Assembly (NCBI RefSeq): GCF_000585375.1
Contig: NZ_KK073874.1
Location: 7,785,913 to 7,849,912, forward strand
Source: Cryptosporangium arvum DSM 44712
GTDB taxonomy: Bacteria; Actinomycetota; Actinomycetes; Mycobacteriales; Cryptosporangiaceae
Reading direction: 5' to 3'
DNA length: 64,000 nucleotides
Shown here piece by piece: positions 1 through 64,000 of this stretch. The notes under the pieces are model-generated. The model had not been told where the DNA came from, searched no databases, and saw only the letters and a list, made by a program, of their open reading frames with translations. The translations under genes were made by a program, and so were the position numbers. Every line of letters starts with the position of its first letter. The first letter of the stretch is position 1.

Positions 1-534
1 GACGCGGGTGACCGGCCGCTCGAGCATCCGCTCGGACGCCGCGACCTGGATCTGATAGGCCGAGGTGAGTGTGTCGAGCGTCTCGTCGGAGAGGTCGAAG
101 CTGTTCTCGGCGGTGTCGATCTGGACGCCGCGCTGACCGTTCGCGCTGCGTGCCGACCCCTCGTCGGAGGCCACCGTGACGCCATGGCCCGGCACGTTGC
201 GGACGAACGCCGTCGCGGTCAGCTCACCCCACCGCGACCAGCTACGGAAGAGTTTCGTGCCCTGGTAGCCGGTGTCGGCCTGCGCGCGGCCGGCCCGGCG
301 CAGCAGCCGGAGCGCCTCCTGCTCGGCGGGACCGAGCGGCCGGCCGGCGGTGAACGGCGCGGCGCGCGGGGCGGAGCCGCCCGATTGACCGGCGCCGAGC
401 GTCTCGGTGGGGGCGGGGACGAACAGGTAGACGCCGGTGGAGCACACCACGGCGCCGAGCGCACCCGCGCCCACCACCAGAACCAGGCGCCGGGCCGCAC
501 GGAGCAGCCCGGCACGAGGGTCGACCAGTTTCAC
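1..534 (-). CDS. RseB/MucB-like regulator of SigE, N-terminal part
   Basis: The gene begins at GTG 534, which overlaps the anti-sigma stop codon as GTGA, and runs off the left edge, so the C-terminus is missing. About 178 codons are visible. They start with an Arg-rich stretch and one hydrophobic segment (about residues 15-40), then a Pro/Ala-rich linker, then a soluble extracytoplasmic part containing GYQGTKLFRSW. This topology and the position directly after sigE and its anti-sigma gene fit the MucB/RseB family, which modulates anti-sigma cleavage at the outer face of the membrane. The family call rests mainly on position and topology. An HtrA-type protease would be another possible member of such an operon, but no protease motif is visible here. 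Confidence 0.5.
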   Translation of the reverse strand, partial: MKLVDPRAGLLRAARRLVLVVGAGALGAVVCSTGVYLFVPAPTETLGAGQSGGSAPRAAPFTAGRPLGPAEQEALRLLRRAGRAQADTGYQGTKLFRSWSRWGELTATAFVRNVPGHGVTVASDEGSARSANGQRGVQIDTAENSFDLSDETLDTLTSAYQIQVAASERMLERPVTRV

Positions 535-1145
535 TCGTCGGTGTCCGCGACGTCGACGACCGAGGCCTCCCGATCGCCGCCCGGCACGCCGCTGGTGACC
601 GCGCCGTGCTCCTTGATGTACGTCAGGACCGGCGGGTTGACGGTGCTCGTGGGCTGATCGCCGCCGAGGACGACCACGGTGCCCAGGCTCAGCGCGAACG
701 CGGCGACGCCGCCCACCGCGGTGGCCACGACGCTGCGGCGCAGGCGGCGGCCCGTCGGGCGCGCGCCACCCGGACGGCGACCGGCCGGACGACGCCGGCC
801 CGGAGCCACCGCGATCGGGCGGCGGCCGGACACCGGACGACCGGCGGGCGCGACCGACCGGAAGCTGGCCTCCAGCCGCACCGGCGGCAGTTCGGGCGTG
901 GCCCGCTCGGTGGGTGTGCACTCTGGCAACGCCCGGAGCCGCTCGAGCAGCGAGTCGGGGCACGGCGGTGGCGCGAGCTTGGCCAGCCGGGCCTTGATCT
1001 GGCGGTGCCCGTCGACCTCGATCCGGCACTCGACGCAGTGGGCCAGGTGGACGAGGGCCCGGTCGCGGGTCGTCGGGTCGAGCGCGTCGTCGGCGAACGC
1101 GGACGCGAGCTCTCCGAGGTGCGGGTCCCGGCGCGGCGAGGTCAT
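531..1145 (-). CDS. rseA: zinc-finger anti-sigma factor (RseA type)
   Basis: This 204-residue protein most likely binds and inhibits the SigE-type sigma factor encoded just upstream. The N-terminal domain has the ZAS signature H-x3-C-x2-C in HLAHCVEC (about residues 33-40). A Pro/Arg-rich linker follows, then one transmembrane helix (about residues 140-165, [20 protein letters not shown]) and an extracytoplasmic tail. The start ATG 1145 overlaps the sigma gene stop as ATGA, which indicates translational coupling. The same sigma/anti-sigma order is found at mycobacterial sigE-rseA. The tail after the membrane helix is short, so signal perception probably needs the RseB-like partner downstream. 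Confidence 0.85.
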
Positions 1146-1789
1146 GAGACGCCGTCCACGGGGTTGGAGCTGCTGCGCGGCGCACGGTGGGCCAGCGCCT
1201 CGCGGAGCTGGCTGCGGCCGCGGTGGATACGGCTGCGCACGGTGCCGAGCTTCACGCCGAGCGTCGCCGCGATCTCCTCGTAGGAGAGGCCCTCGATGTC
1301 GCAGAGCACGACCGGGGCACGGAAGTCCGGCGGCAGGTCGGCCAGCGCGCGCTGCACGTCGTCGTCGAGGTTCTCGTCGATGTAGACCTGCTCGGGGCTG
1401 CGCTCGCGGCCGGGCACGCGCTCGGCGTCGTCGGGCAGCGCCTCGAAGCGGATCCGGGCGCGACGGCGGGCCAGGTCGAGGAAGAGGTTCGTGGTGATGC
1501 GGTGCAACCAGCCCTCGAACGTGCCGGGGCGGTAGCGGTCGAGCGCGCGGAACACCCGGACGAAGACCTCCTGCGTGAGGTCCTCGGCGTCGGGCCGGTT
1601 GCCGGTGAGGCGGTAGGCCAGCCGGTACACCCGCGCGGAGTGCTCGCGGACCACCTCGTCCCACGCGGGCGGGTCCCAGCTCACAGGCTCGGTGAAGTTG
1701 GCCTGGGTGGGAACCATCTCTTCAGCGGAGTCCCCGGAGGCTTGCACCAAGGCGACCTCCTTCTCAGGCGCTACAGGTGTGATCACCAT
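1142..1789 (-). CDS. sigE: ECF sigma factor, SigE type
   Basis: This is an extracytoplasmic-function sigma factor. Region 2 contains [17 protein letters not shown] and [18 protein letters not shown]; region 4 contains [20 protein letters not shown] followed by [10 protein letters not shown]. These segments closely resemble mycobacterial SigE, which directs the response to cell-envelope stress. ATG 1789 was chosen because GGGAGG lies 11 nt upstream; a TTG at 1867 would add 26 residues without a ribosome site. The gene heads a three-gene operon with its anti-sigma factor and an RseB-like protein, and faces an O-methyltransferase gene as in Mycobacterium (Rv1220c-sigE). Confidence 0.9.
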
Positions 1790-1931
1790 TGTGCCCGGGC
1801 CCTCCCAATACTCGCTGAGACGCGGCTGAGGAAACTCACGCCGCACCAGTGCCTTCCTGCCTGCCAACGGATCGCAGGCTCAGCGCGTTCCCCTACCCTG
1901 TCCGAGGCGACGCTGGGACGGGAGGACTGTG

Positions 1932-2609
1932 ATGGATGCCTCAGCGCGCCCCGGTACGCCTCCTATGCCCGATAGATCCGGCAATTCCGGGCTCGGGCTG
2001 GGGCGGCTGGACGTCGCGGCCGAAGACTCGATCCTGACCGCCGCGCGTGCCCGGGCCGAGGAACTCGGCTGTCTGGCGATCTCCCCCGACTGCGGCGCCG
2101 CACTCCGCCTGCTGGCCGCCGCGATGCGCGCCAGGGCGGTCGTCGAGGTCGGCACCGGCACCGGCGTGAGCGGACTGTGGGTGCTGCGTGGCATGCGCGC
2201 CGACGGCATCCTCACGAGCATCGACGCCGAAGCGGAGCTGCAGAGCGCGGCCCGGTTGGCGTTCCGCGAGGCCGGCGTCCCGGCCAGCCGCGCCCGGCTG
2301 ATCAACGGCCGGGCGCTCGACGTGCTCCCCCGGCTCGCCGACGGCTACTACGACATGGTGCTGATCAGCGACGCACCGGTCGCCGAGTACCCGGAGTACC
2401 TGGTGGAGTCGCTGCGGCTCCTGCGCCCGGGCGGCGCGGTGGCGTTCGGCGGCGTCCTGCTCGACGGCCGGGTCGCGGACTCGACGGTCCGCGACCCCAT
2501 CACCGTGCTGCTGCGCGATCTGCTCCGCACGATCCGCGACCACCCGCGGCTGACGCCGGCGATCCTCCCGGTCGACGACGGCCTGCTGGTCGCGGTACTG
2601 AGCCAGTAG
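1932..2609 (+). CDS. SAM-dependent O-methyltransferase (Rv1220c type)
   Basis: This 225-residue class I methyltransferase belongs to the catechol/caffeoyl-CoA O-methyltransferase family. The SAM-binding glycine loop is VVEVGTGTGVSGLWVLRGM near residue 62, and LLRPGGAVAFGGVLLDG forms the later strand. ATG 1932 has GGAGG six nucleotides upstream; a GTG at 1929 is possible. It is divergent from sigE across about 140 bp, the same arrangement as Rv1220c beside sigE in Mycobacterium. The substrate is unknown in this family branch. Confidence 0.82.
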   Translation: MDASARPGTPPMPDRSGNSGLGLGRLDVAAEDSILTAARARAEELGCLAISPDCGAALRLLAAAMRARAVVEVGTGTGVSGLWVLRGMRADGILTSIDAEAELQSAARLAFREAGVPASRARLINGRALDVLPRLADGYYDMVLISDAPVAEYPEYLVESLRLLRPGGAVAFGGVLLDGRVADSTVRDPITVLLRDLLRTIRDHPRLTPAILPVDDGLLVAVLSQ

Positions 2610-2620
2610 GGGCGCAGAGC

Positions 2621-3850
2621 CTAGAGTTCGACGGGCTGGCCCTTACCGAGCACGACGATGCCGCCCTCGCTGACCCGGTAGTGGTGCCGGTCGAAGTCCG
2701 CGTCGACGCCGATGCGCGCGCCGGGCGGAACGACCACGTTCTTGTCCAGGATCGCGTTGCGCACGATCGCGCCCTCACCGATGACGACGCCGTTGAGCAG
2801 CACGGACTCCGTCACCTCGGCCTTGGCGCCGACGAGCACGCCGGGCGAGAGCACCGAGTCGCGCACCTCACCGGTGACGATGCAGCCGGCCGAGACGATC
2901 GACTCGGTGGCCCGCCCGGTCAACGCGAACTTCGCCGGCGGCAGCTGCGGCATCGACGTGAGGATCGGCCAGGACCGGTTGTAGAGGTTGAACACCGGGT
3001 GGACCGAAGCCAGGTCGCGGTGCGCCTCGTAGTACGAGTCGATCGTCCCGACGTCACGCCAGTAACCGCGGTCGCGATCGGTCTGACCGGGCACCTCGTT
3101 GTGGGAGAAGTCGTAGACCGCGGCCTCGCCCTTGCCCACCAGCATCGGGATGATGTTGCCGCCCATGTCGTGCGCGGACGAGGGGTCCTCGGCGTCCAGG
3201 CGCAGCGCTTCCAGCAGCGTCTTCGTCGTGAAGACGTAGTTGCCCATCGACGCGTAGGCCACGTTCGGGTCGTCGGGGACGCCCGGCGGGTCCTTCGGCT
3301 TCTCCAGGAACTCGGCGATCGTCCGGCCGTCGTCGGCGGTCTTGATCACGCCGAACGCGGTGGCCTCGTGGCGCGGCACCCGGATGCCCGCGACCGTCAC
3401 GCCGGCGCCGGAGAACACGTGCTGCTCGATCATCTGGGCCGGATCCATCCGGTACACGTGATCGGCGCCGAAAACCGCGATGTACTCCGGGTCCTCGTCG
3501 TAGACGAGGTTCAGCGACTGGTAGATCGCGTCGGCCGAACCGGTGTACCACCGCGGGCCGAGCCGCTGCTGGGCCGGCACCGGCGTCACGTAGTTGCCGA
3601 GCAGCGTGCTCATGCGCCACGTCGTGGTGATGTGCCGGTCGAGCGAGTGCGATTTGTACTGGGTCAGCACGCAGATCTTCCGGATCTCCGCGTTCGCCAG
3701 GTTCGAGAGAACGAAGTCGATCAGCCGATAGGGACCGCCGAAGGGGACCGCGGGCTTGGCCCGGTCCGCTGTCAGCGGCATCAGCCGCTTGCCCTCGCCA
3801 CCGGCGAGGACGATGCCGAGAACTGAACGTGTCACCGAGCCACCCACCAT
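2621..3850 (-). CDS. glgC: glucose-1-phosphate adenylyltransferase
   Basis: GlgC makes ADP-glucose from glucose 1-phosphate and ATP, the committed step for glycogen and, in actinobacteria, for maltose-1-phosphate synthesis. The 409-residue protein has the nucleotidyltransferase signature [20 protein letters not shown] at its N-terminus, [11 protein letters not shown], the GADHVYRMD active-site segment, and a C-terminal left-handed beta-helix ([17 protein letters not shown] and following). Length and motifs are typical. It is divergent from the glycosyltransferase that uses its product, with a 110-bp shared upstream region. Confidence 0.95.
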
Positions 3851-3960
3851 AGTGCGACCCTAGTTCCCCGCGAACCGTGGACCTAGTCGCGTTGATGGCT
3901 TTGGGTTTAACACCGTTGACACAGTCGGGTAAGTCACGGTCGGCACCGTAGGGTGTGCGC
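3851..3960. promoter_or_regulatory. shared upstream region of glgC and glgA/glgM
   Basis: This 110-bp divergent intergenic region is less GC-rich than its flanks. A TTGACA hexamer lies at 3916-3921 on the plus strand, but no convincing -10 box follows at 16-18 bp. TAGGGT at 3949-3954 sits too far away to pair with it. On the minus strand the sequence next to the glgC start also contains TAGGGT. Promoter assignment is therefore tentative; the region must serve both genes. Confidence 0.35.
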
Positions 3961-5112
3961 ATGCGCGTCGCGGTCCTGACGAACGAGTACCCGCCCGAGG
4001 TGTACGGGGGTGCCGGCGTTCACGTCGACTTCCTCGTCCGAGAGCTTCGTCGCCTGGTCGAGGTCGAAGTGCACTGCTTCGGCAAGCCCCGCAAGGACGC
4101 CCGCGCCTACCAGGCTCCGAGCGAGCTGGCCGACGCCAACGGCGCGCTCCGTGCGCTCGCCATCGACCTGGAGATGGCCGACGGCGTCGGCGACGTCAGC
4201 GTCATCCACTCCCACACCTGGTACGCGAACCTGGGCGGCCACCTGGCCAAGCTGCTGCACGACAAGCCGCACGTGGTCACCGCGCACTCGCTCGAGCCGC
4301 TGCGGCCGTGGAAGGCCGAGCAGCTCGGTGGCGGGTACCGCATCTCGTCCTGGGCGGAGCGCACCGCGTACGAGGCCGCCGACGCCGTGATCGCGGTCAG
4401 CAACGGCATGCGCGACGACGTCCTCACCGCCTACCCCGCCCTCGACGCCGCCCGCGTCCACGTCGTCCACAACGGCGTCGACACCGAGCTGTACTCGCCG
4501 ACCACCGACGACGCCGCGCTGCACAAGGTGGGCATCGACCCCGACCGGCCCTACGTCCTGTACGTCGGGCGCATCACCAAGCAGAAGGGCATCACGCACC
4601 TGCTGGCGGCGGCCGAGCGGCTGGACAAGGACGTGCAGCTGGTGCTGTGCGCCTCGGCGCCGGACACCCCGGAGATCGCGGCCGAGGTCACCGAGCGCAT
4701 CGAGCGCCTGCGCGCCGCCGGGCACACCGTGCTCCACCAGGCCGAGATGCTGCCGCGCGAGGAGGTCATCTCGCTGCTCAGCCACGCGGCGGTGTTCGCC
4801 TGCCCCTCGGTGTACGAGCCGCTCGGCATCGTCAACCTGGAGGCGATGGCGTGCCGGGCACCGGTGGTGGCCAGCGCGGTCGGCGGCATCCCCGAGGTGG
4901 TGCAGGACGGCGTCACCGGGCTGCTCGTGCCCTACACGCCCGATGACCTGCCCACGTTCGAGGCCGGCCTGGCCGACGCACTGGCGTCCGTCGTGAGCGA
5001 CCCGATCCGCGGCAGCGAACTGGGCCGCGCCGGACGCCGGCGCGCCGTCGACCTGTTCAGCTGGGAAGCGATCGCCGAACAGACGAGCACGGTCTACATG
5101 TCGCTGGGTTAG
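3961..5112 (+). CDS. glgM: GT4 glycosyltransferase, glycogen/maltose-1-phosphate synthase type
   Basis: This 383-residue GT-B fold enzyme uses ADP-glucose. It matches the short actinobacterial glgA family (Rv1212c), which in mycobacteria acts as the alpha-maltose-1-phosphate synthase GlgM feeding the GlgE pathway; older annotations call it glycogen synthase. Visible motifs are EYPPEVYGGAGVHV near the N-terminus, the linker YVGRITKQKGI, and the C-terminal donor-site motif PSVYEPLGIVNLEAMACRAP with the E-x7-E pair. ATG 3961 was preferred to GTG 3955. It ends 4 nt inside the convergent pepA gene. Which product it makes cannot be told from sequence alone. Confidence 0.88.
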   Translation: MRVAVLTNEYPPEVYGGAGVHVDFLVRELRRLVEVEVHCFGKPRKDARAYQAPSELADANGALRALAIDLEMADGVGDVSVIHSHTWYANLGGHLAKLLHDKPHVVTAHSLEPLRPWKAEQLGGGYRISSWAERTAYEAADAVIAVSNGMRDDVLTAYPALDAARVHVVHNGVDTELYSPTTDDAALHKVGIDPDRPYVLYVGRITKQKGITHLLAAAERLDKDVQLVLCASAPDTPEIAAEVTERIERLRAAGHTVLHQAEMLPREEVISLLSHAAVFACPSVYEPLGIVNLEAMACRAPVVASAVGGIPEVVQDGVTGLLVPYTPDDLPTFEAGLADALASVVSDPIRGSELGRAGRRRAVDLFSWEAIAEQTSTVYMSLG

Positions 5113-6842
5113 AGCGACTCGAGATACCGCGCCAGGGTGCGGGCACCCCAGCCGGTGGCGCCCTTGGTCAGCTCGTCGTTGGGCCCGTCGGACCAGGCCG
5201 GGCCGGACATGTCGATGTGGACCCACCGGTCACGGGCCGCCCCGGTGAACGGCCGCAGGAACAGCGCTGCGGTGGCGGTCTGTGCACCGCGTCCGCCGGA
5301 ATTGTTGGCGTCTGCGACGTCCGAGTCGATCTGCTCCAGATAGTCCTCCGGCAGCGGCATCTGCCAGACCCGCTCGCCGGCCTGCTCGGCCGCGTCGGAC
5401 AACGCCTTCGCCAGATCGTCGTCCTCCGAGAACAACGCCGCGGTGCGCTTCCCGAGCGCGACCGACTGGCCGCCGGTCAGCGTGGCCAGATCGATCAGCA
5501 CGTCGGGCTGCAGGGTGGCGACCGCGTACGCCAGCGCGTCGCCGAGCACCATCCGGCCCTCGGCGTCGGTGCTGAAGATCTCCGACGTGCGCCCGCCGTA
5601 GTGACGCACGACGTCGCCGGGGCGGTACGCCGTGCCGCTCGGCATGTTCTCGGCCAGCGGCACCAGCACCGTGACCCGCAGCGCGAGCTCCTGTGCCGCC
5701 GCGGCGAGCACCGCGCCGACCACGGCCGCCCCGCCACCCATGTCCTTCTTCATCATCTGCATGCCCTGCGCGGGCTTGATCGAGATGCCGCCGGTGTCGA
5801 ACGTGATGCCCTTGCCGACCAGGACGACGTGGCGCAGCGTGTGCAGCTCGACCCCCGGCGGAGCCCAGCGCAGCTCCAGCAGGCGCGGACCGCGGGTGGA
5901 GCCGCCGCCGACGGCGAGGACACCGCCGAACTTGTTGGCTTCGAGCCACTCGGGGTCGCGGACCTGCACGTCGATGCCGAGCACCGCGGCGCTCTCGGTC
6001 GCCTGGTCGGCGAACCACTCCGGGCTCTTGATGTTGCTCGGCGTGTTCACCAGGTCCCGGGCGAACACGGTGCCGTTCGCGACCGCGCGGGCGCGGGTCA
6101 CGGCGTCGGCGAAGCGGCCCGGGTCCTCGGTGACGACCCGGATGCTGCGTAGCGTCGGCGGCTTCGGGTCGGACGCGAGCGTGAAGCGGTACGAGGCGAG
6201 CAGCGCACCCTCGAAGAGGCCGCGGACGGCGTCGGGCGTGACGTCGGTGGGGAGCGCGAGCACGACCTCGGGGTCACCGGAGGCCGCACGGACCAACGCC
6301 GCACCGGCCTTGCGCCAGTCCTTCTCCGCACCCTCGCCGGTACCGACCAGCAGCACCACCGCGGGTGAACCGCCGGGCAGCGGCAGCGTGGCGACCTCGC
6401 CGGCCTTGCCCTTCGCCGGTGGTTCGGGCCGCCGCTCGTCACCGAGCCAGGCGTCCAGCGTCGCCGCGAGGCCGTCCGGGAGCGCGTACGGCGTGTCCAG
6501 CAGCACGGCCGGCGCCGACCGCTCGTCCTCGTCGGCGTCCGCAGCGAGGGCGCCGTCCACCGCCGCGCCTTCGGCGCCGGGCGCGCCGGCGCCCGGCTGA
6601 ACGTCCGCGACGTCGTGCGCGCCGGCGGACTGCGGGGCACCTTCGACGTCCGCGACGGCTCCGGGTGCGTCGGCGGGGGCGGCACCCTCGACGATCTCCG
6701 CGTCGGTCAGGGCGCCGGACGCGCCGGCCCGCGTGGTCTCCGCCGCCTCCGCGGTGGGCTCGTCCGGCGCCGTCGGCAGTGCGAGCACCACCGGCGTGTC
6801 GGCGGAGTGATCGGCGACAGCCACCAGTCGGACGTCGAGCAC
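5109..6842 (-). CDS. pepA: leucyl aminopeptidase (M17) with an N-terminal low-complexity insert
   Basis: This is a di-metal cytosolic aminopeptidase of family M17. The C-terminal catalytic domain shows VGKGITFDTGGISIKP, the metal-binding Asp, and the signature STDAEGRMVLGDALAYA. GTG 6842 is preceded by AGAGGAG at 7 nt spacing. At 577 residues it is longer than the usual 480-500. The excess is an Ala/Asp/Glu/Gly-rich stretch at about residues 28-110 placed inside the N-terminal domain, probably disordered. The gene is convergent with glgA/M and overlaps it by 4 nt. Confidence 0.92.
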   Translation of the reverse strand: MLDVRLVAVADHSADTPVVLALPTAPDEPTAEAAETTRAGASGALTDAEIVEGAAPADAPGAVADVEGAPQSAGAHDVADVQPGAGAPGAEGAAVDGALAADADEDERSAPAVLLDTPYALPDGLAATLDAWLGDERRPEPPAKGKAGEVATLPLPGGSPAVVLLVGTGEGAEKDWRKAGAALVRAASGDPEVVLALPTDVTPDAVRGLFEGALLASYRFTLASDPKPPTLRSIRVVTEDPGRFADAVTRARAVANGTVFARDLVNTPSNIKSPEWFADQATESAAVLGIDVQVRDPEWLEANKFGGVLAVGGGSTRGPRLLELRWAPPGVELHTLRHVVLVGKGITFDTGGISIKPAQGMQMMKKDMGGGAAVVGAVLAAAAQELALRVTVLVPLAENMPSGTAYRPGDVVRHYGGRTSEIFSTDAEGRMVLGDALAYAVATLQPDVLIDLATLTGGQSVALGKRTAALFSEDDDLAKALSDAAEQAGERVWQMPLPEDYLEQIDSDVADANNSGGRGAQTATAALFLRPFTGAARDRWVHIDMSGPAWSDGPNDELTKGATGWGARTLARYLESL

Positions 6843-7004
6843 GCGGGCTCCTCTACGGAAGTGAGTACGTCGGGATCATTCTGCCCACGTGGCCCGGAGC
6901 GGCGGGGAGCGGCCACCCGCAACACGCAGACAACAGACAGCCGACCCGGCCTACACGGTGCGGCTCCGTGTGCGGCTGGGCCGGCTGACCGGCTGAGCGC
7001 GTGA

Positions 7005-7172
7005 TTAACCTGTGACGTTCTTCAGAGCGTCCCCGAGCGCGCTGGCCTCGTCGGGGTTCATCTCGACGACGAGCCGTCCACCGCCTTCGAGCGGTACGCG
7101 CATCACGATGCCGCGGCCCTCCTTGGTGACTTCGAGCGGACCGTCACCTGTCCGCGGCTTCATGGCCGCCAT
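7005..7172 (-). CDS. DUF3117 family small protein (Rv1211 type)
   Basis: This 55-residue protein begins MAAMKPRTGDGPLEVTKEGR and ends with ALKNVTG. The sequence is the highly conserved actinobacterial DUF3117, which lies next to glgA in mycobacteria (Rv1211). ATG 7172 has GAGGGGAG six nucleotides upstream; longer in-frame starts lack a ribosome site and conservation. Its function is unknown. The conserved location suggests a housekeeping role. Confidence 0.88.
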   Translation of the reverse strand: MAAMKPRTGDGPLEVTKEGRGIVMRVPLEGGGRLVVEMNPDEASALGDALKNVTG

Positions 7173-7199
7173 CTCGTGCTCCCCTCGACCGGTAACCGT

Positions 7200-7213
7200 C
7201 CGTACTAGTACGG
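7200..7213. promoter_or_regulatory. 14-bp perfect palindrome upstream of the DUF3117 gene
   Basis: CCGTACTAGTACGG is its own reverse complement and lies 28-41 nt before the DUF3117 start. On the minus strand it contains TACTAG and TAGTAC, either of which could act as a -10 element. It could be an operator overlapping the promoter. No regulator is identified. Confidence 0.35.
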
Positions 7214-7426
7214 TCACTCTTTGCAGGCTCGCTGGATCTCACGCGCCCGGGACATCTCACTACTGTCTTATTCTCGCCCATACCCGCTGGCGTCCCAAAC
7301 TCGACCCGGCTAAACACAGTGGACTAGCACCCGCCGGACCTGCGCAAAAGGCCTCCGGCGGGGCCTGCGGGGTCTCCGCGGCGCGCCGGACGCCCGCACG
7401 GGCGGCGGGGAGATCGAGGTGAGTCG

Positions 7427-8038
7427 TCAGGCCGTACCCACGTGACAGCCCACGATGTGGTCATCGACCATACCGGTTGCCTGCATCAACGCGTACGCGG
7501 TCGTCGGGCCGACGAAGCGGAAACCACGCTTGCGGAGGCTCTTGGCGAGCGTCGTCGACTCGGGCGTGGTGGCCGGCACGTCGGCCCGCGTGCGAGGCCG
7601 GGGGCGCGCGGGCGGCGCGAACGACCAGAGGAGCGCGGAGAGGCCCTCCGGTAGCTGCGCGGCCAGTTTCGCGTTGGCGATCGCGGCGTCGATCTTGGCC
7701 CGGTTGCGAATGATCCCGGTGTCGGCCAGCAGGCGCTCGACGTCCGCGTCGTCGAACGCGGCGACGGCCTCGATCGAGAAGCCGGCGAACGCCCGGCGGA
7801 AGCCTTCGCGGCGACGCAGGATCGTCAGCCAGGAGAGGCCGGACTGGAACGCTTCGAGGCACACCCGTTCGAACAGCGCGTCGTCGCCGGTGAGGCGGCG
7901 CCCCCACTCCCGGTCGTGATAGGCGACGTAGTCCTCCGCGGCGCCCGCCCAGGAGCAGCGCACCAGCCCGTCCGCGCCCCGGACGAGCCCGGCCCGCGCC
8001 AACTCGGAATCTTCCGGCGAAAGCTCCTCCGCCGTCAC
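7427..8038 (-). CDS. tag: DNA-3-methyladenine glycosylase I
   Basis: Tag removes 3-methyladenine from alkylated DNA. The 203-residue protein carries the family motifs VRCSWAG, YHDREWG near residue 41, FQSGLSWLTILRRREGFRRA, and the C-terminal DDHIVGCH that supplies zinc ligands with the early Cys and His. GTG 8038 is the start; no strong ribosome site precedes it. Between its stop and the DUF3117 upstream region (7214-7426) I see no gene, only a weak inverted repeat at 7331-7338/7354-7361. Confidence 0.92.
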   Translation of the reverse strand: MTAEELSPEDSELARAGLVRGADGLVRCSWAGAAEDYVAYHDREWGRRLTGDDALFERVCLEAFQSGLSWLTILRRREGFRRAFAGFSIEAVAAFDDADVERLLADTGIIRNRAKIDAAIANAKLAAQLPEGLSALLWSFAPPARPRPRTRADVPATTPESTTLAKSLRKRGFRFVGPTTAYALMQATGMVDDHIVGCHVGTA

Positions 8039-8060
8039 CGGCGCGCGACCCGATGGGGAG

Positions 8061-8105
8061 ATGTCCCGGCGCGGGATGTCCCGGCGCGGGACGTCCCGGC
8101 GCGGG
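8061..8105. repeat. three tandem 15-bp repeats upstream of tag
   Basis: The unit ATGTCCCGGCGCGGG occurs at 8061-8075 and 8076-8090, with a third copy differing by one base at 8091-8105. A partly related 15-mer follows. The array fills the 85 bp between the tag start and the end of the SRPBCC gene, outside any credible coding frame. Each unit contains an imperfect dyad CCCGgcgCGGG. It could be a slippage product or a regulator binding array for tag. Confidence 0.6.
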
Positions 8106-8123
8106 AGGTGCGGGTGGGACGGG

Positions 8124-8633
8124 TCATCGAGGGATGGTGGCCGCGGCGGCGCGGGTGTTCACGTACCGGCGGAAACGGCGGAGGCCGAGCGCGAGCGCGG
8201 CTCCGGCCAGCGGGCCGGCGACCGGCCAGATGCGGTTGGCGATCGCGGGGAACGGGAGGTGGAGGTCCTCGCTCCAGGCCATCACCGTGCGTTCCGGGCC
8301 GCGCTCGGACAGCCGGAACGCACCGGGGCCCCGCACCAGACGCCCGACGTGCACGACGTCGACCCGGTGCGGTGGCTCCCAGCCGACGACGTGGAAGACG
8401 TCGAGGAAGCCCACCCGGCCGACGCCGGTGAACGCGTGCACGACGGTTCCGACGCCGCGCCCGTCACCGGCGACGACCTCGACCCGCGTGAACGGGATCC
8501 AGCGGGCCTGCGCGGGCCAGTCGGTGGCGGCCGCGAACACCGTGTCGATGTCGGCGTCCACGGTCACCTCGGCTTCGACCCGCCCGGGCCCGGCCACGGC
8601 GAGCTCAGCCGGGATCCCGGCGACCCCGGTCAT
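8124..8633 (-). CDS. SRPBCC family protein (polyketide cyclase/dehydrase-like)
   Basis: The 169-residue protein has the START-like layout: an N-terminal strand VEAEVTVDADIDTVFAAATD, the WPAQARWIPF helix region, a central beta-sheet and a long C-terminal helix (LGLRRFRRYVNT). Such proteins bind hydrophobic ligands; no specific function can be given. Its ATG overlaps the stop of the DivIVA-like gene as ATGA, so the two are probably co-translated. Confidence 0.75.
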   Translation of the reverse strand: MTGVAGIPAELAVAGPGRVEAEVTVDADIDTVFAAATDWPAQARWIPFTRVEVVAGDGRGVGTVVHAFTGVGRVGFLDVFHVVGWEPPHRVDVVHVGRLVRGPGAFRLSERGPERTVMAWSEDLHLPFPAIANRIWPVAGPLAGAALALGLRRFRRYVNTRAAAATIPR

Positions 8634-9313
8634 CGCCCGCGCCCGGACCGCGGCCCGGCGATCTCAGCTTCCTCGGCCGTATCCGAGCGCTCCTCGACCG
8701 GGCCCGCCTCGCCGGAGGCCACCCCGTCGGAGGCAACCTCGGCCGATCGCGCCCCGGCGGACTCGGCCCGGGCGGAGTCGGGCCGATCGGAGTCGGCTCG
8801 GGCGGAGTCGGGCCGATCGGAGTCGGCTCGGGCGGAGTCGGCTCGGAGGGAGTCGGCATCGGCCGGGTCGGCGTCTTCCGGGGCCGTGTCCGCGTCGGTC
8901 TTCCGTTCGTCCAGGTCCGCGGCCGACCCGGGCTCCAGGGCGGATTCCTCGGACTTCTCGGCGTCCCACGGGAACTCGAACGGCGGTTCCTCGTCCTCGT
9001 CACCCTCCGGCCGGCGGCCGTGCAGCTGGTCCTCGAGATCGATGATCCGCGCGTGCAGGAAGTCGAAATCGTCGGCGACCCGCTGGAAGATCTCGTCGAC
9101 CTGATCCATCCGGTAGCCGCGGATCGCGGTGTCGACCCGGAGCCCCTCCACGTCGACCCGCTCCAGCGGCCGGTCAGCGGGCAGGTCGAACGGCACGCCG
9201 TCCGGCCGGGGCGGCGTCAGCCCGCGATCACGACCGAGCGTGAACGCGGCCGCACCGAACACGATGCCGGACAGGACGAGCGCGGCCACGACGACGAGGA
9301 GGAAGCTTCCCAC
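8630..9313 (-). CDS. membrane-anchored DivIVA-domain protein with acidic repeat tail
   Basis: From GTG 9313 the protein begins with a transmembrane helix (GSFLLVVVAALVLSGIVFG), followed by a short DivIVA-type domain (RVDTAIRGYRMDQVDEIFQR and a coiled coil ending LEDQLHG). The tail of about 120 residues is rich in Asp, Ser, Ala and Glu. It contains tandem decapeptides of the type DSDRPDSARA. Mycobacterial Rv1209, in the same position next to folP2, has the same anchor-plus-DivIVA layout. DivIVA modules recognise curved membranes and organise polar growth, so a polar scaffold role is inferred. ATG 9346 would add 11 residues before the helix and is the alternative start. Confidence 0.72.
   Translation of the reverse strand: MGSFLLVVVAALVLSGIVFGAAAFTLGRDRGLTPPRPDGVPFDLPADRPLERVDVEGLRVDTAIRGYRMDQVDEIFQRVADDFDFLHARIIDLEDQLHGRRPEGDEDEEPPFEFPWDAEKSEESALEPGSAADLDERKTDADTAPEDADPADADSLRADSARADSDRPDSARADSDRPDSARAESAGARSAEVASDGVASGEAGPVEERSDTAEEAEIAGPRSGRGR
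8771..8830. repeat. two perfect 30-bp tandem repeats inside the DivIVA-like gene
   Basis: The 30-bp unit at 8771-8800 is repeated exactly at 8801-8830 and followed by about 10 more matching bases. It encodes decapeptides DSDRPDSARA in the disordered tail. Exact repeats of this kind can change copy number between strains. Confidence 0.8.
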
Positions 9314-9381
9314 CCCCGCATGGTGACACGTGCGCCACAGCGGCATGCGGCCGGACGCGAATCAGCGGGTAGGTTGAACCA

Positions 9382-10245
9382 ATGCCACTCAGGCTGGGCC
9401 GCCGGGTATTCGCCGACACCGACCTGCTGGTGATGGCCATCGTCAACCGCACGCCCGACTCGTTCTACGACCGCGGTGCGACGTTCAGCGACGAGGCCGC
9501 GCTCGCCGCCGTCGAGGTGGCGGTGCGTGACGGGGCGGACATCGTCGACATCGGCGGGGTGAAGGCCGGTCCCGGCGAAGCCGTGGACGCGGCCGAGGAG
9601 GCGCGCCGCACGGTGCCGCTGATCCGGGAGGTGCGCGCACGCCACCCGGAGCTGGTGATCAGCATCGACACCTGGCGCGCCGAGGTGGGCGCGGCGGCCG
9701 CGGAGGCCGGCGCCGACCTGCTCAACGACACCTGGTCGGGCGCCGACCCCGACCTCGCGGTCGTCGCGGCACGCACCGGGACCGGGCTGATCTGCACGCA
9801 CGCCGGTGGCCTCGCGCCCCGTTCACGCCCGCACCGCCCGAGCTTCCCCGACGTCGTCGGGGACGTGGTGAGCACGGTGACCCGCCTGGCCGAGCGGGCG
9901 GTCGAGGTGGGCGTGCGCACGGACGGCATCCTGATCGACCCGGCGCACGACTTCGGCAAGAACACCTGGCACTCGCTGACGTTGACCCGGGAGCTCGAGA
10001 AGCTCGTCGCGACCGGGTGGCCGGTACTGGTGGCGCTCTCCCGGAAGGATTTCGTCGGCGAGACGCTCGATCTCGGCGTGGACGAGCGGCTCGAGGGCAC
10101 GCTGGCGGCCACCTCGATCAGTGCCTGGCTCGGCGCGCGGGTGTTCCGCGCTCACGACGTCCGGGCGACCCGCCGCACGCTCGACATGGTCGCCTCGATC
10201 CGCGGCACCCGGGCGCCGGCCTTCACGCGTCGGGGCCTGGCGTGA
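9382..10245 (+). CDS. folP2: dihydropteroate synthase-like protein FolP2
   Basis: The 287-residue TIM-barrel protein has pterin-binding motifs MAIVNRTPDSFYDRG, VDIGGVKAGPGE, SIDTWR, LLNDTW and SRKDFVGE. The classical DIGGESTRPG loop of dihydropteroate synthase is replaced by DIGGVKAGPG, as in mycobacterial FolP2 (Rv1207), which is reported to lack ordinary synthase activity. The true role is therefore uncertain. It is divergent from the DivIVA-like gene. Its last 23 bp overlap the convergent LOG gene. Confidence 0.85.
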   Translation: MPLRLGRRVFADTDLLVMAIVNRTPDSFYDRGATFSDEAALAAVEVAVRDGADIVDIGGVKAGPGEAVDAAEEARRTVPLIREVRARHPELVISIDTWRAEVGAAAAEAGADLLNDTWSGADPDLAVVAARTGTGLICTHAGGLAPRSRPHRPSFPDVVGDVVSTVTRLAERAVEVGVRTDGILIDPAHDFGKNTWHSLTLTRELEKLVATGWPVLVALSRKDFVGETLDLGVDERLEGTLAATSISAWLGARVFRAHDVRATRRTLDMVASIRGTRAPAFTRRGLA

Positions 10246-10831
10246 TCCGCACGGGGGCGGACGGCCCGGCCTCCACCCGGGTGGAGTGCTCGAGACCGGC
10301 CTCGAGGGCGTCGAACGCGTCCGGGACCGAGTCGGCCACGGTGAGCAGGGCGAGCGCCTCGGTGCGGACGAACCCGCGCGCCGCCAGGTCGCGGAGCCAC
10401 TCCAGGAGCCCGTCGTAGAAGCCGCCGGTGTTGAGCAGGACGACCGGCTTGGCGTGCATGCCGAGCGAGCGCGACGTCCAGACCTCGAACACCTCTTCGA
10501 GCGTGCCGATGCCCCCGGGAAGGCCCAGGAACGCGTCCGCGCGGTCGTCCATCGCGGCTTTGCGCTCACGCATGCCGGTGGTCTTGATCAGCTCGTCGGA
10601 GTCGAAGTCGGCGATCTCGCGGCTGCTCAGCGCCTCGGGGATGACACCGACCGTGCGCGCTCCCCCGGCCCGGGCGGCGGCCGCCACCGCGCCCATCATC
10701 GAGACCCGGCCGCCGCCGGACACCAGCGAGTGGCCGCGGCGGGCGAGCTCGGCCCCGACCTCGGCGGCCAGCCCGACGAGCGTGGGGTCGATCGACGTCG
10801 AGGACGCGCAGTACACGCAGACGTTCGCCAT
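10223..10831 (-). CDS. LOG family protein (TIGR00730), shorter paralogue
   Basis: This 202-residue Rossmann-like protein carries the nucleotide-binding segment SGGGRVSMMG and the LOG signature GLPGGIGTLEEVFEVWT. LOG enzymes cleave cytokinin riboside monophosphates or related nucleotides to a base plus ribose 5-phosphate. ATG 10831 overlaps the stop of the preceding LOG gene as ATGA, so the two paralogues form an operon. The gene ends inside the convergent folP2. Confidence 0.85.
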   Translation of the reverse strand: MANVCVYCASSTSIDPTLVGLAAEVGAELARRGHSLVSGGGRVSMMGAVAAAARAGGARTVGVIPEALSSREIADFDSDELIKTTGMRERKAAMDDRADAFLGLPGGIGTLEEVFEVWTSRSLGMHAKPVVLLNTGGFYDGLLEWLRDLAARGFVRTEALALLTVADSVPDAFDALEAGLEHSTRVEAGPSAPVRITPGPDA

Positions 10832-11607
10832 CAGGCTTCCACCGGCGCGTCGTCGATGCCGGTCGCCTGGTGGGCCGAGAGCGCCTCGGCCGAGGTCACG
10901 GCGGCGACGGCCTCGTCGATGTCGTCGGTGAGCTGGATCAGCTCCAGGTCCTGCTCGGAGATCTTGCCGTCGGCGAGCATGGTCCGGCGCAGCCAGTCGA
11001 CCAGGCCGCCCCAGTACTCGGTACCGATCAGGACGACCGGGAAGCGCGTCACCTTGCGGGTCTGCACGAGCGTGAGCGCCTCGAACAGCTCGTCGAGCGT
11101 GCCGAACCCGCCGGGGAGCACGCAGAACGCCGCGGCGTACTTCACGAACATGGTCTTGCGGGCGAAGAAGTAGCGGAAGTCGACGCCGACGTCGACCCAC
11201 CGGTTGAGCCCCTGCTCGAACGGGAGCTCGATGCCCAGCCCCACGCTGACGCCGCCGGCCTCGCTCGCGCCCTTGTTCGCGGCCTCCATCGTGCCGGGGC
11301 CGCCGCCGGTGATCACCGCGAACCCGGCCTCGACGAGGGCCCGGCCGAGCCGCTCGGCGCGCTGGTACTCGGGGTGGTCGACCGGCGTGCGGGCGGAACC
11401 GAACACGCTGACCGCCGGACCGAGCTCGGCGAGCGCGCCGAAGCCCTCGACGAACTCGCTCTGGATCCGCAGGACACGCCAGGTGTCGGTATGGATGAAA
11501 TCCGCGCGTCCACTTTTGTTGTCGAGCAGCCGCTGATCAGTGGTACTAGTCGGTACCTGCGATCGGCGAAGCGTGACGGGACCCCGCTGTTGCTCGGGAC
11601 TACTCAT
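10831..11607 (-). CDS. LOG family protein (TIGR00730), longer paralogue
   Basis: The 258-residue protein has a 60-residue N-terminal extension before the LOG core. The core shows VSVFGSARTPVDHPEY, VITGGGPGTMEAANKG and VLPGGFGTLDELFEALT. The two Arg/Glu-containing motifs needed for nucleotide N-glycosidic cleavage are present. ATG 11607 was chosen because upstream residues are non-homologous and Arg/Ser-rich. It sits between dapE and its own shorter paralogue on the same strand, at the position of Rv1205 in mycobacteria. Confidence 0.83.
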   Translation of the reverse strand: MSSPEQQRGPVTLRRSQVPTSTTDQRLLDNKSGRADFIHTDTWRVLRIQSEFVEGFGALAELGPAVSVFGSARTPVDHPEYQRAERLGRALVEAGFAVITGGGPGTMEAANKGASEAGGVSVGLGIELPFEQGLNRWVDVGVDFRYFFARKTMFVKYAAAFCVLPGGFGTLDELFEALTLVQTRKVTRFPVVLIGTEYWGGLVDWLRRTMLADGKISEQDLELIQLTDDIDEAVAAVTSAEALSAHQATGIDDAPVEA

Positions 11608-11638
11608 GGTGGCCACGGTATCCCGACGACGGCAAACG

Positions 11639-12700
11639 CTAGTCAGCGACGAGGTAGCGGCGAAGTGCCTCCACGGCTTCGGTGATCTTTCGGGTGTCGA
11701 CGTACTCACCGGCCTGATGGGCCAGGTTCGGGTCACCCGGCCCGAAATTCACCGCGGGGATGCCGAGCGACGCGAACCGGGCGACGTCGGTCCAGCCCAG
11801 CTTCGCCTGCACCGGCGCGTCCAGCTTGCTGACGAAGTTCGCCGCGGCCGGCGCGCTCAGCCCGGGGAGGGCACCCGGCGCGGAGTCGGTGACCTCCACG
11901 TCGTAACCGGCGAACACCTCGCGGACGTGCGCCTCGGCCTGGGCCTCGCTGCGGTCGGGGGCGAACCGGAAGTTGACCGTGACGTCGCAGCGATCGGGGA
12001 TGACGTTGCCCGCCACCCCGCCGCTGACCGCCACCGCGTTCAGCCCCTCGCGGTAGACGCAGCCGTCGATGTCGACCTCACGCGCCTCGTACGCGGTGAG
12101 CGTGTCGAGGATCGCCGCGGCGGCGTGGATCGCGTTCACGCCGTGCCAGCTGCGGGCGGAGTGCGCGCGCTTGCCGTGGGTGGTGACCTTCGCCCGCAGC
12201 GTGCCCTGGCAGCCGCCCTCGACCGTGCCGCCGGTGGGCTCGAGCAGCACCGCGAAGTCGGCGGCCAGCCAGTCGGGGTGGTTGCGGCTGACCCGCAGCA
12301 ACCCGTTCTTCGCCGCCTCGACCTCCTCGTTGTCGTAGAGGACGAGCGTGAGGTCGTGCGCGGGCCGCTCGATCGTGGCCGCCAGGTGGAGCAGGACCGC
12401 GTCACCGCTCTTCATGTCCGAGGTGCCGCAGCCGTAGAGCAGGTCACCGTCGCGCCGCGAGGGCACGTTGTCGACGATCGGCACCGTGTCGAGGTGACCG
12501 GCGAGCACGACCCGGTGCGGCCGGCCGAGGTTCGTCCGGGCGACGACCGTGTCGCCGTCGCGGGTGACCTCGTACTGCTTCAGGCCCTCCAGGGCGCGGA
12601 ACACCTCGTCGGCCAGCGGCGCCTCGGTTCCGGAGACCGAGGGGAAATCGACCAGGGCAGCGGTGAGAGCGACCGGGTCGCCCGCGAGGTCCAACGTCAC
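11639..12700 (-). CDS. dapE: succinyl-diaminopimelate desuccinylase
   Basis: DapE hydrolyses N-succinyl-LL-diaminopimelate in lysine and peptidoglycan precursor synthesis. The 353-residue M20 peptidase-like enzyme shows the metal motif [10 protein letters not shown], the second metal site [10 protein letters not shown], the catalytic pair DNEEVE, and the dimerisation-domain segment [19 protein letters not shown] 12700 is the start supported by family length. The gene is divergent from dapD with only 33 bp between start codons, so their promoters must overlap. Confidence 0.93.
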
Positions 12701-12733
12701 GGCCCGACAGTAACGCTCGCTAGGCTGGACGCC

Positions 12734-13705
12734 GTGAGCATCTGGGGAGTGGGCCTGGCGACCGAGTACGCCGGACAGATTCTGGACGTGTGGTTCCCCA
12801 CCGGGAAGTTGGGTGTGGGCGAAGCCGGGGTACCAGGACTTTCGCCCGGCGTCGCGCGGCTGGACAAGGCTCAGGGAGAGACCGCGCTCGGTTCGGAACT
12901 GGCGAGCGCGGTTGGGCCGGACCCGCTGCGCGGCGTCGAGGTCTCCGCGGTCTCGGTCGTCACCGACCTGGACGCCGCTCCGGCCGGAGCCGCCGACGTC
13001 TACCTGCGCCTGCACCTGCTCTCGCACCGGCTGGTCAAGCCGCACGGGGTGAACCTGGACGGCATCTTCGGGCACCTGGCCAACGTGGCCTGGACGAACC
13101 ACGGCCCGGTGCTGGCGACCGAGGTGGAGTCCGTGCGGGCCCGGGCCAGGGCGTCGCGCAGCCACTTCGAGGTGTACGGCGTCGACAAGTTCCCGCGGAT
13201 GACCGACTACGTCGTGCCGTCCGGCGTCCGCATCGCCGACGCCGACCGGGTGCGTCTCGGCGCGCACCTCGCGTCCGGCACCACGGTGATGCACGAGGGC
13301 TTCGTGAACTTCAACGCCGGCACGCTCGGCAACTCGATGGTCGAGGGCCGGATCTCGGCGGGTGTCGTCGTGGGCGACGGCTCCGACGTCGGTGGGGGCG
13401 CGTCGATCATGGGCACGCTCTCCGGCGGCGGCACGACCGTGATCTCGATCGGCGAGCGGTGCCTGCTCGGCGCCAACTCCGGGCTGGGCATCCCGCTGGG
13501 CGACGACTCGGTCGTGGAGGCGGGCACGTACGTCACGGCGGGTTCCAAGATCGCGCTGCCCGACGGGTCGGTCGTGAAGGCGGCCGAGCTCGCCGGGGCG
13601 GACGGGGTGCTGTTCCGCCGTAACTCGGTGACCGGGGCCCTGGAGGCCGTGCCGCGCGCGGGCCGCTCCTGGGGCGGGCTCAACGAGGCCCTGCACGCCA
13701 ACTAG
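12734..13705 (+). CDS. dapD: tetrahydrodipicolinate N-succinyltransferase
   Basis: DapD transfers succinyl from succinyl-CoA to tetrahydrodipicolinate in the lysine pathway. The 323-residue protein has the actinobacterial form: an N-terminal domain with [16 protein letters not shown], then a left-handed beta-helix of hexapeptide repeats ([40 protein letters not shown]). GTG 12734 is the start by family length. It is convergent with dapC across a long hairpin. Confidence 0.94.
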
Positions 13706-13717
13706 TTCCCCGGGGTC

Positions 13718-13768
13718 ACGACGGTTTGCGGGCCCACCCCGGCCGGGGTGGGCCCGCAAACCCGTCGT
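13718..13768. terminator. bidirectional hairpin terminator between dapD and dapC
   Basis: ACGACGG plus TTTGCGGGCCCACCCC (13718-13740) pairs with GGGGTGGGCCCGCAAA plus CCGTCGT (13745-13768). This gives a 23-bp stem with one bulged C at 13761 and a GGCC loop. It lies 13 bp after the dapD stop and 9 bp after the dapC stop on the other strand, so it can end transcription from both. There is no U-tract on either side. Confidence 0.8.
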
Positions 13769-13776
13769 AGCTTCGG

Positions 13777-14862
13777 TTACTCGCTCAGCCGCTTCACGGC
13801 GGCGGACACCCGCTCGTCCGTGGCGGTGAGCGCCACCCGCACGTGCTTCGCACCCTCCGGTCCGTAGAAGGCCCCGGGCGCGACCAGGATCCCCCGGTCC
13901 GCGAGCCATCCCACGGTGTCCCAGCAGGGCTCGTCCCGGGTGGCCCACAGGTACAGCCCGGCCTCGGAATGCTCGATGCGGAACCCGGCGCCCACCAGCG
14001 CCTCGCGCAACACCACTCGCCGCCGCTCGTACCGTTCACGCTGTTCACGCACGTGCGACGTGTCCCCCAGTGCCGCCGCCATCGCGGCCTGCACCGGCTC
14101 CGGGACGATCATCCCGGCGTGCTTGCGCACCGCGAGGAGCTCACCGACGATCGCCGGGTCACCGGCGACGAAGCCGGCCCGGTACCCGGCGAGGTTCGAG
14201 CGCTTCGACAGCGAGTGCACCGCGAGCAGACCGGTGACGTTCCCGTCCGACACCTCGTCGGACAGGATCGAGACCGGCTCGACGTCCCAGCCGAGCTCCA
14301 GGTAGCACTCGTCGGAGATCACGACCGTGCCGCGTTCCCGGGCCCAGGCCACCACCTTGCGCAGGTGCGGCACGCCGAGCACGCGCCCGGTCGGGTTCGA
14401 CGGGGAGTTCACCCAGATCGCGGCGGTCTTCGCCGGCCCGGACGCGACCGTGGCGTCCGACCGCACCCCGGTGGCCCCGGCGAGCCGGATGCCGACGTCG
14501 TAGGTCGGGTAGGCCAGGGACGGGAACTGCACGGTGTCGGACGCGCCCAGACCGAGCAGCGTCGGCAACCAGGCGACGAGCTCCTTGGAGCCGATCGTGG
14601 GCAGCACACCCACCGGCGCCGACGCACCGAGCCGCTCGCGGACCCAGGTGGTGATCGCGTCACGCAGGATCGGGGTGCCCGCCGTCAGCGGGTACCCCGG
14701 CGCGTCCGCGGCGGCGATCAGCGCGTCCCGCACCACAGCGGGCGTCGGGTCGACCGGCGTGCCGACGGACAGGTCGACGATGCCGTCGGCGTGCTCCCGT
14801 GCCCGCTTCCCGTAGGGCGCGAGCGTGTCCCACGGGAAGTCGGGCAACGACGCCGAGATCAG
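13777..14862 (-). CDS. dapC: succinyldiaminopimelate transaminase, probable CTG start
   Basis: DapC is a PLP-dependent class I aminotransferase of the succinylase lysine pathway. Motifs include [32 protein letters not shown], the conserved SDECYLEL and the Schiff-base lysine segment [15 protein letters not shown]. The start needs care. The only ATG/GTG/TTG option is TTG 14847, with no ribosome site. CTG 14862 has AGGAAGG ending six nucleotides upstream, overlaps the ferredoxin stop as CTGA, and yields [17 protein letters not shown], matching the mycobacterial N-terminus MSASLP-FPWDTLA. I therefore start at 14862. Confidence 0.88.
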
Positions 14863-15185
14863 TGCTCACCTTCCTGCGGCGGGAGCGCGGCCACCAGCGG
14901 AGCGTCGTGCTTGATCAGCCCGAGCTTGGACGCACCACCCGGCGAACCGATCTCGTCGAAGAAGACGACGTTGGCGTTGTAGTACTCGCGCCATTCTTCC
15001 TTCACGTCGTCCTCGTAGAAGATCGCCTCGACCGGGCACACCGGTTCGCAGGCGCCACAGTCGACGCACTCGTCGGGGTGGATGTACAGCATCCGCTCCC
15101 CCTCGTAGATGCAGTCGACGGGGCACTCCTCGATGCACGCCTTGTCCTTGACATCGACACAGGGCTCGGCGATGACGTACGTCAC
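14859..15185 (-). CDS. fdxA: seven-iron ferredoxin (FdxA/FdxC type)
   Basis: The 108-residue ferredoxin begins TYVIAEPCVDVKDKACIEEC. It carries one 3Fe-4S and one 4Fe-4S binding set: the early CIEECPVDC and CVDCGACEPVCPVEA. GTG 15185 has GGAAGGAC nine nucleotides upstream. It is a soluble low-potential electron carrier; partners may include cytochromes P450. The gene directly precedes dapC, as fdxC (Rv1177) does in mycobacteria. Confidence 0.93.
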   Translation of the reverse strand: MTYVIAEPCVDVKDKACIEECPVDCIYEGERMLYIHPDECVDCGACEPVCPVEAIFYEDDVKEEWREYYNANVVFFDEIGSPGGASKLGLIKHDAPLVAALPPQEGEH

Positions 15186-15298
15186 GTAGATAGTCCTTCC
15201 AGGCGCGGTAGCGGCTTCGCCTTCGGATGGTGGGAAACGGGCCGCCTTAGCGGTATCTAGTATCGCTGGCTGCAGATCTCGATGCAGAGGCGGGTCAG

Positions 15299-16243
15299 AT
15301 GTCACTCCACCCGACGGACGTCGGTCACCGGGTCGTGGTACGGAGGGTTCTCACCGGCCCTGACGCCGAACGACCGCAGTTCAGCGACGTTCTCGGCGAG
15401 CTTATCGAGTTGAGCGCGGAACGCCAGCGAGTGGTGGTGAGAACGCCCACCGGAGAGGTAGTGATTTCCGTCGCTGAGATCGTGGCGGCCAAACGCATCC
15501 CGCCCCGGCGGGTCAAGGATCTGGAGCTCGAGCGCATCGCCGCGCTGGGCTGGCGCGGGCTGGACACCGATCAGATCGGCGGCTGGCACCTGCGCGCGGC
15601 CGGCGGCTGGACCGGCCGGGCGAACTCGGTGCTCCCGCTCGGCGACCCCGGGGTGTCGCTCGACGACGCGCTCGCGCAGGTGAAGGCCTGGTACGCCGAA
15701 CGCGGCCTGCCGCCGCTGTTCCAGCTCCCGCTGCCGGCCGGTAGCCGGCTCAAGCAGGCGCTGGAGGACCGCGGCTGGCGCGACCAACGCGGTGCGCTCG
15801 TGCTCACCGCGGAGATCGCGGCCCTCCGGCTCCCGGCGAGAGACCTGCCCCCGGTGACGATCACCGGCGAGCCCGACCCCGACTGGCTCGCCACGTACCA
15901 CTACCGCGGCAGCGCGCTGCCCGACGTCGCCCTCGCGGTTCTGACGAACGCCGACGCTCCCGGCTTCGCGGCCGTCCGGTCGGACGGCAGACCGATCGCG
16001 ATCTGCCGCCTCACCGTCGACGAGGGGTGGGTCGGCGTCACGGCGGTCGAGGTCGACCCCGCCCACCGGCGGCGCGGCCTGGCGACGCACCTGCTCGCGG
16101 GCGCCGTCGACTGGGCCGCCGGGAAGGGCGCGCGCCACGTCTACCTGCAAACCGAGCCGGAGAACACGGTCGCCCGCGCGATGTACGAGAAGCTCGGCTT
16201 CGAGCTGCACCACGTGTACCGGTACTACGGCCTAGCGGCCTAG
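15299..16243 (+). CDS. GNAT acetyltransferase, cg3035/Rv0428c type
   Basis: The 314-residue protein has an N-terminal beta-rich domain (VGHRVVVRRVL, FSDVLGELIEL, VISVAEIVAAKRIPPRR) and a C-terminal GNAT domain with the acetyl-CoA motif VEVDPAHRRRGLATHLL and ENTVARAMYEKLGF. This two-domain layout fits the actinobacterial cg3035/Rv0428c family. One corynebacterial member was proposed as an N-acetylglutamate synthase. The substrate here is unproven. It is divergent from fdxA. Confidence 0.72.
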   Translation: MSLHPTDVGHRVVVRRVLTGPDAERPQFSDVLGELIELSAERQRVVVRTPTGEVVISVAEIVAAKRIPPRRVKDLELERIAALGWRGLDTDQIGGWHLRAAGGWTGRANSVLPLGDPGVSLDDALAQVKAWYAERGLPPLFQLPLPAGSRLKQALEDRGWRDQRGALVLTAEIAALRLPARDLPPVTITGEPDPDWLATYHYRGSALPDVALAVLTNADAPGFAAVRSDGRPIAICRLTVDEGWVGVTAVEVDPAHRRRGLATHLLAGAVDWAAGKGARHVYLQTEPENTVARAMYEKLGFELHHVYRYYGLAA

Positions 16244-16695
16244 CGGCGCCGGGGCTTCTGGGCCGCGTACGCGCCCCACGCGCGGCTCTTCGGGTCGAGC
16301 CCGAACGCCACCGCGAGCAGCGTGCCGATCGCCGCCCCGATCAGCAGCACGCCGAGGCAGACCAGCAGCTGGAGCAGCCACTGGGTGGCCCCGGAGCCGA
16401 ACGGCGTCGCGCCGGAGACGAACGGGCCGACCAGCGTCACCAGCAGCGCCGAGATCACCAGGTCGAAGAACAGGTCACCGGCGGTGACGCCCCACAGGAA
16501 GCGGCGCGCGGTGAGGAAGCCCGCGACCGCGATCACGACGCCCATCGCGGCCAGCGACACCAACGCGGTCGTGAGTTCGACGTCCTCGCTGGTGCCGTTC
16601 GCGAGGCGCAGCACGAGCCGCGCGCCGAAGTTCACCACGACCAGCACCGCGACGACGACGCCGACCCGGGCCCACCTGTTCTGCATTCGCGACAC
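16240..16695 (-). CDS. small integral membrane protein
   Basis: The 151-residue protein has four hydrophobic segments (about residues 11-30, 42-64, 72-95, 105-128) and a basic C-terminus ending QKPRRR. I recognise no family. It follows mshB and another membrane protein at single-nucleotide spacing, so it probably belongs to the mshB operon. GTG 16695 is the start; ATG 16686 is possible. It overlaps the convergent GNAT gene by 4 nt. Confidence 0.65.
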   Translation of the reverse strand: MSRMQNRWARVGVVVAVLVVVNFGARLVLRLANGTSEDVELTTALVSLAAMGVVIAVAGFLTARRFLWGVTAGDLFFDLVISALLVTLVGPFVSGATPFGSGATQWLLQLLVCLGVLLIGAAIGTLLAVAFGLDPKSRAWGAYAAQKPRRR

Positions 16696-16696
16696 G

Positions 16697-17077
16697 TTAG
16701 GGCACCGCGTTCCCCGGTGACCTGGGAATTACCACGGTCACAGCCAACGTGAGGACGATCGTCAGCATCCCGATGAGCAGGACGCCGTAGCCGACCCAGT
16801 CGCCCTGGACGATCAGGTCGCCCTCGGACGTGCGGGTGGAGAGCGGGAAGATCGTCAGGAACCAGGCCACGGCCGGGATGATCGTGGCGCCGCCGTGCCC
16901 GGAGCCGTACCGGGTGACCGACAGCCCGAGCACGATGCCGACGACGACGATCACCCAGCTGATCGGGATCGGGGTCGACCCGATCCGGAACGGGGTGAGG
17001 AACGCGGCGATCAGCTCGGTCGTCACGACCAGGAGCGTGCCCACCAGCACCGAGGCGATACGCAGCGGCCACTCCAT
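16697..17077 (-). CDS. small membrane protein next to mshB
   Basis: The 126-residue protein has four hydrophobic segments (about residues 6-28, 38-56, 66-80, 98-118) and few charged residues. ATG 17077 immediately follows the mshB stop codon. A small membrane protein in this position next to mshB also occurs in mycobacteria (Rv1171). Function is unknown. Confidence 0.7.
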   Translation of the reverse strand: MEWPLRIASVLVGTLLVVTTELIAAFLTPFRIGSTPIPISWVIVVVGIVLGLSVTRYGSGHGGATIIPAVAWFLTIFPLSTRTSEGDLIVQGDWVGYGVLLIGMLTIVLTLAVTVVIPRSPGNAVP

Positions 17078-17926
17078 CTACAGCCCCGCGAACAGGTCGT
17101 CTTCGAGCCCCGCGCCGCCGCTCTCGCCGACCGCGCGGATGTAGTACTCGACGCCCACCGGCTCCACCCCGAGGTTCTCGGCGAGCGCGTGCAGCCACGT
17201 CCCCGGGTCGACCTGGGTGGCGTGCGCGCGCATCGCGGCCTGCTTGGCCAGGGCGAACGCCGACCCGTCGATCCGCGCGCCGAGCTTCTCGTCGGGGGTG
17301 ACGAACGGCAGCGCGTCGACGTCGCGTTCGCCGGCGAACGGGTTCTCGGCCGACGTGGCGAACGTCTCGATGCCGCGGGCGAGCAACGACCGGGGCTCGC
17401 TGGGGTAGTAGACCTTGGCCACCCGCCAGGAGTCGGCCGCCAGCTCGATCGCGCGCATCGTCACCCGGTGGGCCTGGATGTGGTCCGGGTGCCCGTAGAG
17501 CCCTTCCGGGTCGTAGGTGACGACGACCTGCGGCTGGACCTCCCGGATGACGTCGGCCAGCCATGCGGCGGCGTCCTCGACCGGGGCCCGCCAGAACGCC
17601 CGCGGGTGGTCGTTCTGCGGCGTGGCGATCATCCCGCTGTCGCGGTACCGGCCGGTGCCGCCGAGGAACCGCTGGTCGGTGACGCCGAGCGCCTTGAGAG
17701 CGACGTCCAGCTCGCCGATCCGGTACCCGCCGAGCTGGTCGGCCTGGTCGGCGGCGAGCCCCGCCAGCGCGGGCACCAGTATCTCGCCCTCCTCGCCGAG
17801 CGTGCAGGTGACGAGCGTGACGTGCGCACCTTCGGCCGCGTACCGGGCCATCGTGGCGCCGGTGGTGATCGTCTCGTCGTCGGGATGCGCGTGCACGAGG
17901 AGAAGTCGTCGGGCGGGCAGGCTCAT
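17078..17926 (-). CDS. mshB: mycothiol biosynthesis GlcNAc-Ins deacetylase
   Basis: MshB deacetylates GlcNAc-inositol, the second step of mycothiol synthesis; mycothiol is the main low-molecular-weight thiol of actinobacteria. The 282-residue LmbE-type metalloenzyme has the zinc/catalytic motif [14 protein letters not shown] at residue 11, [20 protein letters not shown] carrying the third zinc His, and the C-terminal [22 protein letters not shown] 17926 starts the family-conserved N-terminus. It is divergent from the S9 peptidase gene across 30 bp. Confidence 0.93.
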
Positions 17927-17956
17927 GGCCCCAAGCCTAGGTGGCAGGATGGCGTG

Positions 17957-20041
17957 GTGAGTTCGCAGACGTCGTTCCCCCGGTTGGCCGCCCGGACCCG
18001 CAACTTCACGCTGGGAGCACCCCGGACGGTGGCCGTCTCCCGGGACGGCGAGCGGGTCGCGTTCCTCCGCTCGGCCGGCCCCACCGACCCGGTGCACGCG
18101 CTCTGGGTGCTCGACGTGGGTACCGGCACGGAGCGCATCGTGGCCGACCCCCGCGCGTTCCGCGACACCGACGACGAGGACCTCCCACCGGAGGAGAAGG
18201 CGATGCGCGAGCGTCGCCGGGAGTCCGGCGGCGGCATCGTCTCGTACGCCACCGACGAGCACATGCGTAGCGCGGTGTTCACGCTCGGCGGGAAGCTGTT
18301 CCGGATCGGCCTGCTCCCCGGCGACGATCCGACGCCGCTCGAGCTCCCGGTCGCCGGGCCGGTGCTGGACCCGCGGCCCTCGCCGCGCGGCGACCGCGTC
18401 GCCTACGTCACCGGCGGCGCGCTCCACCTGCTGGAGCAGGTCGAGGAGAGCTGGACCGACCGCACGCTGATCGCCGAGGACGGCGTCACCTGGGGCGTCG
18501 CCGAGTTCGCGGCCGCCGAGGAGATGAACCGCTTCCGCGGCTACTGGTGGTCGCCGGACGGCGAGCGCGTCCTCGCCGCACGGGTCGACGAGTCCCCGGT
18601 GCGGACCTGGTACATCGCCGACCCCGCCCAGCCGGGCCGCGCGCCGAACTCGATCCGCTACCCGCAGGCGGGCAGCCCGAACGCGCTGGTCAGCCTCCAC
18701 ATCGTTCCGCTGGCCGGCGAACGGATCCCGCTCGAATGGGGCGCCGAGGAGTACCCGTACCTGGTGACCGCCGGCTGGGACGACAGCGGCTGCCCGCTCT
18801 TCACGGTGATGGACCGCCGCCAGTCCAAGGCCCTGGTGCTCGGCGCCGATCCCGACACCGGCGAGCTCACCACGCACCTGCGGGCCACCGGCACGCCGTG
18901 GCTGGAGGTCCTGCCGGGCACCCCGGCGCTGCTGGGTGACGGCCGTCTGGTGTGGAGCACCGACCAGGGCGACGCCAGGCGCCTGCTCGTCGGCGGGGTG
19001 CCGGTCACGCCGCCGGGGCTCCACGTGCGGCGCTACGTCGGGCCGGACGGCACCGACGTGCTGGTCGAGGGCACCGAGGAGGCACCCGAGCAGAACCACG
19101 TGTACCGGGTGGCGCCCGACGGCACCGCGCGTCGCGTCACCGAGGGTGTCGGCTGGTTCAGCGGCGTCTCCGGCGGGGGCACGCAGGTCGAGGTGCGGCG
19201 CACGCTCGACCGGGTCGGCGTCACGTACGTCGTCGCGCCGGACCGGGTGCTGGAGTCGTTCGCGGCCACGCCGCCGTTCACCGCGAACCCGGTGCTGAGC
19301 CGGGTCACCGACCGGCGGCTGCCGGCCGCGGTGCTCTACCCGCGCGACCACGTGCCGGGCACGCGGCTGCCGGTGCTGATGGACCCGTACGGCGGCCCGC
19401 ACCACCAGGAGGTGATGGCGGCCGGGACGATGTGGCTGGAGCCGCAGTGGTGGGCCGACCAGGGCTTCGCGGTGGTGGTCGTCGACGGGCGGGGTACACC
19501 CGGGATCTCACCGTCGTTCGAGTCCGCGATCCGGCTCGACCTGGCCGGGCCGGTGCTCGACGACCAGGCCGACGGGCTGCTGGCGCTGGCCAAGGAGCAC
19601 CCCGACCTCGACCTCGGACGGGTAGGGATCCGCGGTTGGTCGTTCGGGGGGTACCTGGCGGCGCTGGCCGTGCTGCGCCGTCCGGACGTGTTCCACGCCG
19701 GGATCGCGGGTGCGCCGGTGACCGATTGGATCCTGTACGACACGTTCTACACCGAGCGCTACCTCGGGCTGCCGGACGAGGAGCCGGAGGCGTACCGCCG
19801 TTCGTCGCTGATCGAGGACGCCGGGAAGCTCTCCCGTCCGCTGATGATCGTCCACGGCCTGGCCGACGACAACGTGGTCGCGGCGCACACGCTGCACCTC
19901 TCGTCGGCGCTGCTGGCCGCGGGCCGCCCGCACGAGGTACTCCCGCTCACGGGCATCACGCACATGGCCACCGACGAGACCGTGAAAGAGAACCTGCTGC
20001 TCCTCCAGCTCGACTTCCTGCGACGCTCGCTGGCCACCTGA
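17957..20041 (+). CDS. S9 family prolyl oligopeptidase (DPP IV-like)
   Basis: The 694-residue protein consists of an N-terminal beta-propeller and a C-terminal alpha/beta-hydrolase domain. The nucleophile is in [14 protein letters not shown], the Asp in [10 protein letters not shown] and the His in [11 protein letters not shown]. No signal peptide is visible, so it is probably cytosolic and acts on short peptides. The adjacent convergent peptide importer (20.1-26.1 kb) could supply substrates, though this is only positional inference. GTG 17957 was chosen over GTG 17954. Confidence 0.88.
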
Positions 20042-20057
20042 GAGGTACCGACCGGGA

Positions 20058-20086
20058 GCCCGCCCAGGACGTCGTTCCGGGCGGGC
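20058..20086. terminator. hairpin between S9 peptidase and peptide ABC operon
   Basis: GCCCGCCC at 20058-20065 pairs with GGGCGGGC at 20079-20086 around a 13-nt loop. It lies 16 nt after the peptidase stop and 6 nt after the end of the convergent importer operon, so it can serve both directions. No U-tract follows. Confidence 0.6.
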
Positions 20087-20092
20087 CGCCGT

Positions 20093-21112
20093 CTACGTCT
20101 CCGGGAAGTGGCAGGCGGCGAGTGACCCGCCGCGCTTGGGGGTGAGTGCCGGTTCCTCGGTGGCGCACCGCTCCTGGGCTTTCCAGCAGCGGGTACGGAA
20201 CCGGCACCCCGACGGAGGGTCGAGCGGCGTCGGCACGTCCCCGGTCAACCGGATCCGCTTCGAGTCCGCGGTGCCGAGCTGCGTCACGTCCGGCACCGCG
20301 GAGAGCAGTGCCCGGGTGTACGGGTGCGACGGGCGCTCGTAGATCGCCTCGCGGTCACCGACCTCGACGATCTTGCCCAGGTACATCACCGCGATGCGCT
20401 GGGAGAAGTGCCGGACGACGGCCAGGTCGTGGGCGATGAACAGGAACGCCAGGTCCAGCTCGCTCTGCAGCTTGCGCAGCAGGTTGATGATCTGCGCCTG
20501 GATCGACACGTCGAGCGCCGACACCGGCTCGTCCGCGACGATGAACCGCGGCTGCACGACGAGCGCCCTGGCGATGCCGATGCGCTGGCGCTGCCCGCCG
20601 GAGAACTCGTGCGGGTACCGGTTGTAGTGCTCGGGGTTGAGCCCGACCAGCTCCAGCATCTCCTGGACGCGCTTCTTGCGGCCGCCCGGCGGGTCGATCC
20701 CGTTGACGTTCAACGGCATCTCGACGATCCGGCCGACCGTGTGCCGCGGGTTCAGCGACGAGTACGGGTCCTGGAAGATGATCTGCATGTCCTGGCGCAG
20801 CTGCGTCAGCGACCGGCCCTTGGCCTTCGTCACGTCCTTGCCCTCGAACGCGATCGACCCGGCCGAGGCCTCGAGCAGGCGGATCACCATCCGGCCGGTC
20901 GTGGTCTTCCCGCAGCCGGACTCCCCGACCAGCCCCAGCGTCTCGCCGGGTGCGACGTCGAAGTCGACGCCGTCGACCGCGCGCACCACGGCCTTCTCGC
21001 CGAACAGCCCGCCGCTCACCGGGTAGTGCTTCGCCAGCCCGCGGACGGACAGCAGCGCTTCCCGCGAGGGCTTCCTCTCCTGGACCGACGTCTCGGTCGC
21101 CTCGACGCTCAC
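20093..21112 (-). CDS. dppF: peptide ABC transporter ATP-binding protein, OppF/DppF type
   Basis: This 339-residue ATPase is one of two that power the peptide importer encoded here. It has Walker [13 protein letters not shown], the signature [14 protein letters not shown], Walker [13 protein letters not shown], and the C-terminal oligopeptide-transporter extension with the CRFRTRC cysteine motif. GTG 21112 overlaps the upstream dppD stop as GTGA. It is the last gene of a five-gene operon. Confidence 0.9.
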
Positions 21113-22182
21113 AGCGCCACCCCTGCCTCTGCGATGTCCCGCTGGTAGATCTCACGCCGGCGGTCGGCCGGCAGGTGGCACGCCACCGAGTGCCCGGCGT
21201 CGTCCAGCACCGGCAGCAGCTCCGGCACGTCGGTGAACGAGCGGTCGCCGTTCTGGCCGGCGTACGGGCAGCGCGGGTGGAACGCGCAGCCGGACGGACG
21301 GTTGAGCAGGCTGGGCGGGCTTCCCTTGATCGGGACGAGGTCGGCCTCGGCGTCGCCGTGCAGCGAGGGCACCGAGTTGAGCAGGCCCCACGTGTACGGG
21401 TGCTGCGGGCGGCGCAGCACCTGCTCGACGGTGCCCTTCTCGACCGCGCGCCCGGCGTACATCACCAGGACGTCGTCGGCGATCTGGCTGATCACGCCCA
21501 GGTCGTGGGTGATGATGATGACCGCCGAGTGGAACTCGGACTGCAGGTCCTCGAGCAGGTCGAGGATCTGGGCCTGGACGGTCACGTCCAGCGCGGTGGT
21601 CGGCTCGTCGGCGATCAGCAGGTCGGGGTCGTTGACCAGCGACATCGCGATCATCGCGCGCTGGCGCATACCGCCGGAGAATTCGTGCGGGTAGCTGTCG
21701 ACGCGCTTGTCCGGGCGCGGGATGCCGACCCGGTCGAGCATCTCGATCGCCCGCGTGCGCGCGACCTTCTTGGACGCGTCCGGGTGGTGGATGCGGTACG
21801 CCTCCACGATCTGCCGGCCCACCGTGTAGTACGGGTGCAGCGCCGAGAGCGGGTCCTGGAAGATCATGGCCATCGTCTGGCCACGCAGCTTCCGGACCTC
21901 TTCCTCCGGACAGCCGATGATCTGACGGCCGCCGACCGTGATGCTGCCCGTGATCTCCGCGCGCTTCAGGTCGTGCAGCCCCATGATGGCCATGCTGCTC
22001 ACGGACTTGCCGGAGCCGGACTCGCCCACGATGCCGAGCGTCTGTCCACGGCGGACGCCGTAACTCACACCGTCGACGGCTTGCACGGTGCCGTCCATGG
22101 TCGCGAACGAGACCTTGAGGTCATCGACGCGGAGGAAGTCCTCTTCCCCATCAGGGGCAACAGCCTCAGCAGATTCAGTCAT
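21109..22182 (-). CDS. dppD: peptide ABC transporter ATP-binding protein, OppD/DppD type
   Basis: The 357-residue ATPase has Walker [12 protein letters not shown], signature [14 protein letters not shown], Walker [13 protein letters not shown] and the C-terminal [10 protein letters not shown] motif of the OppD/DppD branch. Its ATG 22182 overlaps the permease stop as ATGA. Together with dppF it forms the nucleotide-binding pair at the cytoplasmic face of the importer. Confidence 0.9.
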
Positions 22183-23168
22183 CCGAGCCTCACCCGCGGA
22201 TCGATGTACGCATAGAGCCAGTCGACGACCACGTTCGTCAACACGATGAAGAACGCGGCCAGCAGCACCGTGGCCATGACGACCGGCAGGTTCAGCTGCC
22301 GCGCGGCCTCCGCCGCGACGAACCCGACGCCCGGCATGCCGAACACGTTCTCGGTGATCACCGCACCACCGAGCGAGACGCCCAGGTCCAGGCCGAAGAT
22401 CGTGACGATCGGCGTGATGCCGGCGCGCAGCGCGTGACGCAGGTAGACCTGCCGGGGTGGCAGCCCCTTGGCCCTGGCCGTGCGGACGAAGTCCTCGGAC
22501 AGGGTTTCGAGCATCTGGGCGCGGGTGAGCCGGGCGTAGATCGCCGAGTTGAGGAACGCGAGCGTCGTCCAGGGCAGGATCATGCCGGTCAGCCAGTCCC
22601 CGACGCTCTCGAACGGACTGGTGTAGGACGGCGTCGGCAGCCATTTCAAGGTGTAGACGAAGAGCACCTGCAGCAGCAGGCCGACGAAGTAGATCTGCAG
22701 CGAGGCACCGGCGAGCGAGAAACCGATCGCTGACCGGTCGATCCAGGTACCGCGGCGCAAGGCGGAGATGAAGCCGAGCGAGACACCCAGCAACGCCCAC
22801 ATCGCGGCTCCACCGAGGACGATCGAGATCGTCACCGGGAGCGCGCGCCCGACGATGCTGGACACCGCCTCGCTGCTCCGGAACGACCAGCCCAGGCACG
22901 GCGCGTCGCACTTGATCGCGGTGTCGCCCTCGCCGATCGTGCGACCGACCACGATGCCTTTCATGTACTGGCCGTACTGCGTCCAGAGCGGCTGGTCCAG
23001 GCCGAGTTGCTTCTCGATGTTCTGAACCTGGGAGGGGCGGCAGTCGCGACCGCACTGCAGTTCGGCCGGGCTGGTCGGAACCGCGAAGAACATAAAAAAG
23101 GTGAGGACGCTCACGCCGAACAATGTCAGCAGCGCGAGTGAGCCTCGCCGCAGGATGAACCGGGCCAC
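22179..23168 (-). CDS. dppB: peptide ABC transporter permease, DppB type
   Basis: The 329-residue permease has a first transmembrane helix at residues 10-30, five more helices in the C-terminal part, and the EAA-type loop ending RTARAKGLPPRQVYLRHALR that contacts the ATPases. Three cysteines lie in the periplasmic loop between helices 1 and 2 (CGRDC, CDAPC region), which is unusual and could form disulphides. GTG 23168 has GGGAGAGG upstream. Confidence 0.9.
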   Translation of the reverse strand: MARFILRRGSLALLTLFGVSVLTFFMFFAVPTSPAELQCGRDCRPSQVQNIEKQLGLDQPLWTQYGQYMKGIVVGRTIGEGDTAIKCDAPCLGWSFRSSEAVSSIVGRALPVTISIVLGGAAMWALLGVSLGFISALRRGTWIDRSAIGFSLAGASLQIYFVGLLLQVLFVYTLKWLPTPSYTSPFESVGDWLTGMILPWTTLAFLNSAIYARLTRAQMLETLSEDFVRTARAKGLPPRQVYLRHALRAGITPIVTIFGLDLGVSLGGAVITENVFGMPGVGFVAAEAARQLNLPVVMATVLLAAFFIVLTNVVVDWLYAYIDPRVRLG

Positions 23169-23232
23169 GGACCTCTCCCAGCCGAGTGCTCCGGTCGGCC
23201 GCCGAACCGACGGCCGACCGGAGCAGCAGTGA

Positions 23233-24975
23233 CTACTTGACGTACAGGTTGTTCAGACCCGAGTTGCCGTACGGCTTGCTCAGGTAGATGCCGCCGATCT
23301 TCGAGCCGTACAGGGTCGTCTGCTTGTCGTAGATGACCGGGATGGTCGGCGCGAGGCGGGTCATGATGTCCTTGTCCAGCGCGCCCCAGGCCTTGTCGGC
23401 CTCGGTCAGGTCGGACAGCCCGAGGATCCGGACGATCTCCTCGTTGGTCTTCGGGTCGTTCAGGTACGCCGTGTTGTTGTTGCCTTCCGGCGTGATCCGC
23501 TTGCCGTCCCACAGCGGCGGGATGACCGTTCCGGCTCCCGGCCAGTCCGAACCCCAGCCGTACATGTACATGTCGAACTGGTTGTTCTTCTTTCCGATGA
23601 CCGTGTAGTACTGGTCCTCGTCGACCGGCTGGATCGTGAGGTCGACACCGGCCGGCTTCAGGCTGCTCCGCAGGAACGCGGCGATCGCCTGGTTGCGCTC
23701 GGTGTTGCGGTAGGCGTAGGTCAGCTTGACGGTCTTGCCGCCGAGCAGCTCCTTGGCCTTCTCGATGTTGCCGGTGGCGCCGCCGTCGTAGGCGTTGTAC
23801 TTGTCGTAGCCCGACGTCGTCGGCGAGAGCAGCGTGGTGCCCGCCTCACCGGCGTAGGAGCCCCAGACCTTCAGCAGGCCCTGGCGGTCGATCGCGTAGT
23901 TCAGCGCCTGGCGCAGCTTGAGGTCGGTGACCCGCTGGGTGTTGAAGTTGATCTGCCAGACGTACTGCGTCGGGCCGGTCAGGATCCGGTCCTTGGCCTG
24001 CGCAACGGCCTTCGGGTAGACGCTCGCCGGGATCGTCATGTCCTGGAAGGTCAGCGCGGTCTGGGCCGCACCGGCGTCGGAGATCAGCAGCTCGCTGGCC
24101 TGCTCGGCGGTCCGGGTGAAGTCGACGACGTACTGGTCCGGGAAGTCGTGCCGGATCGGGTCGGTCTTCGGGTCCCAGTTCTCGTTACGCACCAGCACCA
24201 TCTTCTGGGTGCGGTTGTACGTCTGGATCTTGTACGGGCCGGACGAGAACGGCCGGTTGTCGTACTGGATCTTCGTGTCACGCGCCGGCGGCACCGGCGA
24301 CGAGGTCGGCAGCGCCATCGCGAACGGGGTGTCCGCGTGCGCCTCCGGGAACGTGAAGATGATCGTCTTCGCGTCCGGGACCTGGACACCCGGCGGGGTC
24401 TTCGCGCCGCCGTTGTACGGGCCCTTGTACTTCGCGTTGTAGTCCGCGCTACCGGCCAGCCACTGCTGGATGTAGTGCGGGCCGTTCGGCAGGTCCGGGC
24501 TGAACGAGCGGGCGATGCCGTACGCGACGTCCTGGGCGGTGATCGCCGAGCCGTCCTCGTACTTCAGGCCGTCCTTCAGCGTGTACTTCCAGGTCTTGCC
24601 GCCGTTGGACTCCTCGCCGGTGTTCGTGGCGAGGTCACCCACGACCTCGAGCTTGCCGTCGCCGTTCTCCCGGTACTGGGTCAGCGTCCGGTACAGCAGG
24701 TTCGAGCCGGTCGTCTGCGACGGCACGACGTAGTTCTGCTGCGGGTCGAGGTGCTCGAAGTCGCCGCTGGTGTACAGCGTGACGGTGCCGCCCTTCTTGG
24801 CACCGGAAACCTCGGGAGCGGGTCCGTCCGAGTTCTCCGCGAGCGTGGCGGTCTGCGTCTCCGCCTTCGTCGATTCGCCGGTGGTGTCGTTGTCGCCGGT
24901 GTTCTTGCTGCAGCCGGCAGCGGCGAGCGCCACCGCAAGGACGCCGACGCTCAGCATCCGTACTGGTCGTCGCAC
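23233..24975 (-). CDS. dppA: peptide-binding lipoprotein of ABC transporter (SBP family 5)
   Basis: The 580-residue protein starts at GTG 24975, with GAGAGG six nucleotides upstream, and has a lipoprotein signal MRRPVRMLSVGVLAVALAAAGC, written here as residues 1-22 with the lipidated Cys at the end. A Thr/Glu-rich linker precedes the family 5 solute-binding domain (LYRTLTQYRENGDG, AQDVAYGIARSFSPDL, LRQALNYAIDRQGLLK). It captures peptides outside the membrane for the DppBCDF translocator. Its place next to typA corresponds to lpqW in mycobacteria, where the ABC genes are absent. Confidence 0.9.
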   Translation of the reverse strand: MRRPVRMLSVGVLAVALAAAGCSKNTGDNDTTGESTKAETQTATLAENSDGPAPEVSGAKKGGTVTLYTSGDFEHLDPQQNYVVPSQTTGSNLLYRTLTQYRENGDGKLEVVGDLATNTGEESNGGKTWKYTLKDGLKYEDGSAITAQDVAYGIARSFSPDLPNGPHYIQQWLAGSADYNAKYKGPYNGGAKTPPGVQVPDAKTIIFTFPEAHADTPFAMALPTSSPVPPARDTKIQYDNRPFSSGPYKIQTYNRTQKMVLVRNENWDPKTDPIRHDFPDQYVVDFTRTAEQASELLISDAGAAQTALTFQDMTIPASVYPKAVAQAKDRILTGPTQYVWQINFNTQRVTDLKLRQALNYAIDRQGLLKVWGSYAGEAGTTLLSPTTSGYDKYNAYDGGATGNIEKAKELLGGKTVKLTYAYRNTERNQAIAAFLRSSLKPAGVDLTIQPVDEDQYYTVIGKKNNQFDMYMYGWGSDWPGAGTVIPPLWDGKRITPEGNNNTAYLNDPKTNEEIVRILGLSDLTEADKAWGALDKDIMTRLAPTIPVIYDKQTTLYGSKIGGIYLSKPYGNSGLNNLYVK

Positions 24976-25004
24976 GGTTACCTCTCTTCTTCCCAAGGAA
25001 CCGG

Positions 25005-26081
25005 TCATCGCGCTGACCGGGGATCAAGTGCGTCGCGCAGCGAGTCACCGAACAGGTTGAACGCAAGCACGAGCAAGAACAGGGCGATGCCGGGGAAGAA
25101 CGCGTACGCCGGGTCGGCGGACACGTAGCTGGTGGACCGGAAGATCATCCGACCCCAGTCCGGCACCGGTTCGGTGACACCGATACCGAGGAACGACAAC
25201 GCCGCCTCGGTCGTGACGTACTGCGGCACCGCCAGCGAGAACGTCACCAGGATCGGCGCCCACAGGTTCGGCAGCAGCTGCCGGAAGATGATGTGCCGGG
25301 TGCCCGCGCCGGCCGCGCGGGCGGCGTCGACGAACTCGCGTTCGCGGAGCGAGAGAACTTGGCCTCGGACGAGCCGGCACGTGCTCATCCAGCCGAACGT
25401 CACGAGCACGCCGACGACGACGTAGATGCGTGATTCGACACTCGGTTGTTTCTGCACGGAACCCGTGATCAAGGTGTTGATGATCGGAATTGCCGCGAGC
25501 GAGAAGATGATGAAGGGAAACGCCAGTAGCAGGTCGGTGATCCAGCTGATCACCGAGTCGACCCAGCCGCCCAGGAAACCCGAGACCAGGCCCATGACCA
25601 CGCCGATCACCGTGCTGAAGACCGCGGCCGCGAATGCGATCCCGAGTGACGTCCGGGCGCCGTAGACCAACTGCACGAAGATGTCGCGGCCGAGCTGCGG
25701 CTCCAGGCCGAACCAGTGCTCGCCGCTGACTCCGCCCAGGTAACCGAGCGGATAGCCGATCGAGTCGAGCTCGTCCCCGAAGAGCTGGTCCTTGTTAATT
25801 CCGTAGGCGGACACGATCAGGTCTGCGAAGATCGCGACCAGAAGGAAGAACACCAGCACGACGACGCTGGTCACCGCGACTTTGTCGCGGCGCAGGCGCA
25901 GCCAGGCGAGTTGTCCGGGTGAGCGGCCCTGAACCTTGGGCTGCTTGTCACCGCGGTCGCCGGGCTCGTCTCCGGCGGCCGGCGCGAGCACCGCCTCCGT
26001 GTCGAGCGGCAGGACGGGGCCGGGACCGCTGAGGCCGCCGGCCGCTTCCGTCGCGGGTCGATCGCCGCCGACATGGCTCAT
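25005..26081 (-). CDS. dppC: peptide ABC transporter permease, DppC type
   Basis: The first gene of the importer operon encodes a 358-residue permease. A 65-residue Pro/Gly/Asp-rich cytoplasmic N-terminus precedes the first helix (VAVTSVVVLVFFLLVAIFAD). Five more helices and the coupling loop FVDAARAAGAGTRHIIFRQ follow. ATG 26081 is preceded by AAGGAGA at 9 nt. Gene order dppC-SBP-dppB-dppD-dppF is less common than SBP first, so SBP levels depend on transcription through dppC. Confidence 0.9.
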   Translation of the reverse strand: MSHVGGDRPATEAAGGLSGPGPVLPLDTEAVLAPAAGDEPGDRGDKQPKVQGRSPGQLAWLRLRRDKVAVTSVVVLVFFLLVAIFADLIVSAYGINKDQLFGDELDSIGYPLGYLGGVSGEHWFGLEPQLGRDIFVQLVYGARTSLGIAFAAAVFSTVIGVVMGLVSGFLGGWVDSVISWITDLLLAFPFIIFSLAAIPIINTLITGSVQKQPSVESRIYVVVGVLVTFGWMSTCRLVRGQVLSLREREFVDAARAAGAGTRHIIFRQLLPNLWAPILVTFSLAVPQYVTTEAALSFLGIGVTEPVPDWGRMIFRSTSYVSADPAYAFFPGIALFLLVLAFNLFGDSLRDALDPRSAR

Positions 26082-26353
26082 CGCTGGCGTTCTCCTTCCT
26101 TGTATTACGGAGCGTCAGCACAAAGTTGCAGCATGCAACACATACGGGTCGTCCCGTTGTGACGTGCAGATGCCGGTCTGCGTCGCCCCGCCGAAAAGCT
26201 ACGCGAATGTTCATTACGGCGAGGCGTCCCCAGCCCACAATCGTGTAACAGCTCAATCACGGACGTCGAGCCGACGCGACAGCGCGTAGCAGTGTCGTCT
26301 ACGGATTTAACTTCGGTATCAATTCGCTAACGGCACCGGGCCGGTAAAACAAA
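26082..26353. promoter_or_regulatory. upstream region of the peptide importer operon
   Basis: This gene-free region is clearly AT-richer than its surroundings. An inverted repeat GTTGCA-gca-TGCAAC lies at 26125-26139, about 44 nt before the dppC start, and TAATAC (minus strand, about 26105-26100) is a possible -10 element. A second AT-rich patch at about 26300-26330 contains TTGATA on the minus strand. I see no open frame with coding character. It probably holds the operon promoter and an operator. Confidence 0.45.
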
Positions 26354-26382
26354 ACCGCCCCGGGCGAGTGGCCCGGGGCGGT
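26354..26382 (-). terminator. rho-independent terminator of typA
   Basis: ACCGCCCCGGGC (26354-26365) and GCCCGGGGCGGT (26371-26382) form a perfect 12-bp stem with a 5-nt loop. Read on the minus strand it is followed by TTTTGTTTT. It lies 12 nt beyond the typA stop. Confidence 0.9.
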
Positions 26383-26394
26383 ATGAGCGCCGAA

Positions 26395-28287
26395 TTACGC
26401 CGGCGGGTTGGCCCACTTGCGGCGGCCGCGCGTCTTCTCCCGCTCGTGGCCGGAGAGCACGACCTTCCGGATCCGCACGGTGGCCGGGGTGACCTCGATG
26501 CACTCGTCCTCACGGCAGAACTCGAGCGCCTGCTCCATCGACATCTGCCGGTAGGGGATCAGCGGCACCAGCACGTCGCCGGACGACTGGCGCATGTTCG
26601 TGAGCTTCTTCTCCTTGGTCGGGTTGACGTCCATGTCGTCGGACCGGGAGTTCTCGCCGACGATCATGCCCTCGTAGACCTCGGTGCCCGGCCCGACGAA
26701 CATCACGCCCCGCTCTTGGAGGTTCGCCAGCGCGAACCCGGTGGTGGGGCCCCGCCGGTCGGCGACGAGCGAACCGGTCGGACGCGTACGCAGCTCGCCG
26801 TGCCACGGCTCGTACTTCTCGAAGACGTGGTGCAGCAGGCCGGTGCCGCGGGTGTCGGTGAGGAACTCGGTGCGGAAGCCGATCAGGCCACGCGCAGGAA
26901 CCAGGTACTCCATCCGCACCCAGCCGGTGCCGTGGTTGACCATCTGCTCCATCCGGCCCTTGCGCAGGGCCATCAGCTGCGTGACGACCCCGAGGTAGTC
27001 CTCCGGGATGTCGATGGTCAGCCGCTCCATCGGCTCGTGCACCTTGCCGTCGATCTCCCGGGTGACGACCTGGGGCTTGCCGACGGTGAGCTCGAAGCCC
27101 TCGCGGCGCATGATCTCGACCAGGACGGCGAGCTGCAGCTCACCGCGGCCCTGGACCTCCCAGGTGTCGGGCCGCTCGGTGGGGAGCACGCGGATGCTCA
27201 CGTTGCCGACGAGCTCGGCGTCGAGCCGGCTCTTGACCAGGCGGGCGGTGAGCTTCTTGCCGCTCTCGCCGGCCAGCGGCGAGGTGTTGATGCCGATCGT
27301 CATCGAGATGCTGGGCTCGTCGACCGTGATGACCGGCAGCGGACGCGGGTCCTCGGGGTCGGCGAGCGTCTCACCGATCGTGATCTCGGGGATACCGGCG
27401 ATCGCGATGATGTCGCCGGGGCCCGCCGACTCGACCGGCTTGCGCTCCAGCGCGTCGGTCATCAGCAGCTCGGTGATCTTGACCCGCTCGATCGAGCCGT
27501 CGGCCCGGCACCAGGCGGCCTGCTGGCCCTTCTTGATCGTCCCGTTGTGCACCCGGCAGAGCGCCAGGCGGCCCAGGTAGGGCGACGAGTCGAGGTTCGT
27601 GACGTGCGCCTGCAGCGGGACGCTGGGGTTGAACTTCGGCGCCGGGATCGTCTCCAGGATGGCGTCGAACAGCGGCTTGAGGTTCTCGCTGTCGGGCAGG
27701 CTCGCGTTCGCCGGCCGCTCGAGCGAGGCCCGGCCGGCCTTCGCGCTGGCGTAGACGATCGGGAACTCGATCTGGTGCTCGTCGGCGTCCAGGTCGAGGA
27801 ACAGCTCGTACGCCTCGTCGACGACCTCGGCGATGCGGGAGTCGGGCCGGTCGACCTTGTTGACGACGAGGATCACCGGCAGCTTCGCCTCGAGCGCCTT
27901 GCGCAGCACGAAGCGGGTCTGCGGGAGCGGGCCCTCGCTGGCGTCGACGAGCAGCAGGACGCCGTCGACCATCGAGAGGCCGCGCTCGACCTCACCGCCG
28001 AAGTCGGCGTGGCCGGGGGTGTCGATGATGTTGATCGTGGTGTCGCCGTACCGGACCGCGGTGTTCTTCGCGAGAATGGTGATGCCCTTCTCGCGCTCGA
28101 GGTCCATCGAGTCCATGACCCGGTCGTCGACGTCCCCCTGCTCCCGCTGGTGCTCGCTGAACGCACCGGACTGCCAGAGCATGGCGTCGACAAGCGTGGT
28201 CTTACCGTGGTCGACGTGCGCGACGATCGCGACGTTGCGCAGATCCTCGCGGCGGGACAGCACCGTGTCTACGGACTGGGCGGGCAT
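26395..28287 (-). CDS. typA: translational GTPase TypA/BipA
   Basis: TypA is a ribosome-associated GTPase related to EF-G that supports ribosome assembly and stress adaptation. The 630-residue protein begins [20 protein letters not shown] and has G1 [13 protein letters not shown]3 [14 protein letters not shown] and G4 NKVDRPDSR, then the C-terminal domain with [21 protein letters not shown] 28287 gives the family-conserved N-terminus; upstream in-frame sequence is non-homologous. Its own terminator follows. Position beside the peptide lipoprotein gene matches Rv1165-Rv1166. Confidence 0.95.
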
Positions 28288-28406
28288 GACGAGGTCGCTC
28301 CTGGAGTTGTTCGGGGTTCGCCCGCGACGCAGATGACACCGGGCCAAACGCCATTCTACGGGGCTCCGCACTTGCTGGTTCCGCGCGGAAGGTCCACGGT
28401 CGGACC

Positions 28407-28697
28407 ATGGCTGACATCACGCTCGGTGCGGACGAGATCACGGCGGCACTCGCGACCCGGCCGGAGTGGTCCGGGGACCCGACGGGGATCCGTCGAACGG
28501 TGGAAGCCGAGTCCTTCCCGGCCGCGATCGCGCTCGTCGACCGGGTCGCGGTCGTCGCCGAGCAGCGCGACCACCATCCCGACATCGACATCCGGTGGCG
28601 GACGGTCACGTTCGCGCTCGTCACCCACTCGGCCGGCGGGGTCACGGCGAAAGATCTCGACCTGGCGTCCGAGATCGATGCACTCGTCACCGGCTGA
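28407..28697 (+). CDS. pterin-4a-carbinolamine dehydratase-like protein
   Basis: This 96-residue protein matches the PCD/DCoH fold: [20 protein letters not shown] with the catalytic His pair, and the ending [20 protein letters not shown]. The classical enzyme recycles tetrahydrobiopterin for aromatic amino-acid hydroxylases. No hydroxylase gene is visible in this window, so an alternative role in pterin or molybdopterin metabolism is possible. It stands alone, divergent from typA. Confidence 0.85.
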
Positions 28698-28896
28698 ACT
28701 GATTCCGTGACGTCTCGATTCAGACTTTGCACGATAAAGACCCAATCGCGGCGCGCCGGTTAGCCGTAAACGCTTCCCGTGTGGGATGGATCACGGCAGA
28801 CTGCCGGTACGTAGGGTCGACGCGCACAGGGGCGCCGGCGGGCTGACGATGCCCGGCGTCCCCGAACCGCGTCGAGGCGCCACGGAGGTGGTCACG

Positions 28897-29178
28897 ATGT
28901 CGGTGCGTGCGAACGAAACCACGGAGCTCGCCCAGGTCAGGCGCGCGCTTCTCGAACTCGACCGGGCGGTCGGTCAGCTGCAGGCCCAGCACACCGAGAC
29001 GCTCGGCGTGCGGCGGCTCGTGAGTGACGTCCGCCGGCTCATCGAGGACCTGGACGAGATCGGTGAACTTCCGCCCGCGCGGGCCGAAGAACCTCGCCTC
29101 CACTACGTGTCCGACACGCCCTATCCACCGGACCTCTGGCGTGATTGTGACGACGAAGGCCTCGGCGGCCGCAGGTAG
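28897..29178 (+). CDS. hypothetical helical protein upstream of sdh
   Basis: ATG 28897 has GGAGG eight nucleotides upstream. The 93-residue product has a predicted amphipathic helical N-terminal half (TTELAQVRRALLELDRAVGQ, LGVRRLVSDVRRLIEDLDEI) and a Pro/Asp-rich tail. No family is recognised. It ends 35 bp before the succinate dehydrogenase membrane subunit on the same strand, so it may be co-transcribed. The preceding 199 bp (28698-28896) contain no other gene. Confidence 0.6.
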   Translation: MSVRANETTELAQVRRALLELDRAVGQLQAQHTETLGVRRLVSDVRRLIEDLDEIGELPPARAEEPRLHYVSDTPYPPDLWRDCDDEGLGGRR

Positions 29179-29213
29179 GCCACGCACATAACTTCACAGG
29201 AGCCACCCCAGGC

Positions 29214-30035
29214 ATGAGTGCACCCCCTATCCCCCCAGCTGTCTCCCCCGCTAGCGAGCCCCGCGCACGCGCGAAGATCCGCGTCCGGACGCTACGCACG
29301 GATCGCTGGTGGCTGACCCCGCTGCTGACCGTCCTGGGCCTGGTGGCCTGGATCGCCTACGCGACCGTGCGGGCGTTCATGCAGAAGTACTACTGGGTCG
29401 ACGACTACCACTACCTGACGCCGTTCTACTCGCCCTGCGTCTCCACCGGCTGCGTGCCGGAGGCCGCGCACTTCGGGCGGGTGCTGCCGGACGTCTGGTT
29501 CATCCCGTACGCCGCGCTCAGCCTGCCGTTCCTGCTGCTGTTCCGGCTGACCTGCTACTACTACCGGAAGGCGTACTACCGGTCGTTCTGGCTCTCGCCG
29601 CCGGCCTGCGCCGTGGCCGAGCCGCACGCGAAGTACACCGGTGAGACCCGCTTCCCGCTGATCGGGCAGAACGCCCACCGCTACGCGTTCTACGCCGCGT
29701 TCCTGATCTCGATCATCAACACGTTCGACGCGTTCGCGGCGTTCCGGTCGGGTGACGGCTTCGGCTTCGGGCTGGGCAACGTGATCCTGCTCGCCAACGT
29801 CGTCGCGCTCTGGGCGTACACGTTGTCGTGCCACTCCTGCCGGCACATCGTCGGCGGGCGGCTCAAGCACTTCTCCAAGCACCCGGTCCGGTACCGGGCC
29901 TGGACATTCGTGTCGCGGCTCAACGGCAAGCACCAGGAACTGGCGTGGCTCACGCTCGGCACGCTCGCCTTCACGGACTTCTACGTGATGGCGCTGGCGG
30001 CCGGCTGGTTCTCCGATCTGCGATTCGTCGGGTGA
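29214..30035 (+). CDS. sdhC: succinate dehydrogenase membrane subunit (Sdh1 type, Rv0249c-like)
   Basis: The 273-residue membrane anchor has five to six hydrophobic segments. It carries conserved motifs of mycobacterial Sdh1: FYSPCVSTGC (residues 71-80), RLTCYYYRKAYYRSFWLSPP, PHAKYTGETRFPLI and LSCHSCRHIVGGRLKHFSKH (205-224). Cysteines at 75, 80, 114, 132, 206, 209 and histidines 138, 207, 211 could bind metal. A mycobacterial Sdh1 structure has been reported to hold a Rieske-type 2Fe-2S cluster in this subunit. It precedes sdhA by 5 bp. Confidence 0.85.
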   Translation: MSAPPIPPAVSPASEPRARAKIRVRTLRTDRWWLTPLLTVLGLVAWIAYATVRAFMQKYYWVDDYHYLTPFYSPCVSTGCVPEAAHFGRVLPDVWFIPYAALSLPFLLLFRLTCYYYRKAYYRSFWLSPPACAVAEPHAKYTGETRFPLIGQNAHRYAFYAAFLISIINTFDAFAAFRSGDGFGFGLGNVILLANVVALWAYTLSCHSCRHIVGGRLKHFSKHPVRYRAWTFVSRLNGKHQELAWLTLGTLAFTDFYVMALAAGWFSDLRFVG

Positions 30036-30040
30036 GTTCA

Positions 30041-32077
30041 ATGACCAACATCGAGAAGCATTCCTACGACGTCATCGTGATCGGCGCCGGAGGCGCCGGT
30101 CTGCGCGCGGCGATCGAGGCCCGCCAGCAGGGCATGCGGACGGCGATCATCTGCAAGTCGCTGTTCGGCAAGGCCCACACGGTGATGGCCGAGGGCGGCG
30201 CGGCGGCCGCCATGGGCAACGTCAACAGCAAAGACAGCTGGCAGGTGCACTTCCGCGACACGATGCGCGGAGGCAAGTTCCTCAACCACTGGCGCATGGC
30301 CGAGCTGCACGCCCGCGAGGCGCCGGAGCGGATCTGGGAGCTGGAGACCTACGGTGCGCTCTTCGACCGCACCAAGGACGGCAAGATCAGCCAGCGCAAC
30401 TTCGGTGGCCACGAGTACCCACGTCTCGCGCACGTCGGCGACCGCACCGGCCTCGAGCTGATCCGGACGCTGCAGCAGAAGATCGTCAGCCTCCAGCAGG
30501 ACGACAAACGCGAGCACGGCGATTTCGAGAAGTACCTGCGGGTCTTCCACGAGGTGACGATCAGCGAGCTGCTCAAGGACGGCGACCGGATCTCCGGGGC
30601 GTTCGGCTACGCCCGCGACGACGGCCGGTTCCTGCTGTTCGAGGCACCCGCGGTCGTGCTGGCCACCGGTGGCATCGGCAAGTCCTTCCAGGTGACGTCG
30701 AACTCGTGGGAGTACACCGGCGACGGGCACGCGCTGGCACTGCGGGCCGGCGGCACCCTCGTCAACATGGAGTTCGTGCAGTTCCACCCCACCGGGATGG
30801 TCTGGCCGCCCTCGGTCAAGGGCATCCTGGTGACGGAGTCGGTGCGCGGTGACGGCGGCGTGCTGACGAACTCCGAGGGCAAGCGGTTCATGTTCGAGTA
30901 CATCCCGGACGTGTTCAAGGACAAGTACGCGACCACCGAGGAAGAAGCCGACCGCTGGTACACCGACGCCGACAACAACCGGCGTCCCCCGGAGCTGCTC
31001 CCCCGCGACGAGGTCGCGCGCGCGATCAACTCCGAGGTGAAGGCCGGGCGCGGCTCCCCGCACGGCGGCGTCTACCTGGACGTGTCGAAGCGGCTGCCCG
31101 CCGACGAGATCCGGCGCCGCCTGCCGTCGATGTACCACCAGTTCAAGGAGCTGGCCGACGTCGACATCACGGCCGAGCCGATGGAGGTCGGGCCGACCTG
31201 CCACTACGTGATGGGCGGGGTCGAGGTCGACCCGGACTCCCAGGCCGCGGTCGGCGTCGCCGGTCTCTTCGCGGCCGGCGAGGTGTCCGGCGGCATGCAC
31301 GGCTCCAACCGCCTGGGCGGTAACTCCCTCTCCGACCTGCTGGTCTTCGGGCGCCGGGCGGGTTCGTACGCCGCGGAGTACGTCTCCGGTCTGGAAGGCC
31401 GCCCGTCCGTGCTCGACGCCGACGTCGACGACGCGGTGTCGTTCGCGCTGACGCCGTTGGAGCGCTCCGACGGCGAGAACCCCTATCAGGTGCAGCTCGA
31501 CCTGCAGAAGGCCATGCACGAACTGGTCGGCATCATCCGGAAGGCGCCGGAGATCGAGAACGCCCTGTCCACGCTGGTTTCGCTGCGGGAGCGCGCGTCC
31601 ACGGTCTCGGCCGCCGGCGGGCGGACCTACAACCCGGGCTGGCACGTCGCGCTGGACCTGCGCAACCTGCTCGTCGTCGCGGAGTGCGTGGCCAGGGCCG
31701 CGCTGATCCGTGAGGAGAGCCGCGGTGGTCACACCCGGGACGACTTCCCGGAGATGTCCGCGCAATGGCGGCAGCGCAACCTGATCTGCTCGCTGCGCAA
31801 GGACGAACCCGGCGTAGCCGTCCGCGAACAGCCGCTGCCGACGATGCCGGTCGAGCTGCTCTCGTTGTTCGACCGATCGGAGCTGTCGAAGTACCTCACG
31901 TCCGACGAGCTTTCCGTGTTGGCTTCCGAACCGGACGCACCGCCCGCGGTGGTGGCCGCCGCCCGGCAACCGGCGGACGACGAGTCACGCGACTCGTCGC
32001 CCGAGACGGTCGCGGACGAGCGCAGTACCACCGGCGACGCGGTGGGTAGGAGCCATTCCGAGGGAAGCAGGGGCTGA
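30041..32077 (+). CDS. sdhA: succinate dehydrogenase flavoprotein subunit
   Basis: SdhA oxidises succinate to fumarate with covalently bound FAD. The 678-residue protein shows the FAD motif VIVIGAGGAGLRAAIEA, the flavinylation-site region GKAHTVMAEGGAAAAMG, the active-site segments QFHPTGMV and ESVRGDGG, and HGSNRLGGNSLSDLLVFG. The C-terminal 40 residues are a Ser/Asp-rich tail absent from most SdhA. ATG 30041 follows the sdhC stop by 5 bp. The stop overlaps the sdhB ATG as TGATG. Confidence 0.95.
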   Translation: MTNIEKHSYDVIVIGAGGAGLRAAIEARQQGMRTAIICKSLFGKAHTVMAEGGAAAAMGNVNSKDSWQVHFRDTMRGGKFLNHWRMAELHAREAPERIWELETYGALFDRTKDGKISQRNFGGHEYPRLAHVGDRTGLELIRTLQQKIVSLQQDDKREHGDFEKYLRVFHEVTISELLKDGDRISGAFGYARDDGRFLLFEAPAVVLATGGIGKSFQVTSNSWEYTGDGHALALRAGGTLVNMEFVQFHPTGMVWPPSVKGILVTESVRGDGGVLTNSEGKRFMFEYIPDVFKDKYATTEEEADRWYTDADNNRRPPELLPRDEVARAINSEVKAGRGSPHGGVYLDVSKRLPADEIRRRLPSMYHQFKELADVDITAEPMEVGPTCHYVMGGVEVDPDSQAAVGVAGLFAAGEVSGGMHGSNRLGGNSLSDLLVFGRRAGSYAAEYVSGLEGRPSVLDADVDDAVSFALTPLERSDGENPYQVQLDLQKAMHELVGIIRKAPEIENALSTLVSLRERASTVSAAGGRTYNPGWHVALDLRNLLVVAECVARAALIREESRGGHTRDDFPEMSAQWRQRNLICSLRKDEPGVAVREQPLPTMPVELLSLFDRSELSKYLTSDELSVLASEPDAPPAVVAAARQPADDESRDSSPETVADERSTTGDAVGRSHSEGSRG

Positions 32078-32862
32078 TGGGCTACCAGGCGAAGTTCCGG
32101 GTCTGGCGCGGCGCCGGCCGTCCCGACGAGACGATCACGGCCGCCGAGGCCGACGGAGCGCTGCACGACTACGAGGTCGAGGTCAACGAGGGCGAGGTCG
32201 TTCTCGACGTCATCCACCGGCTGCAGCAGACCCAGACGCCCGACCTGGCCGTGCGGTGGAACTGCAAGGCCGGCAAGTGCGGGTCGTGCTCGGCGGAGAT
32301 CAACGGCCGGCCGCGGCTGATGTGCATGACCCGGATGACGACGTTCGCCGAGGAAGAGACCGTCACGGTCACTCCGATCCGGACGTTCCCGCTCATCCGC
32401 GACCTGGTCACCGACGTCTCGTACAACTACGAGAAGGCGCGGGAGATGCCCGCGTTCTCGCCGCCGCCGGGGGTGGAGCCGGGCGAGTACCGGATGCAGC
32501 AGGTCGACGTCGAGCGTTCGCAGGAGTTCCGGAAGTGCATCGAGTGCTTCCTCTGCCAAAACACCTGCCACGTGGTGCGTGACCACGACGAGAACAAGCC
32601 GGAGTTCGCCGGCCCGCGGCTGTTCATCCGGGCGGCCGAACTCGACATGCACCCGCTGGACTCCCGCGCGGACCGTAAAGAGTTCGCGCAGGCCACCCAG
32701 GGCATCGGCTACTGCAACATCACGAAGTGCTGCAGCGAGGTGTGCCCCGAGCACATCCACATCACCGACAACGCGATCATTCCGATGAAAGAACGCGTCG
32801 TCGACCGCAAGTACGACCCGATCACCTGGCTCGGCAACAAGATCGGCCGCCGCAAGAGCTAG
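32077..32862 (+). CDS. sdhB: succinate dehydrogenase iron-sulfur subunit
   Basis: The 261-residue subunit passes electrons from SdhA to the membrane anchor. It has the 2Fe-2S site CKAGKCGSCSAEINGRPRLMC, here residues about 65-85, and two ferredoxin-type motifs CIECFLCQNTC and CNITKCCSEVCPEH for the 4Fe-4S and 3Fe-4S clusters. Its start overlaps the sdhA stop by one base. Sequence form and gene order sdhC-A-B match the mycobacterial Sdh1 operon rather than the sdhCDAB (Sdh2) type. Confidence 0.95.
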   Translation: MGYQAKFRVWRGAGRPDETITAAEADGALHDYEVEVNEGEVVLDVIHRLQQTQTPDLAVRWNCKAGKCGSCSAEINGRPRLMCMTRMTTFAEEETVTVTPIRTFPLIRDLVTDVSYNYEKAREMPAFSPPPGVEPGEYRMQQVDVERSQEFRKCIECFLCQNTCHVVRDHDENKPEFAGPRLFIRAAELDMHPLDSRADRKEFAQATQGIGYCNITKCCSEVCPEHIHITDNAIIPMKERVVDRKYDPITWLGNKIGRRKS

Positions 32863-33422
32863 GGGCGCGCCGGGCTTGGGAGCACGGCCCCGCCGAGATG
32901 GGCCCTGACTTCGGTCAGGGCCCATCCGAGCAGGTTGAGGCCGCGCCATTTCGACGGCGTGCGGGCGTGGGGGGCGTCGTCGGCCAGGCCGATGCCCCAG
33001 ATGCGGTCGAGCGGGCTCGCCTCGACCAGGACCCGGTCACCGGTGCCGCGCAGATACCCGGCGAGCTCCGGATCGCGGAACTTGGCCCGGTTTCCCTCGA
33101 CCACGATGTCGAAGCGGTGGGCCTTCCAGGCCTTCTCGTCGAAGTTACGCACGGTCTGGCCGAGCTTCTTCACGAGCATCGGGTGCTCGGCGGCCAAAAT
33201 CTTCGCGAGCGCTTCGTCGTCGCCGAACAGCCGGGCCTTGCCGGCCATCATCCAGTGCTCGGCGCTTCGGTACTCCACGCCTTCGACCGTGAACGGCTGC
33301 TGCCACCACTGGCTCAAACGGCCCGGGCCGGGCAGCGCTTTCCAGAAGAACAGGAAGTCGATGGTCTCGCCCGCGGCCTCACGCCGGGCGAGGGAATCGA
33401 GGTACTGCGCGGGCGTCGGCAT
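32859..33422 (-). CDS. NADAR family protein (YbiA-like N-glycosidase)
   Basis: The 187-residue protein shows NADAR features: IDFLFFWKALPGPGRLSQWW, the segment VEGVEYRSAEHWMMAGKARL with the conserved Glu-His-x-Met, and RGTGDRVLVEASPLDRIWGIG. Family members are N-glycosidases acting on riboflavin-pathway intermediates or on ADP-ribosylated guanine. The exact substrate here is unknown. ATG 33422 is the family-consistent start. It overlaps the sdhB end by 4 nt. Confidence 0.85.
   Translation of the reverse strand: MPTPAQYLDSLARREAAGETIDFLFFWKALPGPGRLSQWWQQPFTVEGVEYRSAEHWMMAGKARLFGDDEALAKILAAEHPMLVKKLGQTVRNFDEKAWKAHRFDIVVEGNRAKFRDPELAGYLRGTGDRVLVEASPLDRIWGIGLADDAPHARTPSKWRGLNLLGWALTEVRAHLGGAVLPSPARP
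32897..32926 (+). terminator. TTCG-loop hairpin downstream of sdhB
   Basis: GATGGGCCCTGAC (32897-32909) and GTCAGGGCCCATC (32914-32926) form a perfect 13-bp stem closed by a TTCG tetraloop. It lies 34 nt after the sdhB stop. The same bases encode TrpAlaLeuThrGluValArgAlaHis in the convergent NADAR gene, so the hairpin is inside coding sequence. No U-tract follows. Confidence 0.7.
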
Positions 33423-33475
33423 TCCCGCACAGTGGCAGAGGGGTACGACAGAAGGCACCCGAATAACCTGGGGGC

Positions 33476-34222
33476 ATGACCGACTGGCCGACCACCGAGG
33501 CCGAAGCGGTCGCCGTGCAGGATGCGCTGCGCGGCACGGTGCTTCGCTCCGGCCCCCCGCTCGAGATGCTGCGCCTCGCGGCCGGCGTCGACGTGGCCTA
33601 CGACACCGCGTCGGATCTGATCGCCGGGGCCGTGGTCGTGCTCGACGTGGCCACCCGGCAGCCCGTGGCGCAGGCCACCGTCGTCGGCCGGGCCGCTTTC
33701 CCCTACGTGCCCGGCCTGCTCGCGTTCCGTGAGATCCCGATCCTCACCGAGGCGCTGCGGCGGCTGCCGGTCCGGCCCGACGTGCTGGTCTGCGACGGCT
33801 ACGGCCTGGCCCACCCACGCCGGTTCGGTCTCGCCTGCCACCTGGGCGTGCGCACCGACCTACCGTCGGTCGGCGTCGCAAAAACGCCATTTGTCGGACG
33901 CGCCGAGGGTGGCCCCGGTGATCGCCGGGGCGCCACCGCCGACCTTCTCGACGGCACCGAGGTCATCGGACGCGCGCTGCGTACCCGGGACGGCGTCAAG
34001 CCGGTGTACGTCTCGATCGGTCACCGCGTCGACCTCGACACCGCGTGTGCGCTGACGCTCGCGCTGAGCGCCGGATATCGGCTCCCGGAGACCACCCGGC
34101 AGGCCGACTCCGCGTGCCGAGCCGCCCTTCGGGGTGCACTTTCCCGCCGGAATGGGACTTCCGAAGATCCGTTCGTTAGCCTGACTGCGGTAATCGGAGA
34201 GGACGGGAAGGCCGCACCGTGA
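33476..34222 (+). CDS. nfi: endonuclease V (deoxyinosine 3' endonuclease)
   Basis: Endonuclease V nicks DNA next to deaminated adenine. The 248-residue protein has the metal motif AAGVDVAYD, PYVPGLLAFREIPILTEAL (substrate-binding PYIP-type wedge), VLVCDGYGLAHPRRFGLACH and GVAKTPFVG. The key Asp residues and the wedge Tyr are present. It is divergent from the NADAR gene across about 50 bp. Its stop overlaps the next gene's GTG as GTGA. Confidence 0.92.
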   Translation: MTDWPTTEAEAVAVQDALRGTVLRSGPPLEMLRLAAGVDVAYDTASDLIAGAVVVLDVATRQPVAQATVVGRAAFPYVPGLLAFREIPILTEALRRLPVRPDVLVCDGYGLAHPRRFGLACHLGVRTDLPSVGVAKTPFVGRAEGGPGDRRGATADLLDGTEVIGRALRTRDGVKPVYVSIGHRVDLDTACALTLALSAGYRLPETTRQADSACRAALRGALSRRNGTSEDPFVSLTAVIGEDGKAAP

Positions 34223-36324
34223 CGAGTTCCGAGCCTGGTCGACAGGGTTGGCAAGGGTCGGTCCTGCGAGACCTCGCGCCTGAGCCCACCAGCACCAACG
34301 GCCATCAGGTCAGCGTCGGACCGGACCTGGATCCGGACGATTCGACGGCGACGCAGCGGGTCGATCCGGCCGCGTTAGGCGTCACCGCGCCGATTCCGAC
34401 CGCGTTCCCACCGAACGCGGACGAGGCCGGCGCGGAGGCCACCACGATGCTTCCGCACGGTGAGTTGCCATCGTTGATCCCGACGCAGAGTTCCGCGGCG
34501 AGCTCCCCCGAGGCCATCACACCGGCCACGTCCTTCCCGCCGTTGCCGCCGCTGTCGTCGGCGCCGTCGCCGTCGCCGTCGCCGTCGCCCGATCCGAACG
34601 GGTTTCCGCCGCCGCCGGGCGCGCCGTACGCACCGGTGTCGGGCCAGCCGTTCCCGAACGGCGCCGCGGGTTTTCCGCCGGTCTATTCGGCTTCGGACGC
34701 GGGGTTTCCGCCGCCGAACGGGTACGGGGGCTCGCCGTTCAACGGTGTGCCGACCTCGGGGGTGCCGGGGGGTGGGGGCGGTACGTCTGGTTTTCCGGCG
34801 TCAGGTTTTCCGGCGTCAGGGTCAGGTGCGCCGGGGGTGCCTGGGTCCGGGGTGCCGGGACCGCAGCCGGACGGGACGGTTCCGGGAGCACCGGTGCCGG
34901 GGAGTCAGGTTCCCGGGGGGCAGGTTCCCGGCGTGCAGGTTTCCTGGGCGCAGGCTTCCGATGGCCAAGGTCCGGGGGCTGGAGTTTCCGGGGGGCAGGT
35001 TCCTGGGGTGCAGGTTTCCTGGGCACAGACTCCCGAGGGCAATACGCCGGGAGCTGGGGTTCCTGGAGCAGGGATCCCTGGGGCGCCGGTGCCCGGCGCG
35101 GGGGTGCCCGGCGCGGGGGTGCCCGGCGCGGGGGTGCCCGGCGCGGGGGTGCCCGGGGACCAGATTCCGGGAGGCCCGATTCCTGGGGGTCTGGCCCCAG
35201 GGGGTCTGGCTCCTGGTGGCCCGGTTGCTGGGGGGCCGGTTGCTGGGGGGCCGGTTCCGGGGGCGCACGTTCCCGGCGGTCATGTTCCCGGCGGGTACAT
35301 GCCCGGGGCTCAGGGCGCGTCGCAGCCCGGTGGCGGCTTTCCGGGCGGGGCGCCGCAGGGGTTACCGCCGGGGCAACCTCCGATGCCCCAGGGCCCCTCC
35401 AAGGTCTTCGGCCCCGACGCGACGCCCGTCCAGCAGCAATGGACCCCCTCGGGCCTGCTCCCGATGCCCGAACACGCCGACAACCGGTTGCAGCGCCTGC
35501 GCAGCAGCGTCCGCGGCGCCGGCCGCAGCACCCGCGGAGCCGACGACGTCGCCGGCGAACTCGGCGCACCGGTCACCACCGGCCGCCGCATCGCCGTCCT
35601 CGGCATCCGCGGCGGATCCGGCAAGAGCACCGTCGCCGCGCTGCTGGTCAGCGCCTACGCCACCCACCGCGGGGACCGCGTGCTCGCCGTCGACGCCGAC
35701 CCCGACCTGGGCTCGCTCGGCCTGCGCCTGGGCGCGAGCTCCCCCACCTCGCTGGCCAACCTCGGCAAGGTGCCGCGGGTGTGGTCGACGCTCGACGAGG
35801 CCGAACGGTGCCTCGGCCGCAGCCAGTCCGGCGCCTGGATCCTCTCCGGCGAGCGAGGTTCGGCCGCTCCGGAGACCGTGGCCCCCAACGCCTACTTCGG
35901 CGTCCTGCACGGCATCAGCCGGTACTTCGCGGTCACGGTCGTCGACGCCGGCGCCGGCATGGTGACGCCGCTCAACCAGGCCGTGCTCTCCGACGCGCAC
36001 GCGATCGTCCTCGCCACCCCGGCGAGCATCGACGGCGTGGTCAGCGCCCGCCGGGCGCTGGAGTGGATCCGCGAGTGGAACCCGCAGCGCCTTCAGCAAG
36101 CCATGATCGCGCTGACCGCCATGTCACCTCAGGCCGTGGGCATCGACCTGAACCGCACCGCTGAGGCGTTCGCCCCGTTCGGCGTGGTCCCGGCCCTGTT
36201 GCCCTACGACCGGCACCTGGCGACCGGTTCGACGATCGAGCCCTGGCGTCTCGGCGAGCGCACGCGCAACTCGGCCGTGCAACTCGCCGCCGCCACGCTG
36301 GCGAAAGCTAGGGCGCTGCCCTGA
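34219..36324 (+). CDS. EspI-like MinD/ParA-type ATPase with elastin-like Pro/Gly repeat domain
   Basis: The 701-residue protein has three parts. Residues 1-165 are Pro/Ser-rich with a SerPro run. Residues about 170-375 are VPG-x-G/VPGGQ-type pentapeptides, resembling elastin, including four identical VPGAG copies at 291-310. Residues about 455-701 form a MinD/ParA-like ATPase: GIRGGSGKSTVAALL, the second motif LAVDADPDLGSLGLRLG, and VTVVDAGAGMVTPLNQAVLS. The signature lysine of the deviant Walker A is Arg (RGGSGKST). Proline-rich N-terminus plus MinD domain resembles ESX-1 EspI, but no ESX genes are nearby. Function is unknown. Confidence 0.72.
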   Translation: MTSSEPGRQGWQGSVLRDLAPEPTSTNGHQVSVGPDLDPDDSTATQRVDPAALGVTAPIPTAFPPNADEAGAEATTMLPHGELPSLIPTQSSAASSPEAITPATSFPPLPPLSSAPSPSPSPSPDPNGFPPPPGAPYAPVSGQPFPNGAAGFPPVYSASDAGFPPPNGYGGSPFNGVPTSGVPGGGGGTSGFPASGFPASGSGAPGVPGSGVPGPQPDGTVPGAPVPGSQVPGGQVPGVQVSWAQASDGQGPGAGVSGGQVPGVQVSWAQTPEGNTPGAGVPGAGIPGAPVPGAGVPGAGVPGAGVPGAGVPGDQIPGGPIPGGLAPGGLAPGGPVAGGPVAGGPVPGAHVPGGHVPGGYMPGAQGASQPGGGFPGGAPQGLPPGQPPMPQGPSKVFGPDATPVQQQWTPSGLLPMPEHADNRLQRLRSSVRGAGRSTRGADDVAGELGAPVTTGRRIAVLGIRGGSGKSTVAALLVSAYATHRGDRVLAVDADPDLGSLGLRLGASSPTSLANLGKVPRVWSTLDEAERCLGRSQSGAWILSGERGSAAPETVAPNAYFGVLHGISRYFAVTVVDAGAGMVTPLNQAVLSDAHAIVLATPASIDGVVSARRALEWIREWNPQRLQQAMIALTAMSPQAVGIDLNRTAEAFAPFGVVPALLPYDRHLATGSTIEPWRLGERTRNSAVQLAAATLAKARALP
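35089..35148 (+). repeat. four identical 15-bp repeats encoding VPGAG
   Basis: GTGCCCGGCGCGGGG is repeated four times without a mismatch at 35089-35148 and partly again to about 35157. The array is in frame and adds one pentapeptide per unit. Flanking pentapeptide codons have diverged, so these four copies look recently amplified. The larger degenerate repeat zone extends from about 34735 to 35340. Confidence 0.9.
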
Positions 36325-36772
36325 CTTCGGCCCGCCGCTTGAGGTGGGCGTTGCGCGCGGTCAGGATCCCGAGCAGCTGACGCCGCACCGCCACCTCGTC
36401 GGCGAGACGGCCGAGCAGACCGAGCGGTGACTCCCACTCGATCCGGTCGGTCACCAGCGTCCCGGCGCCGGTCTCGACGAACACGTGGTCGTGACGCAAC
36501 GCGCGGAACGGACCTCGCACCTGCTCGTCGCTGAACCCGTGCGGCGCGTCGACGTCCACCACCCGCGCGTCCAGTGCGAACGGGAGCCCGAAGTGCCGGG
36601 CGCGGAAACACACCAGGTCACCGGCCTCCAGCAACCCGTTCACCCGACCCGGCGCGACCGTGCGCTCGGCGGTGTGCACGAGTGCGGCGGTGTGTTCGCG
36701 GACGTCCCGCGCGAGGTCGAACACCAGCGCCGCCGGGGCGTGGATCAACGTCGTCGTGATGAGAACCGGCAC
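36308..36772 (-). CDS. SRPBCC family protein
   Basis: The 154-residue protein begins MPVLITTTLIHAPAALVFDL, a START-like first strand and helix, and contains RVNGLLEAGDLVCFRARHFG, FRALRHDHVFVE and a long C-terminal helix with basic end. It resembles cell-division-inhibitor/coenzyme-Q-binding SRPBCC proteins. The ligand is unknown. It starts 1 nt after the Nudix gene stop and overlaps the convergent EspI-like gene by 17 bp. Confidence 0.75.
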   Translation of the reverse strand: MPVLITTTLIHAPAALVFDLARDVREHTAALVHTAERTVAPGRVNGLLEAGDLVCFRARHFGLPFALDARVVDVDAPHGFSDEQVRGPFRALRHDHVFVETGAGTLVTDRIEWESPLGLLGRLADEVAVRRQLLGILTARNAHLKRRAEVRAAP

Positions 36773-36773
36773 G

Positions 36774-37178
36774 TCACACCGTCGCCAGCCGGACCCGGAG
36801 CTCGTCGATCAGCGGCGCGTCGGCGGGCAGCCAGGCGACGTCGTCGAGCTCGGTGGCGTCGAGCCAGCGCAGCGCCGCGTGTTCGAGGGCGGTGGGCTCC
36901 CCCGCGACGAGGCGCGCGATCCACACCCGCAGCACCCAATGGTCGCGCTCCAGGGGCAGGTCACCGCCGAGCCGCTCGACGAGCTCGATCTCCACGCCGA
37001 GCTCTTCCCGACATTCCCGGACGATCGCGACCTCCTCGGGCTCCCCCGGCTCGACCTTGCCGCCGGGGAACTCCCAGCCCCCGGCCAGTGCGGGAGGCTC
37101 GGCGCGCTGAGCGGCCAGCACCTGACCACGGTCGTTGACGATCGCTGCTCCGACGACGACCAGCAGAGGGGTGACCAC
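36774..37178 (-). CDS. mutT: Nudix hydrolase, MutT-like (8-oxo-dGTPase type)
   Basis: The 134-residue protein carries a complete Nudix box, G-x5-E-x7-REUXEE: GGKVEPGEPEEVAIV followed by RECREELGV at about residues 39-62. The preceding ALAGGWEFPGGK fits the MutT branch, which removes oxidised dGTP. The substrate could also be another nucleotide such as a CTP analogue. It is upstream of, and probably co-transcribed with, the SRPBCC gene, and divergent from the thioredoxin gene. Confidence 0.85.
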   Translation of the reverse strand: MVTPLLVVVGAAIVNDRGQVLAAQRAEPPALAGGWEFPGGKVEPGEPEEVAIVRECREELGVEIELVERLGGDLPLERDHWVLRVWIARLVAGEPTALEHAALRWLDATELDDVAWLPADAPLIDELRVRLATV

Positions 37179-37289
37179 CGCCCCAGCCTGCCAGAGGTTC
37201 TCTTATCGGTCGGACGGGGCACTCAAGGAAGGATCTGACCGACTGCCGCGTTGTTCTGACACGACAAGCGACAACCGAGGGAGACACCG

Positions 37290-37673
37290 ATGGCCACGGT
37301 GGAACTGACCACCGAGAACTTCAACGAGACGCTGGCGCGCGATGGAATTACGCTGGTGGACTTCTGGGCTAGCTGGTGCGGTCCGTGTCGCCAGTTCGCG
37401 CCGGTGTTCGAGAAGGCCTCCGAGGCTAACGACGACATCGTGTTCGGCAAGGTCGACACCGAGGCTCAGCAGCAGCTGGCCGCCGCCTTCGACATCCAGT
37501 CGATCCCGACGCTGATGGTGATCCGCGACCGCGTCGTGCTCTACGCCCGCCCGGGTGCGCTTCCCGGTGACGTACTCGATGACCTGATCGGCCAGGCGCG
37601 TGCCCTCGACATGGACGAGGTGCGCAAGCAGGCCGAGGACACCGAGGCCGCAGATGCCGGGACGCAGGCCTAG
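37290..37673 (+). CDS. trxA: thioredoxin
   Basis: The 127-residue protein has a full thioredoxin fold with the active site DFWASWCGPCRQFAPVFE and the cis-Pro loop IQSIPTLMVIRDR. A short Glu/Ala-rich tail follows (KQAEDTEAADAGTQA). There is no signal peptide, so it is a cytosolic disulphide reductase. GAGGGAG lies about 8 nt before ATG 37290. Two hairpins terminate it. Confidence 0.93.
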   Translation: MATVELTTENFNETLARDGITLVDFWASWCGPCRQFAPVFEKASEANDDIVFGKVDTEAQQQLAAAFDIQSIPTLMVIRDRVVLYARPGALPGDVLDDLIGQARALDMDEVRKQAEDTEAADAGTQA

Positions 37674-37677
37674 GCCA

Positions 37678-37704
37678 TGTCCTGCGAATCTCGCTCGCAG
37701 GACA
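37678..37704 (+). terminator. hairpin immediately after trxA
   Basis: TGTCCTGCGA (37678-37687) pairs with TCGCAGGACA (37695-37704), loop ATCTCGC. GGCC on each side can extend the stem beyond one mismatch. It starts 5 nt after the stop codon. Confidence 0.65.
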
Positions 37705-37721
37705 CGGCCTAAGCACCACTG

Positions 37722-37769
37722 ACCTGGGAGATCGGGGCGTTGCCCCGCATCTCTCAGGTTTTGTGTTTT
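37722..37769 (+). terminator. rho-independent terminator downstream of trxA
   Basis: ACCTGGGAGAT (37722-37732) pairs with ATCTCTCAGGT (37749-37759) with one G-U pair; an inner CGGGGC/GCCCCG stem (37733-37738/37742-37747) closes on a GTT loop. TTTTGTGTTTT follows from 37759. It is the second of two hairpins in 90 bp. Confidence 0.9.
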
Positions 37770-37848
37770 CGGCCCGATGGGCTACCCGACGTGTCACCAC
37801 GGAAGACCAGGGCGAGGGCATGCGCGACGCGGGTGAAGAGTCGGCCGG

Positions 37849-39111
37849 ATGAGCAGCCCACTGGTGACAGGGCTCACCGAGCCGGGCTACGACCCGCTCG
37901 ACGACTCCTCCTCGTGGTGGGGTGGCCAGAAGATCCGCTCTCGCCCGACGATGCCGCCCGACCCGGCCGCGCTCCGGCGCCAGTCGGCCTGGCGCACCGC
38001 GATCACCGAGGTGCTGGCCGCGCCCGAGCAGATCCGCGTCGTGTTCCAGCCGATCGCCGACCTCGCCCGGGGCACCGTCGCCGGCTACGAGACGCTGGCA
38101 CGCATCGACGCGCCGGTTCCGGGCGTCGGCGACCGCCTCGCTCCCGACCAGTGGTTCGGCGCCGCCGAGGAGAACGGGCTCGGCCCCGCCCTGGAGAGCG
38201 TGGTGATCACCCGGGCCCTGGCCCGGCTCGGCGAGCTGCCACCGAACGCGTTCCTCACGGTGAACGTCAGCCCGCACCTGCTCGGCTCGCCGGAGCTCGA
38301 CGCGGCGTTCGGCAGCGTCTCCGAGCTCTCCCGCGTCGTCGTCGAGCTGACCGAACACGTGGCCTTCGGCGACCTGGCGTCGATCACCGCCGAAACCCAC
38401 CGGCTGCGTGCGGCCGGTGCGCTGATCGCGGTCGACGACGCCGGCAGCGGTTACGCCGGCCTCCAGCAGATCCTCGAGCTCCGTCCGCAGCTGGTGAAGC
38501 TCGACCGGGCGCTCGTCGCGGGCGCCGACCGAGACCCGGCCCGAGCGGCGCTGGCCGAGTTGCTCGGCCAGTTCGCCGGCCAGCTGGACGCGTGGCTGTT
38601 GGCCGAGGGCATCGAGACCGTCGGAGAACTGGCGACGTTCTGCCGGATGGGCGTACCGCTCGGCCAGGGATGGCTGCTCGGCCGCCCGGCCGACCAGATG
38701 GTGCCGCTGGCCGAGGAGGTGCGATCGCGGATCCTGGCCGAGACCTCCCGGGTGGCAGCGACCGAAGCGATCGCCAGCGTGATGCTCAGCAAGGTGGCCG
38801 TCACGACCGCGGACCGCGTGGAGGCCACGACTTCGACCGACCCCACGGTCGTGGTGGACGCCGGCGGCTCGCCGGTCGCGATCTTCGCACCGGACCCTCG
38901 GGACGGCGAGGTCCGGCAGCTGCCGGTGAGCCTGCGGGTGCTCGCCTCGGACGCCGCCGAGGACGTGCTGATGCGTGCCCTGACCCGGCCCTCGGCGCAC
39001 CGTTTCGACCCGGTGGTGTGCACCGACGGCTGGGGTCAGGTGATCGGGCTCGTGCTGATGGACGAGCTGACCCGGCACGTCGTCGGGGCGCGAGACACCG
39101 CTCACAGCTGA
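37849..39111 (+). CDS. EAL domain protein (c-di-GMP phosphodiesterase-like) with C-terminal CBS-like domain
   Basis: The 420-residue protein has an N-terminal EAL fold: VVFQPIADLARGTVAGYETL (residues 64-83), TVNVSPHLL, VVELTEH, AVDDAGSGYAGL and LAEGIE. The defining EAL triad reads Glu-Thr-Leu. Metal-binding residues in the other motifs are kept, so hydrolysis is still possible. The last 120 residues (VVVDAGGSPVAIFAPD, FDPVVCTDGWGQVIGLVLMD) look like a CBS-type or ligand-binding module. No GGDEF, membrane helix or sensor is present. It stands alone between terminators. Confidence 0.82.
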   Translation: MSSPLVTGLTEPGYDPLDDSSSWWGGQKIRSRPTMPPDPAALRRQSAWRTAITEVLAAPEQIRVVFQPIADLARGTVAGYETLARIDAPVPGVGDRLAPDQWFGAAEENGLGPALESVVITRALARLGELPPNAFLTVNVSPHLLGSPELDAAFGSVSELSRVVVELTEHVAFGDLASITAETHRLRAAGALIAVDDAGSGYAGLQQILELRPQLVKLDRALVAGADRDPARAALAELLGQFAGQLDAWLLAEGIETVGELATFCRMGVPLGQGWLLGRPADQMVPLAEEVRSRILAETSRVAATEAIASVMLSKVAVTTADRVEATTSTDPTVVVDAGGSPVAIFAPDPRDGEVRQLPVSLRVLASDAAEDVLMRALTRPSAHRFDPVVCTDGWGQVIGLVLMDELTRHVVGARDTAHS

Positions 39112-39147
39112 ACGCCTCAGGCGCGCCCACAACGAGCCGATCCTGCG

Positions 39148-39178
39148 AAAGCCGCCCCTCATCCGGCTCGGGCGGTTT
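39148..39178 (+). terminator. hairpin after the EAL gene
   Basis: AAA-G-CCGCCC (39148-39157) pairs with GGGCGG-TTT (39170-39178) around a 12-nt loop, one bulged G. It lies 36 nt beyond the EAL stop and just before the DUF1059 gene. The T-run is only three bases. Confidence 0.5.
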
Positions 39179-39199
39179 CCCTGCGAACGGAGACCGGTC

Positions 39200-39379
39200 A
39201 TGAAGCACTTCGCCTGTGGTGACGTCGTCCGCGGTTGTACGGCGGTGTTCGTCGGCGACACCGACGACGAGATCCTGGCCCTGGTGGGCCGGCACGCCCG
39301 CACCGACCACGGGCTGGTCGACCTGCCGGGAGAACTCGTCGCCGCAGTGCGGAGCGCCATCACTACTCAGGCCGCTTGA
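39200..39379 (+). CDS. DUF1059 family small protein
   Basis: The 59-residue protein begins MKHFACGDVVRGCTAVFVGD and contains DDEILALVGRHARTDHGL. Two Cys at residues 6 and 13 and the HAR-x-x-HG motif fit DUF1059, a widespread small protein of unknown function. A GGAGA lies about 6 nt upstream of ATG 39200. Its end overlaps the convergent AlkC-like gene by 17 bp. Confidence 0.8.
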   Translation: MKHFACGDVVRGCTAVFVGDTDDEILALVGRHARTDHGLVDLPGELVAAVRSAITTQAA

Positions 39380-40454
39380 GTAGGGAGAACTCGGTACGAC
39401 CGGCGGCGACGCCGTTGAGCTGCAGCTCGAGGGCGTGCAGCCCCGGGTGGTAGCGGCGGGTGGTGATCTCGCGGAACGAATGGCTCCGCGAGATCTCCCG
39501 CCGCTCGCCCGGGGCCAGCGTCGCGGTGGTGAGCTTGAACGTCTTCCCGGTGAGCCGCCCGTCGGCTTTCCGGTGGTGGACGACGTAGTCCACGGCGACG
39601 ACGGCCGACTCGTCGGTGAGGTTGGTGACCGCCGCGGTGAAGTGCAGTGCGCCCCCGTACGGGACCTCCACGGCCGCCAGCGTCGGCCCGACCACGTCGA
39701 GCGTGGCGCCCGTGGTGAAGCCCAGCAGTGCCAGCGCCGCGGGATCACCCTTCTTGACCAGCGTGCGCAGGGCGTGCCGGACCAGCCGCTCGGTGTTCTC
39801 GTCGGGTGCCGCCAGCCAGCCCGCCGCGGTCGACACGACCAGCTCCGGATGATTCCGGCTCAGGTCGTTGAGGTGGTTGGCCACCGACCGGCGTACGTAC
39901 TCGCTCTCGTCGCGGTAGAGCGCGGTGAGGATCGGGATCGTCGCGCGCGGCCGGGCCAGGATCGCCGGTACACGTTTCGCCCAGGGAAGGAACGGGCGCG
40001 TGCCCTCCGACGCCAGCCGACGGACGTGCTCGTCGGGTGATTCCGCCCAGTCCAGGACGATCGGGAGCGCCCGGTCCAGGTCGTGGGCGAGCAGCGCCCG
40101 GATCGCGAACTCACCGCTCAGCCGCGGGGTGAGCTCCGCGAGCAGGGCGAAAACGTCGACGAACGCCGCATCGCCGCCGCTTTCCAGTGCGCGGGTGGCA
40201 GCCGCGGTGGTGACCGGCCAGATGCCCCAGCCGCCGAGCGCCGCCGCCCGGATCGTCGCCGCGAACGAGTCGTAGCCGCCGGGCAGGTCGGCGAGGAGTG
40301 CGTCGCGGATCAGGTCGCTGCGCTCACGGAGCGGAAGATCGCCGAGCTCGACCCGGCGCAGCGCGGTGAACGGGTTCTCCGGAGCCGCCGCGGTGAGCGC
40401 GCGGGTCAACGCGGCCAGCGCGGGTGCGCCAAGCAGTTCGTCGGCGAAAGGCAT
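39363..40454 (-). CDS. DNA alkylation repair protein, AlkC/AlkD-like HEAT-repeat glycosylase with Ig-like C-domain
   Basis: The 363-residue protein has an alpha-helical HEAT-repeat region (about residues 1-245; WAESPDEHVRRLASEGTRPF, DESEYVRRSVANHLNDLSRN) as in AlkC/AlkD, which excise 3-methyladenine and related lesions. A C-terminal beta-rich part (LAAVEVPYGGALHFTAAVTN, TTRRYHPGLHALELQLNG) resembles the Ig-like domain reported for the AlkC group. ATG 40454 is the start. It is one of several alkylation-repair genes in this window. Confidence 0.85.
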   Translation of the reverse strand: MPFADELLGAPALAALTRALTAAAPENPFTALRRVELGDLPLRERSDLIRDALLADLPGGYDSFAATIRAAALGGWGIWPVTTAAATRALESGGDAAFVDVFALLAELTPRLSGEFAIRALLAHDLDRALPIVLDWAESPDEHVRRLASEGTRPFLPWAKRVPAILARPRATIPILTALYRDESEYVRRSVANHLNDLSRNHPELVVSTAAGWLAAPDENTERLVRHALRTLVKKGDPAALALLGFTTGATLDVVGPTLAAVEVPYGGALHFTAAVTNLTDESAVVAVDYVVHHRKADGRLTGKTFKLTTATLAPGERREISRSHSFREITTRRYHPGLHALELQLNGVAAGRTEFSLLKRPE

Positions 40455-40530
40455 GACCGCATCCTGCGCCGGGGGTACGACAGTTCCGCACCGCGTTCCG
40501 GCGCTGACCCGCGGAGGTCAGCTCCGGCTT

Positions 40531-41037
40531 CTACTTCCGTTCGATCGCGAACATCAGCGAGTCGCGCCAGACCCCGCGCACGAGCACGTGGTCGACCAGG
40601 TGGTCGACCTGCTCGAGCCCGGTCTTGGTCAGCACCCGGGCCGACGCGAGGTTCTCCGGCGAGCAGGTCGCCTCGATCCGCTTCAGCCCCAGGGGCCCGA
40701 ACCCGTGGTCGACGAGGAGCCGGGCGGCCTCGGTGGCGTAACCGCGGCCCCAGTACGCGCGTGCCAGCGTGTACCCGAAAACGCCGAGGTCGTCGCGCAC
40801 CTGCATCTCGACGCCGCCGATCACGTCGCCGGAGTCACGCAGCTCCACCGCGAACGGATGCACCGACGACGGCGGGGCGACGACCGCGCGGATGAACTCG
40901 GCGGTGTCGGCGGGGGTGTTGGGGCCCCAGTCGGTGAACCGGGTCACCTCGGGGTCCGAGGCGTACCGGTGAACGGCCGCCTCGTCCGTGGACCGGAACG
41001 GGCGCAGCCGCAACCGTGCCCCGAGGAGTTCGCTCAC
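40531..41037 (-). CDS. GNAT acetyltransferase, RimJ/RimL type
   Basis: The 168-residue protein has the RimJ-like pattern: LRLRPFRSTDEAAVHRYASD, DSGDVIGGVEM, YTLARAYWGRGYATEAARLL (acetyl-CoA loop) and IEATCSPENLASARVLTKTG. It probably acetylates an N-terminus or small amine; the substrate is unknown. GTG 41037 follows the VOC gene stop by 4 nt, so the two are likely co-transcribed. Confidence 0.85.
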   Translation of the reverse strand: MSELLGARLRLRPFRSTDEAAVHRYASDPEVTRFTDWGPNTPADTAEFIRAVVAPPSSVHPFAVELRDSGDVIGGVEMQVRDDLGVFGYTLARAYWGRGYATEAARLLVDHGFGPLGLKRIEATCSPENLASARVLTKTGLEQVDHLVDHVLVRGVWRDSLMFAIERK

Positions 41038-41041
41038 GGCC

Positions 41042-41416
41042 TCACCCCAGCGGTCCCGCGACGCCGACGAGGTTGCCCTCGGGGTCGACGAACTGCCCGA
41101 CCTGGAAGTCGCCCGACGCCGGTTCCGGCCCCAGCACCCGGATGCCACCCAGCCGCTCGGCGTCGCACAGGGCGGCCTCCACGTCCGGCACCGCGACGTA
41201 GAACAGCACCCGGGGCCGGTGGCCCTCGCCCCCGCCGACCCCACCGTTGATGCCGGCGGTGCTCGCCTCGATGAAGCCGTACTCGCCCGGCTGGGAGACC
41301 GTGTCGGTCGTGGCGTCACCGACGCCGTACTCCCAGTCGAACAGCGCGCCGTAGTAGTCGCGGAGCTTCGCCGGCTCCGCGCCGATGATCTCGAAGTGCA
41401 CAACCGGTCGTCCCAT
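41042..41416 (-). CDS. VOC family protein (glyoxalase/bleomycin-resistance-like)
   Basis: The 124-residue protein is a single-chain VOC fold: MGRPVVHFEIIGAEPAKLRD, LFDWEY, then the second half VLFYVAVPDVEAALCDAERLGG, FVDPEGNLVGVAG. It resembles the VOC group often annotated as glyoxalase-like or antibiotic-protection proteins. ATG 41416 has GGAGAAGG upstream. The reaction is not known. Confidence 0.83.
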   Translation of the reverse strand: MGRPVVHFEIIGAEPAKLRDYYGALFDWEYGVGDATTDTVSQPGEYGFIEASTAGINGGVGGGEGHRPRVLFYVAVPDVEAALCDAERLGGIRVLGPEPASGDFQVGQFVDPEGNLVGVAGPLG

Positions 41417-41465
41417 GGCCTTCTCCTCACTCGTTTTCAGAATGACGAAGGACACCAACGGTTTT

Positions 41466-42212
41466 CTACTTCACCGCGACGATCCGGAGCCGGCGGTAAT
41501 CGGCCCACCAGGCCCCGTTGCGCCAGAGCACCTCGTGCACGCGCTCCTCCAACGTCCGGAAGAACACCGCCTCGTCCACGCCGTCGAGCAGGAACGCGGC
41601 GAACATACGCACCCAGTTCTCCAGACCGGCGGTGCCGTCGAGCACGGTGGGGCGATCGAACAACCACGCCGAACGGACCTCGAGCCCGGCCCGCTCCACC
41701 ACCCTCGCGTACTGCGCCACCGACGGGTAGTACCAGGGCGTCCGCGCCGCCGGCAGGCCCGCTTCCGCCCGGACCTCCTGCGCGGCGCCGACGATCGTGC
41801 CGACGTTGCCGGAGCCGCCGAACTCGGCGACGAACCGGCCGCCGGGCCGCAGTGCCTTGGCCACCGACGAGGCGACCCGCCACGGCTGTGGCACCCAGTG
41901 CAGCACCGCGTTGGAGAACACCGCGTCGTACCGGTTCTCGACGCCCAGCTTCCGGGCGTCCGCGACCGAGAAGTACGGGAAGTCGGGGTACTTCTCCTCG
42001 GCGCGGGCGATCATCTCGGCGCTGGCGTCGACGCCGTCGGCGACCACCCGGCGCGAGCGCAGCAACGCCACGTGGTCACCCGTGCCGCAGCCCAGGTCGA
42101 GCACGCGCTCACCGGGGAGCGCGGCCAGCAGTTCGAGCAGATCCTGCCCGTACGAGGCGACGAAACCGTGGTGACGGTCGTACAGCGCGGCATCCCAGGT
42201 CTGCGTGCTCAT
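41466..42212 (-). CDS. class I SAM-dependent methyltransferase (trans-aconitate methyltransferase-like)
   Basis: The 248-residue protein begins MSTQTWDAALYDRHHGFVAS and has the SAM motif VLDLGCGTGDHVALL, then DASAEMIARAEEKYP, FSNAVLHWVPQPW and LRPGGRFVAEFGG. The layout matches the Tam-like branch, which methylates small carboxylic acids. The substrate is unproven. ATG 42212 fits the family N-terminus. Confidence 0.83.
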   Translation of the reverse strand: MSTQTWDAALYDRHHGFVASYGQDLLELLAALPGERVLDLGCGTGDHVALLRSRRVVADGVDASAEMIARAEEKYPDFPYFSVADARKLGVENRYDAVFSNAVLHWVPQPWRVASSVAKALRPGGRFVAEFGGSGNVGTIVGAAQEVRAEAGLPAARTPWYYPSVAQYARVVERAGLEVRSAWLFDRPTVLDGTAGLENWVRMFAAFLLDGVDEAVFFRTLEERVHEVLWRNGAWWADYRRLRIVAVK

Positions 42213-42258
42213 GCCTCCGACCTTATCGGTGTTCTCACGATTCAGGAATACCGTCTCA

Positions 42259-43086
42259 TTATGTGGAGGAGAGTTGACCCAGCAGCCGGCTGAGCAGCGC
42301 TGCGACACCAGGCACGCTGACGATCACTCCCAGCACGGCCAAAACGGTGAACGCCGGCACCAGCACCGTGCGCTCCACCGTGCCACCGGCGCGCACCGCG
42401 ATCTTGTCGGGCATACCGATCTCGTACCACCGTTCCCCACGGATCGGCAGCGGCCACAGCACCGGACAGCCCGCCTTCGTGATCATGTCGCCGAACGTGT
42501 GCACCACGCAGCCGATGCCGACCGAGAGACCGAGCAACGGATAGCCCCGGTCGGCGGGCAACGTGTCGATCGCGACGTACGCGGCGGCCGCGGACAGCGC
42601 GGTGACGATGATCCATCCGGACGCCTTCACCGCATCCGCCATCAGGCCGCGGATGCCGAGTCCGAAGAGGAAGAACAACGCGATGGCCACGGCCGTCTTG
42701 CCGTACTGCTCAGCCAGGTAGCCTGTGCCGGCACCGAGCCCGGCAGCGAACAGCCAGGTGTGCGTGAACGTGCGGTGGCCGTTGCGTCGCTTGCCGTCGC
42801 GCTTCGAGCGAGTGAGCTTGTAGACGCCGAGCGAGAACTTCTCCACGCATTCGGCGAGGAACAACGAGACGACGCCGAACGTGCGGGCCACCGTGGCGCC
42901 GCCCTGGTTCTTGGTCACCTTGCCCGAGGTGTCCAGGTCAGGCAGTAACGCGGCCCCAGCGCACGCGACCGTGTAGGTCGTCAGCTCGATCGGCGACTGC
43001 ATGTAATGACCGAGTTGGGCCGCCACCGCGGAGCCGACCAACCAGGCGGCCGCTCCGGAGATGGCATGGGTAGGCCCCATGACCAT
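42259..43086 (-). CDS. membrane-bound metal-dependent hydrolase, YdjM/DUF457 family
   Basis: The 275-residue integral membrane protein carries the family motifs MGPTHAISGAAAWL, LPDLDTSGKVTK, HRTFTHTWLFAAGLG and the late VVHTFGDMITKAGCPVLWPL. His and Asp residues in these could bind a metal. E. coli YdjM is LexA-controlled, but the biochemical role is unclear. Six to seven hydrophobic segments are visible. ATG 43086 or the second ATG at 43080 starts it. Confidence 0.85.
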   Translation of the reverse strand: MVMGPTHAISGAAAWLVGSAVAAQLGHYMQSPIELTTYTVACAGAALLPDLDTSGKVTKNQGGATVARTFGVVSLFLAECVEKFSLGVYKLTRSKRDGKRRNGHRTFTHTWLFAAGLGAGTGYLAEQYGKTAVAIALFFLFGLGIRGLMADAVKASGWIIVTALSAAAAYVAIDTLPADRGYPLLGLSVGIGCVVHTFGDMITKAGCPVLWPLPIRGERWYEIGMPDKIAVRAGGTVERTVLVPAFTVLAVLGVIVSVPGVAALLSRLLGQLSST

Positions 43087-43195
43087 GCGCGCTCACTTTC
43101 CACTGTGTACGTCGGAGATCCACGGTAGAACCTCGGCGAAACCCGCACAGTGAAGCACGCAGCGTTCGACCAACCGGACAGCGACACGCGTGAAA

Positions 43196-43705
43196 TCAAA
43201 CGTCTGTGCGAGCCTCGTGATCGAGGAGCCGACGCTTGACCTGGACGCCCCAGCGGAATCCGCCGAGCGTGCCGTCCTGCCGTAGCACGCGGTGACACGG
43301 CACGAACAACGCGGCCGCGTTGCGGGCACAGGCCGACGCCGCGGCCCGGATCGCGGCCGGGTTGCCGGCCAGCCGGGCGTACTCCGTGTAGGTGATCGCC
43401 GAGCCCGGCGGCACGGTACGCAGGACCTCCCAGGCCTGCTGCAGGAACTCTCCGGACCGCTGGCGAACGGGGATCGCGTCGATGGCCGTGAGGTCGCCCT
43501 CGTGGTACTGCACGATCGCCTTGGTGACGTCACCCAGCTCGGCCCGGGCCGAGAACTCGGCCGGACGCAGCGACGGATGGATGATCCCGATCAGATCCTC
43601 GATCGTGCTCGTCCAGCCGCTGGCCAGCACGGTGCCGTCGGTCTCGATCGCGGTGAACGGGCCGATCCGGGTGTCGACCGTGGCGTAGTAGGTCGGGGAG
43701 GACAT
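43196..43705 (-). CDS. ogt: methylated-DNA--protein-cysteine S-methyltransferase
   Basis: Ogt removes O6-alkyl groups from guanine by a suicidal transfer to its own cysteine. The 169-residue protein contains the acceptor motif LFVPCHRVLRQDGTLGGFRW, the DNA-binding segment YTEYARLAGNPAAIRAAASA and the N-terminal ribonuclease-H-like domain. The gene follows the Ada-AlkA fusion by 15 bp on the same strand; mycobacteria have the same alkA-ogt pair (Rv1317c-Rv1316c). Confidence 0.94.
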   Translation of the reverse strand: MSSPTYYATVDTRIGPFTAIETDGTVLASGWTSTIEDLIGIIHPSLRPAEFSARAELGDVTKAIVQYHEGDLTAIDAIPVRQRSGEFLQQAWEVLRTVPPGSAITYTEYARLAGNPAAIRAAASACARNAAALFVPCHRVLRQDGTLGGFRWGVQVKRRLLDHEARTDV

Positions 43706-43720
43706 GACGTCCGTCCTTTC

Positions 43721-45163
43721 TCACTGGTGTTCGGATTGCCACAGGTGGAGCACGGCGTACGACCGCCACGGGCGCCAGCGGCTCGCGTAGTCGTCAAGCG
43801 CGTGCGGTGTCCCGGGCAGCCCGAGGCGCGCGGCCGCGCGTCGGACCCCGAGATCACCGGGGAGGAACACATCGGGAGCTCCGGTGGCGCGGAGCGCGAT
43901 GTAACCGGCGGTCCAGGGCCCGATGCCGGGGATCTCCTGGAGAACCGCCAACGCGTCGGCGGGGTCGGTGCCGGAATCGAGGACGAGGTCACCGCTGGCG
44001 AGCGTGGCGCACAGCGCGAGCAACGATCGCGCCCGGCTGGCCGGCATCGGCAGGTCGGCCGGGGTGAGTTCGGCCAGCACACCGGCCGACGGGAAGACGC
44101 GTGCGCCTTCGGGCTCGACCGGGTCGCCGTAGGCCTCGGCCAACCGGCCGGCGACCGTGCGGGCGGCCGCCACCGACACCTGCTGGCCGAGCACCGCGCG
44201 GACCGCGAGTTCCGTACCGTCGACCGCGCCCGGAACACGCAGGCCCGGGTGCGCGGCGACGAGCCCTTCGAGCACCGGGTCGGTGGCCAGCGCGCTGTCG
44301 ACCGCGACCGGGTCGGCGTCCAGATCGAGCAGGCGCCGGCAGCGGTGCACGGCGGTGCCGAGATCGCGCAGGTCCGCGAGCGTCAGCTCGGCGCGGACGT
44401 ACCCGGCGGCCGGAGTGAGCGCGACCGCGCCGACCCCGTGCGGGAGCCGGAGCGTTCGCTGATAGGTGTCCCCGTCGATCCGCTCGACCCCCGGCACCGC
44501 TCTGGCTCCGAGGAAGCCCCAGAGCGCCGCGGCGTCGAACGGCTCCCGGTACGCGAGCCGAAGACTGATCACGCCGGGGCCGCCGACCGCCTTCGAGCCG
44601 CGCTTGACCCGCAGCTCGCTCGGCGTCGACGCGAACACCTCACGCACGGTGTCGTTGAACTGCCGGATGCTGCTGAACCCGGCCGCGAACGCGACCTCGG
44701 CGAACGGCAACGCGGTGGTTTCGATCAGCGTGCGCGCGATCTGCGCCCGCCGGGCCCGCGCCAGTGCGAGCGGCCCCACGCCGAGCTCGGCGATGAGTTG
44801 CCGGTTGAGATGGCGGGCCGAGTAGCCGAGCCGCTGGGCCAGGCCACTGACGCCGTCGCGCTCGACGACACCATCGCTGACCAGCCGCATCGCCCGCCCG
44901 ACCAGGTCGGCACGCAGATCCCAGTCGGGCGAGCCGGGCGCCGCGTCGGGCAGGCAGCGCAGGCAGGCCCGGAAGCCCTCGGCCTGCGCTGTCGCCGGGG
45001 TGCGGTAGAAGCGGACATTGCTGCGCTTCGGCGTCATCGCCGGGCAGCTCGGGCGGCAATAGATGCCGGTGGACGTCACCGCGAGCACGAACTGCCCATC
45101 GAACCGCGAGTCGCGGCTGCGAGCGACGCGGTAGCAGAAATCGGGGTCGAGTAGAGCGGTCAC
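43721..45163 (-). CDS. alkA: Ada-AlkA fusion: methylphosphotriester sensor/activator and 3-methyladenine glycosylase II
   Basis: The 480-residue protein has three domains. An Ada-type zinc domain (residues 1-75) has four Cys (C36, C40, C67, C70), including the methyl acceptor. An AraC-type HTH follows (GLAQRLGYSARHLNRQLIAE, VAFAAGFSSIRQFNDTVRE). The AlkA glycosylase (about 200-480) has helix-hairpin-helix IPGIGPWTAGYIALRA and the catalytic Asp region FLPGDLGVRRA. It should sense methylated phosphate backbone, activate the adaptive response and excise alkylated bases. GTG 45163 is the family-consistent start; it probably controls itself and ogt. Confidence 0.93.
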   Translation of the reverse strand: MTALLDPDFCYRVARSRDSRFDGQFVLAVTSTGIYCRPSCPAMTPKRSNVRFYRTPATAQAEGFRACLRCLPDAAPGSPDWDLRADLVGRAMRLVSDGVVERDGVSGLAQRLGYSARHLNRQLIAELGVGPLALARARRAQIARTLIETTALPFAEVAFAAGFSSIRQFNDTVREVFASTPSELRVKRGSKAVGGPGVISLRLAYREPFDAAALWGFLGARAVPGVERIDGDTYQRTLRLPHGVGAVALTPAAGYVRAELTLADLRDLGTAVHRCRRLLDLDADPVAVDSALATDPVLEGLVAAHPGLRVPGAVDGTELAVRAVLGQQVSVAAARTVAGRLAEAYGDPVEPEGARVFPSAGVLAELTPADLPMPASRARSLLALCATLASGDLVLDSGTDPADALAVLQEIPGIGPWTAGYIALRATGAPDVFLPGDLGVRRAAARLGLPGTPHALDDYASRWRPWRSYAVLHLWQSEHQ

Positions 45164-45239
45164 GACAACGATCCTGCCCTGCGGACCCCCTCGGAGGCTG
45201 GCGGGAATCGGACCTGTGCATAACGTGCGATCCTGTGGC

Positions 45240-46145
45240 GTGACCGAAACGGATTTCGAGTTCCACAGCGACGGGCTGGCCCTTGCCGGCGTCCTGCGTG
45301 TCCCGTCCGGCCAGGCCCCGGACGGCGGTTGGCCGGCGCTCGTGTTCACCGGTCCGCTCTCCGGCGTCAAGGAGCAGGTCGTCGGTGGATACGCCGAGCG
45401 CCTGACCGCGGCCGGGTACGTCACGCTGGCGTTCGACCACCGGAACTTCGGCGCGAGCGACGGGGAGCCCCGTCAGCACGAGGACGCCGCGGGCAAGCTC
45501 GCCGACCTCCGCGACGCGGTCAGCGCGCTGGGGATCCACCCGGCCGTCGACGCCGCCCGCATCGGTGCGGTCGGGGTCTGCCTCGGCGGCGGGTACGCGC
45601 TGCGGTTCGCCGCGTTCGACCCGCGGATCAAGGCGGTGGCGTGCATCGCCGGTGGGTACAACGACCCCGCCGCGATGCGCTCGGCGATGGGTGCCGACGG
45701 CTACCGGGCGCAGCTCGCGCACTTCGCCGAATCCGCCGCCGAGCAGTACCGCACCGGGCAGGTCGACTACCTCGCCGCGGTGTCCGGCGACGAGGACGAA
45801 CCGGCGGTGATGGCCGGCGCCGAGCCGTTCGCGTACTACGGCACCGAGCGCTCGGCGAGCCCCGGCTGGGTCAACCGGCTCACCCGGCAGACCGTCCGCG
45901 AGCTGATCACGGTGGACCTGGCCATCGGCGCCGACTTCCTCGGGCCGACGCCGCTGCTCGTCGTCCACGGCACCACCGACGCGTTCTGCTCGCCCGACGG
46001 CGCACGAGCGGTGTTCGAACGGGCGACCGGTCCGAGCGAGATCCTCTGGCTCGAGACCACGAACCACATCGATCTGTACGACCGCCCCGAGTACGTCGAC
46101 CCGGCCACGGAGCGCATGGCCGAGTTCTTTACCGGACATTTGTGA
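45240..46145 (+). CDS. alpha/beta hydrolase, dienelactone hydrolase-like
   Basis: The 301-residue protein has the hydrolase fold: LVFTGPLSGVKEQVVGGYAE, VTLAFDHRNFGASDG, and a nucleophile elbow GAVGVCLGGGYALRFAA where Cys replaces the usual Ser, as in dienelactone hydrolases. The acid and His are in VVHGTTDAFCSPDGA and ETTNHIDLYDRPEY. It resembles E. coli YcjY-type proteins. The substrate is unknown. GTG 45240 was chosen over GTG 45216. It is divergent from the Ada-AlkA gene. Confidence 0.8.
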   Translation: MTETDFEFHSDGLALAGVLRVPSGQAPDGGWPALVFTGPLSGVKEQVVGGYAERLTAAGYVTLAFDHRNFGASDGEPRQHEDAAGKLADLRDAVSALGIHPAVDAARIGAVGVCLGGGYALRFAAFDPRIKAVACIAGGYNDPAAMRSAMGADGYRAQLAHFAESAAEQYRTGQVDYLAAVSGDEDEPAVMAGAEPFAYYGTERSASPGWVNRLTRQTVRELITVDLAIGADFLGPTPLLVVHGTTDAFCSPDGARAVFERATGPSEILWLETTNHIDLYDRPEYVDPATERMAEFFTGHL

Positions 46146-46269
46146 CAAGTTCCGGATTCGGCTGTGATGATTGTCCGCCGGATAGCTGACAGCATTCACT
46201 TGTCAGGCACGACACAATAAGTGGAGCCGAAACACTAACTCGCGCGATGCTCCGGGGGGTGATCGACCC

Positions 46270-46449
46270 ATGACGCTGGCGAACGCATCGAGCCACCCCC
46301 TCGGTGCCCACCGGGTCACCGCCGCCCCGGCCGCGGAGGCCGGCCTCTGGACCCGCGCCGTCGACAAGGTCAAGGAACGCCGCCGCCGACGCTACGTGGC
46401 CGCCGTCAAGCGCCGCCTACGCCGCTACGACCCGCCATCGGGCAAGTAG
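46270..46449 (+). CDS. small basic hypothetical protein
   Basis: A 59-residue frame starts at ATG 46270 with a G-rich ribosome site (GGGGGGTGAT, 46253-46262). The N-terminal half is Ala/Ser-rich. The C-terminal half is strongly basic (KVKERRRRRYVAAVKRRLRR). The 120 bp upstream are AT-richer than average, as expected of a promoter. No family is recognised. Confidence 0.45.
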   Translation: MTLANASSHPLGAHRVTAAPAAEAGLWTRAVDKVKERRRRRYVAAVKRRLRRYDPPSGK

Positions 46450-46604
46450 GACACCTCCTCCTCGAGCCGCTCGAGCTTGGCCTGGTTCCGGGCCCGCACA
46501 CCGTGGCGCCGACGCAACGCGTGGAACGCCCGCTCGGCGGCCTTGCGTTCGACCCTGGTCGCCCGCTCGGCCGCGAGCTGATCGACCCACGACTCCGGCT
46601 GCAC
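46425..46604 (-). CDS. small hypothetical coiled-coil protein
   Basis: From GTG 46604 this frame encodes 59 residues, MQPESWVDQLAAERATRVER, then a basic helix and ERLEEEVSYLPDGGS. Amphipathic helical character supports it being real, but no ribosome site is visible. It ends inside the convergent small basic gene (25 bp overlap). No homologue is recognised. Confidence 0.35.
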   Translation of the reverse strand: MQPESWVDQLAAERATRVERKAAERAFHALRRRHGVRARNQAKLERLEEEVSYLPDGGS

Positions 46605-46841
46605 GCGAACGACCGTAGCCAGCGCCCGGCCCCTCGGCCGACGGCGAACAGCGCCCGGTGGGCATCCAGCCGGTATGTGGACAGCAGCACACCGCCCCAC
46701 CCAGGTGCTAGGAGGTGCGCGCTCCGCGGCCGCGGAGTCCGCGTGGAGGCGTCACGCTCCCGAGGTGCTCCTGCGGCACAGTCCCCGGTTCCCGACGATC
46801 GGTGGAGTGAGGGCGCCGCACCGAAGGGCGGCTGGCCGGCG
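46605..46841. other. intergenic region with a 16-bp perfect palindrome
   Basis: No convincing gene is seen here. CTCCGCGGCCGCGGAG at 46722-46737 is a perfect palindrome about 105 nt beyond the end of the PLP deaminase gene. It might act as a terminator hairpin for that operon or be chance in GC-rich DNA. Confidence 0.3.
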
Positions 46842-47669
46842 TCAGCCCGTGACGACCGCCACGGCCGTGGTTCCGGTGGGTAGCTCGCCCCTCTCGGCCA
46901 AGGCGGACACGCCGAACAGCATCTTGCCGACGTAGATCGGGTCGGGGCGCCAACCGAGCTCACCCTCGAAGTCGTCGAGGAACGCCTCCAGCGCCGGCGT
47001 CGACTTGGCGAAGCCGCGGTGGTGGTAGCGCGTCTCGATCGACCAGTCTCCGACCCGGCGGCCGAACGTGCGTCGCTGCAGCGCCTCGACCTCGGCGTCG
47101 AGGAACTCGCCGCCCTTCAGCGCCGAGAAGCCGATCGCTCGTTGGCCGGGACGCAGACCGCCGGCTATCCCCGCCAGCGTGCCGCCGGTGCCGACCGGGC
47201 AGCAGATCACGTCGAACGGCACGTCGATCTCGGTGACGATGTCGAGGCAACCGCGCACCGCGAGCTCGTTGGAGCCGCCCTCCGGCACCAGGTAGAAGTC
47301 CCCGAATTCGCGCCGTAGCGCCGCGACGACGTCCGGATCTCCGCTCCGGCGATAGGTGCCCCGGTCGAGGTACGTGAGCCGCATCCCGCGCGCGACCGCT
47401 TCGGCCAGGCTCGGGTTGAGCGGGCGGTGCTCCTCCCCGCGGATCACGCCGATCGTCTCGAAGCCGAAGAGCGTCCCGGCCGCCGCCACCGCGCGGATCA
47501 GGTTCGAGTACGCGCCGCCGAACGCCAGCAGGCGGCGATGCCCCTGCGCCCGGGCCGCGTCGAGGTTCAGCCGCAGCTTGCGGTACTTGTTGCCGGGCAG
47601 CTCCGGGTGGATCAGGTCGTCGCGTTTGAGCAGCACGGTGACGCCCCCGGCCACGGCCCACTCGACCAT
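46842..47669 (-). CDS. PLP-dependent D-cysteine desulfhydrase/ACC deaminase family protein
   Basis: The 275-residue enzyme has the PLP lysine in LPGNKYRKLRLNLDAARAQG and the preceding LLKRDDLIHPE, the phosphate-binding VGTGGTLAGIAGGL and LAFGGAYSNLIRAVAAAG. Members deaminate D-cysteine, other D-amino acids or 1-aminocyclopropane-1-carboxylate; the motif set cannot separate these. ATG 47669 overlaps the response-regulator stop as TGATG. The gene is therefore third in the kinase/regulator operon, an unusual companion for a two-component system. Confidence 0.82.
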   Translation of the reverse strand: MVEWAVAGGVTVLLKRDDLIHPELPGNKYRKLRLNLDAARAQGHRRLLAFGGAYSNLIRAVAAAGTLFGFETIGVIRGEEHRPLNPSLAEAVARGMRLTYLDRGTYRRSGDPDVVAALRREFGDFYLVPEGGSNELAVRGCLDIVTEIDVPFDVICCPVGTGGTLAGIAGGLRPGQRAIGFSALKGGEFLDAEVEALQRRTFGRRVGDWSIETRYHHRGFAKSTPALEAFLDDFEGELGWRPDPIYVGKMLFGVSALAERGELPTGTTAVAVVTG

Positions 47670-48340
47670 CAAGCCGGGCGGCCGCCCTTCGCGCGGACGA
47701 TGCCCAGGTCGTAGGCGAGGATCGTCGCGCGTACCCGGTCCCGGACGCCCAGCTTCGTCAGCAACGCGTTCACGTGGGTCTTCACGGTGCCGACCCCGAC
47801 GCCCAGCTCCTCGGCCAGCTCCGCGTTGGAGAGACCGGACGCCAGGAGCACGAACACCTCGCGTTCGCGGGCGGTCAGCCCGGCGAGCATGGACTCGGCC
47901 TCCGGGTCGGGCGGTGGGCCGCCCTCGGCGAAGGTGGCGATCAGCCGGCGGGTGACGGTGGGCGCGAGCATGCCCTCGCCGGCGGCCACCACCCGCACCG
48001 CGTTCAGGAGCTCCTCGGGCTCGGCGTCCTTGAGCAGGTAACCGGCCGCTCCGGCCCGGAGCGCCTCGTAGACGTAGGAGTCGAGATCGAACGTGGTCAG
48101 CACGACGACCCGGGGCGCGCCGGGCTGATCGGTGAGCAACCGGGTGGCGGTGAGGCCGTCCATGCCCGGCATCCGGATGTCCATCACGATGACGTCGGGC
48201 TGGAGCGACCTCGCCAGCTCGACGCCCGCGGCACCGTCGCCGGCTTCACCGACCACCGCGATGTCGGGCTCCGAGTCCAGGATCGCGGCGAACCCGGCCC
48301 GCAGCACCGGCTGGTCCTCGACCACCAGCACCCGGATCAT
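47669..48340 (-). CDS. NarL/LuxR-type response regulator
   Basis: The 223-residue protein has a receiver domain (VLVVEDQPVLRAGF with the acidic pocket, phospho-acceptor in DVIVMDIRMPGMDG, conserved Lys in YLLKDAEPEEL) and a C-terminal LuxR HTH (LTAREREVFVLLASGLSNAE and GVGVGTVKTHVNALLTK). ATG 48340 overlaps the kinase stop as ATGA, so the two are translated together. It is the only regulator near both duplicated kinases and the best candidate to bind the dyads at 50396 and 53227. Confidence 0.92.
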   Translation of the reverse strand: MIRVLVVEDQPVLRAGFAAILDSEPDIAVVGEAGDGAAGVELARSLQPDVIVMDIRMPGMDGLTATRLLTDQPGAPRVVVLTTFDLDSYVYEALRAGAAGYLLKDAEPEELLNAVRVVAAGEGMLAPTVTRRLIATFAEGGPPPDPEAESMLAGLTAREREVFVLLASGLSNAELAEELGVGVGTVKTHVNALLTKLGVRDRVRATILAYDLGIVRAKGGRPA

Positions 48341-50358
48341 GCCGACGCCGCCAGCGCACCGGGACGCTCGGTGCCCGCCGGCTCGGCCGCTCCCAGCGGC
48401 TCGGCGGTGGCAGCGGTGGTGGCGGGATCGAGCGCGGTGAGCAGCTCACGCATCGCCGCCAGTGCGGCTCGGGCCGCGGCCACCACGTCGTCGGGGTTGC
48501 CCGCGTCGGCGGCGGCCACGACCCGCTCGGTGTGCTGGAGCACCTGCTCACGCAACCCGCCGACCAGCCGGGCCCGCTCGGCCCTGGCCTCGCTCTCGGC
48601 GGCGGCGACCGCCGCGGTGACCGCGCTGTGCTCGCGACGCACGACACCGTCGCGCCGCAGACGAACCACGAACCCGCCGGCCCACGCGAGAACGAGCAGA
48701 GCCGTCACCGCCGCCCCCGTCAGCAGGCCGAGGAACACCGTGGGCGCCGGGTCGATCGCTCGGCCGGCGTCGGCGGCGTCCTTCACCCGCACGGCGATGG
48801 ACATCGCCCCGAGCACGGCGGCCGAGGCCGGCAGCACGGCCAGGCTCAGCCCCTGGTGGCGAGCGTGGGCACCGACCGTGTAGACGGCCACCGCCTCGGC
48901 GCCGATCGCGAAGATCAGCGCGGACGCGAGGTCGTCGGTCATCCCGTCGGGGGTGAGCCAGAGCGGCCACAGCCCGGCGGTGGCGAACACGCCGGCCCAG
49001 GCCACCCAGGGCGCGCGGCTCCGGACCAGCAGCGGTGCGCCGTGCGCGATCAGCAGGAACAGCGGCCAGATGCCGAGCGGGACCGGATGGACCGTCCAGT
49101 TGTCCTCGTCGGGGATGTAGAGACCGGCGATCGAGAACGCGAGCAGCACCGCGACGATGCCGACGTCGATGAGCGGTGTGCGGTGCGCGGCCCACCAACG
49201 CTCGGAGCGGTTCCTCGCCGGTGCGGTGGCCGGGACGGTGGCGCTCACCTGCCAGCCGTCGTCGCCGGCCGGGCCCGCGGTGAGGGTGCCGCCGAGCGCG
49301 GTGACCCGCCGCCGCAGGCCGGCGAGGCCGCGCCCCGAGCCGAGGCGCACCACGTTGCCGCCGGCGACGAGGTCGTTGTCGACGACGACGGCCAGCTGCC
49401 CGACGTCGGACGCGGGGTTGGTGGTGAGGGCGAGCCGGACGCGGACCGTGCCACCGGGTGCGTAGCGCAGGGTGTTCGTGAGCGCCTCGCGGACGACCGC
49501 GTGGGCGGCCTCGGTGACCGGCAGCGGGAGCGGCCCCGGGTCGGGTGCCTCGAGCGTGACGTGCTGCCCGAGGCGGGTGAACGCGTCGCTCAGCTCGGCC
49601 AGGCGATCGGAGAGGTGCGGGCCGGTGGGGGCGGGGCCGGAGCCGCCGAGCAGCGCGCGCAGCTCGGCGAGGGCCTTCCGGCCGGTGGTGGCGGCCGCGG
49701 TGAGGCTCTCGGCGAGCAGCTCCGGACGGCTGCGGCGCAACCGGACGGCCGCGTTCACCGAGACGACGATCGATGTCAGATGGTGCGCGCTGACGTCGTG
49801 CAGCTCGGCCGAGAGGCGCTGACGTTCGCCCGAGCCGGCCTCGCGGTGGGCGGTGCGGGCCTGGCGCAGTGCGTCGGCGGCGGCCTGCCGACCGGCCCTC
49901 CACTGCTGGCGCGCGACCCCGCCGCCCGCGACGACCACGTACGCGACCACCATGAACCCGTACTCGGCGATGCCCTCGCTGGTGACGCCGAACTCGAGTG
50001 CGCCGACGGCGGCCTGCCACACCACCAGCGACACCAGCGCGATCACCCAGGTGTGCCGCGGCCGCCAGGCAGCCACCGAGTACAGCGCGACGAGATCGGC
50101 CAGCGCCAACGTCAGCACACCGTCGTACGGGCTGGCCAGGACCGCGACCGTGATCGCGGCGGCCGCCCCCACCAGCGAGGCCACCGGCCGGGTGCGCCGC
50201 AGGCACAGGGCGGCCGCGCCGAGGAGCGTCGCGAGCACGGTGATGCCGGCCGACAGCGGATCGCCGTGCTCGGGCGCACCGGGCACCCAGCCGCCCGGCC
50301 ACCACACCAGCTGGGTGGCGGCGAGCACCAGGGGCAGGATCACCGTCTTCATCGGCAT
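48337..50358 (-). CDS. sensor histidine kinase with a second, degenerate kinase half
   Basis: The 673-residue protein contains two modules. The first has four or five membrane helices (1-150), a HisKA_3 dimerisation domain with LSAELHDVSAHHLTS (phospho-accepting His187), and a HATPase domain (HAVVREALTNTLRYAPGG, GSGRGLAGLRRRVTALGG). The second (about 390-673) has six membrane helices and a HisKA_3-like helix ERARLVGGLREQVLQHTERV in which Arg603 replaces the His, then DPDDVV-type helices and no ATPase domain. It resembles a kinase fused to a dead paralogue lacking its catalytic part. It is divergent from a CPBP protease gene. Confidence 0.85.
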   Translation of the reverse strand: MPMKTVILPLVLAATQLVWWPGGWVPGAPEHGDPLSAGITVLATLLGAAALCLRRTRPVASLVGAAAAITVAVLASPYDGVLTLALADLVALYSVAAWRPRHTWVIALVSLVVWQAAVGALEFGVTSEGIAEYGFMVVAYVVVAGGGVARQQWRAGRQAAADALRQARTAHREAGSGERQRLSAELHDVSAHHLTSIVVSVNAAVRLRRSRPELLAESLTAAATTGRKALAELRALLGGSGPAPTGPHLSDRLAELSDAFTRLGQHVTLEAPDPGPLPLPVTEAAHAVVREALTNTLRYAPGGTVRVRLALTTNPASDVGQLAVVVDNDLVAGGNVVRLGSGRGLAGLRRRVTALGGTLTAGPAGDDGWQVSATVPATAPARNRSERWWAAHRTPLIDVGIVAVLLAFSIAGLYIPDEDNWTVHPVPLGIWPLFLLIAHGAPLLVRSRAPWVAWAGVFATAGLWPLWLTPDGMTDDLASALIFAIGAEAVAVYTVGAHARHQGLSLAVLPASAAVLGAMSIAVRVKDAADAGRAIDPAPTVFLGLLTGAAVTALLVLAWAGGFVVRLRRDGVVRREHSAVTAAVAAAESEARAERARLVGGLREQVLQHTERVVAAADAGNPDDVVAAARAALAAMRELLTALDPATTAATAEPLGAAEPAGTERPGALAASA

Positions 50359-50395
50359 CGACCTTAGGGGGTCGGTCCGACAAGATCTGTCAGGT

Positions 50396-50413
50396 CTCTA
50401 TCGCTCGGTAGAG
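50396..50413. promoter_or_regulatory. 18-bp dyad between kinase and CPBP protease genes, copy 1
   Basis: CTCTATCGCTCGGTAGAG has arms CTCTAyC/GGTAGAG around a 4-nt centre. The dyad extends by GT and AC on the outside here. It lies 58 nt before the CPBP start and 38 nt before the kinase start. The same element, differing at one central base, is at 53227-53244, again 58 nt before a CPBP start. Conservation of sequence and spacing points to a shared operator for the divergent genes. Confidence 0.65.
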
Positions 50414-50470
50414 ACGGGGATCCTGCGCACAGCCGATGCGCCCGGCTCCCGCCGTGCCGACCCTGGAACC

Positions 50471-51379
50471 ATGACCCCCTACCACCGGCTCGCCCGGACA
50501 CCGACGAACCGCTGGTGGAAGACCCTGCTCGGCTTCGTGCTGGCGCCGATCGCCTACCTGGTGGTCGTCGCCGCCGGAGCGTTGGTGCTCCTGATCCCCG
50601 GCGTCGGCTCCGACGTCGGGCCGCTGGCCGAGTTCGCGCTGGGCATCGGTGCGGTGGCCGTGATGCTGCCGATCGTCCTGCTCGTCGCCCGGGTGACCCA
50701 GGGGCGCCGCCCCGGCACGCTCTCGTCGGTGCTGGGGCGGTTGCGCTGGCGGTGGATGCTGCTCTGCGGCCTGCTCGCCATCGGGACGTCGGTGCTGTCG
50801 CTGGCGCTGCTGGCGGTGGTCGGCCCGGACGGTGGCGAGGAGTACCGGTTCGCCGGCTGGGCCACGTTCGCCCCGGCGCTGCTCGTCGTGCTCGCGCTGG
50901 TGCCGGTGCAGGCGGCCGCCGAGGAGTACCTGTGCCGCGGCTGGATCCTGCAGTCGGTCGCCGCGTTCGTCGGGCTGCGCTGGATCGCGATCGGCGTCCA
51001 GGCGCTCGTGTTCACGCTGCTGCACGGCATCGGAACGGGCTGGGGCTTCGTCGATCTGATGGTGTTCGGCGGGGTCGCGGGGTGGCTGGCGATCCGGACC
51101 GGCGGGCTGGAGGCCGGCATCGCGGCCCACGCCGTGAACAACGTCCTGGCGTTCGGGATCGCGGTCAGCGCGGTCGGCGGGCTGACGATCGACGAGACCG
51201 CGGCGGACTCCGGCTGGCAGCTGGCCGTAGTCGACAGCGTGGTGTTCGTCGGTTACGCGGTCGCGGTGCACTGGCTGGCGAAGCGGATGCGGGTCGAGTC
51301 GACGCGTCCCGAGTCGACGCCTCCCGAGCCCGCGCGGATCACACCAGAACCCGCGCTGGTGCCGGATCGAGCGCGGTGA
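50471..51379 (+). CDS. CPBP family intramembrane metalloprotease, copy 1
   Basis: The 302-residue polytopic membrane protein has the CPBP (CAAX protease/bacteriocin-processing) motifs AAAEEYLCRGWILQSV with the Glu-Glu-x3-Arg signature, VFTLLHGIGTG, and the late HAVNNVLAFG. These supply the glutamate zwitter/metal site and the metal-binding His residues inside the membrane. Bacterial members serve in prenyl-protein processing, bacteriocin immunity or sigma-related proteolysis. ATG 50471 has GGAAC upstream. The Pro-rich tail overlaps the neighbouring kinase gene by 41 bp. Confidence 0.85.
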   Translation: MTPYHRLARTPTNRWWKTLLGFVLAPIAYLVVVAAGALVLLIPGVGSDVGPLAEFALGIGAVAVMLPIVLLVARVTQGRRPGTLSSVLGRLRWRWMLLCGLLAIGTSVLSLALLAVVGPDGGEEYRFAGWATFAPALLVVLALVPVQAAAEEYLCRGWILQSVAAFVGLRWIAIGVQALVFTLLHGIGTGWGFVDLMVFGGVAGWLAIRTGGLEAGIAAHAVNNVLAFGIAVSAVGGLTIDETAADSGWQLAVVDSVVFVGYAVAVHWLAKRMRVESTRPESTPPEPARITPEPALVPDRAR

Positions 51380-53208
51380 GCAGCTCGCGCATGGCCGCCA
51401 GCGCGGCCCGCGCAGCGGCCAGCACCTCGTCCGGATCACCCCGGTCGGCTGCGAGAACGACCCGGTCGGTCTGCCGCAGCACCTGCTCGCGCAGGCCGCC
51501 GACGAGCCGGGAGCGCTCCGCCCGCGCTTCCCGCTCGGCCGCCGACACCGCGGCCGTGACGGCGCCGTCCTCCCGGCCGACGATCCGGTCACGCCGCAAT
51601 CGCACCGCGAACCCGACGGCCCAGGGCACCGCGGCGACGGCGGTGATCGCGGCCGCGATGGACACGAAGATCACGAGGTATCCGAGCGCGGACTTCAGCT
51701 CTTCGCTCTCGTACACCGCCACGCCGATCGTGGCCAGCAGCCCGGTGATCGCGCCGGTGGCCGGCGCCACCAGAAGGCTCGCCCACTTGTGCCGGGCGTG
51801 CGCACCCACCGCGTAGACCGCGACGAACTCCGTGCCGACGGCGAACATGATCAGGTCGAGCCGTCCCTGGGCGGCGGCCCCGCCGGCGTTGAACATCCAG
51901 ATCGGCCACAGCGCGACCGTCGCGAACACCGCCGCCCACGCGGCCCACGGGGTCCGGCGCCGGTACAGCAGCGGCAGCGTGTGCAGGGGCGTCACGGCCG
52001 CCAGCAACAGCCAGGTACGGCCGTCCAGCGGCGCCGACTCGTCCGGGATGAGCGCCAGGCCCAGCGGCATCGCGAGCAGCAGCGCCGTCGTGGTGACGTC
52101 GATCAGTTCGGGCACCCAGCGACTCCGGACCTTGGCCGTGGTCGACACGGTTGCCACCACGCGCCAGCCGCCCCCTTCGATCGGGCCGGCGGTCAGGACT
52201 CCGCCGAGCAGGTGCGCCCGTCGTCGCAGGCCACCGAGGCCGCGTCCGGAGCCGAGCCGCTCGCCGGGGCCCGCGCCGGCGTCGTTCTCGACCACGACGT
52301 GCAGCCGCCCGACGTCGAGCAGGAGACGGACGCGGACCGTGGCGCCGGGTGCGTACCGCACGGTGTTCGTCAGCGCTTCCCGCACGATCGCGTGCACGAG
52401 CTCGGCGACCGGCGCGGTCAGGGAGTCCAGCGCCGACAGTTCGACCGTGACGTGCTGGCCGAGCCGGGTGAACGCGTCGGCGAGTTCGGCCAGCCGCTCG
52501 CGCAGCGGCGCCTCGGCCGGAGCGTCGCCGTCGGCCAGGAGGCGGCGCAGTTCCTCCTGGGCGGCGCGACCGGTCTCGCCGGCCATCCGGAGGCTCTCGG
52601 CCTCCAGCGCTTTCACCCGGCTCGCGGCGTTCATCGTGACGACGATCGAGGTGAGGTGGTGGGCGCTGACGTCGTGCAGCTCCTCGGAGAGCCGACGCCG
52701 CTCACCCGCACCCGCCTCCAGGTGCGCGACCTGCGCCTGCTGCAACGCGTCGGCCGCCGCCCGCCGCCCGGCCAGCCACTGGTGGCGCGCCACGCCGCCG
52801 CCCGCCACCAGCAGGTAGCTCAGCACCATCAACCCGGTCTCGGCCACGTACCGGGCGGGCGCTGTCCCAGACCGCTGTCGCGATCGCCGCCTGCCAGACG
52901 CAGAGGAGGCCGAGCGTGATCACCCAGACGCGCCTGGCCTCGCGGACGACCACCGAGTACAGCGCGATCATGTCGAAGATCTGCACCACGGGGAGCGACT
53001 CCGCCGGTGTGGTCAGCTGCCCGGCGGTGAGTCCGGCGATCACCCCGGCGAACGCGATCAGCGGGCGCCGCCGACGCCAGCCCAGCGCCACCGTGACGAC
53101 GACGACCGCCAGCACGCCGACGTACTCGTCGGGGTGTGGGATCAGGTGGCGCGGCCAATAGAACAACTGCAGCACGCCCAGCGCGACCGGCAGCGTCCAG
53201 TTTCTCAT
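51339..53208 (-). pseudogene. frameshifted paralogue of the two-module histidine kinase
   Basis: Start ATG 53208 opens MRNWTLPVALGVLQLFYWPR and runs through membrane helices to VWQAAIATAVWDSARP near 52855. Homology to the neighbouring kinase then continues in another frame: AETGLMVLSYLLVAGGGVAR, LSEELHDVSAHHLTS (His kept), HAIVREALTNTVRYAPGA, GSGRGLGGLRRRAHLLGG, then six helices and LVGGLREQVLRQTDRVV, where the second His is again Arg. The shift needs one base skipped near CCCGCCCGG (52850-52862). The downstream frame alone, from GTG 52847, could still give a kinase lacking most membrane helices. No regulator gene adjoins it. Confidence 0.8.
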
Positions 53209-53226
53209 CGACTCGAACCCTAAGGG

Positions 53227-53244
53227 CTCTATCTCTCGGTAGAG
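53227..53244. promoter_or_regulatory. 18-bp dyad between kinase and CPBP protease genes, copy 2
   Basis: CTCTATCTCTCGGTAGAG differs from the 50396 copy at one central base. It lies 58 nt before the second CPBP start and 19 nt before the frameshifted kinase start. The flanking segment TCCTGC-x-C-x-CAGCCGA downstream is also shared by both copies. Confidence 0.65.
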
Positions 53245-53301
53245 GCCGTTTTCCTGCTCGCAGCCGACGAGATGGACCAGAGCCGGCCCGACGCTGAAGT
53301 C

Positions 53302-54138
53302 ATGCTGATCTATGCCACGCCCTTGATCCCCTACCACCGCCTCGCCGCGGCGACCGCTAACCGCCTGCGGCCGACGCTCGTCGCGTTCGCGCTGGTAGCA
53401 GCCGTCTATACGCTCGTGGTGCTCGGCCTGAGAACCCCGGACGTGAACCCGGCCGCTCGCTACGCGCTCGATCTCGCCCCCGCCGCCCTGCTGCTCCCGC
53501 TCACGTTCCTCGCGGTTCGGTGGGCGCAGGAGCGGAGACCGGGGACGCTCTCGTCGGTCCAGGGGCAGCTGCGGATGCGCTGGCTCGGCATCTGCGCGCT
53601 GGTGGCCGTGCCGGCGGCCGTGTACTCGTTCACGTGGCCGGGATGGACCACGTTCGTGCCGATGGTGATGGTCGCCGTCGCGCTGGTGCCGGTGCAGGCC
53701 GCGGCCGAGGAGTACCTGTTCCGCGGCTGGCTCCTGCAGTCGATCGGGGCGCACCTGACGTCGCCGTGGCCCGCGGTGGGCCTGCAGGCGGTGCTGTTCG
53801 CGCTGGTCCACGGCTCGTGGACGTACGCGGTGATCGGCGTCGTGGCCGGGTGGCTGACGGTGCGGACCGGTGGCCTCGAGGCCGCGATCGCGTTCCACGT
53901 CGTCAGCACCGTGGTGACTTTCGGTCAGGAGACCGCGGCGAACGTCGTCTTCGTGGTGGCTTACGGCCTGGTCGTGCGCTGGCTGGCGATCCGGCTGCGG
54001 GTCGGGACGAGGGCGCGCGGCGCGGCGTCGCTGACCCCGCTCGCCGAGGTGTCCAGGCGCACCGTTCCCACCACCCGCGGACCGGTCCTGACCAGGCGGT
54101 CCAATCGTTCGGAGGTGTCGTCGTCGTGTGGCAGGTAG
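53302..54138 (+). CDS. CPBP family intramembrane metalloprotease, copy 2
   Basis: The 278-residue membrane protein is a close paralogue of the 50471 gene: shared PYHRLA start, ERRPGTLSSVQGQLRMRWLG, AAAEEYLFRGWLLQSIGAH, LFALVHGSWTYAVIG, TGGLEAAIAFHVVSTVV. Catalytic Glu pair, Arg and both His are present. ATG 53302 was chosen because its distance to the dyad (58 nt) equals that of copy 1; ATG 53272 is possible. The last 60 residues lack similarity and lie antisense to the XRE regulator gene over 178 bp. Confidence 0.83.
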   Translation: MLIYATPLIPYHRLAAATANRLRPTLVAFALVAAVYTLVVLGLRTPDVNPAARYALDLAPAALLLPLTFLAVRWAQERRPGTLSSVQGQLRMRWLGICALVAVPAAVYSFTWPGWTTFVPMVMVAVALVPVQAAAEEYLFRGWLLQSIGAHLTSPWPAVGLQAVLFALVHGSWTYAVIGVVAGWLTVRTGGLEAAIAFHVVSTVVTFGQETAANVVFVVAYGLVVRWLAIRLRVGTRARGAASLTPLAEVSRRTVPTTRGPVLTRRSNRSEVSSSCGR

Positions 54139-54839
54139 AGCACCAGGCGCAGGTCGCCGGCGTCCGGGAAGACCATCGTCTCGGGGCGCAGCCGCAGCTC
54201 GCCGACGTCCGGGTGGCGCAGGACCTCCCGCCGCTCGCCGGTCGGCGGCGCGGCGGAGCTCCGGGCGAGATCGTCGGTCACGTATGGGTCTGAGGCGTGC
54301 GGCAGGTCGGCGCCGCGCAGGTCCGCGACCGCGTCCCACTCCGGGTAGACGTCGCGCGCCCGCGGATCGGTGAAGACGTAGCGGGCCAGGTTGCCGGTCT
54401 CCAGCAGGCCGATCGGCTCGGCGAGCAACCGGAACCCCTCGGTGAACGCGAGGACGTCGCTGATCCGGTTGAGCACCACCGCAGGCGAGGGCTCGAGCCG
54501 GTCGAGCACCATCCTTACCGCCCGGCTGACCTCGGTGGCCGGTGGTTCGACGATCAGGCACGCCACGCCGTCCTGGGCCTTCGCGATGCTGCGCAGGTGC
54601 AGCCGGTCGGCGTCCGAGAGCTGTAGCGCGTCCGCGAGCGCACCGATGACCTGCGCCGACGGGTGACGGTCCCGGCCCTGTTCGAGGCGGGCGAGGTACT
54701 CGACGCTCACCCCGGCGAGCGTGGCGAGTTCACCGCGACGGAGCCCGGGAGTGCGCCGGCGGGATCCCCGCGGAAGTCCGGCCTTCTCGGGCGGCAACCC
54801 CTCGCGCCGGGATCGCAGGAAATCGCCGAGCTCGCTCAT
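53961..54839 (-). CDS. XRE-family transcriptional regulator with MmyB-like ligand domain
   Basis: The 292-residue protein has an N-terminal helix-turn-helix (GDFLRSRREGLPPEKAGLP, RRTPGLRRGELATLAGVSVE, YLARLEQGRDRHPS) and a C-terminal MmyB-like domain (NRISDVLAFTEGFRLLAEP, LARYVFTDPRARDVYPEWDA). These regulators bind hydrophobic small molecules and often control an adjacent oxidoreductase. Here it is divergent from an FMN reductase gene 100 bp away. The C-terminal 35 residues extend beyond the usual end and overlap copy 2 of the CPBP gene. Confidence 0.88.
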   Translation of the reverse strand: MSELGDFLRSRREGLPPEKAGLPRGSRRRTPGLRRGELATLAGVSVEYLARLEQGRDRHPSAQVIGALADALQLSDADRLHLRSIAKAQDGVACLIVEPPATEVSRAVRMVLDRLEPSPAVVLNRISDVLAFTEGFRLLAEPIGLLETGNLARYVFTDPRARDVYPEWDAVADLRGADLPHASDPYVTDDLARSSAAPPTGERREVLRHPDVGELRLRPETMVFPDAGDLRLVLYLPHDDDTSERLDRLVRTGPRVVGTVRLDTSASGVSDAAPRALVPTRSRIASQRTTRP

Positions 54840-54940
54840 GGTTCGAGGCTAGTAGCGGTACCCGTCCTTATCGTCGCCCTGCGAGGGCTAGCCTTCGCGC
54901 GGTGTTTCTGCGGCCCGCGACTTCGCCCAGGGTGAGGGCC

Positions 54941-55528
54941 ATGAAACTCGTCATCATCGTGGGAAGCGTGCGGGAAGGCCGTTTCGGCCTGCGGGTCGCC
55001 GAGTGGTTCCGCGCGCGAGCACAGGAACACGGCCACTTCGACGTCGACGTGCTGGACGTGGCGGACGTCGAGCTACCCCGGGCGTTGCCGCCGGACATCA
55101 CCGTGTTGACCGACGTGTCGACCCGGCCGGCCTCGTTGCAGGCGCTGGCGGCGCGGCTCGCGGCGGCGGACGCGTTCGTCGTCGTCACGCCGGAGTACAA
55201 CCACAGCTTCCCGGCGTCGCTGAAGCATCTGATCGACTGGCACTTCACCGAGTGGCAGGCCAAACCGATCGGGTTCGTCTCCTACGGCGGGCACGGCGGT
55301 GGTCTGCGCGCGATCGAGCAGCTGCGGCTCGTGTTCGCCGAGTTGCACGCGGCCACGGTGCGCGAGTCGGTCAGTTTCGACCGGCACTGGGAGCGTTTCG
55401 GGGCGGACGGTGTGCTGGTGGACGCCGACGTTCCGTCCGCCGCCGCGAAGGCTCTGCTGGACCAGTTGGTGTGGTGGGGTCAGGCGCTGCACGACGCCCG
55501 GGAGGTCCGGCCGTACGCCGACGCGTAA
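54941..55528 (+). CDS. NADPH-dependent FMN reductase
   Basis: The 195-residue flavodoxin-like protein has MKLVIIVGSVREGRFGLRVA (FMN-phosphate loop), VVVTPEYNHSFPASLKHLID and VSYGGHGGGLRAIEQLRLVF. It reduces FMN, quinones or azo compounds with NAD(P)H. ATG 54941 has GTGAGGG upstream. Regulation by the divergent XRE gene is likely from position. ychF starts 11 bp downstream. Confidence 0.87.
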   Translation: MKLVIIVGSVREGRFGLRVAEWFRARAQEHGHFDVDVLDVADVELPRALPPDITVLTDVSTRPASLQALAARLAAADAFVVVTPEYNHSFPASLKHLIDWHFTEWQAKPIGFVSYGGHGGGLRAIEQLRLVFAELHAATVRESVSFDRHWERFGADGVLVDADVPSAAAKALLDQLVWWGQALHDAREVRPYADA

Positions 55529-55539
55529 CCTTGGTCGGC

Positions 55540-56613
55540 GTGAGCCTTACGCTGGGTATCGTCGGTCTGCCGAACGTCGGCAAGTCGACCCTCTTCAACG
55601 CCCTGACCAAGAACGACGTTCTCGCCGCGAACTACCCGTTCGCGACGATCGAACCCAACGTCGGGGTGGTGGGCGTGCCCGACGAGCGGTTGAACGCGCT
55701 CGCCACGATCTTCGACTCGCAGAAGATCGTCCCGGCCGCGGTGAGCTTCGTCGACATCGCGGGCCTGGTGCGGGGCGCGTCCACCGGCCAGGGCCGCGGT
55801 AACGCCTTCCTCGCGAACATCCGCGAGGCCAGCGCGATCTGCCAGGTCATCCGCGCGTTCAGCGACCCGAACGTCGTCCACGTGGACGGCAAGGTCAGCC
55901 CGGCCGACGACATGGAGACGATCAACACCGAGTTGATCCTCGCCGACCTGCAGACGCTGGAGAAGGCGATTCCGCGGCTGGAGAAGGAAGCCCGGATGAA
56001 GAAGGACCGGGTTCCGGTCCTGGAGGCCGCGCGGGCGGCGTCCGCCGTGCTGGACGGTGGCACCACCCTGTACGCGGCGGGGGTCGACATCGAACCCCTC
56101 CGCGAACTCAGCCTGCTGACCGTCAAGCCGTTCCTCTACGTCTTCAACGTCGACGAGGACGAGCTGGGCAACGCGGCGTTCCTGGACGAGCTGCGGGCTC
56201 TCGTGGCGCCGGCCGAGGCCGTGTTCCTGGACGCGAAGATCGAGTCCGAGCTCATCGACCTGCCCGAGGACGAGGCGCGCGAGCTGCTGGAGTCCGTCGG
56301 CCAGGACGAGCCGGGCCTGAACCAGCTGATCCGGGTCGGTTTCCGCACGCTCGGCCTGCAGACCTACCTCACGGCCGGTCCGAAGGAAGCCCGCGCCTGG
56401 ACGATCCCGACCGGCGCGACCGCTCCCGAGGCGGCCGGGGTGATCCACTCGGACTTCCAGCGGGGCTTCATCAAGGCCGAGGTCGTCTCGTTCGAGGACC
56501 TGACGGCGGCCGGCTCGATGCAGGAGGCCCGGAGCCGCGGGCGGGTACGCATGGAGGGCAAGGACTACGTGATGCAGGACGGCGACGTGGTGGAGTTCAG
56601 GTTCAACGTCTGA
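55540..56613 (+). CDS. ychF: redox-regulated ATPase YchF
   Basis: YchF is a universally conserved Obg-family ATPase linked to ribosomes and oxidative-stress control. The 357-residue protein has GIVGLPNVGKSTLFNALTKN, DIAGLVRGASTGQGRGN, the YchF-type base-recognition motif YVFNVDEDEL, and a C-terminal TGS domain (AWTIPTGATAPEAAGVIHSD, DGDVVEFRFNV). GTG 55540 gives the conserved start. Length is typical. Confidence 0.94.
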   Translation: MSLTLGIVGLPNVGKSTLFNALTKNDVLAANYPFATIEPNVGVVGVPDERLNALATIFDSQKIVPAAVSFVDIAGLVRGASTGQGRGNAFLANIREASAICQVIRAFSDPNVVHVDGKVSPADDMETINTELILADLQTLEKAIPRLEKEARMKKDRVPVLEAARAASAVLDGGTTLYAAGVDIEPLRELSLLTVKPFLYVFNVDEDELGNAAFLDELRALVAPAEAVFLDAKIESELIDLPEDEARELLESVGQDEPGLNQLIRVGFRTLGLQTYLTAGPKEARAWTIPTGATAPEAAGVIHSDFQRGFIKAEVVSFEDLTAAGSMQEARSRGRVRMEGKDYVMQDGDVVEFRFNV

Positions 56614-57000
56614 GGTCTTGCTGGTCAGGCTGGCTCGCGTTTGCACTAGGGCGCTACCCCACGCTTCGTCGGCCGCGCGGCGGGTCCGATCCTCGGGGCT
56701 GAGGTGGCCGTACGTCGACAGCGAGAGGTTCGCGTTCTCGTGCCTGCGGCGTTCGGTCACCGCTACGACGGGCGCTCTCTTCGCCAGCAGAACGCCGACG
56801 TAGAGGTGGCGCAGGTAGTACTCGTCGAGTTTTCGGCAAAAGCTTTTACCTGACGAATCCAGACGTGCCGCGAGCAGTGCGTTCACTTGATCGCGCGATC
56901 TCGGCATCCCGCTGCGTTGCGCCGCCAAAGACGCCACTTGTTCAGGACTAGTAACTTCGGCGCGGTCAAGGCGCACCGGAAGCGGGCATTCTGTTCCCCT
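56614..57000 (-). pseudogene. eroded tyrosine recombinase (phage-type integrase) fragment
   Basis: A minus-strand frame between ychF and the ABC exporter contains VRLDRAEVTSPEQVASLAAQ, then LRHLYVGVLLAKRAPVVAVT, ENANLSLSTYGHLSPEDRTR and RAADEAW. These match the inter-domain TPEQV segment and the C-terminal boxes of actinophage-type integrases, including the nucleophilic Tyr in STYGHL (codon 56710-56712). Box I with its Arg is missing, the HxxR His is replaced, and no stop follows. The middle part is AT-richer than its surroundings. It is a remnant of a lost mobile element. The 499-bp gap holds no other recognisable gene. Confidence 0.65.
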
Positions 57001-57112
57001 ACCACAAAGCCACTGCCTTCAAGATGTAGGCACGCTCTGCGCGGCGGGCTGCCGACGAGACGACGAAAAATCATGCGGGCTGCGACCGCAGGGCGACTTA
57101 TCGTCGTTGACC

Positions 57113-58867
57113 ATGGGGGAACAGGCCGCGCCGGGGCCGCTGCGGACGTTGCTGCGTCTGCGTACCTACGCGCGTCCGCACGCGCCTCGGCTCCTCGTCC
57201 TGCTCTTCTCCTCCGCCGCCGCTCAGGCCCTGCAGATCGTCGGTCCGCTGCTCACCCAGCGGCTGATCGACGGTCCGGTCCGGCACCGCACCACCGACGG
57301 GCTTCTGGTGCTCGCCGGGCTGGCGATCGTCGCCGCGCTGCTCGTCCAGGTGTGTGACTACATCGGACGGCGGGCGCACGCGACCGGCTCGGTGGGGATC
57401 GAGACCGCGTTGCGTACCGATCTCTACGCGCGCCTCCAGCGGCTCCCGCTGAGTTTCCACGAGCGGTGGCAGAGCGGGCAGTTGCTCTCCCGGGCCACGT
57501 CCGACCTGCGGGCCGTCGGGAGTTTCCTGGCGTTCGGGTCGGTCTTCATCGTGCTGCAGACCGTCACCTACCTCGGTGTCTCGATCGTGCTGGTCTCGAT
57601 CTACTGGCCGCTGGGGCTGCTGGTCACCGCCGGTGTGCTTCCGGTGATGGTGCTGACGTACGGGCTGAGCCGGAGCTACATCCCGCTGTCCCGGCGGCTG
57701 CAGGACCAGGTGGGCGACCTGACCAGCCTGGTGGAGGAGTCGGTGCTCGGGTTCCGCACGATCCGCGCGTTCGGCCGGCACCGGTACCTGAACGGGAAGT
57801 TCGCCGAGGCCGCCGAGCAGGTGAAACGCACCGGGCTCGCGCAGGGCATGGTGATCGCCCGCTACTGGCCGGCGATCGAGGCCGTGCCCGGGGTCCTGCT
57901 CGGCGTGACGCTGCTCGGCGGTGCCTACGCGGTGGCGAACGGAGCCATGACCGTCGGGGAGCTGGTGGCGTTCGTCGGCCTGCTGACGTTCGCGATCTGG
58001 CCGCTGGACTCGCTCGGCTGGCTGCTCGGCGAGGCCCAGCAGGCGGCGACCGCGGCGCAGCGCGTCTACGAGATCCTGGACGCGGAGCCCGAGATCGTCG
58101 ACCGGGCCCAGACACGGAGCATCGAAGCACGGGGCCACCTCCGGTTCGAGGACGTCACGTTCCGGTACCCGACCGAGAAGGACCCCGTCCTCCGGCACGT
58201 CGACCTGGAGATACTCCCTGGCGAGACGCTCGCGCTGGCCGGCGTGTCCGGGTCCGGGAAGACGACGTTGACGCTGCTCGTCGACCGGCTCCACGACGTG
58301 TCCGGCGGCCGCATCACGCTCGACGGCGTCGACATCCGCGACCTGCCGCTGGAGACGCTGCGCACGCACGTCAGCGCCGCGTTCGAGGACCCGACGCTGT
58401 TCTCGGCGAGCGTGCGCGAGAACATCACGCTCGGCCGCCCGGACGCGACCGACGAGGAAGTGGCGGCCGCGCTGCGCATCGCGCAGGCCGAGTTCGCCTA
58501 CGACCTGCCGTGGGGCCTCGACACCCGGATCGGCGAGAAAGGACTCTCGCTCTCCGGTGGGCAGCGGCAGCGGCTGGCGCTCGCCCGGGCGGTCGTGGGC
58601 CGGCCCCGCGTGCTCGTGCTCGACGACCCGCTCTCGGCCCTCGACGTCGAGACCGAAGCGCTCGTGGAGAGGGCGTTGCGCACGGTCCTGAAAGGCACCA
58701 CCGCGCTCCTGGTCGTGCACCGCCCGTCCACCGTCGTGCTCGCCGACCGGGTCGCGCTGCTGGCCGGCGGCACGATCGCGGCCGTCGGCACCCACGAGGA
58801 ACTGCTGGCCACCGTCCCCGCCTACCGGGACGTGCTCGACGCGACCCCACAGGAAGTACCGCGATGA
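57113..58867 (+). CDS. ABC exporter half-transporter with degenerate catalytic site
   Basis: The 584-residue protein has six membrane helices (about 25-305) and a C-terminal ATPase domain with AGVSGSGKTTLTLLVDRL, signature LSLSGGQRQRLALARAV, Walker B VLVLDDPLSALD and H-loop VVHRPSTV. Asp stands where the catalytic Glu after Walker B is expected. ATG 58864 of the partner overlaps its stop as ATGA. It forms one half of a heterodimeric exporter; the cargo (lipid, drug or peptide) is unknown. Confidence 0.88.
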   Translation: MGEQAAPGPLRTLLRLRTYARPHAPRLLVLLFSSAAAQALQIVGPLLTQRLIDGPVRHRTTDGLLVLAGLAIVAALLVQVCDYIGRRAHATGSVGIETALRTDLYARLQRLPLSFHERWQSGQLLSRATSDLRAVGSFLAFGSVFIVLQTVTYLGVSIVLVSIYWPLGLLVTAGVLPVMVLTYGLSRSYIPLSRRLQDQVGDLTSLVEESVLGFRTIRAFGRHRYLNGKFAEAAEQVKRTGLAQGMVIARYWPAIEAVPGVLLGVTLLGGAYAVANGAMTVGELVAFVGLLTFAIWPLDSLGWLLGEAQQAATAAQRVYEILDAEPEIVDRAQTRSIEARGHLRFEDVTFRYPTEKDPVLRHVDLEILPGETLALAGVSGSGKTTLTLLVDRLHDVSGGRITLDGVDIRDLPLETLRTHVSAAFEDPTLFSASVRENITLGRPDATDEEVAAALRIAQAEFAYDLPWGLDTRIGEKGLSLSGGQRQRLALARAVVGRPRVLVLDDPLSALDVETEALVERALRTVLKGTTALLVVHRPSTVVLADRVALLAGGTIAAVGTHEELLATVPAYRDVLDATPQEVPR

Positions 58868-60678
58868 CCACCGACTGGCACGGCGTAGCCGCCGAGCAGG
58901 TCGACGACGTCCCGGACGACGCCGGCCTCCGGCTGCGCCGCCGGAGCCGGGCCCTGCTGAGAAGCCTGATCCGCCCGTACCGCAAGCCGATCGGCGTCGC
59001 GTCGCTGCTGCTGGTCGTCCAGAACGTCAGCGGCCTGGCCGGCCCGTACCTGATCAGCGTCGGCATCGACGCGGGTCTCCCGCCGCTGATCGACCACGGC
59101 GAGAGCAGCGTCGTCCTCACGGTGGCGGCCGCGCTCGTCGCCGCCACCGTCGTCGAGTCGGTGACCCGGCACGTGTATCTCCGCTACAGCGCCCGCATCA
59201 CCAACGGCATCCTCTTCGACCTGCGGCGACGCGCGTTCGCGCACCTCCAGCGCCTCTCCCCCGCCTTCCACGAGCGCTACACCTCCGGCCGGGTGATCTC
59301 CCGCCTGACCTCGGACGTGGACTCGCTCGCCGACATGCTCGACGGCAGCCTCGACGACCTGGTCATCCAGACCCTGAACGTGCTGGTGATCGGCGTCATC
59401 CTGCTCGTGCTGGACTGGCGGATGGGGCTGCTGGCGCTGCTCGCGTTCCCGTTCCTGTGGTTGATCATCCGGTGGTTCCGCGCGGAGTCGGGGCCCGCGT
59501 ACCGGCGGACCCGCGAGGCCGTCGCGTCGGTGATCGTCCACATCGTCGAGACGCTCGGCGGCATCCGCGCGGTGCAGGCGTTCCGCCGCGAGCCGCGGAA
59601 CAACGTGCTGTTCGGCCGGCTCGCCGGCGACCTGGCCGCGGCCGACGCGAAGGTGCTCCGGCTGATGGCGGTGTTCGCGCCGGGCGTGTTCGGGGTGTCG
59701 ACCGGCGCGACCGCGGTGATCCTGGCCGCCGGGGGCTGGCTGGCCGTGCACGGGCAGCTCCAGGTGGGGGTGCTCACGGCGATCCTGCTGTACGTCCGCC
59801 GGTTCTTCGACCCGATGATGCAGCTGTCGATGTTCTACAACAGCCTGCAGGCGGCGACCGCGGCGCTGGAGAAGATCTCCGGCGTGCTGGAGGAGGAGCC
59901 CGACGTCGCGCCTCCGGCCGAGCCGGTGCCGCTGCCGGTCCGGGCCGGGCGGGGTCGCTCGATCGCGCTCGAGCACGTCACGTTCGGCTACCGCGAGGGA
60001 CGCACGATCCTGCCCGAGCTCGACCTGACGATCCCGGCGGGGCAGACCGTGGCCCTGCTCGGCGCGACCGGGGCGGGCAAGACGACGATCGCCCGCCTGA
60101 TCGGCCGGTTCTACGACCCGCCGATCGGAAGCGTGCGCCTGGACGGCGTCGACTTGACCGACGTGGACGAGGACGCGCTGCGCGCGGCCATCGTGACCGT
60201 GACCCAGGAGAATTTCCTGTTCGGCGGAACGGTCGCGGACAACATCCGGTTCGGACGCCCCGACGCGAGCCCGGAGCAGATCGAGGCCGCGAGCGAACAG
60301 GTCGGGGCGGACCGGATGATCCGCGAGCTGCCGCTCGGGTTCGCGACCCCCGTCGGGCAGCGGGGATCGCGGCTCTCCGCCGGGCAGCGGCAGCTGATCG
60401 CGTTCTCCCGCGCGGTGCTGGCCGACCCGGACGTCCTGATCCTGGACGAGGCGACCTCGTCGCTGGACATCCCGAGCGAGCGGGCCGTGCAGCGCGCGCT
60501 CCGGACGCTGCTCGCCGACCGCACGGCGGTGATCATCGCCCACCGCCTCTCGACGGTGGAGATCGCCGACCGGGTGCTCGTGCTGGACGCCGGCCGGATC
60601 GTCGAGGACGGACCGCCGGCCGAGCTGCTGGCGGCCGGCGGCCGGTACGCGGCGCTTCGTGAGCTATCCGGTCGTTAA
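58864..60678 (+). CDS. ABC exporter half-transporter, canonical Walker B partner
   Basis: The 604-residue partner has six helices and an ATPase domain with LLGATGAGKTTIARLIGRFY, Walker B VLILDEATSSLD with the catalytic Glu, H-loop IIAHRLSTV, and signature RLSAGQRQLIAFSRAV, where Ala replaces the second Gly. Combined with its neighbour, this gives one consensus and one degenerate nucleotide site, as in asymmetric heterodimeric exporters. It ends 15 bp inside the convergent RpiR gene. Confidence 0.9.
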   Translation: MTTDWHGVAAEQVDDVPDDAGLRLRRRSRALLRSLIRPYRKPIGVASLLLVVQNVSGLAGPYLISVGIDAGLPPLIDHGESSVVLTVAAALVAATVVESVTRHVYLRYSARITNGILFDLRRRAFAHLQRLSPAFHERYTSGRVISRLTSDVDSLADMLDGSLDDLVIQTLNVLVIGVILLVLDWRMGLLALLAFPFLWLIIRWFRAESGPAYRRTREAVASVIVHIVETLGGIRAVQAFRREPRNNVLFGRLAGDLAAADAKVLRLMAVFAPGVFGVSTGATAVILAAGGWLAVHGQLQVGVLTAILLYVRRFFDPMMQLSMFYNSLQAATAALEKISGVLEEEPDVAPPAEPVPLPVRAGRGRSIALEHVTFGYREGRTILPELDLTIPAGQTVALLGATGAGKTTIARLIGRFYDPPIGSVRLDGVDLTDVDEDALRAAIVTVTQENFLFGGTVADNIRFGRPDASPEQIEAASEQVGADRMIRELPLGFATPVGQRGSRLSAGQRQLIAFSRAVLADPDVLILDEATSSLDIPSERAVQRALRTLLADRTAVIIAHRLSTVEIADRVLVLDAGRIVEDGPPAELLAAGGRYAALRELSGR

Positions 60679-61470
60679 GTCACCGGCCAGGGCCTCGGCC
60701 TGCTCCATCCGGTGGGCGCCCTCCAGACCCAGCCGTTCCAGCACGCGTCCGGCGATCGCCTCGACCAGCGCGACCGCCGGGGTCAGCGCCCGGGGCGAAG
60801 CCTCGCTGGGCAGCACCACCTCGGCGTGCGCCGCGGCCGGCGACAACCCGGCCGCGGTGAACAGCACGACCTTCGCGTGCTGTTTCGCGGCGTACCGGGC
60901 CAGCGCGGTCACCACCGGTTCGTACGGTGGCAGGTCGAACACCACGAGCACGTCGCGCGACGTGAGGTCGGCGATCGTCGCCACCGGCGGTGCGCCGACC
61001 ACGTGCACGCCGGGGCGCACGGTGGCCAGCAGCTGGTGCAGGTACCCGGCGAGCAACGACCCGCCGACGACGTAGATCTGCCGCCTGCGGTCGGCGAGCA
61101 GCTCGACCGCCTCCCGCACGTCGTAGGGCGGAAGCCCGGCCACCGTGCGGACCATCGCCTGAGTCGCGTCGTCCACCGACGCGAGCAGCGCCGCGTCCCG
61201 GGCGGTCGGCGACTGACCGACCGCGGTGGTCTCGGTACGCAGGCCGCGCTGGAAGTCCGGGAACCCCTGGAACCCCAGCCGGGTCGCGAACCGGACCACG
61301 GTCGGACCACTGACCCCGGCCCGCAGCGCCAGCCGCGCGACGGTCTCGAACCCCGCGGCCGGATAGTCGGCCAGCAGCACCCGGGCGACCTTCCGTTCCG
61401 CCGGGCTGCATTCACCTAGTCGTTGTCGGATCACGTCCGCCAACGTTTCGTCAAGAACTCGCTCGATCAC
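60664..61470 (-). CDS. RpiR/MurR-family regulator with SIS domain
   Basis: The 268-residue protein has an N-terminal HTH (CSPAERKVARVLLADYPAAG, VARLALRAGVSGPTVVRFAT, RLGFQGFPDFQR) and a C-terminal SIS sugar-phosphate domain (IYVVGGSLLAGYLHQLLATV, DVLVVFDLPPYEPVVTALAR). Such regulators respond to phosphosugars. GTG 61470 has GGGGGAGG five nucleotides upstream. No sugar operon is adjacent; it is divergent from rmuC. Confidence 0.88.
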   Translation of the reverse strand: MIERVLDETLADVIRQRLGECSPAERKVARVLLADYPAAGFETVARLALRAGVSGPTVVRFATRLGFQGFPDFQRGLRTETTAVGQSPTARDAALLASVDDATQAMVRTVAGLPPYDVREAVELLADRRRQIYVVGGSLLAGYLHQLLATVRPGVHVVGAPPVATIADLTSRDVLVVFDLPPYEPVVTALARYAAKQHAKVVLFTAAGLSPAAAHAEVVLPSEASPRALTPAVALVEAIAGRVLERLGLEGAHRMEQAEALAGDLTTG

Positions 61471-61540
61471 GACGCCTCCCCCGCGCCCGATGTCCGACCC
61501 GCCGTTGGGTGTCCCCCGACACGCCTGCGGCGTGGTGCCC

Positions 61541-61557
61541 CCGTCAAGCTCTGACGG
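61541..61557. promoter_or_regulatory. inverted repeat between the RpiR regulator and rmuC
   Basis: CCGTCA-agctc-TGACGG at 61541-61557 is a perfect 6-bp dyad with a 5-bp centre, in the 191-bp divergent region (61471-61661). The stretch just after it, to about 61605, is AT-rich (TTCTTAACGGCATTTATC). Autoregulation by the RpiR protein is a plausible use. Confidence 0.4.
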
Positions 61558-61661
61558 ACGAAGACTTCTTAACGGCATTTATCGGACGTTTGACCGAGAA
61601 ACTGTGCGCGGCGAGGGCGTGCCGACGTGGCACCGCCGAGCCGATGGGTCACGATTCGCTC

Positions 61662-62816
61662 ATGTCCACCTCCACCCTCATCGGACTGATCGTCGTCGCG
61701 CTGGTCTGTCTTTCCGCCGGGGTCGCCGCGGGCTGGTTCGCCGCCCTGGCCCGGAACGCGGCCGACACCGCCGGGCTCCGCGCGACGATCGAGGCGTCGA
61801 AGGCCAACGAGGACCGGCTGGAGCACGCGCTGCGGTCGGTGACCACGGAGGCGATCGAGCGCAACAACACCGCGTTCTCCCAGCTCGTCGGTCCGATCCG
61901 GGAGAGCATCGCGAACGTCGAGCACACCGTCGTCGAGCTGGAGAAGGACCGGGCCGTCGCGCACGCGGCGCTGCGTGAGCAGGTCAACGCGATGCAGCAG
62001 ACCGGCGAGAAGCTCCGGGTCGAGACCGGGCAGCTGGTGTCGGCGCTGAAGGCGCCCCAGGTCCGCGGACGCTGGGGCGAGCACCAGCTGCGCCGGATCG
62101 TCGAGGTGGCCGGCATGGTCGAGCACTGCGACTTCGTCGAGCAGGCGGTCTCCAACACCGAGGACGGCATCCTGCGGCCCGACCTCGTGGTGACGCTCGC
62201 CGGCGGGAAGAACGTCGTCGTGGACGCGAAAGTGCCGTTCGCCGCCTACCTGGAGGCGATGGAGGCTCGCGACGAGCAGGCGCGCAACTCCCGGATGGAG
62301 GCGCACGCCCGGCACCTGCGCATGCACGTCGAGCAGCTCTCGGCGAAGTCCTACTGGCAGCGGTTCGAGCCGACGCCCGAGTTCGTCGTGCTGTTCGTAC
62401 CGGCCGACACGTTCCTGGACGCCGCGCTGCAGCGGGAGCCGAACCTGCTCGAGCACGCGTTCAGCCGCAACATCGTCGTCGCGACGCCGTCGACGCTCGT
62501 CGCGCTGCTGCGCACGATCGCGTACACGTGGCGGCAGGAGGCGCTGGCCGAGAACGCGGCGGCGGTGCACGCGCTGGGGCGCGATCTCTACCAGCGGCTG
62601 TCCACGATGGGGGGTCACGTCGACAAGCTCGGTACCGCGCTGGGCGCGGCGGTCGCGCGCTACAACGACGCGGTCGGTTCGCTGGAGGCGCGCGTGCTGG
62701 TGACCGCCCGGCGGTTCACCGACCTGCAGGTGGCGACGAGCGACATCGCGCCGCCACGACAGGTGGACGCCGTGCCGCGGGCGCTGCAGGCCCCGGAGCT
62801 GGTGCCGCCGGGGTGA
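61662..62816 (+). CDS. rmuC: DNA recombination protein RmuC
   Basis: The 384-residue protein has one N-terminal membrane helix (STLIGLIVVALVCLSAGVAA), a coiled coil (about 35-130) and the RmuC nuclease-like domain with GRWGEHQLRRIVEVAGMVEH, DLVVTLAGGKNVVVDAKVPF (D-x-K nuclease core) and YWQRFEPTPEFVVLFVPAD. RmuC restrains inversion at short inverted repeats in E. coli. ATG 61662 starts at the membrane helix; ATG 61644 would add six residues. Confidence 0.9.
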   Translation: MSTSTLIGLIVVALVCLSAGVAAGWFAALARNAADTAGLRATIEASKANEDRLEHALRSVTTEAIERNNTAFSQLVGPIRESIANVEHTVVELEKDRAVAHAALREQVNAMQQTGEKLRVETGQLVSALKAPQVRGRWGEHQLRRIVEVAGMVEHCDFVEQAVSNTEDGILRPDLVVTLAGGKNVVVDAKVPFAAYLEAMEARDEQARNSRMEAHARHLRMHVEQLSAKSYWQRFEPTPEFVVLFVPADTFLDAALQREPNLLEHAFSRNIVVATPSTLVALLRTIAYTWRQEALAENAAAVHALGRDLYQRLSTMGGHVDKLGTALGAAVARYNDAVGSLEARVLVTARRFTDLQVATSDIAPPRQVDAVPRALQAPELVPPG

Positions 62817-62825
62817 CCTTCCCGG

Positions 62826-64000
62826 CTACCGCCGGAACCCGGAGATCAGCCCCTGCAGATCGGCCGCCATGCCGGCCAGCTCTCCGGCCGACGAGCGGGA
62901 ACCCGCCGCCTGGTTGCTTATCGACTCGGCCGTGTCGGCGACGCCGCGGATCGTCGAGGCGATGCTCATCGTCCCGCTCGCGGCCTCGGTGACGCTGCGG
63001 TTCATCTCGGTCACGGTCGCGCTCTGCTCCTCGACCGCGGCCGCGATCGTCGTCTGGAACTCGTTGATCTGATGGATGACGTCGGCGATCGCGGCGATCG
63101 CGGCGACGGCCCCCTCGGTGTCGGCCTGGATCGCCGCGACGCGTTGTGCGATGTCGTCGGTGGCCCGCGCGGTCTCCTGAGCCAGGTCCTTGACCTCACC
63201 GGCCACGACCGCGAAGCCCTTGCCGAGGTCACCGGCCCTGGCGGCCTCGATCGTGGCGTTCAGCGCCAGCAGGTTGGTCTGCTCGGCGATCGAGGTGATC
63301 ACCCGGACGACCTCGCCGACCTGGGCGGACGACGTGCCGAGGCGCTCGACCGTGTCGCGGGCGTCGGACGCGTTGCGCACCGCCGAGGACGCCACGTCGG
63401 CGGCCCTGGCCGCGTTCTGGGCGATCTCCGAGATCGAGGCACCCATCTGCTCCGAGCCGGCCGACACCGCCTGGACGTGCGTGGACACCTCTTCGGCCCG
63501 GTGCGCGACCGAACCGGCGGTCGACGCGGCCCCGGACGCGCTCCCGCTGATCTGCTCACCGACGGTGGCCAGGTCGGAGGAGGACGCCGACAGCCGCTGG
63601 GCCGAGGCGCCGATCGCGGCGACCATGCCGTTCAGGCTGTCCATCGCCCGGTCGAACTCGGTGCCGAGCCGGCCGAGTTCGTCACGTCCGGTCAGGCCCG
63701 ACCGCCGGGACAGGTCGCCGCCGGCCATCCCGACGACGACGTGCTCGAGCGAGCCGAGCCGCGTGACCATCGACCGGATCAGGGCAGCCGCCACCGCCAG
63801 CACCACGAACCCGAGCAGCACGTTCGTCAGCACGATCGCGAGCAGCGCGTCGCTGCGGGCGGCGTCCACCTGGGCGGCGTCCCGGTCGGCCTGCGCTTCG
63901 ACGCCGTCGGCGACGACCGGCAGGGCCTCCTCGACCGCGGTGAACGCCTGGTTGAACGTCGGCAGCTGGGTCCGGGCCGCCACCGGGTCGGTCGCCGCGG
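62826..64000 (-). CDS. methyl-accepting chemotaxis protein, C-terminal part
   Basis: The frame is open to the right edge, so the N-terminus is missing; about 390 residues are visible. They comprise the end of a helical periplasmic sensor, a membrane helix ([20 protein letters not shown]), a HAMP domain and the long cytoplasmic signalling hairpin with tip [20 protein letters not shown] followed by [18 protein letters not shown]. It would control a CheA kinase or another output. No other chemotaxis gene lies in the window. It ends 9 bp from the convergent rmuC gene. Confidence 0.92.

Follow-up and report, generated by a model that had tools for sequence, protein, structure and literature searches.

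Organization of the locus

Two neighbouring units lie within the analysed window (the whole stretch of 64,000 nucleotides), and in each a histidine kinase gene diverges from a gene for a CPBP intramembrane protease, with one dyad in the intergenic region between them (Table 1). The response regulator gene RR overlaps HK1 by 4 bases and is the sole one for both units, as an earlier sequence-only reading had stated. CPBP1 and HK2 lie tail to tail with an overlap of 41 bp. HK1 and HK2 are 55% identical over 523 aa and CPBP1 and CPBP2 44% identical over 276 aa, which bears out the paralogy of kinase and protease that had been claimed for the two units. The tail of CPBP2 (53961-54138) overlaps by 178 bp the 3' end of a gene for an XRE/MmyB-type regulator on the opposite strand; at two loci in other genomes the C-terminal sequence of the CPBP protein resembles this tail.

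Table 1. Features of the RR–HK1/CPBP1 and HK2/CPBP2 units (positions in the window)
Feature	Positions	Strand	Basis
RR, NarL/LuxR-type response regulator, probable dyad-binding protein	47669..48340	-	Response_reg + GerE domains
HK1, DesK-like kinase half + degenerate second half	48337..50358	-	HisKA_3 + HATPase_c; halves homologous
Dyad 1, candidate RR operator of CPBP1	50396..50413	.	pattern match, conserved spacing in relatives
Conserved boxes TCCTGC ... GATG, dyad 1 to CPBP1 start	50420..50438	+	49-site logo
CPBP1, intramembrane protease, complete EExxxR, H, HxxxN motifs	50471..51379	+	PF02517, motifs, model
HK2, kinase paralogous to HK1, frame break near 52847-52866	51339..53208	-	ORF reading; groups with G003 copy
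Dyad 2, before CPBP2	53227..53244	.	pattern match
CPBP2, degenerate paralogue with HxxxT in place of HxxxN + internal deletions	53302..54138	+	alignment of homologues

Kinase, response regulator and protease of unit 1

HK1 is, by sequence, an intact DesK-like half joined to a degenerate copy of itself. In the N-terminal half HisKA_3, the phospho-accepting histidine and the N and G boxes are intact, as in DesK-like kinases. Profile comparison of the N- and C-terminal halves of 34 kinase homologues matched them over 322 columns (probability 98.4, E 5e-15), and the AlphaFold model of HK1 (mean pLDDT 74.5) contains an identical helix order twice, ending after the second hairpin. The phospho-acceptor histidine of the C-terminal half is replaced in about 30 of the 34 homologues. 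A C-terminal ATPase-like remnant is retained in relatives from Streptomyces, Micromonospora and genome G004, and is lost in this genus. The kinase had previously been described as having two modules: the homology of the halves stands, but the second is degenerate and here is without an ATPase domain. As a sensor layout, a kinase fused with a degenerate copy of itself is unusual; envelope sensing by a DesK-like kinase of this kind, which has no obvious extracytoplasmic sensor domain, is plausible.

RR consists of a receiver and a GerE domain, as in response regulators of the NarL/LuxR type; its closest solved structures are VraR and NarL, with DesR also matched, and its recognition region is kept in homologous modules.

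CPBP1 matches PF02517 (E 1.7e-16) and contains all of the EExxxR, H and HxxxN motifs that mark CPBP/Rce1-like proteins. The catalytic motifs are intact in 84 of 85 CPBP homologues, and CPBP1 is a predicted protease. A sequence search of the PDB with the CPBP alignment gave no match, while fold comparison of the CPBP1 model (pLDDT 85.5) did, with SpdC (6u0o, Z 13.0) followed by Rce1 (Z 9.4) and the next row at 6.3.

Unit 2

The second unit is not an equal of the first. The reading frame of HK2 changes between the N-terminal part (53208 to about 52866) and the C-terminal part (52847-51339), and because codon bias is intact on either side of the break, the shift is either recent or a sequencing or assembly error. 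CPBP2, though still matching the PF02517 fold family, lacks the complete set of catalytic motifs: it has HxxxT for HxxxN, unique among the 85 aligned homologues, and has lost two internal segments. HK2 clusters in the kinase tree with the sole G003 copy found (100/99), while the sole copies found in G001 and G002 cluster with HK1 (99/97); the placement of CPBP2 in the CPBP tree is not resolved. A recent tandem duplication is rejected on the basis of these two kinase groupings. Because HK2 groups with the copy of another species, the paralogues probably predate the split of these species and were then lost differentially; transfer between species is a less likely source of the pattern. The tandemly duplicated module proposed earlier holds as paralogous units, not as a recent or equal pair, and the idea of two equivalent units served by one regulator is not supported, since unit 2 is degenerating. 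Unit 2 looks like an old paralogous pair in decay, a relic, and RR–HK1/CPBP1 would be the working system in the strain.

The dyad and its spacing

The dyad CTCTATCkCTCGGTAGAG occurs at exactly two sites in the window, both with 0 mismatches and one in each intergenic region as previously reported, where 0.12 matches are expected at up to 3 mismatches. In the 9.2-Mb chromosome dyads 1 and 2 are the only sites with fewer than 2 mismatches to the exact pattern. The spacing of 58 nt that had been noted also holds: the last base of the dyad precedes the CPBP ATG by 58 nt in both units (starts at 50471 and 53302), provided that the second in-frame ATG of CPBP2, 53302 instead of 53272, is used, and this start is favoured because dozens of homologues show a spacing of 57-59.

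Further dyads of the general form were considered as operators and rejected, their frequency in the genus being no higher than that of the reversed pattern; at five loci elsewhere with general-form sites the neighbours are unrelated genes. The sequence CTCTACCTTTCGGTAGAG is flanked by a long ORF and a gene for a small membrane protein at L144 (G002) and, with one mismatch, at L146 (G001).

All four genomes of the genus carry the dyad at the syntenic unit, the three others having one syntenic RR–HK/CPBP unit each. A search for relatives with HK1 alone as query gave no match; a scan with the CPBP alignment succeeded, and the best 80 of its 430 matches were taken as the sample. In 29 of these 80 (Streptomyces/Micromonosporaceae) the CPBP gene has a facing kinase of the same type. 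At 28 of the 29 facing loci the end of a site lies 56-59 nt ahead of an in-frame ATG of the CPBP gene, where dinucleotide shuffles lead one to expect 2.9; the count of 28 is somewhat favourable, as the consensus (at least 10 of 14 positions) was relaxed after these loci had been viewed, and the loci are not independent, as most are from Streptomyces and shuffles ignore kinship. Strict sites are found at 20/29 CPBP loci with a facing kinase and 11/51 without (Fisher p 4e-5). In the scan for strict sites few occur at most other spacings; a lesser peak at 22-26 nt is taken to be these sites again, with the distance counted to an alternative start further upstream.

The logo of 49 sites, with dyad–ATG spacing of 57-59, contains the dyad, a TTCnTGC box at +7 to +13 and a GATG box at +22 to +25 (both counted from the dyad), then, at -12 to -7, an A...T element, and the ATG itself (49/49). 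The TCCTGC ... GATG boxes of the present locus are possibly a second site or a -35 region. At two loci kinase, RR and CPBP genes are co-directional and the site still lies 58 nt before CPBP. The distance from dyad to kinase start varies widely among loci.

The association of kinase, CPBP gene and dyad spans three families, so that its recurrence, which the sequence-only reading had set as a test, was confirmed; control of a CPBP gene by kinase and regulator through one operator type, as had been suggested, gains support from it. In three Streptomyces-type loci a sister kinase–RR branch faces a gene for a small, apparently secreted protein instead of a CPBP gene, with a similar dyad between the two.

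CPBP genes without an adjacent kinase

In seven Actinoplanes-type genomes the CPBP gene has no adjacent kinase and keeps the site at 58-59 nt, and all seven (7/7) encode the two-module kinase and an adjacent RR elsewhere. Across the seven genomes the site in its Actinoplanes form was counted 8 times, 6 of these at the CPBP promoter, a count that reflects rarity and not independent discovery, the pattern being derived from those same sites; it is mostly absent upstream of the kinase. This arrangement suggests control in trans. In Actinoplanes the TTCnTGC and GATG boxes together make up a second palindrome (GGATCCGGCCGTGGCCGGATCC in L037, for example), which may be a second regulator site.

Proposed regulation and alternative explanations

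Taken together, the sequence comparisons indicate that the two-component–CPBP module is real and conserved, in part as the earlier reading had it, and that its candidate operator has been mapped. The dyad is most likely the response-regulator operator of the CPBP promoter. In the model that is judged, with some confidence, the best account of the whole, RR of a DesK/NarL-type system would bind the dyad, whose centre lies about 66 bp before the CPBP start codon, and activate a probably leaderless CPBP promoter; an activator site near -66 of such a promoter is compatible with the logo. The N-terminal half of the kinase would be the active one, and the degenerate copy may act as a sensor or regulatory half. 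CPBP would then act in the membrane, most likely on the kinase itself or on a membrane substrate, feedback on the kinase being proposed by analogy with the action of SpdC on WalK. Conservation of the operator supports two-component control of the CPBP gene; the sign of the control and the identity of the binding protein are beyond its reach.

It is considerably less probable that RR represses the CPBP gene from the dyad or mainly autoregulates the divergent kinase operon. The site does lie between both promoters, and in unit 2 very near the kinase start, but it keeps a set distance from the CPBP start and a varying one from the kinase start, and in Actinoplanes it stays with the CPBP gene and is mostly missing from the kinase. 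Use of the dyad by a DNA-binding protein other than RR appears more unlikely again. Such a binder could account for two loci (L086 and L110) that keep the site at the CPBP gene, yet in whose genomes no clear two-module kinase was found, and the XRE/MmyB-type regulator gene adjoins CPBP2; however, strict sites track the facing kinase, as counted above, and the XRE-type gene is not found beside the module outside the genus.

CPBP/Abi proteins are frequently annotated as self-immunity proteins. A self-immunity circuit, raised in the earlier reading and taken here as directed against a bacteriocin-like peptide, would fit this annotation but is very improbable: across the neighbourhoods of the families only HK, RR and CPBP recur, and no precursor peptide, bacteriocin or transporter gene was found to recur with them. 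That the dyad forms an RNA hairpin in the CPBP leader, as its palindromic form would allow, is least credible of all, since promoter-like elements are conserved downstream of it and, in 37 distinct sites compared, its two arms show no covariation, as expected of a protein-binding site.

For most CPBP proteins, a widespread group, neither trigger nor substrate is known. With a kinase, a regulator and a mapped candidate operator whose geometry is fixed, the induction of one CPBP family is open to direct experiment, also in Streptomyces, which is tractable. A bolder reading, offered tentatively and rather more doubtful than the regulatory model, sees a module conserved in actinobacteria: the kinase, joined to its degenerate copy, would control an intramembrane protease through one fixed-geometry operator, and the protease would cleave or gate the kinase, closing a proteolytic feedback loop that has no earlier description.

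Comparison with known systems

A literature search among papers available without subscription returned no prior account of a CPBP gene controlled by a two-component system in Streptomyces. As a working analogue, SpdC–WalKR of Staphylococcus aureus comes closest: there a two-component system controls a membrane protein of CPBP fold, the one to which the CPBP1 model is most similar in structure. WalKR induces SpdC, which in turn dampens WalKR by contacting the kinase WalK via its transmembrane part (PMC5854430); the same paper mentions the self-immunity annotation of Abi/CPBP proteins. SpdC–WalKR differs in its kinase and regulator families and has no linked divergent arrangement of this type, and in the present family the catalytic motifs are intact in 84/85 homologues.

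AbrC1/C2/C3 of Streptomyces coelicolor also combines two kinases with one response regulator, both kinases being intact and needed (PMC4428217), whereas HK2 seems to be broken, and the description of AbrC mentions no CPBP gene. AbsA1 of S. coelicolor, an atypical kinase reported with one C-terminal transmembrane segment (PMC9739842), likewise has a membrane part at its C-terminal end as well; compared by description, AbsA1/AbsA2 differs in that single segment and in having no whole second kinase-like half. DesK/DesR-like systems are matched by both signalling components, the kinase core of HK1 resembling DesK structures and RR resembling VraR, NarL and DesR; their target, however, is a desaturase, while here it would be a CPBP protein, and the kinase carries a second, degenerate half.
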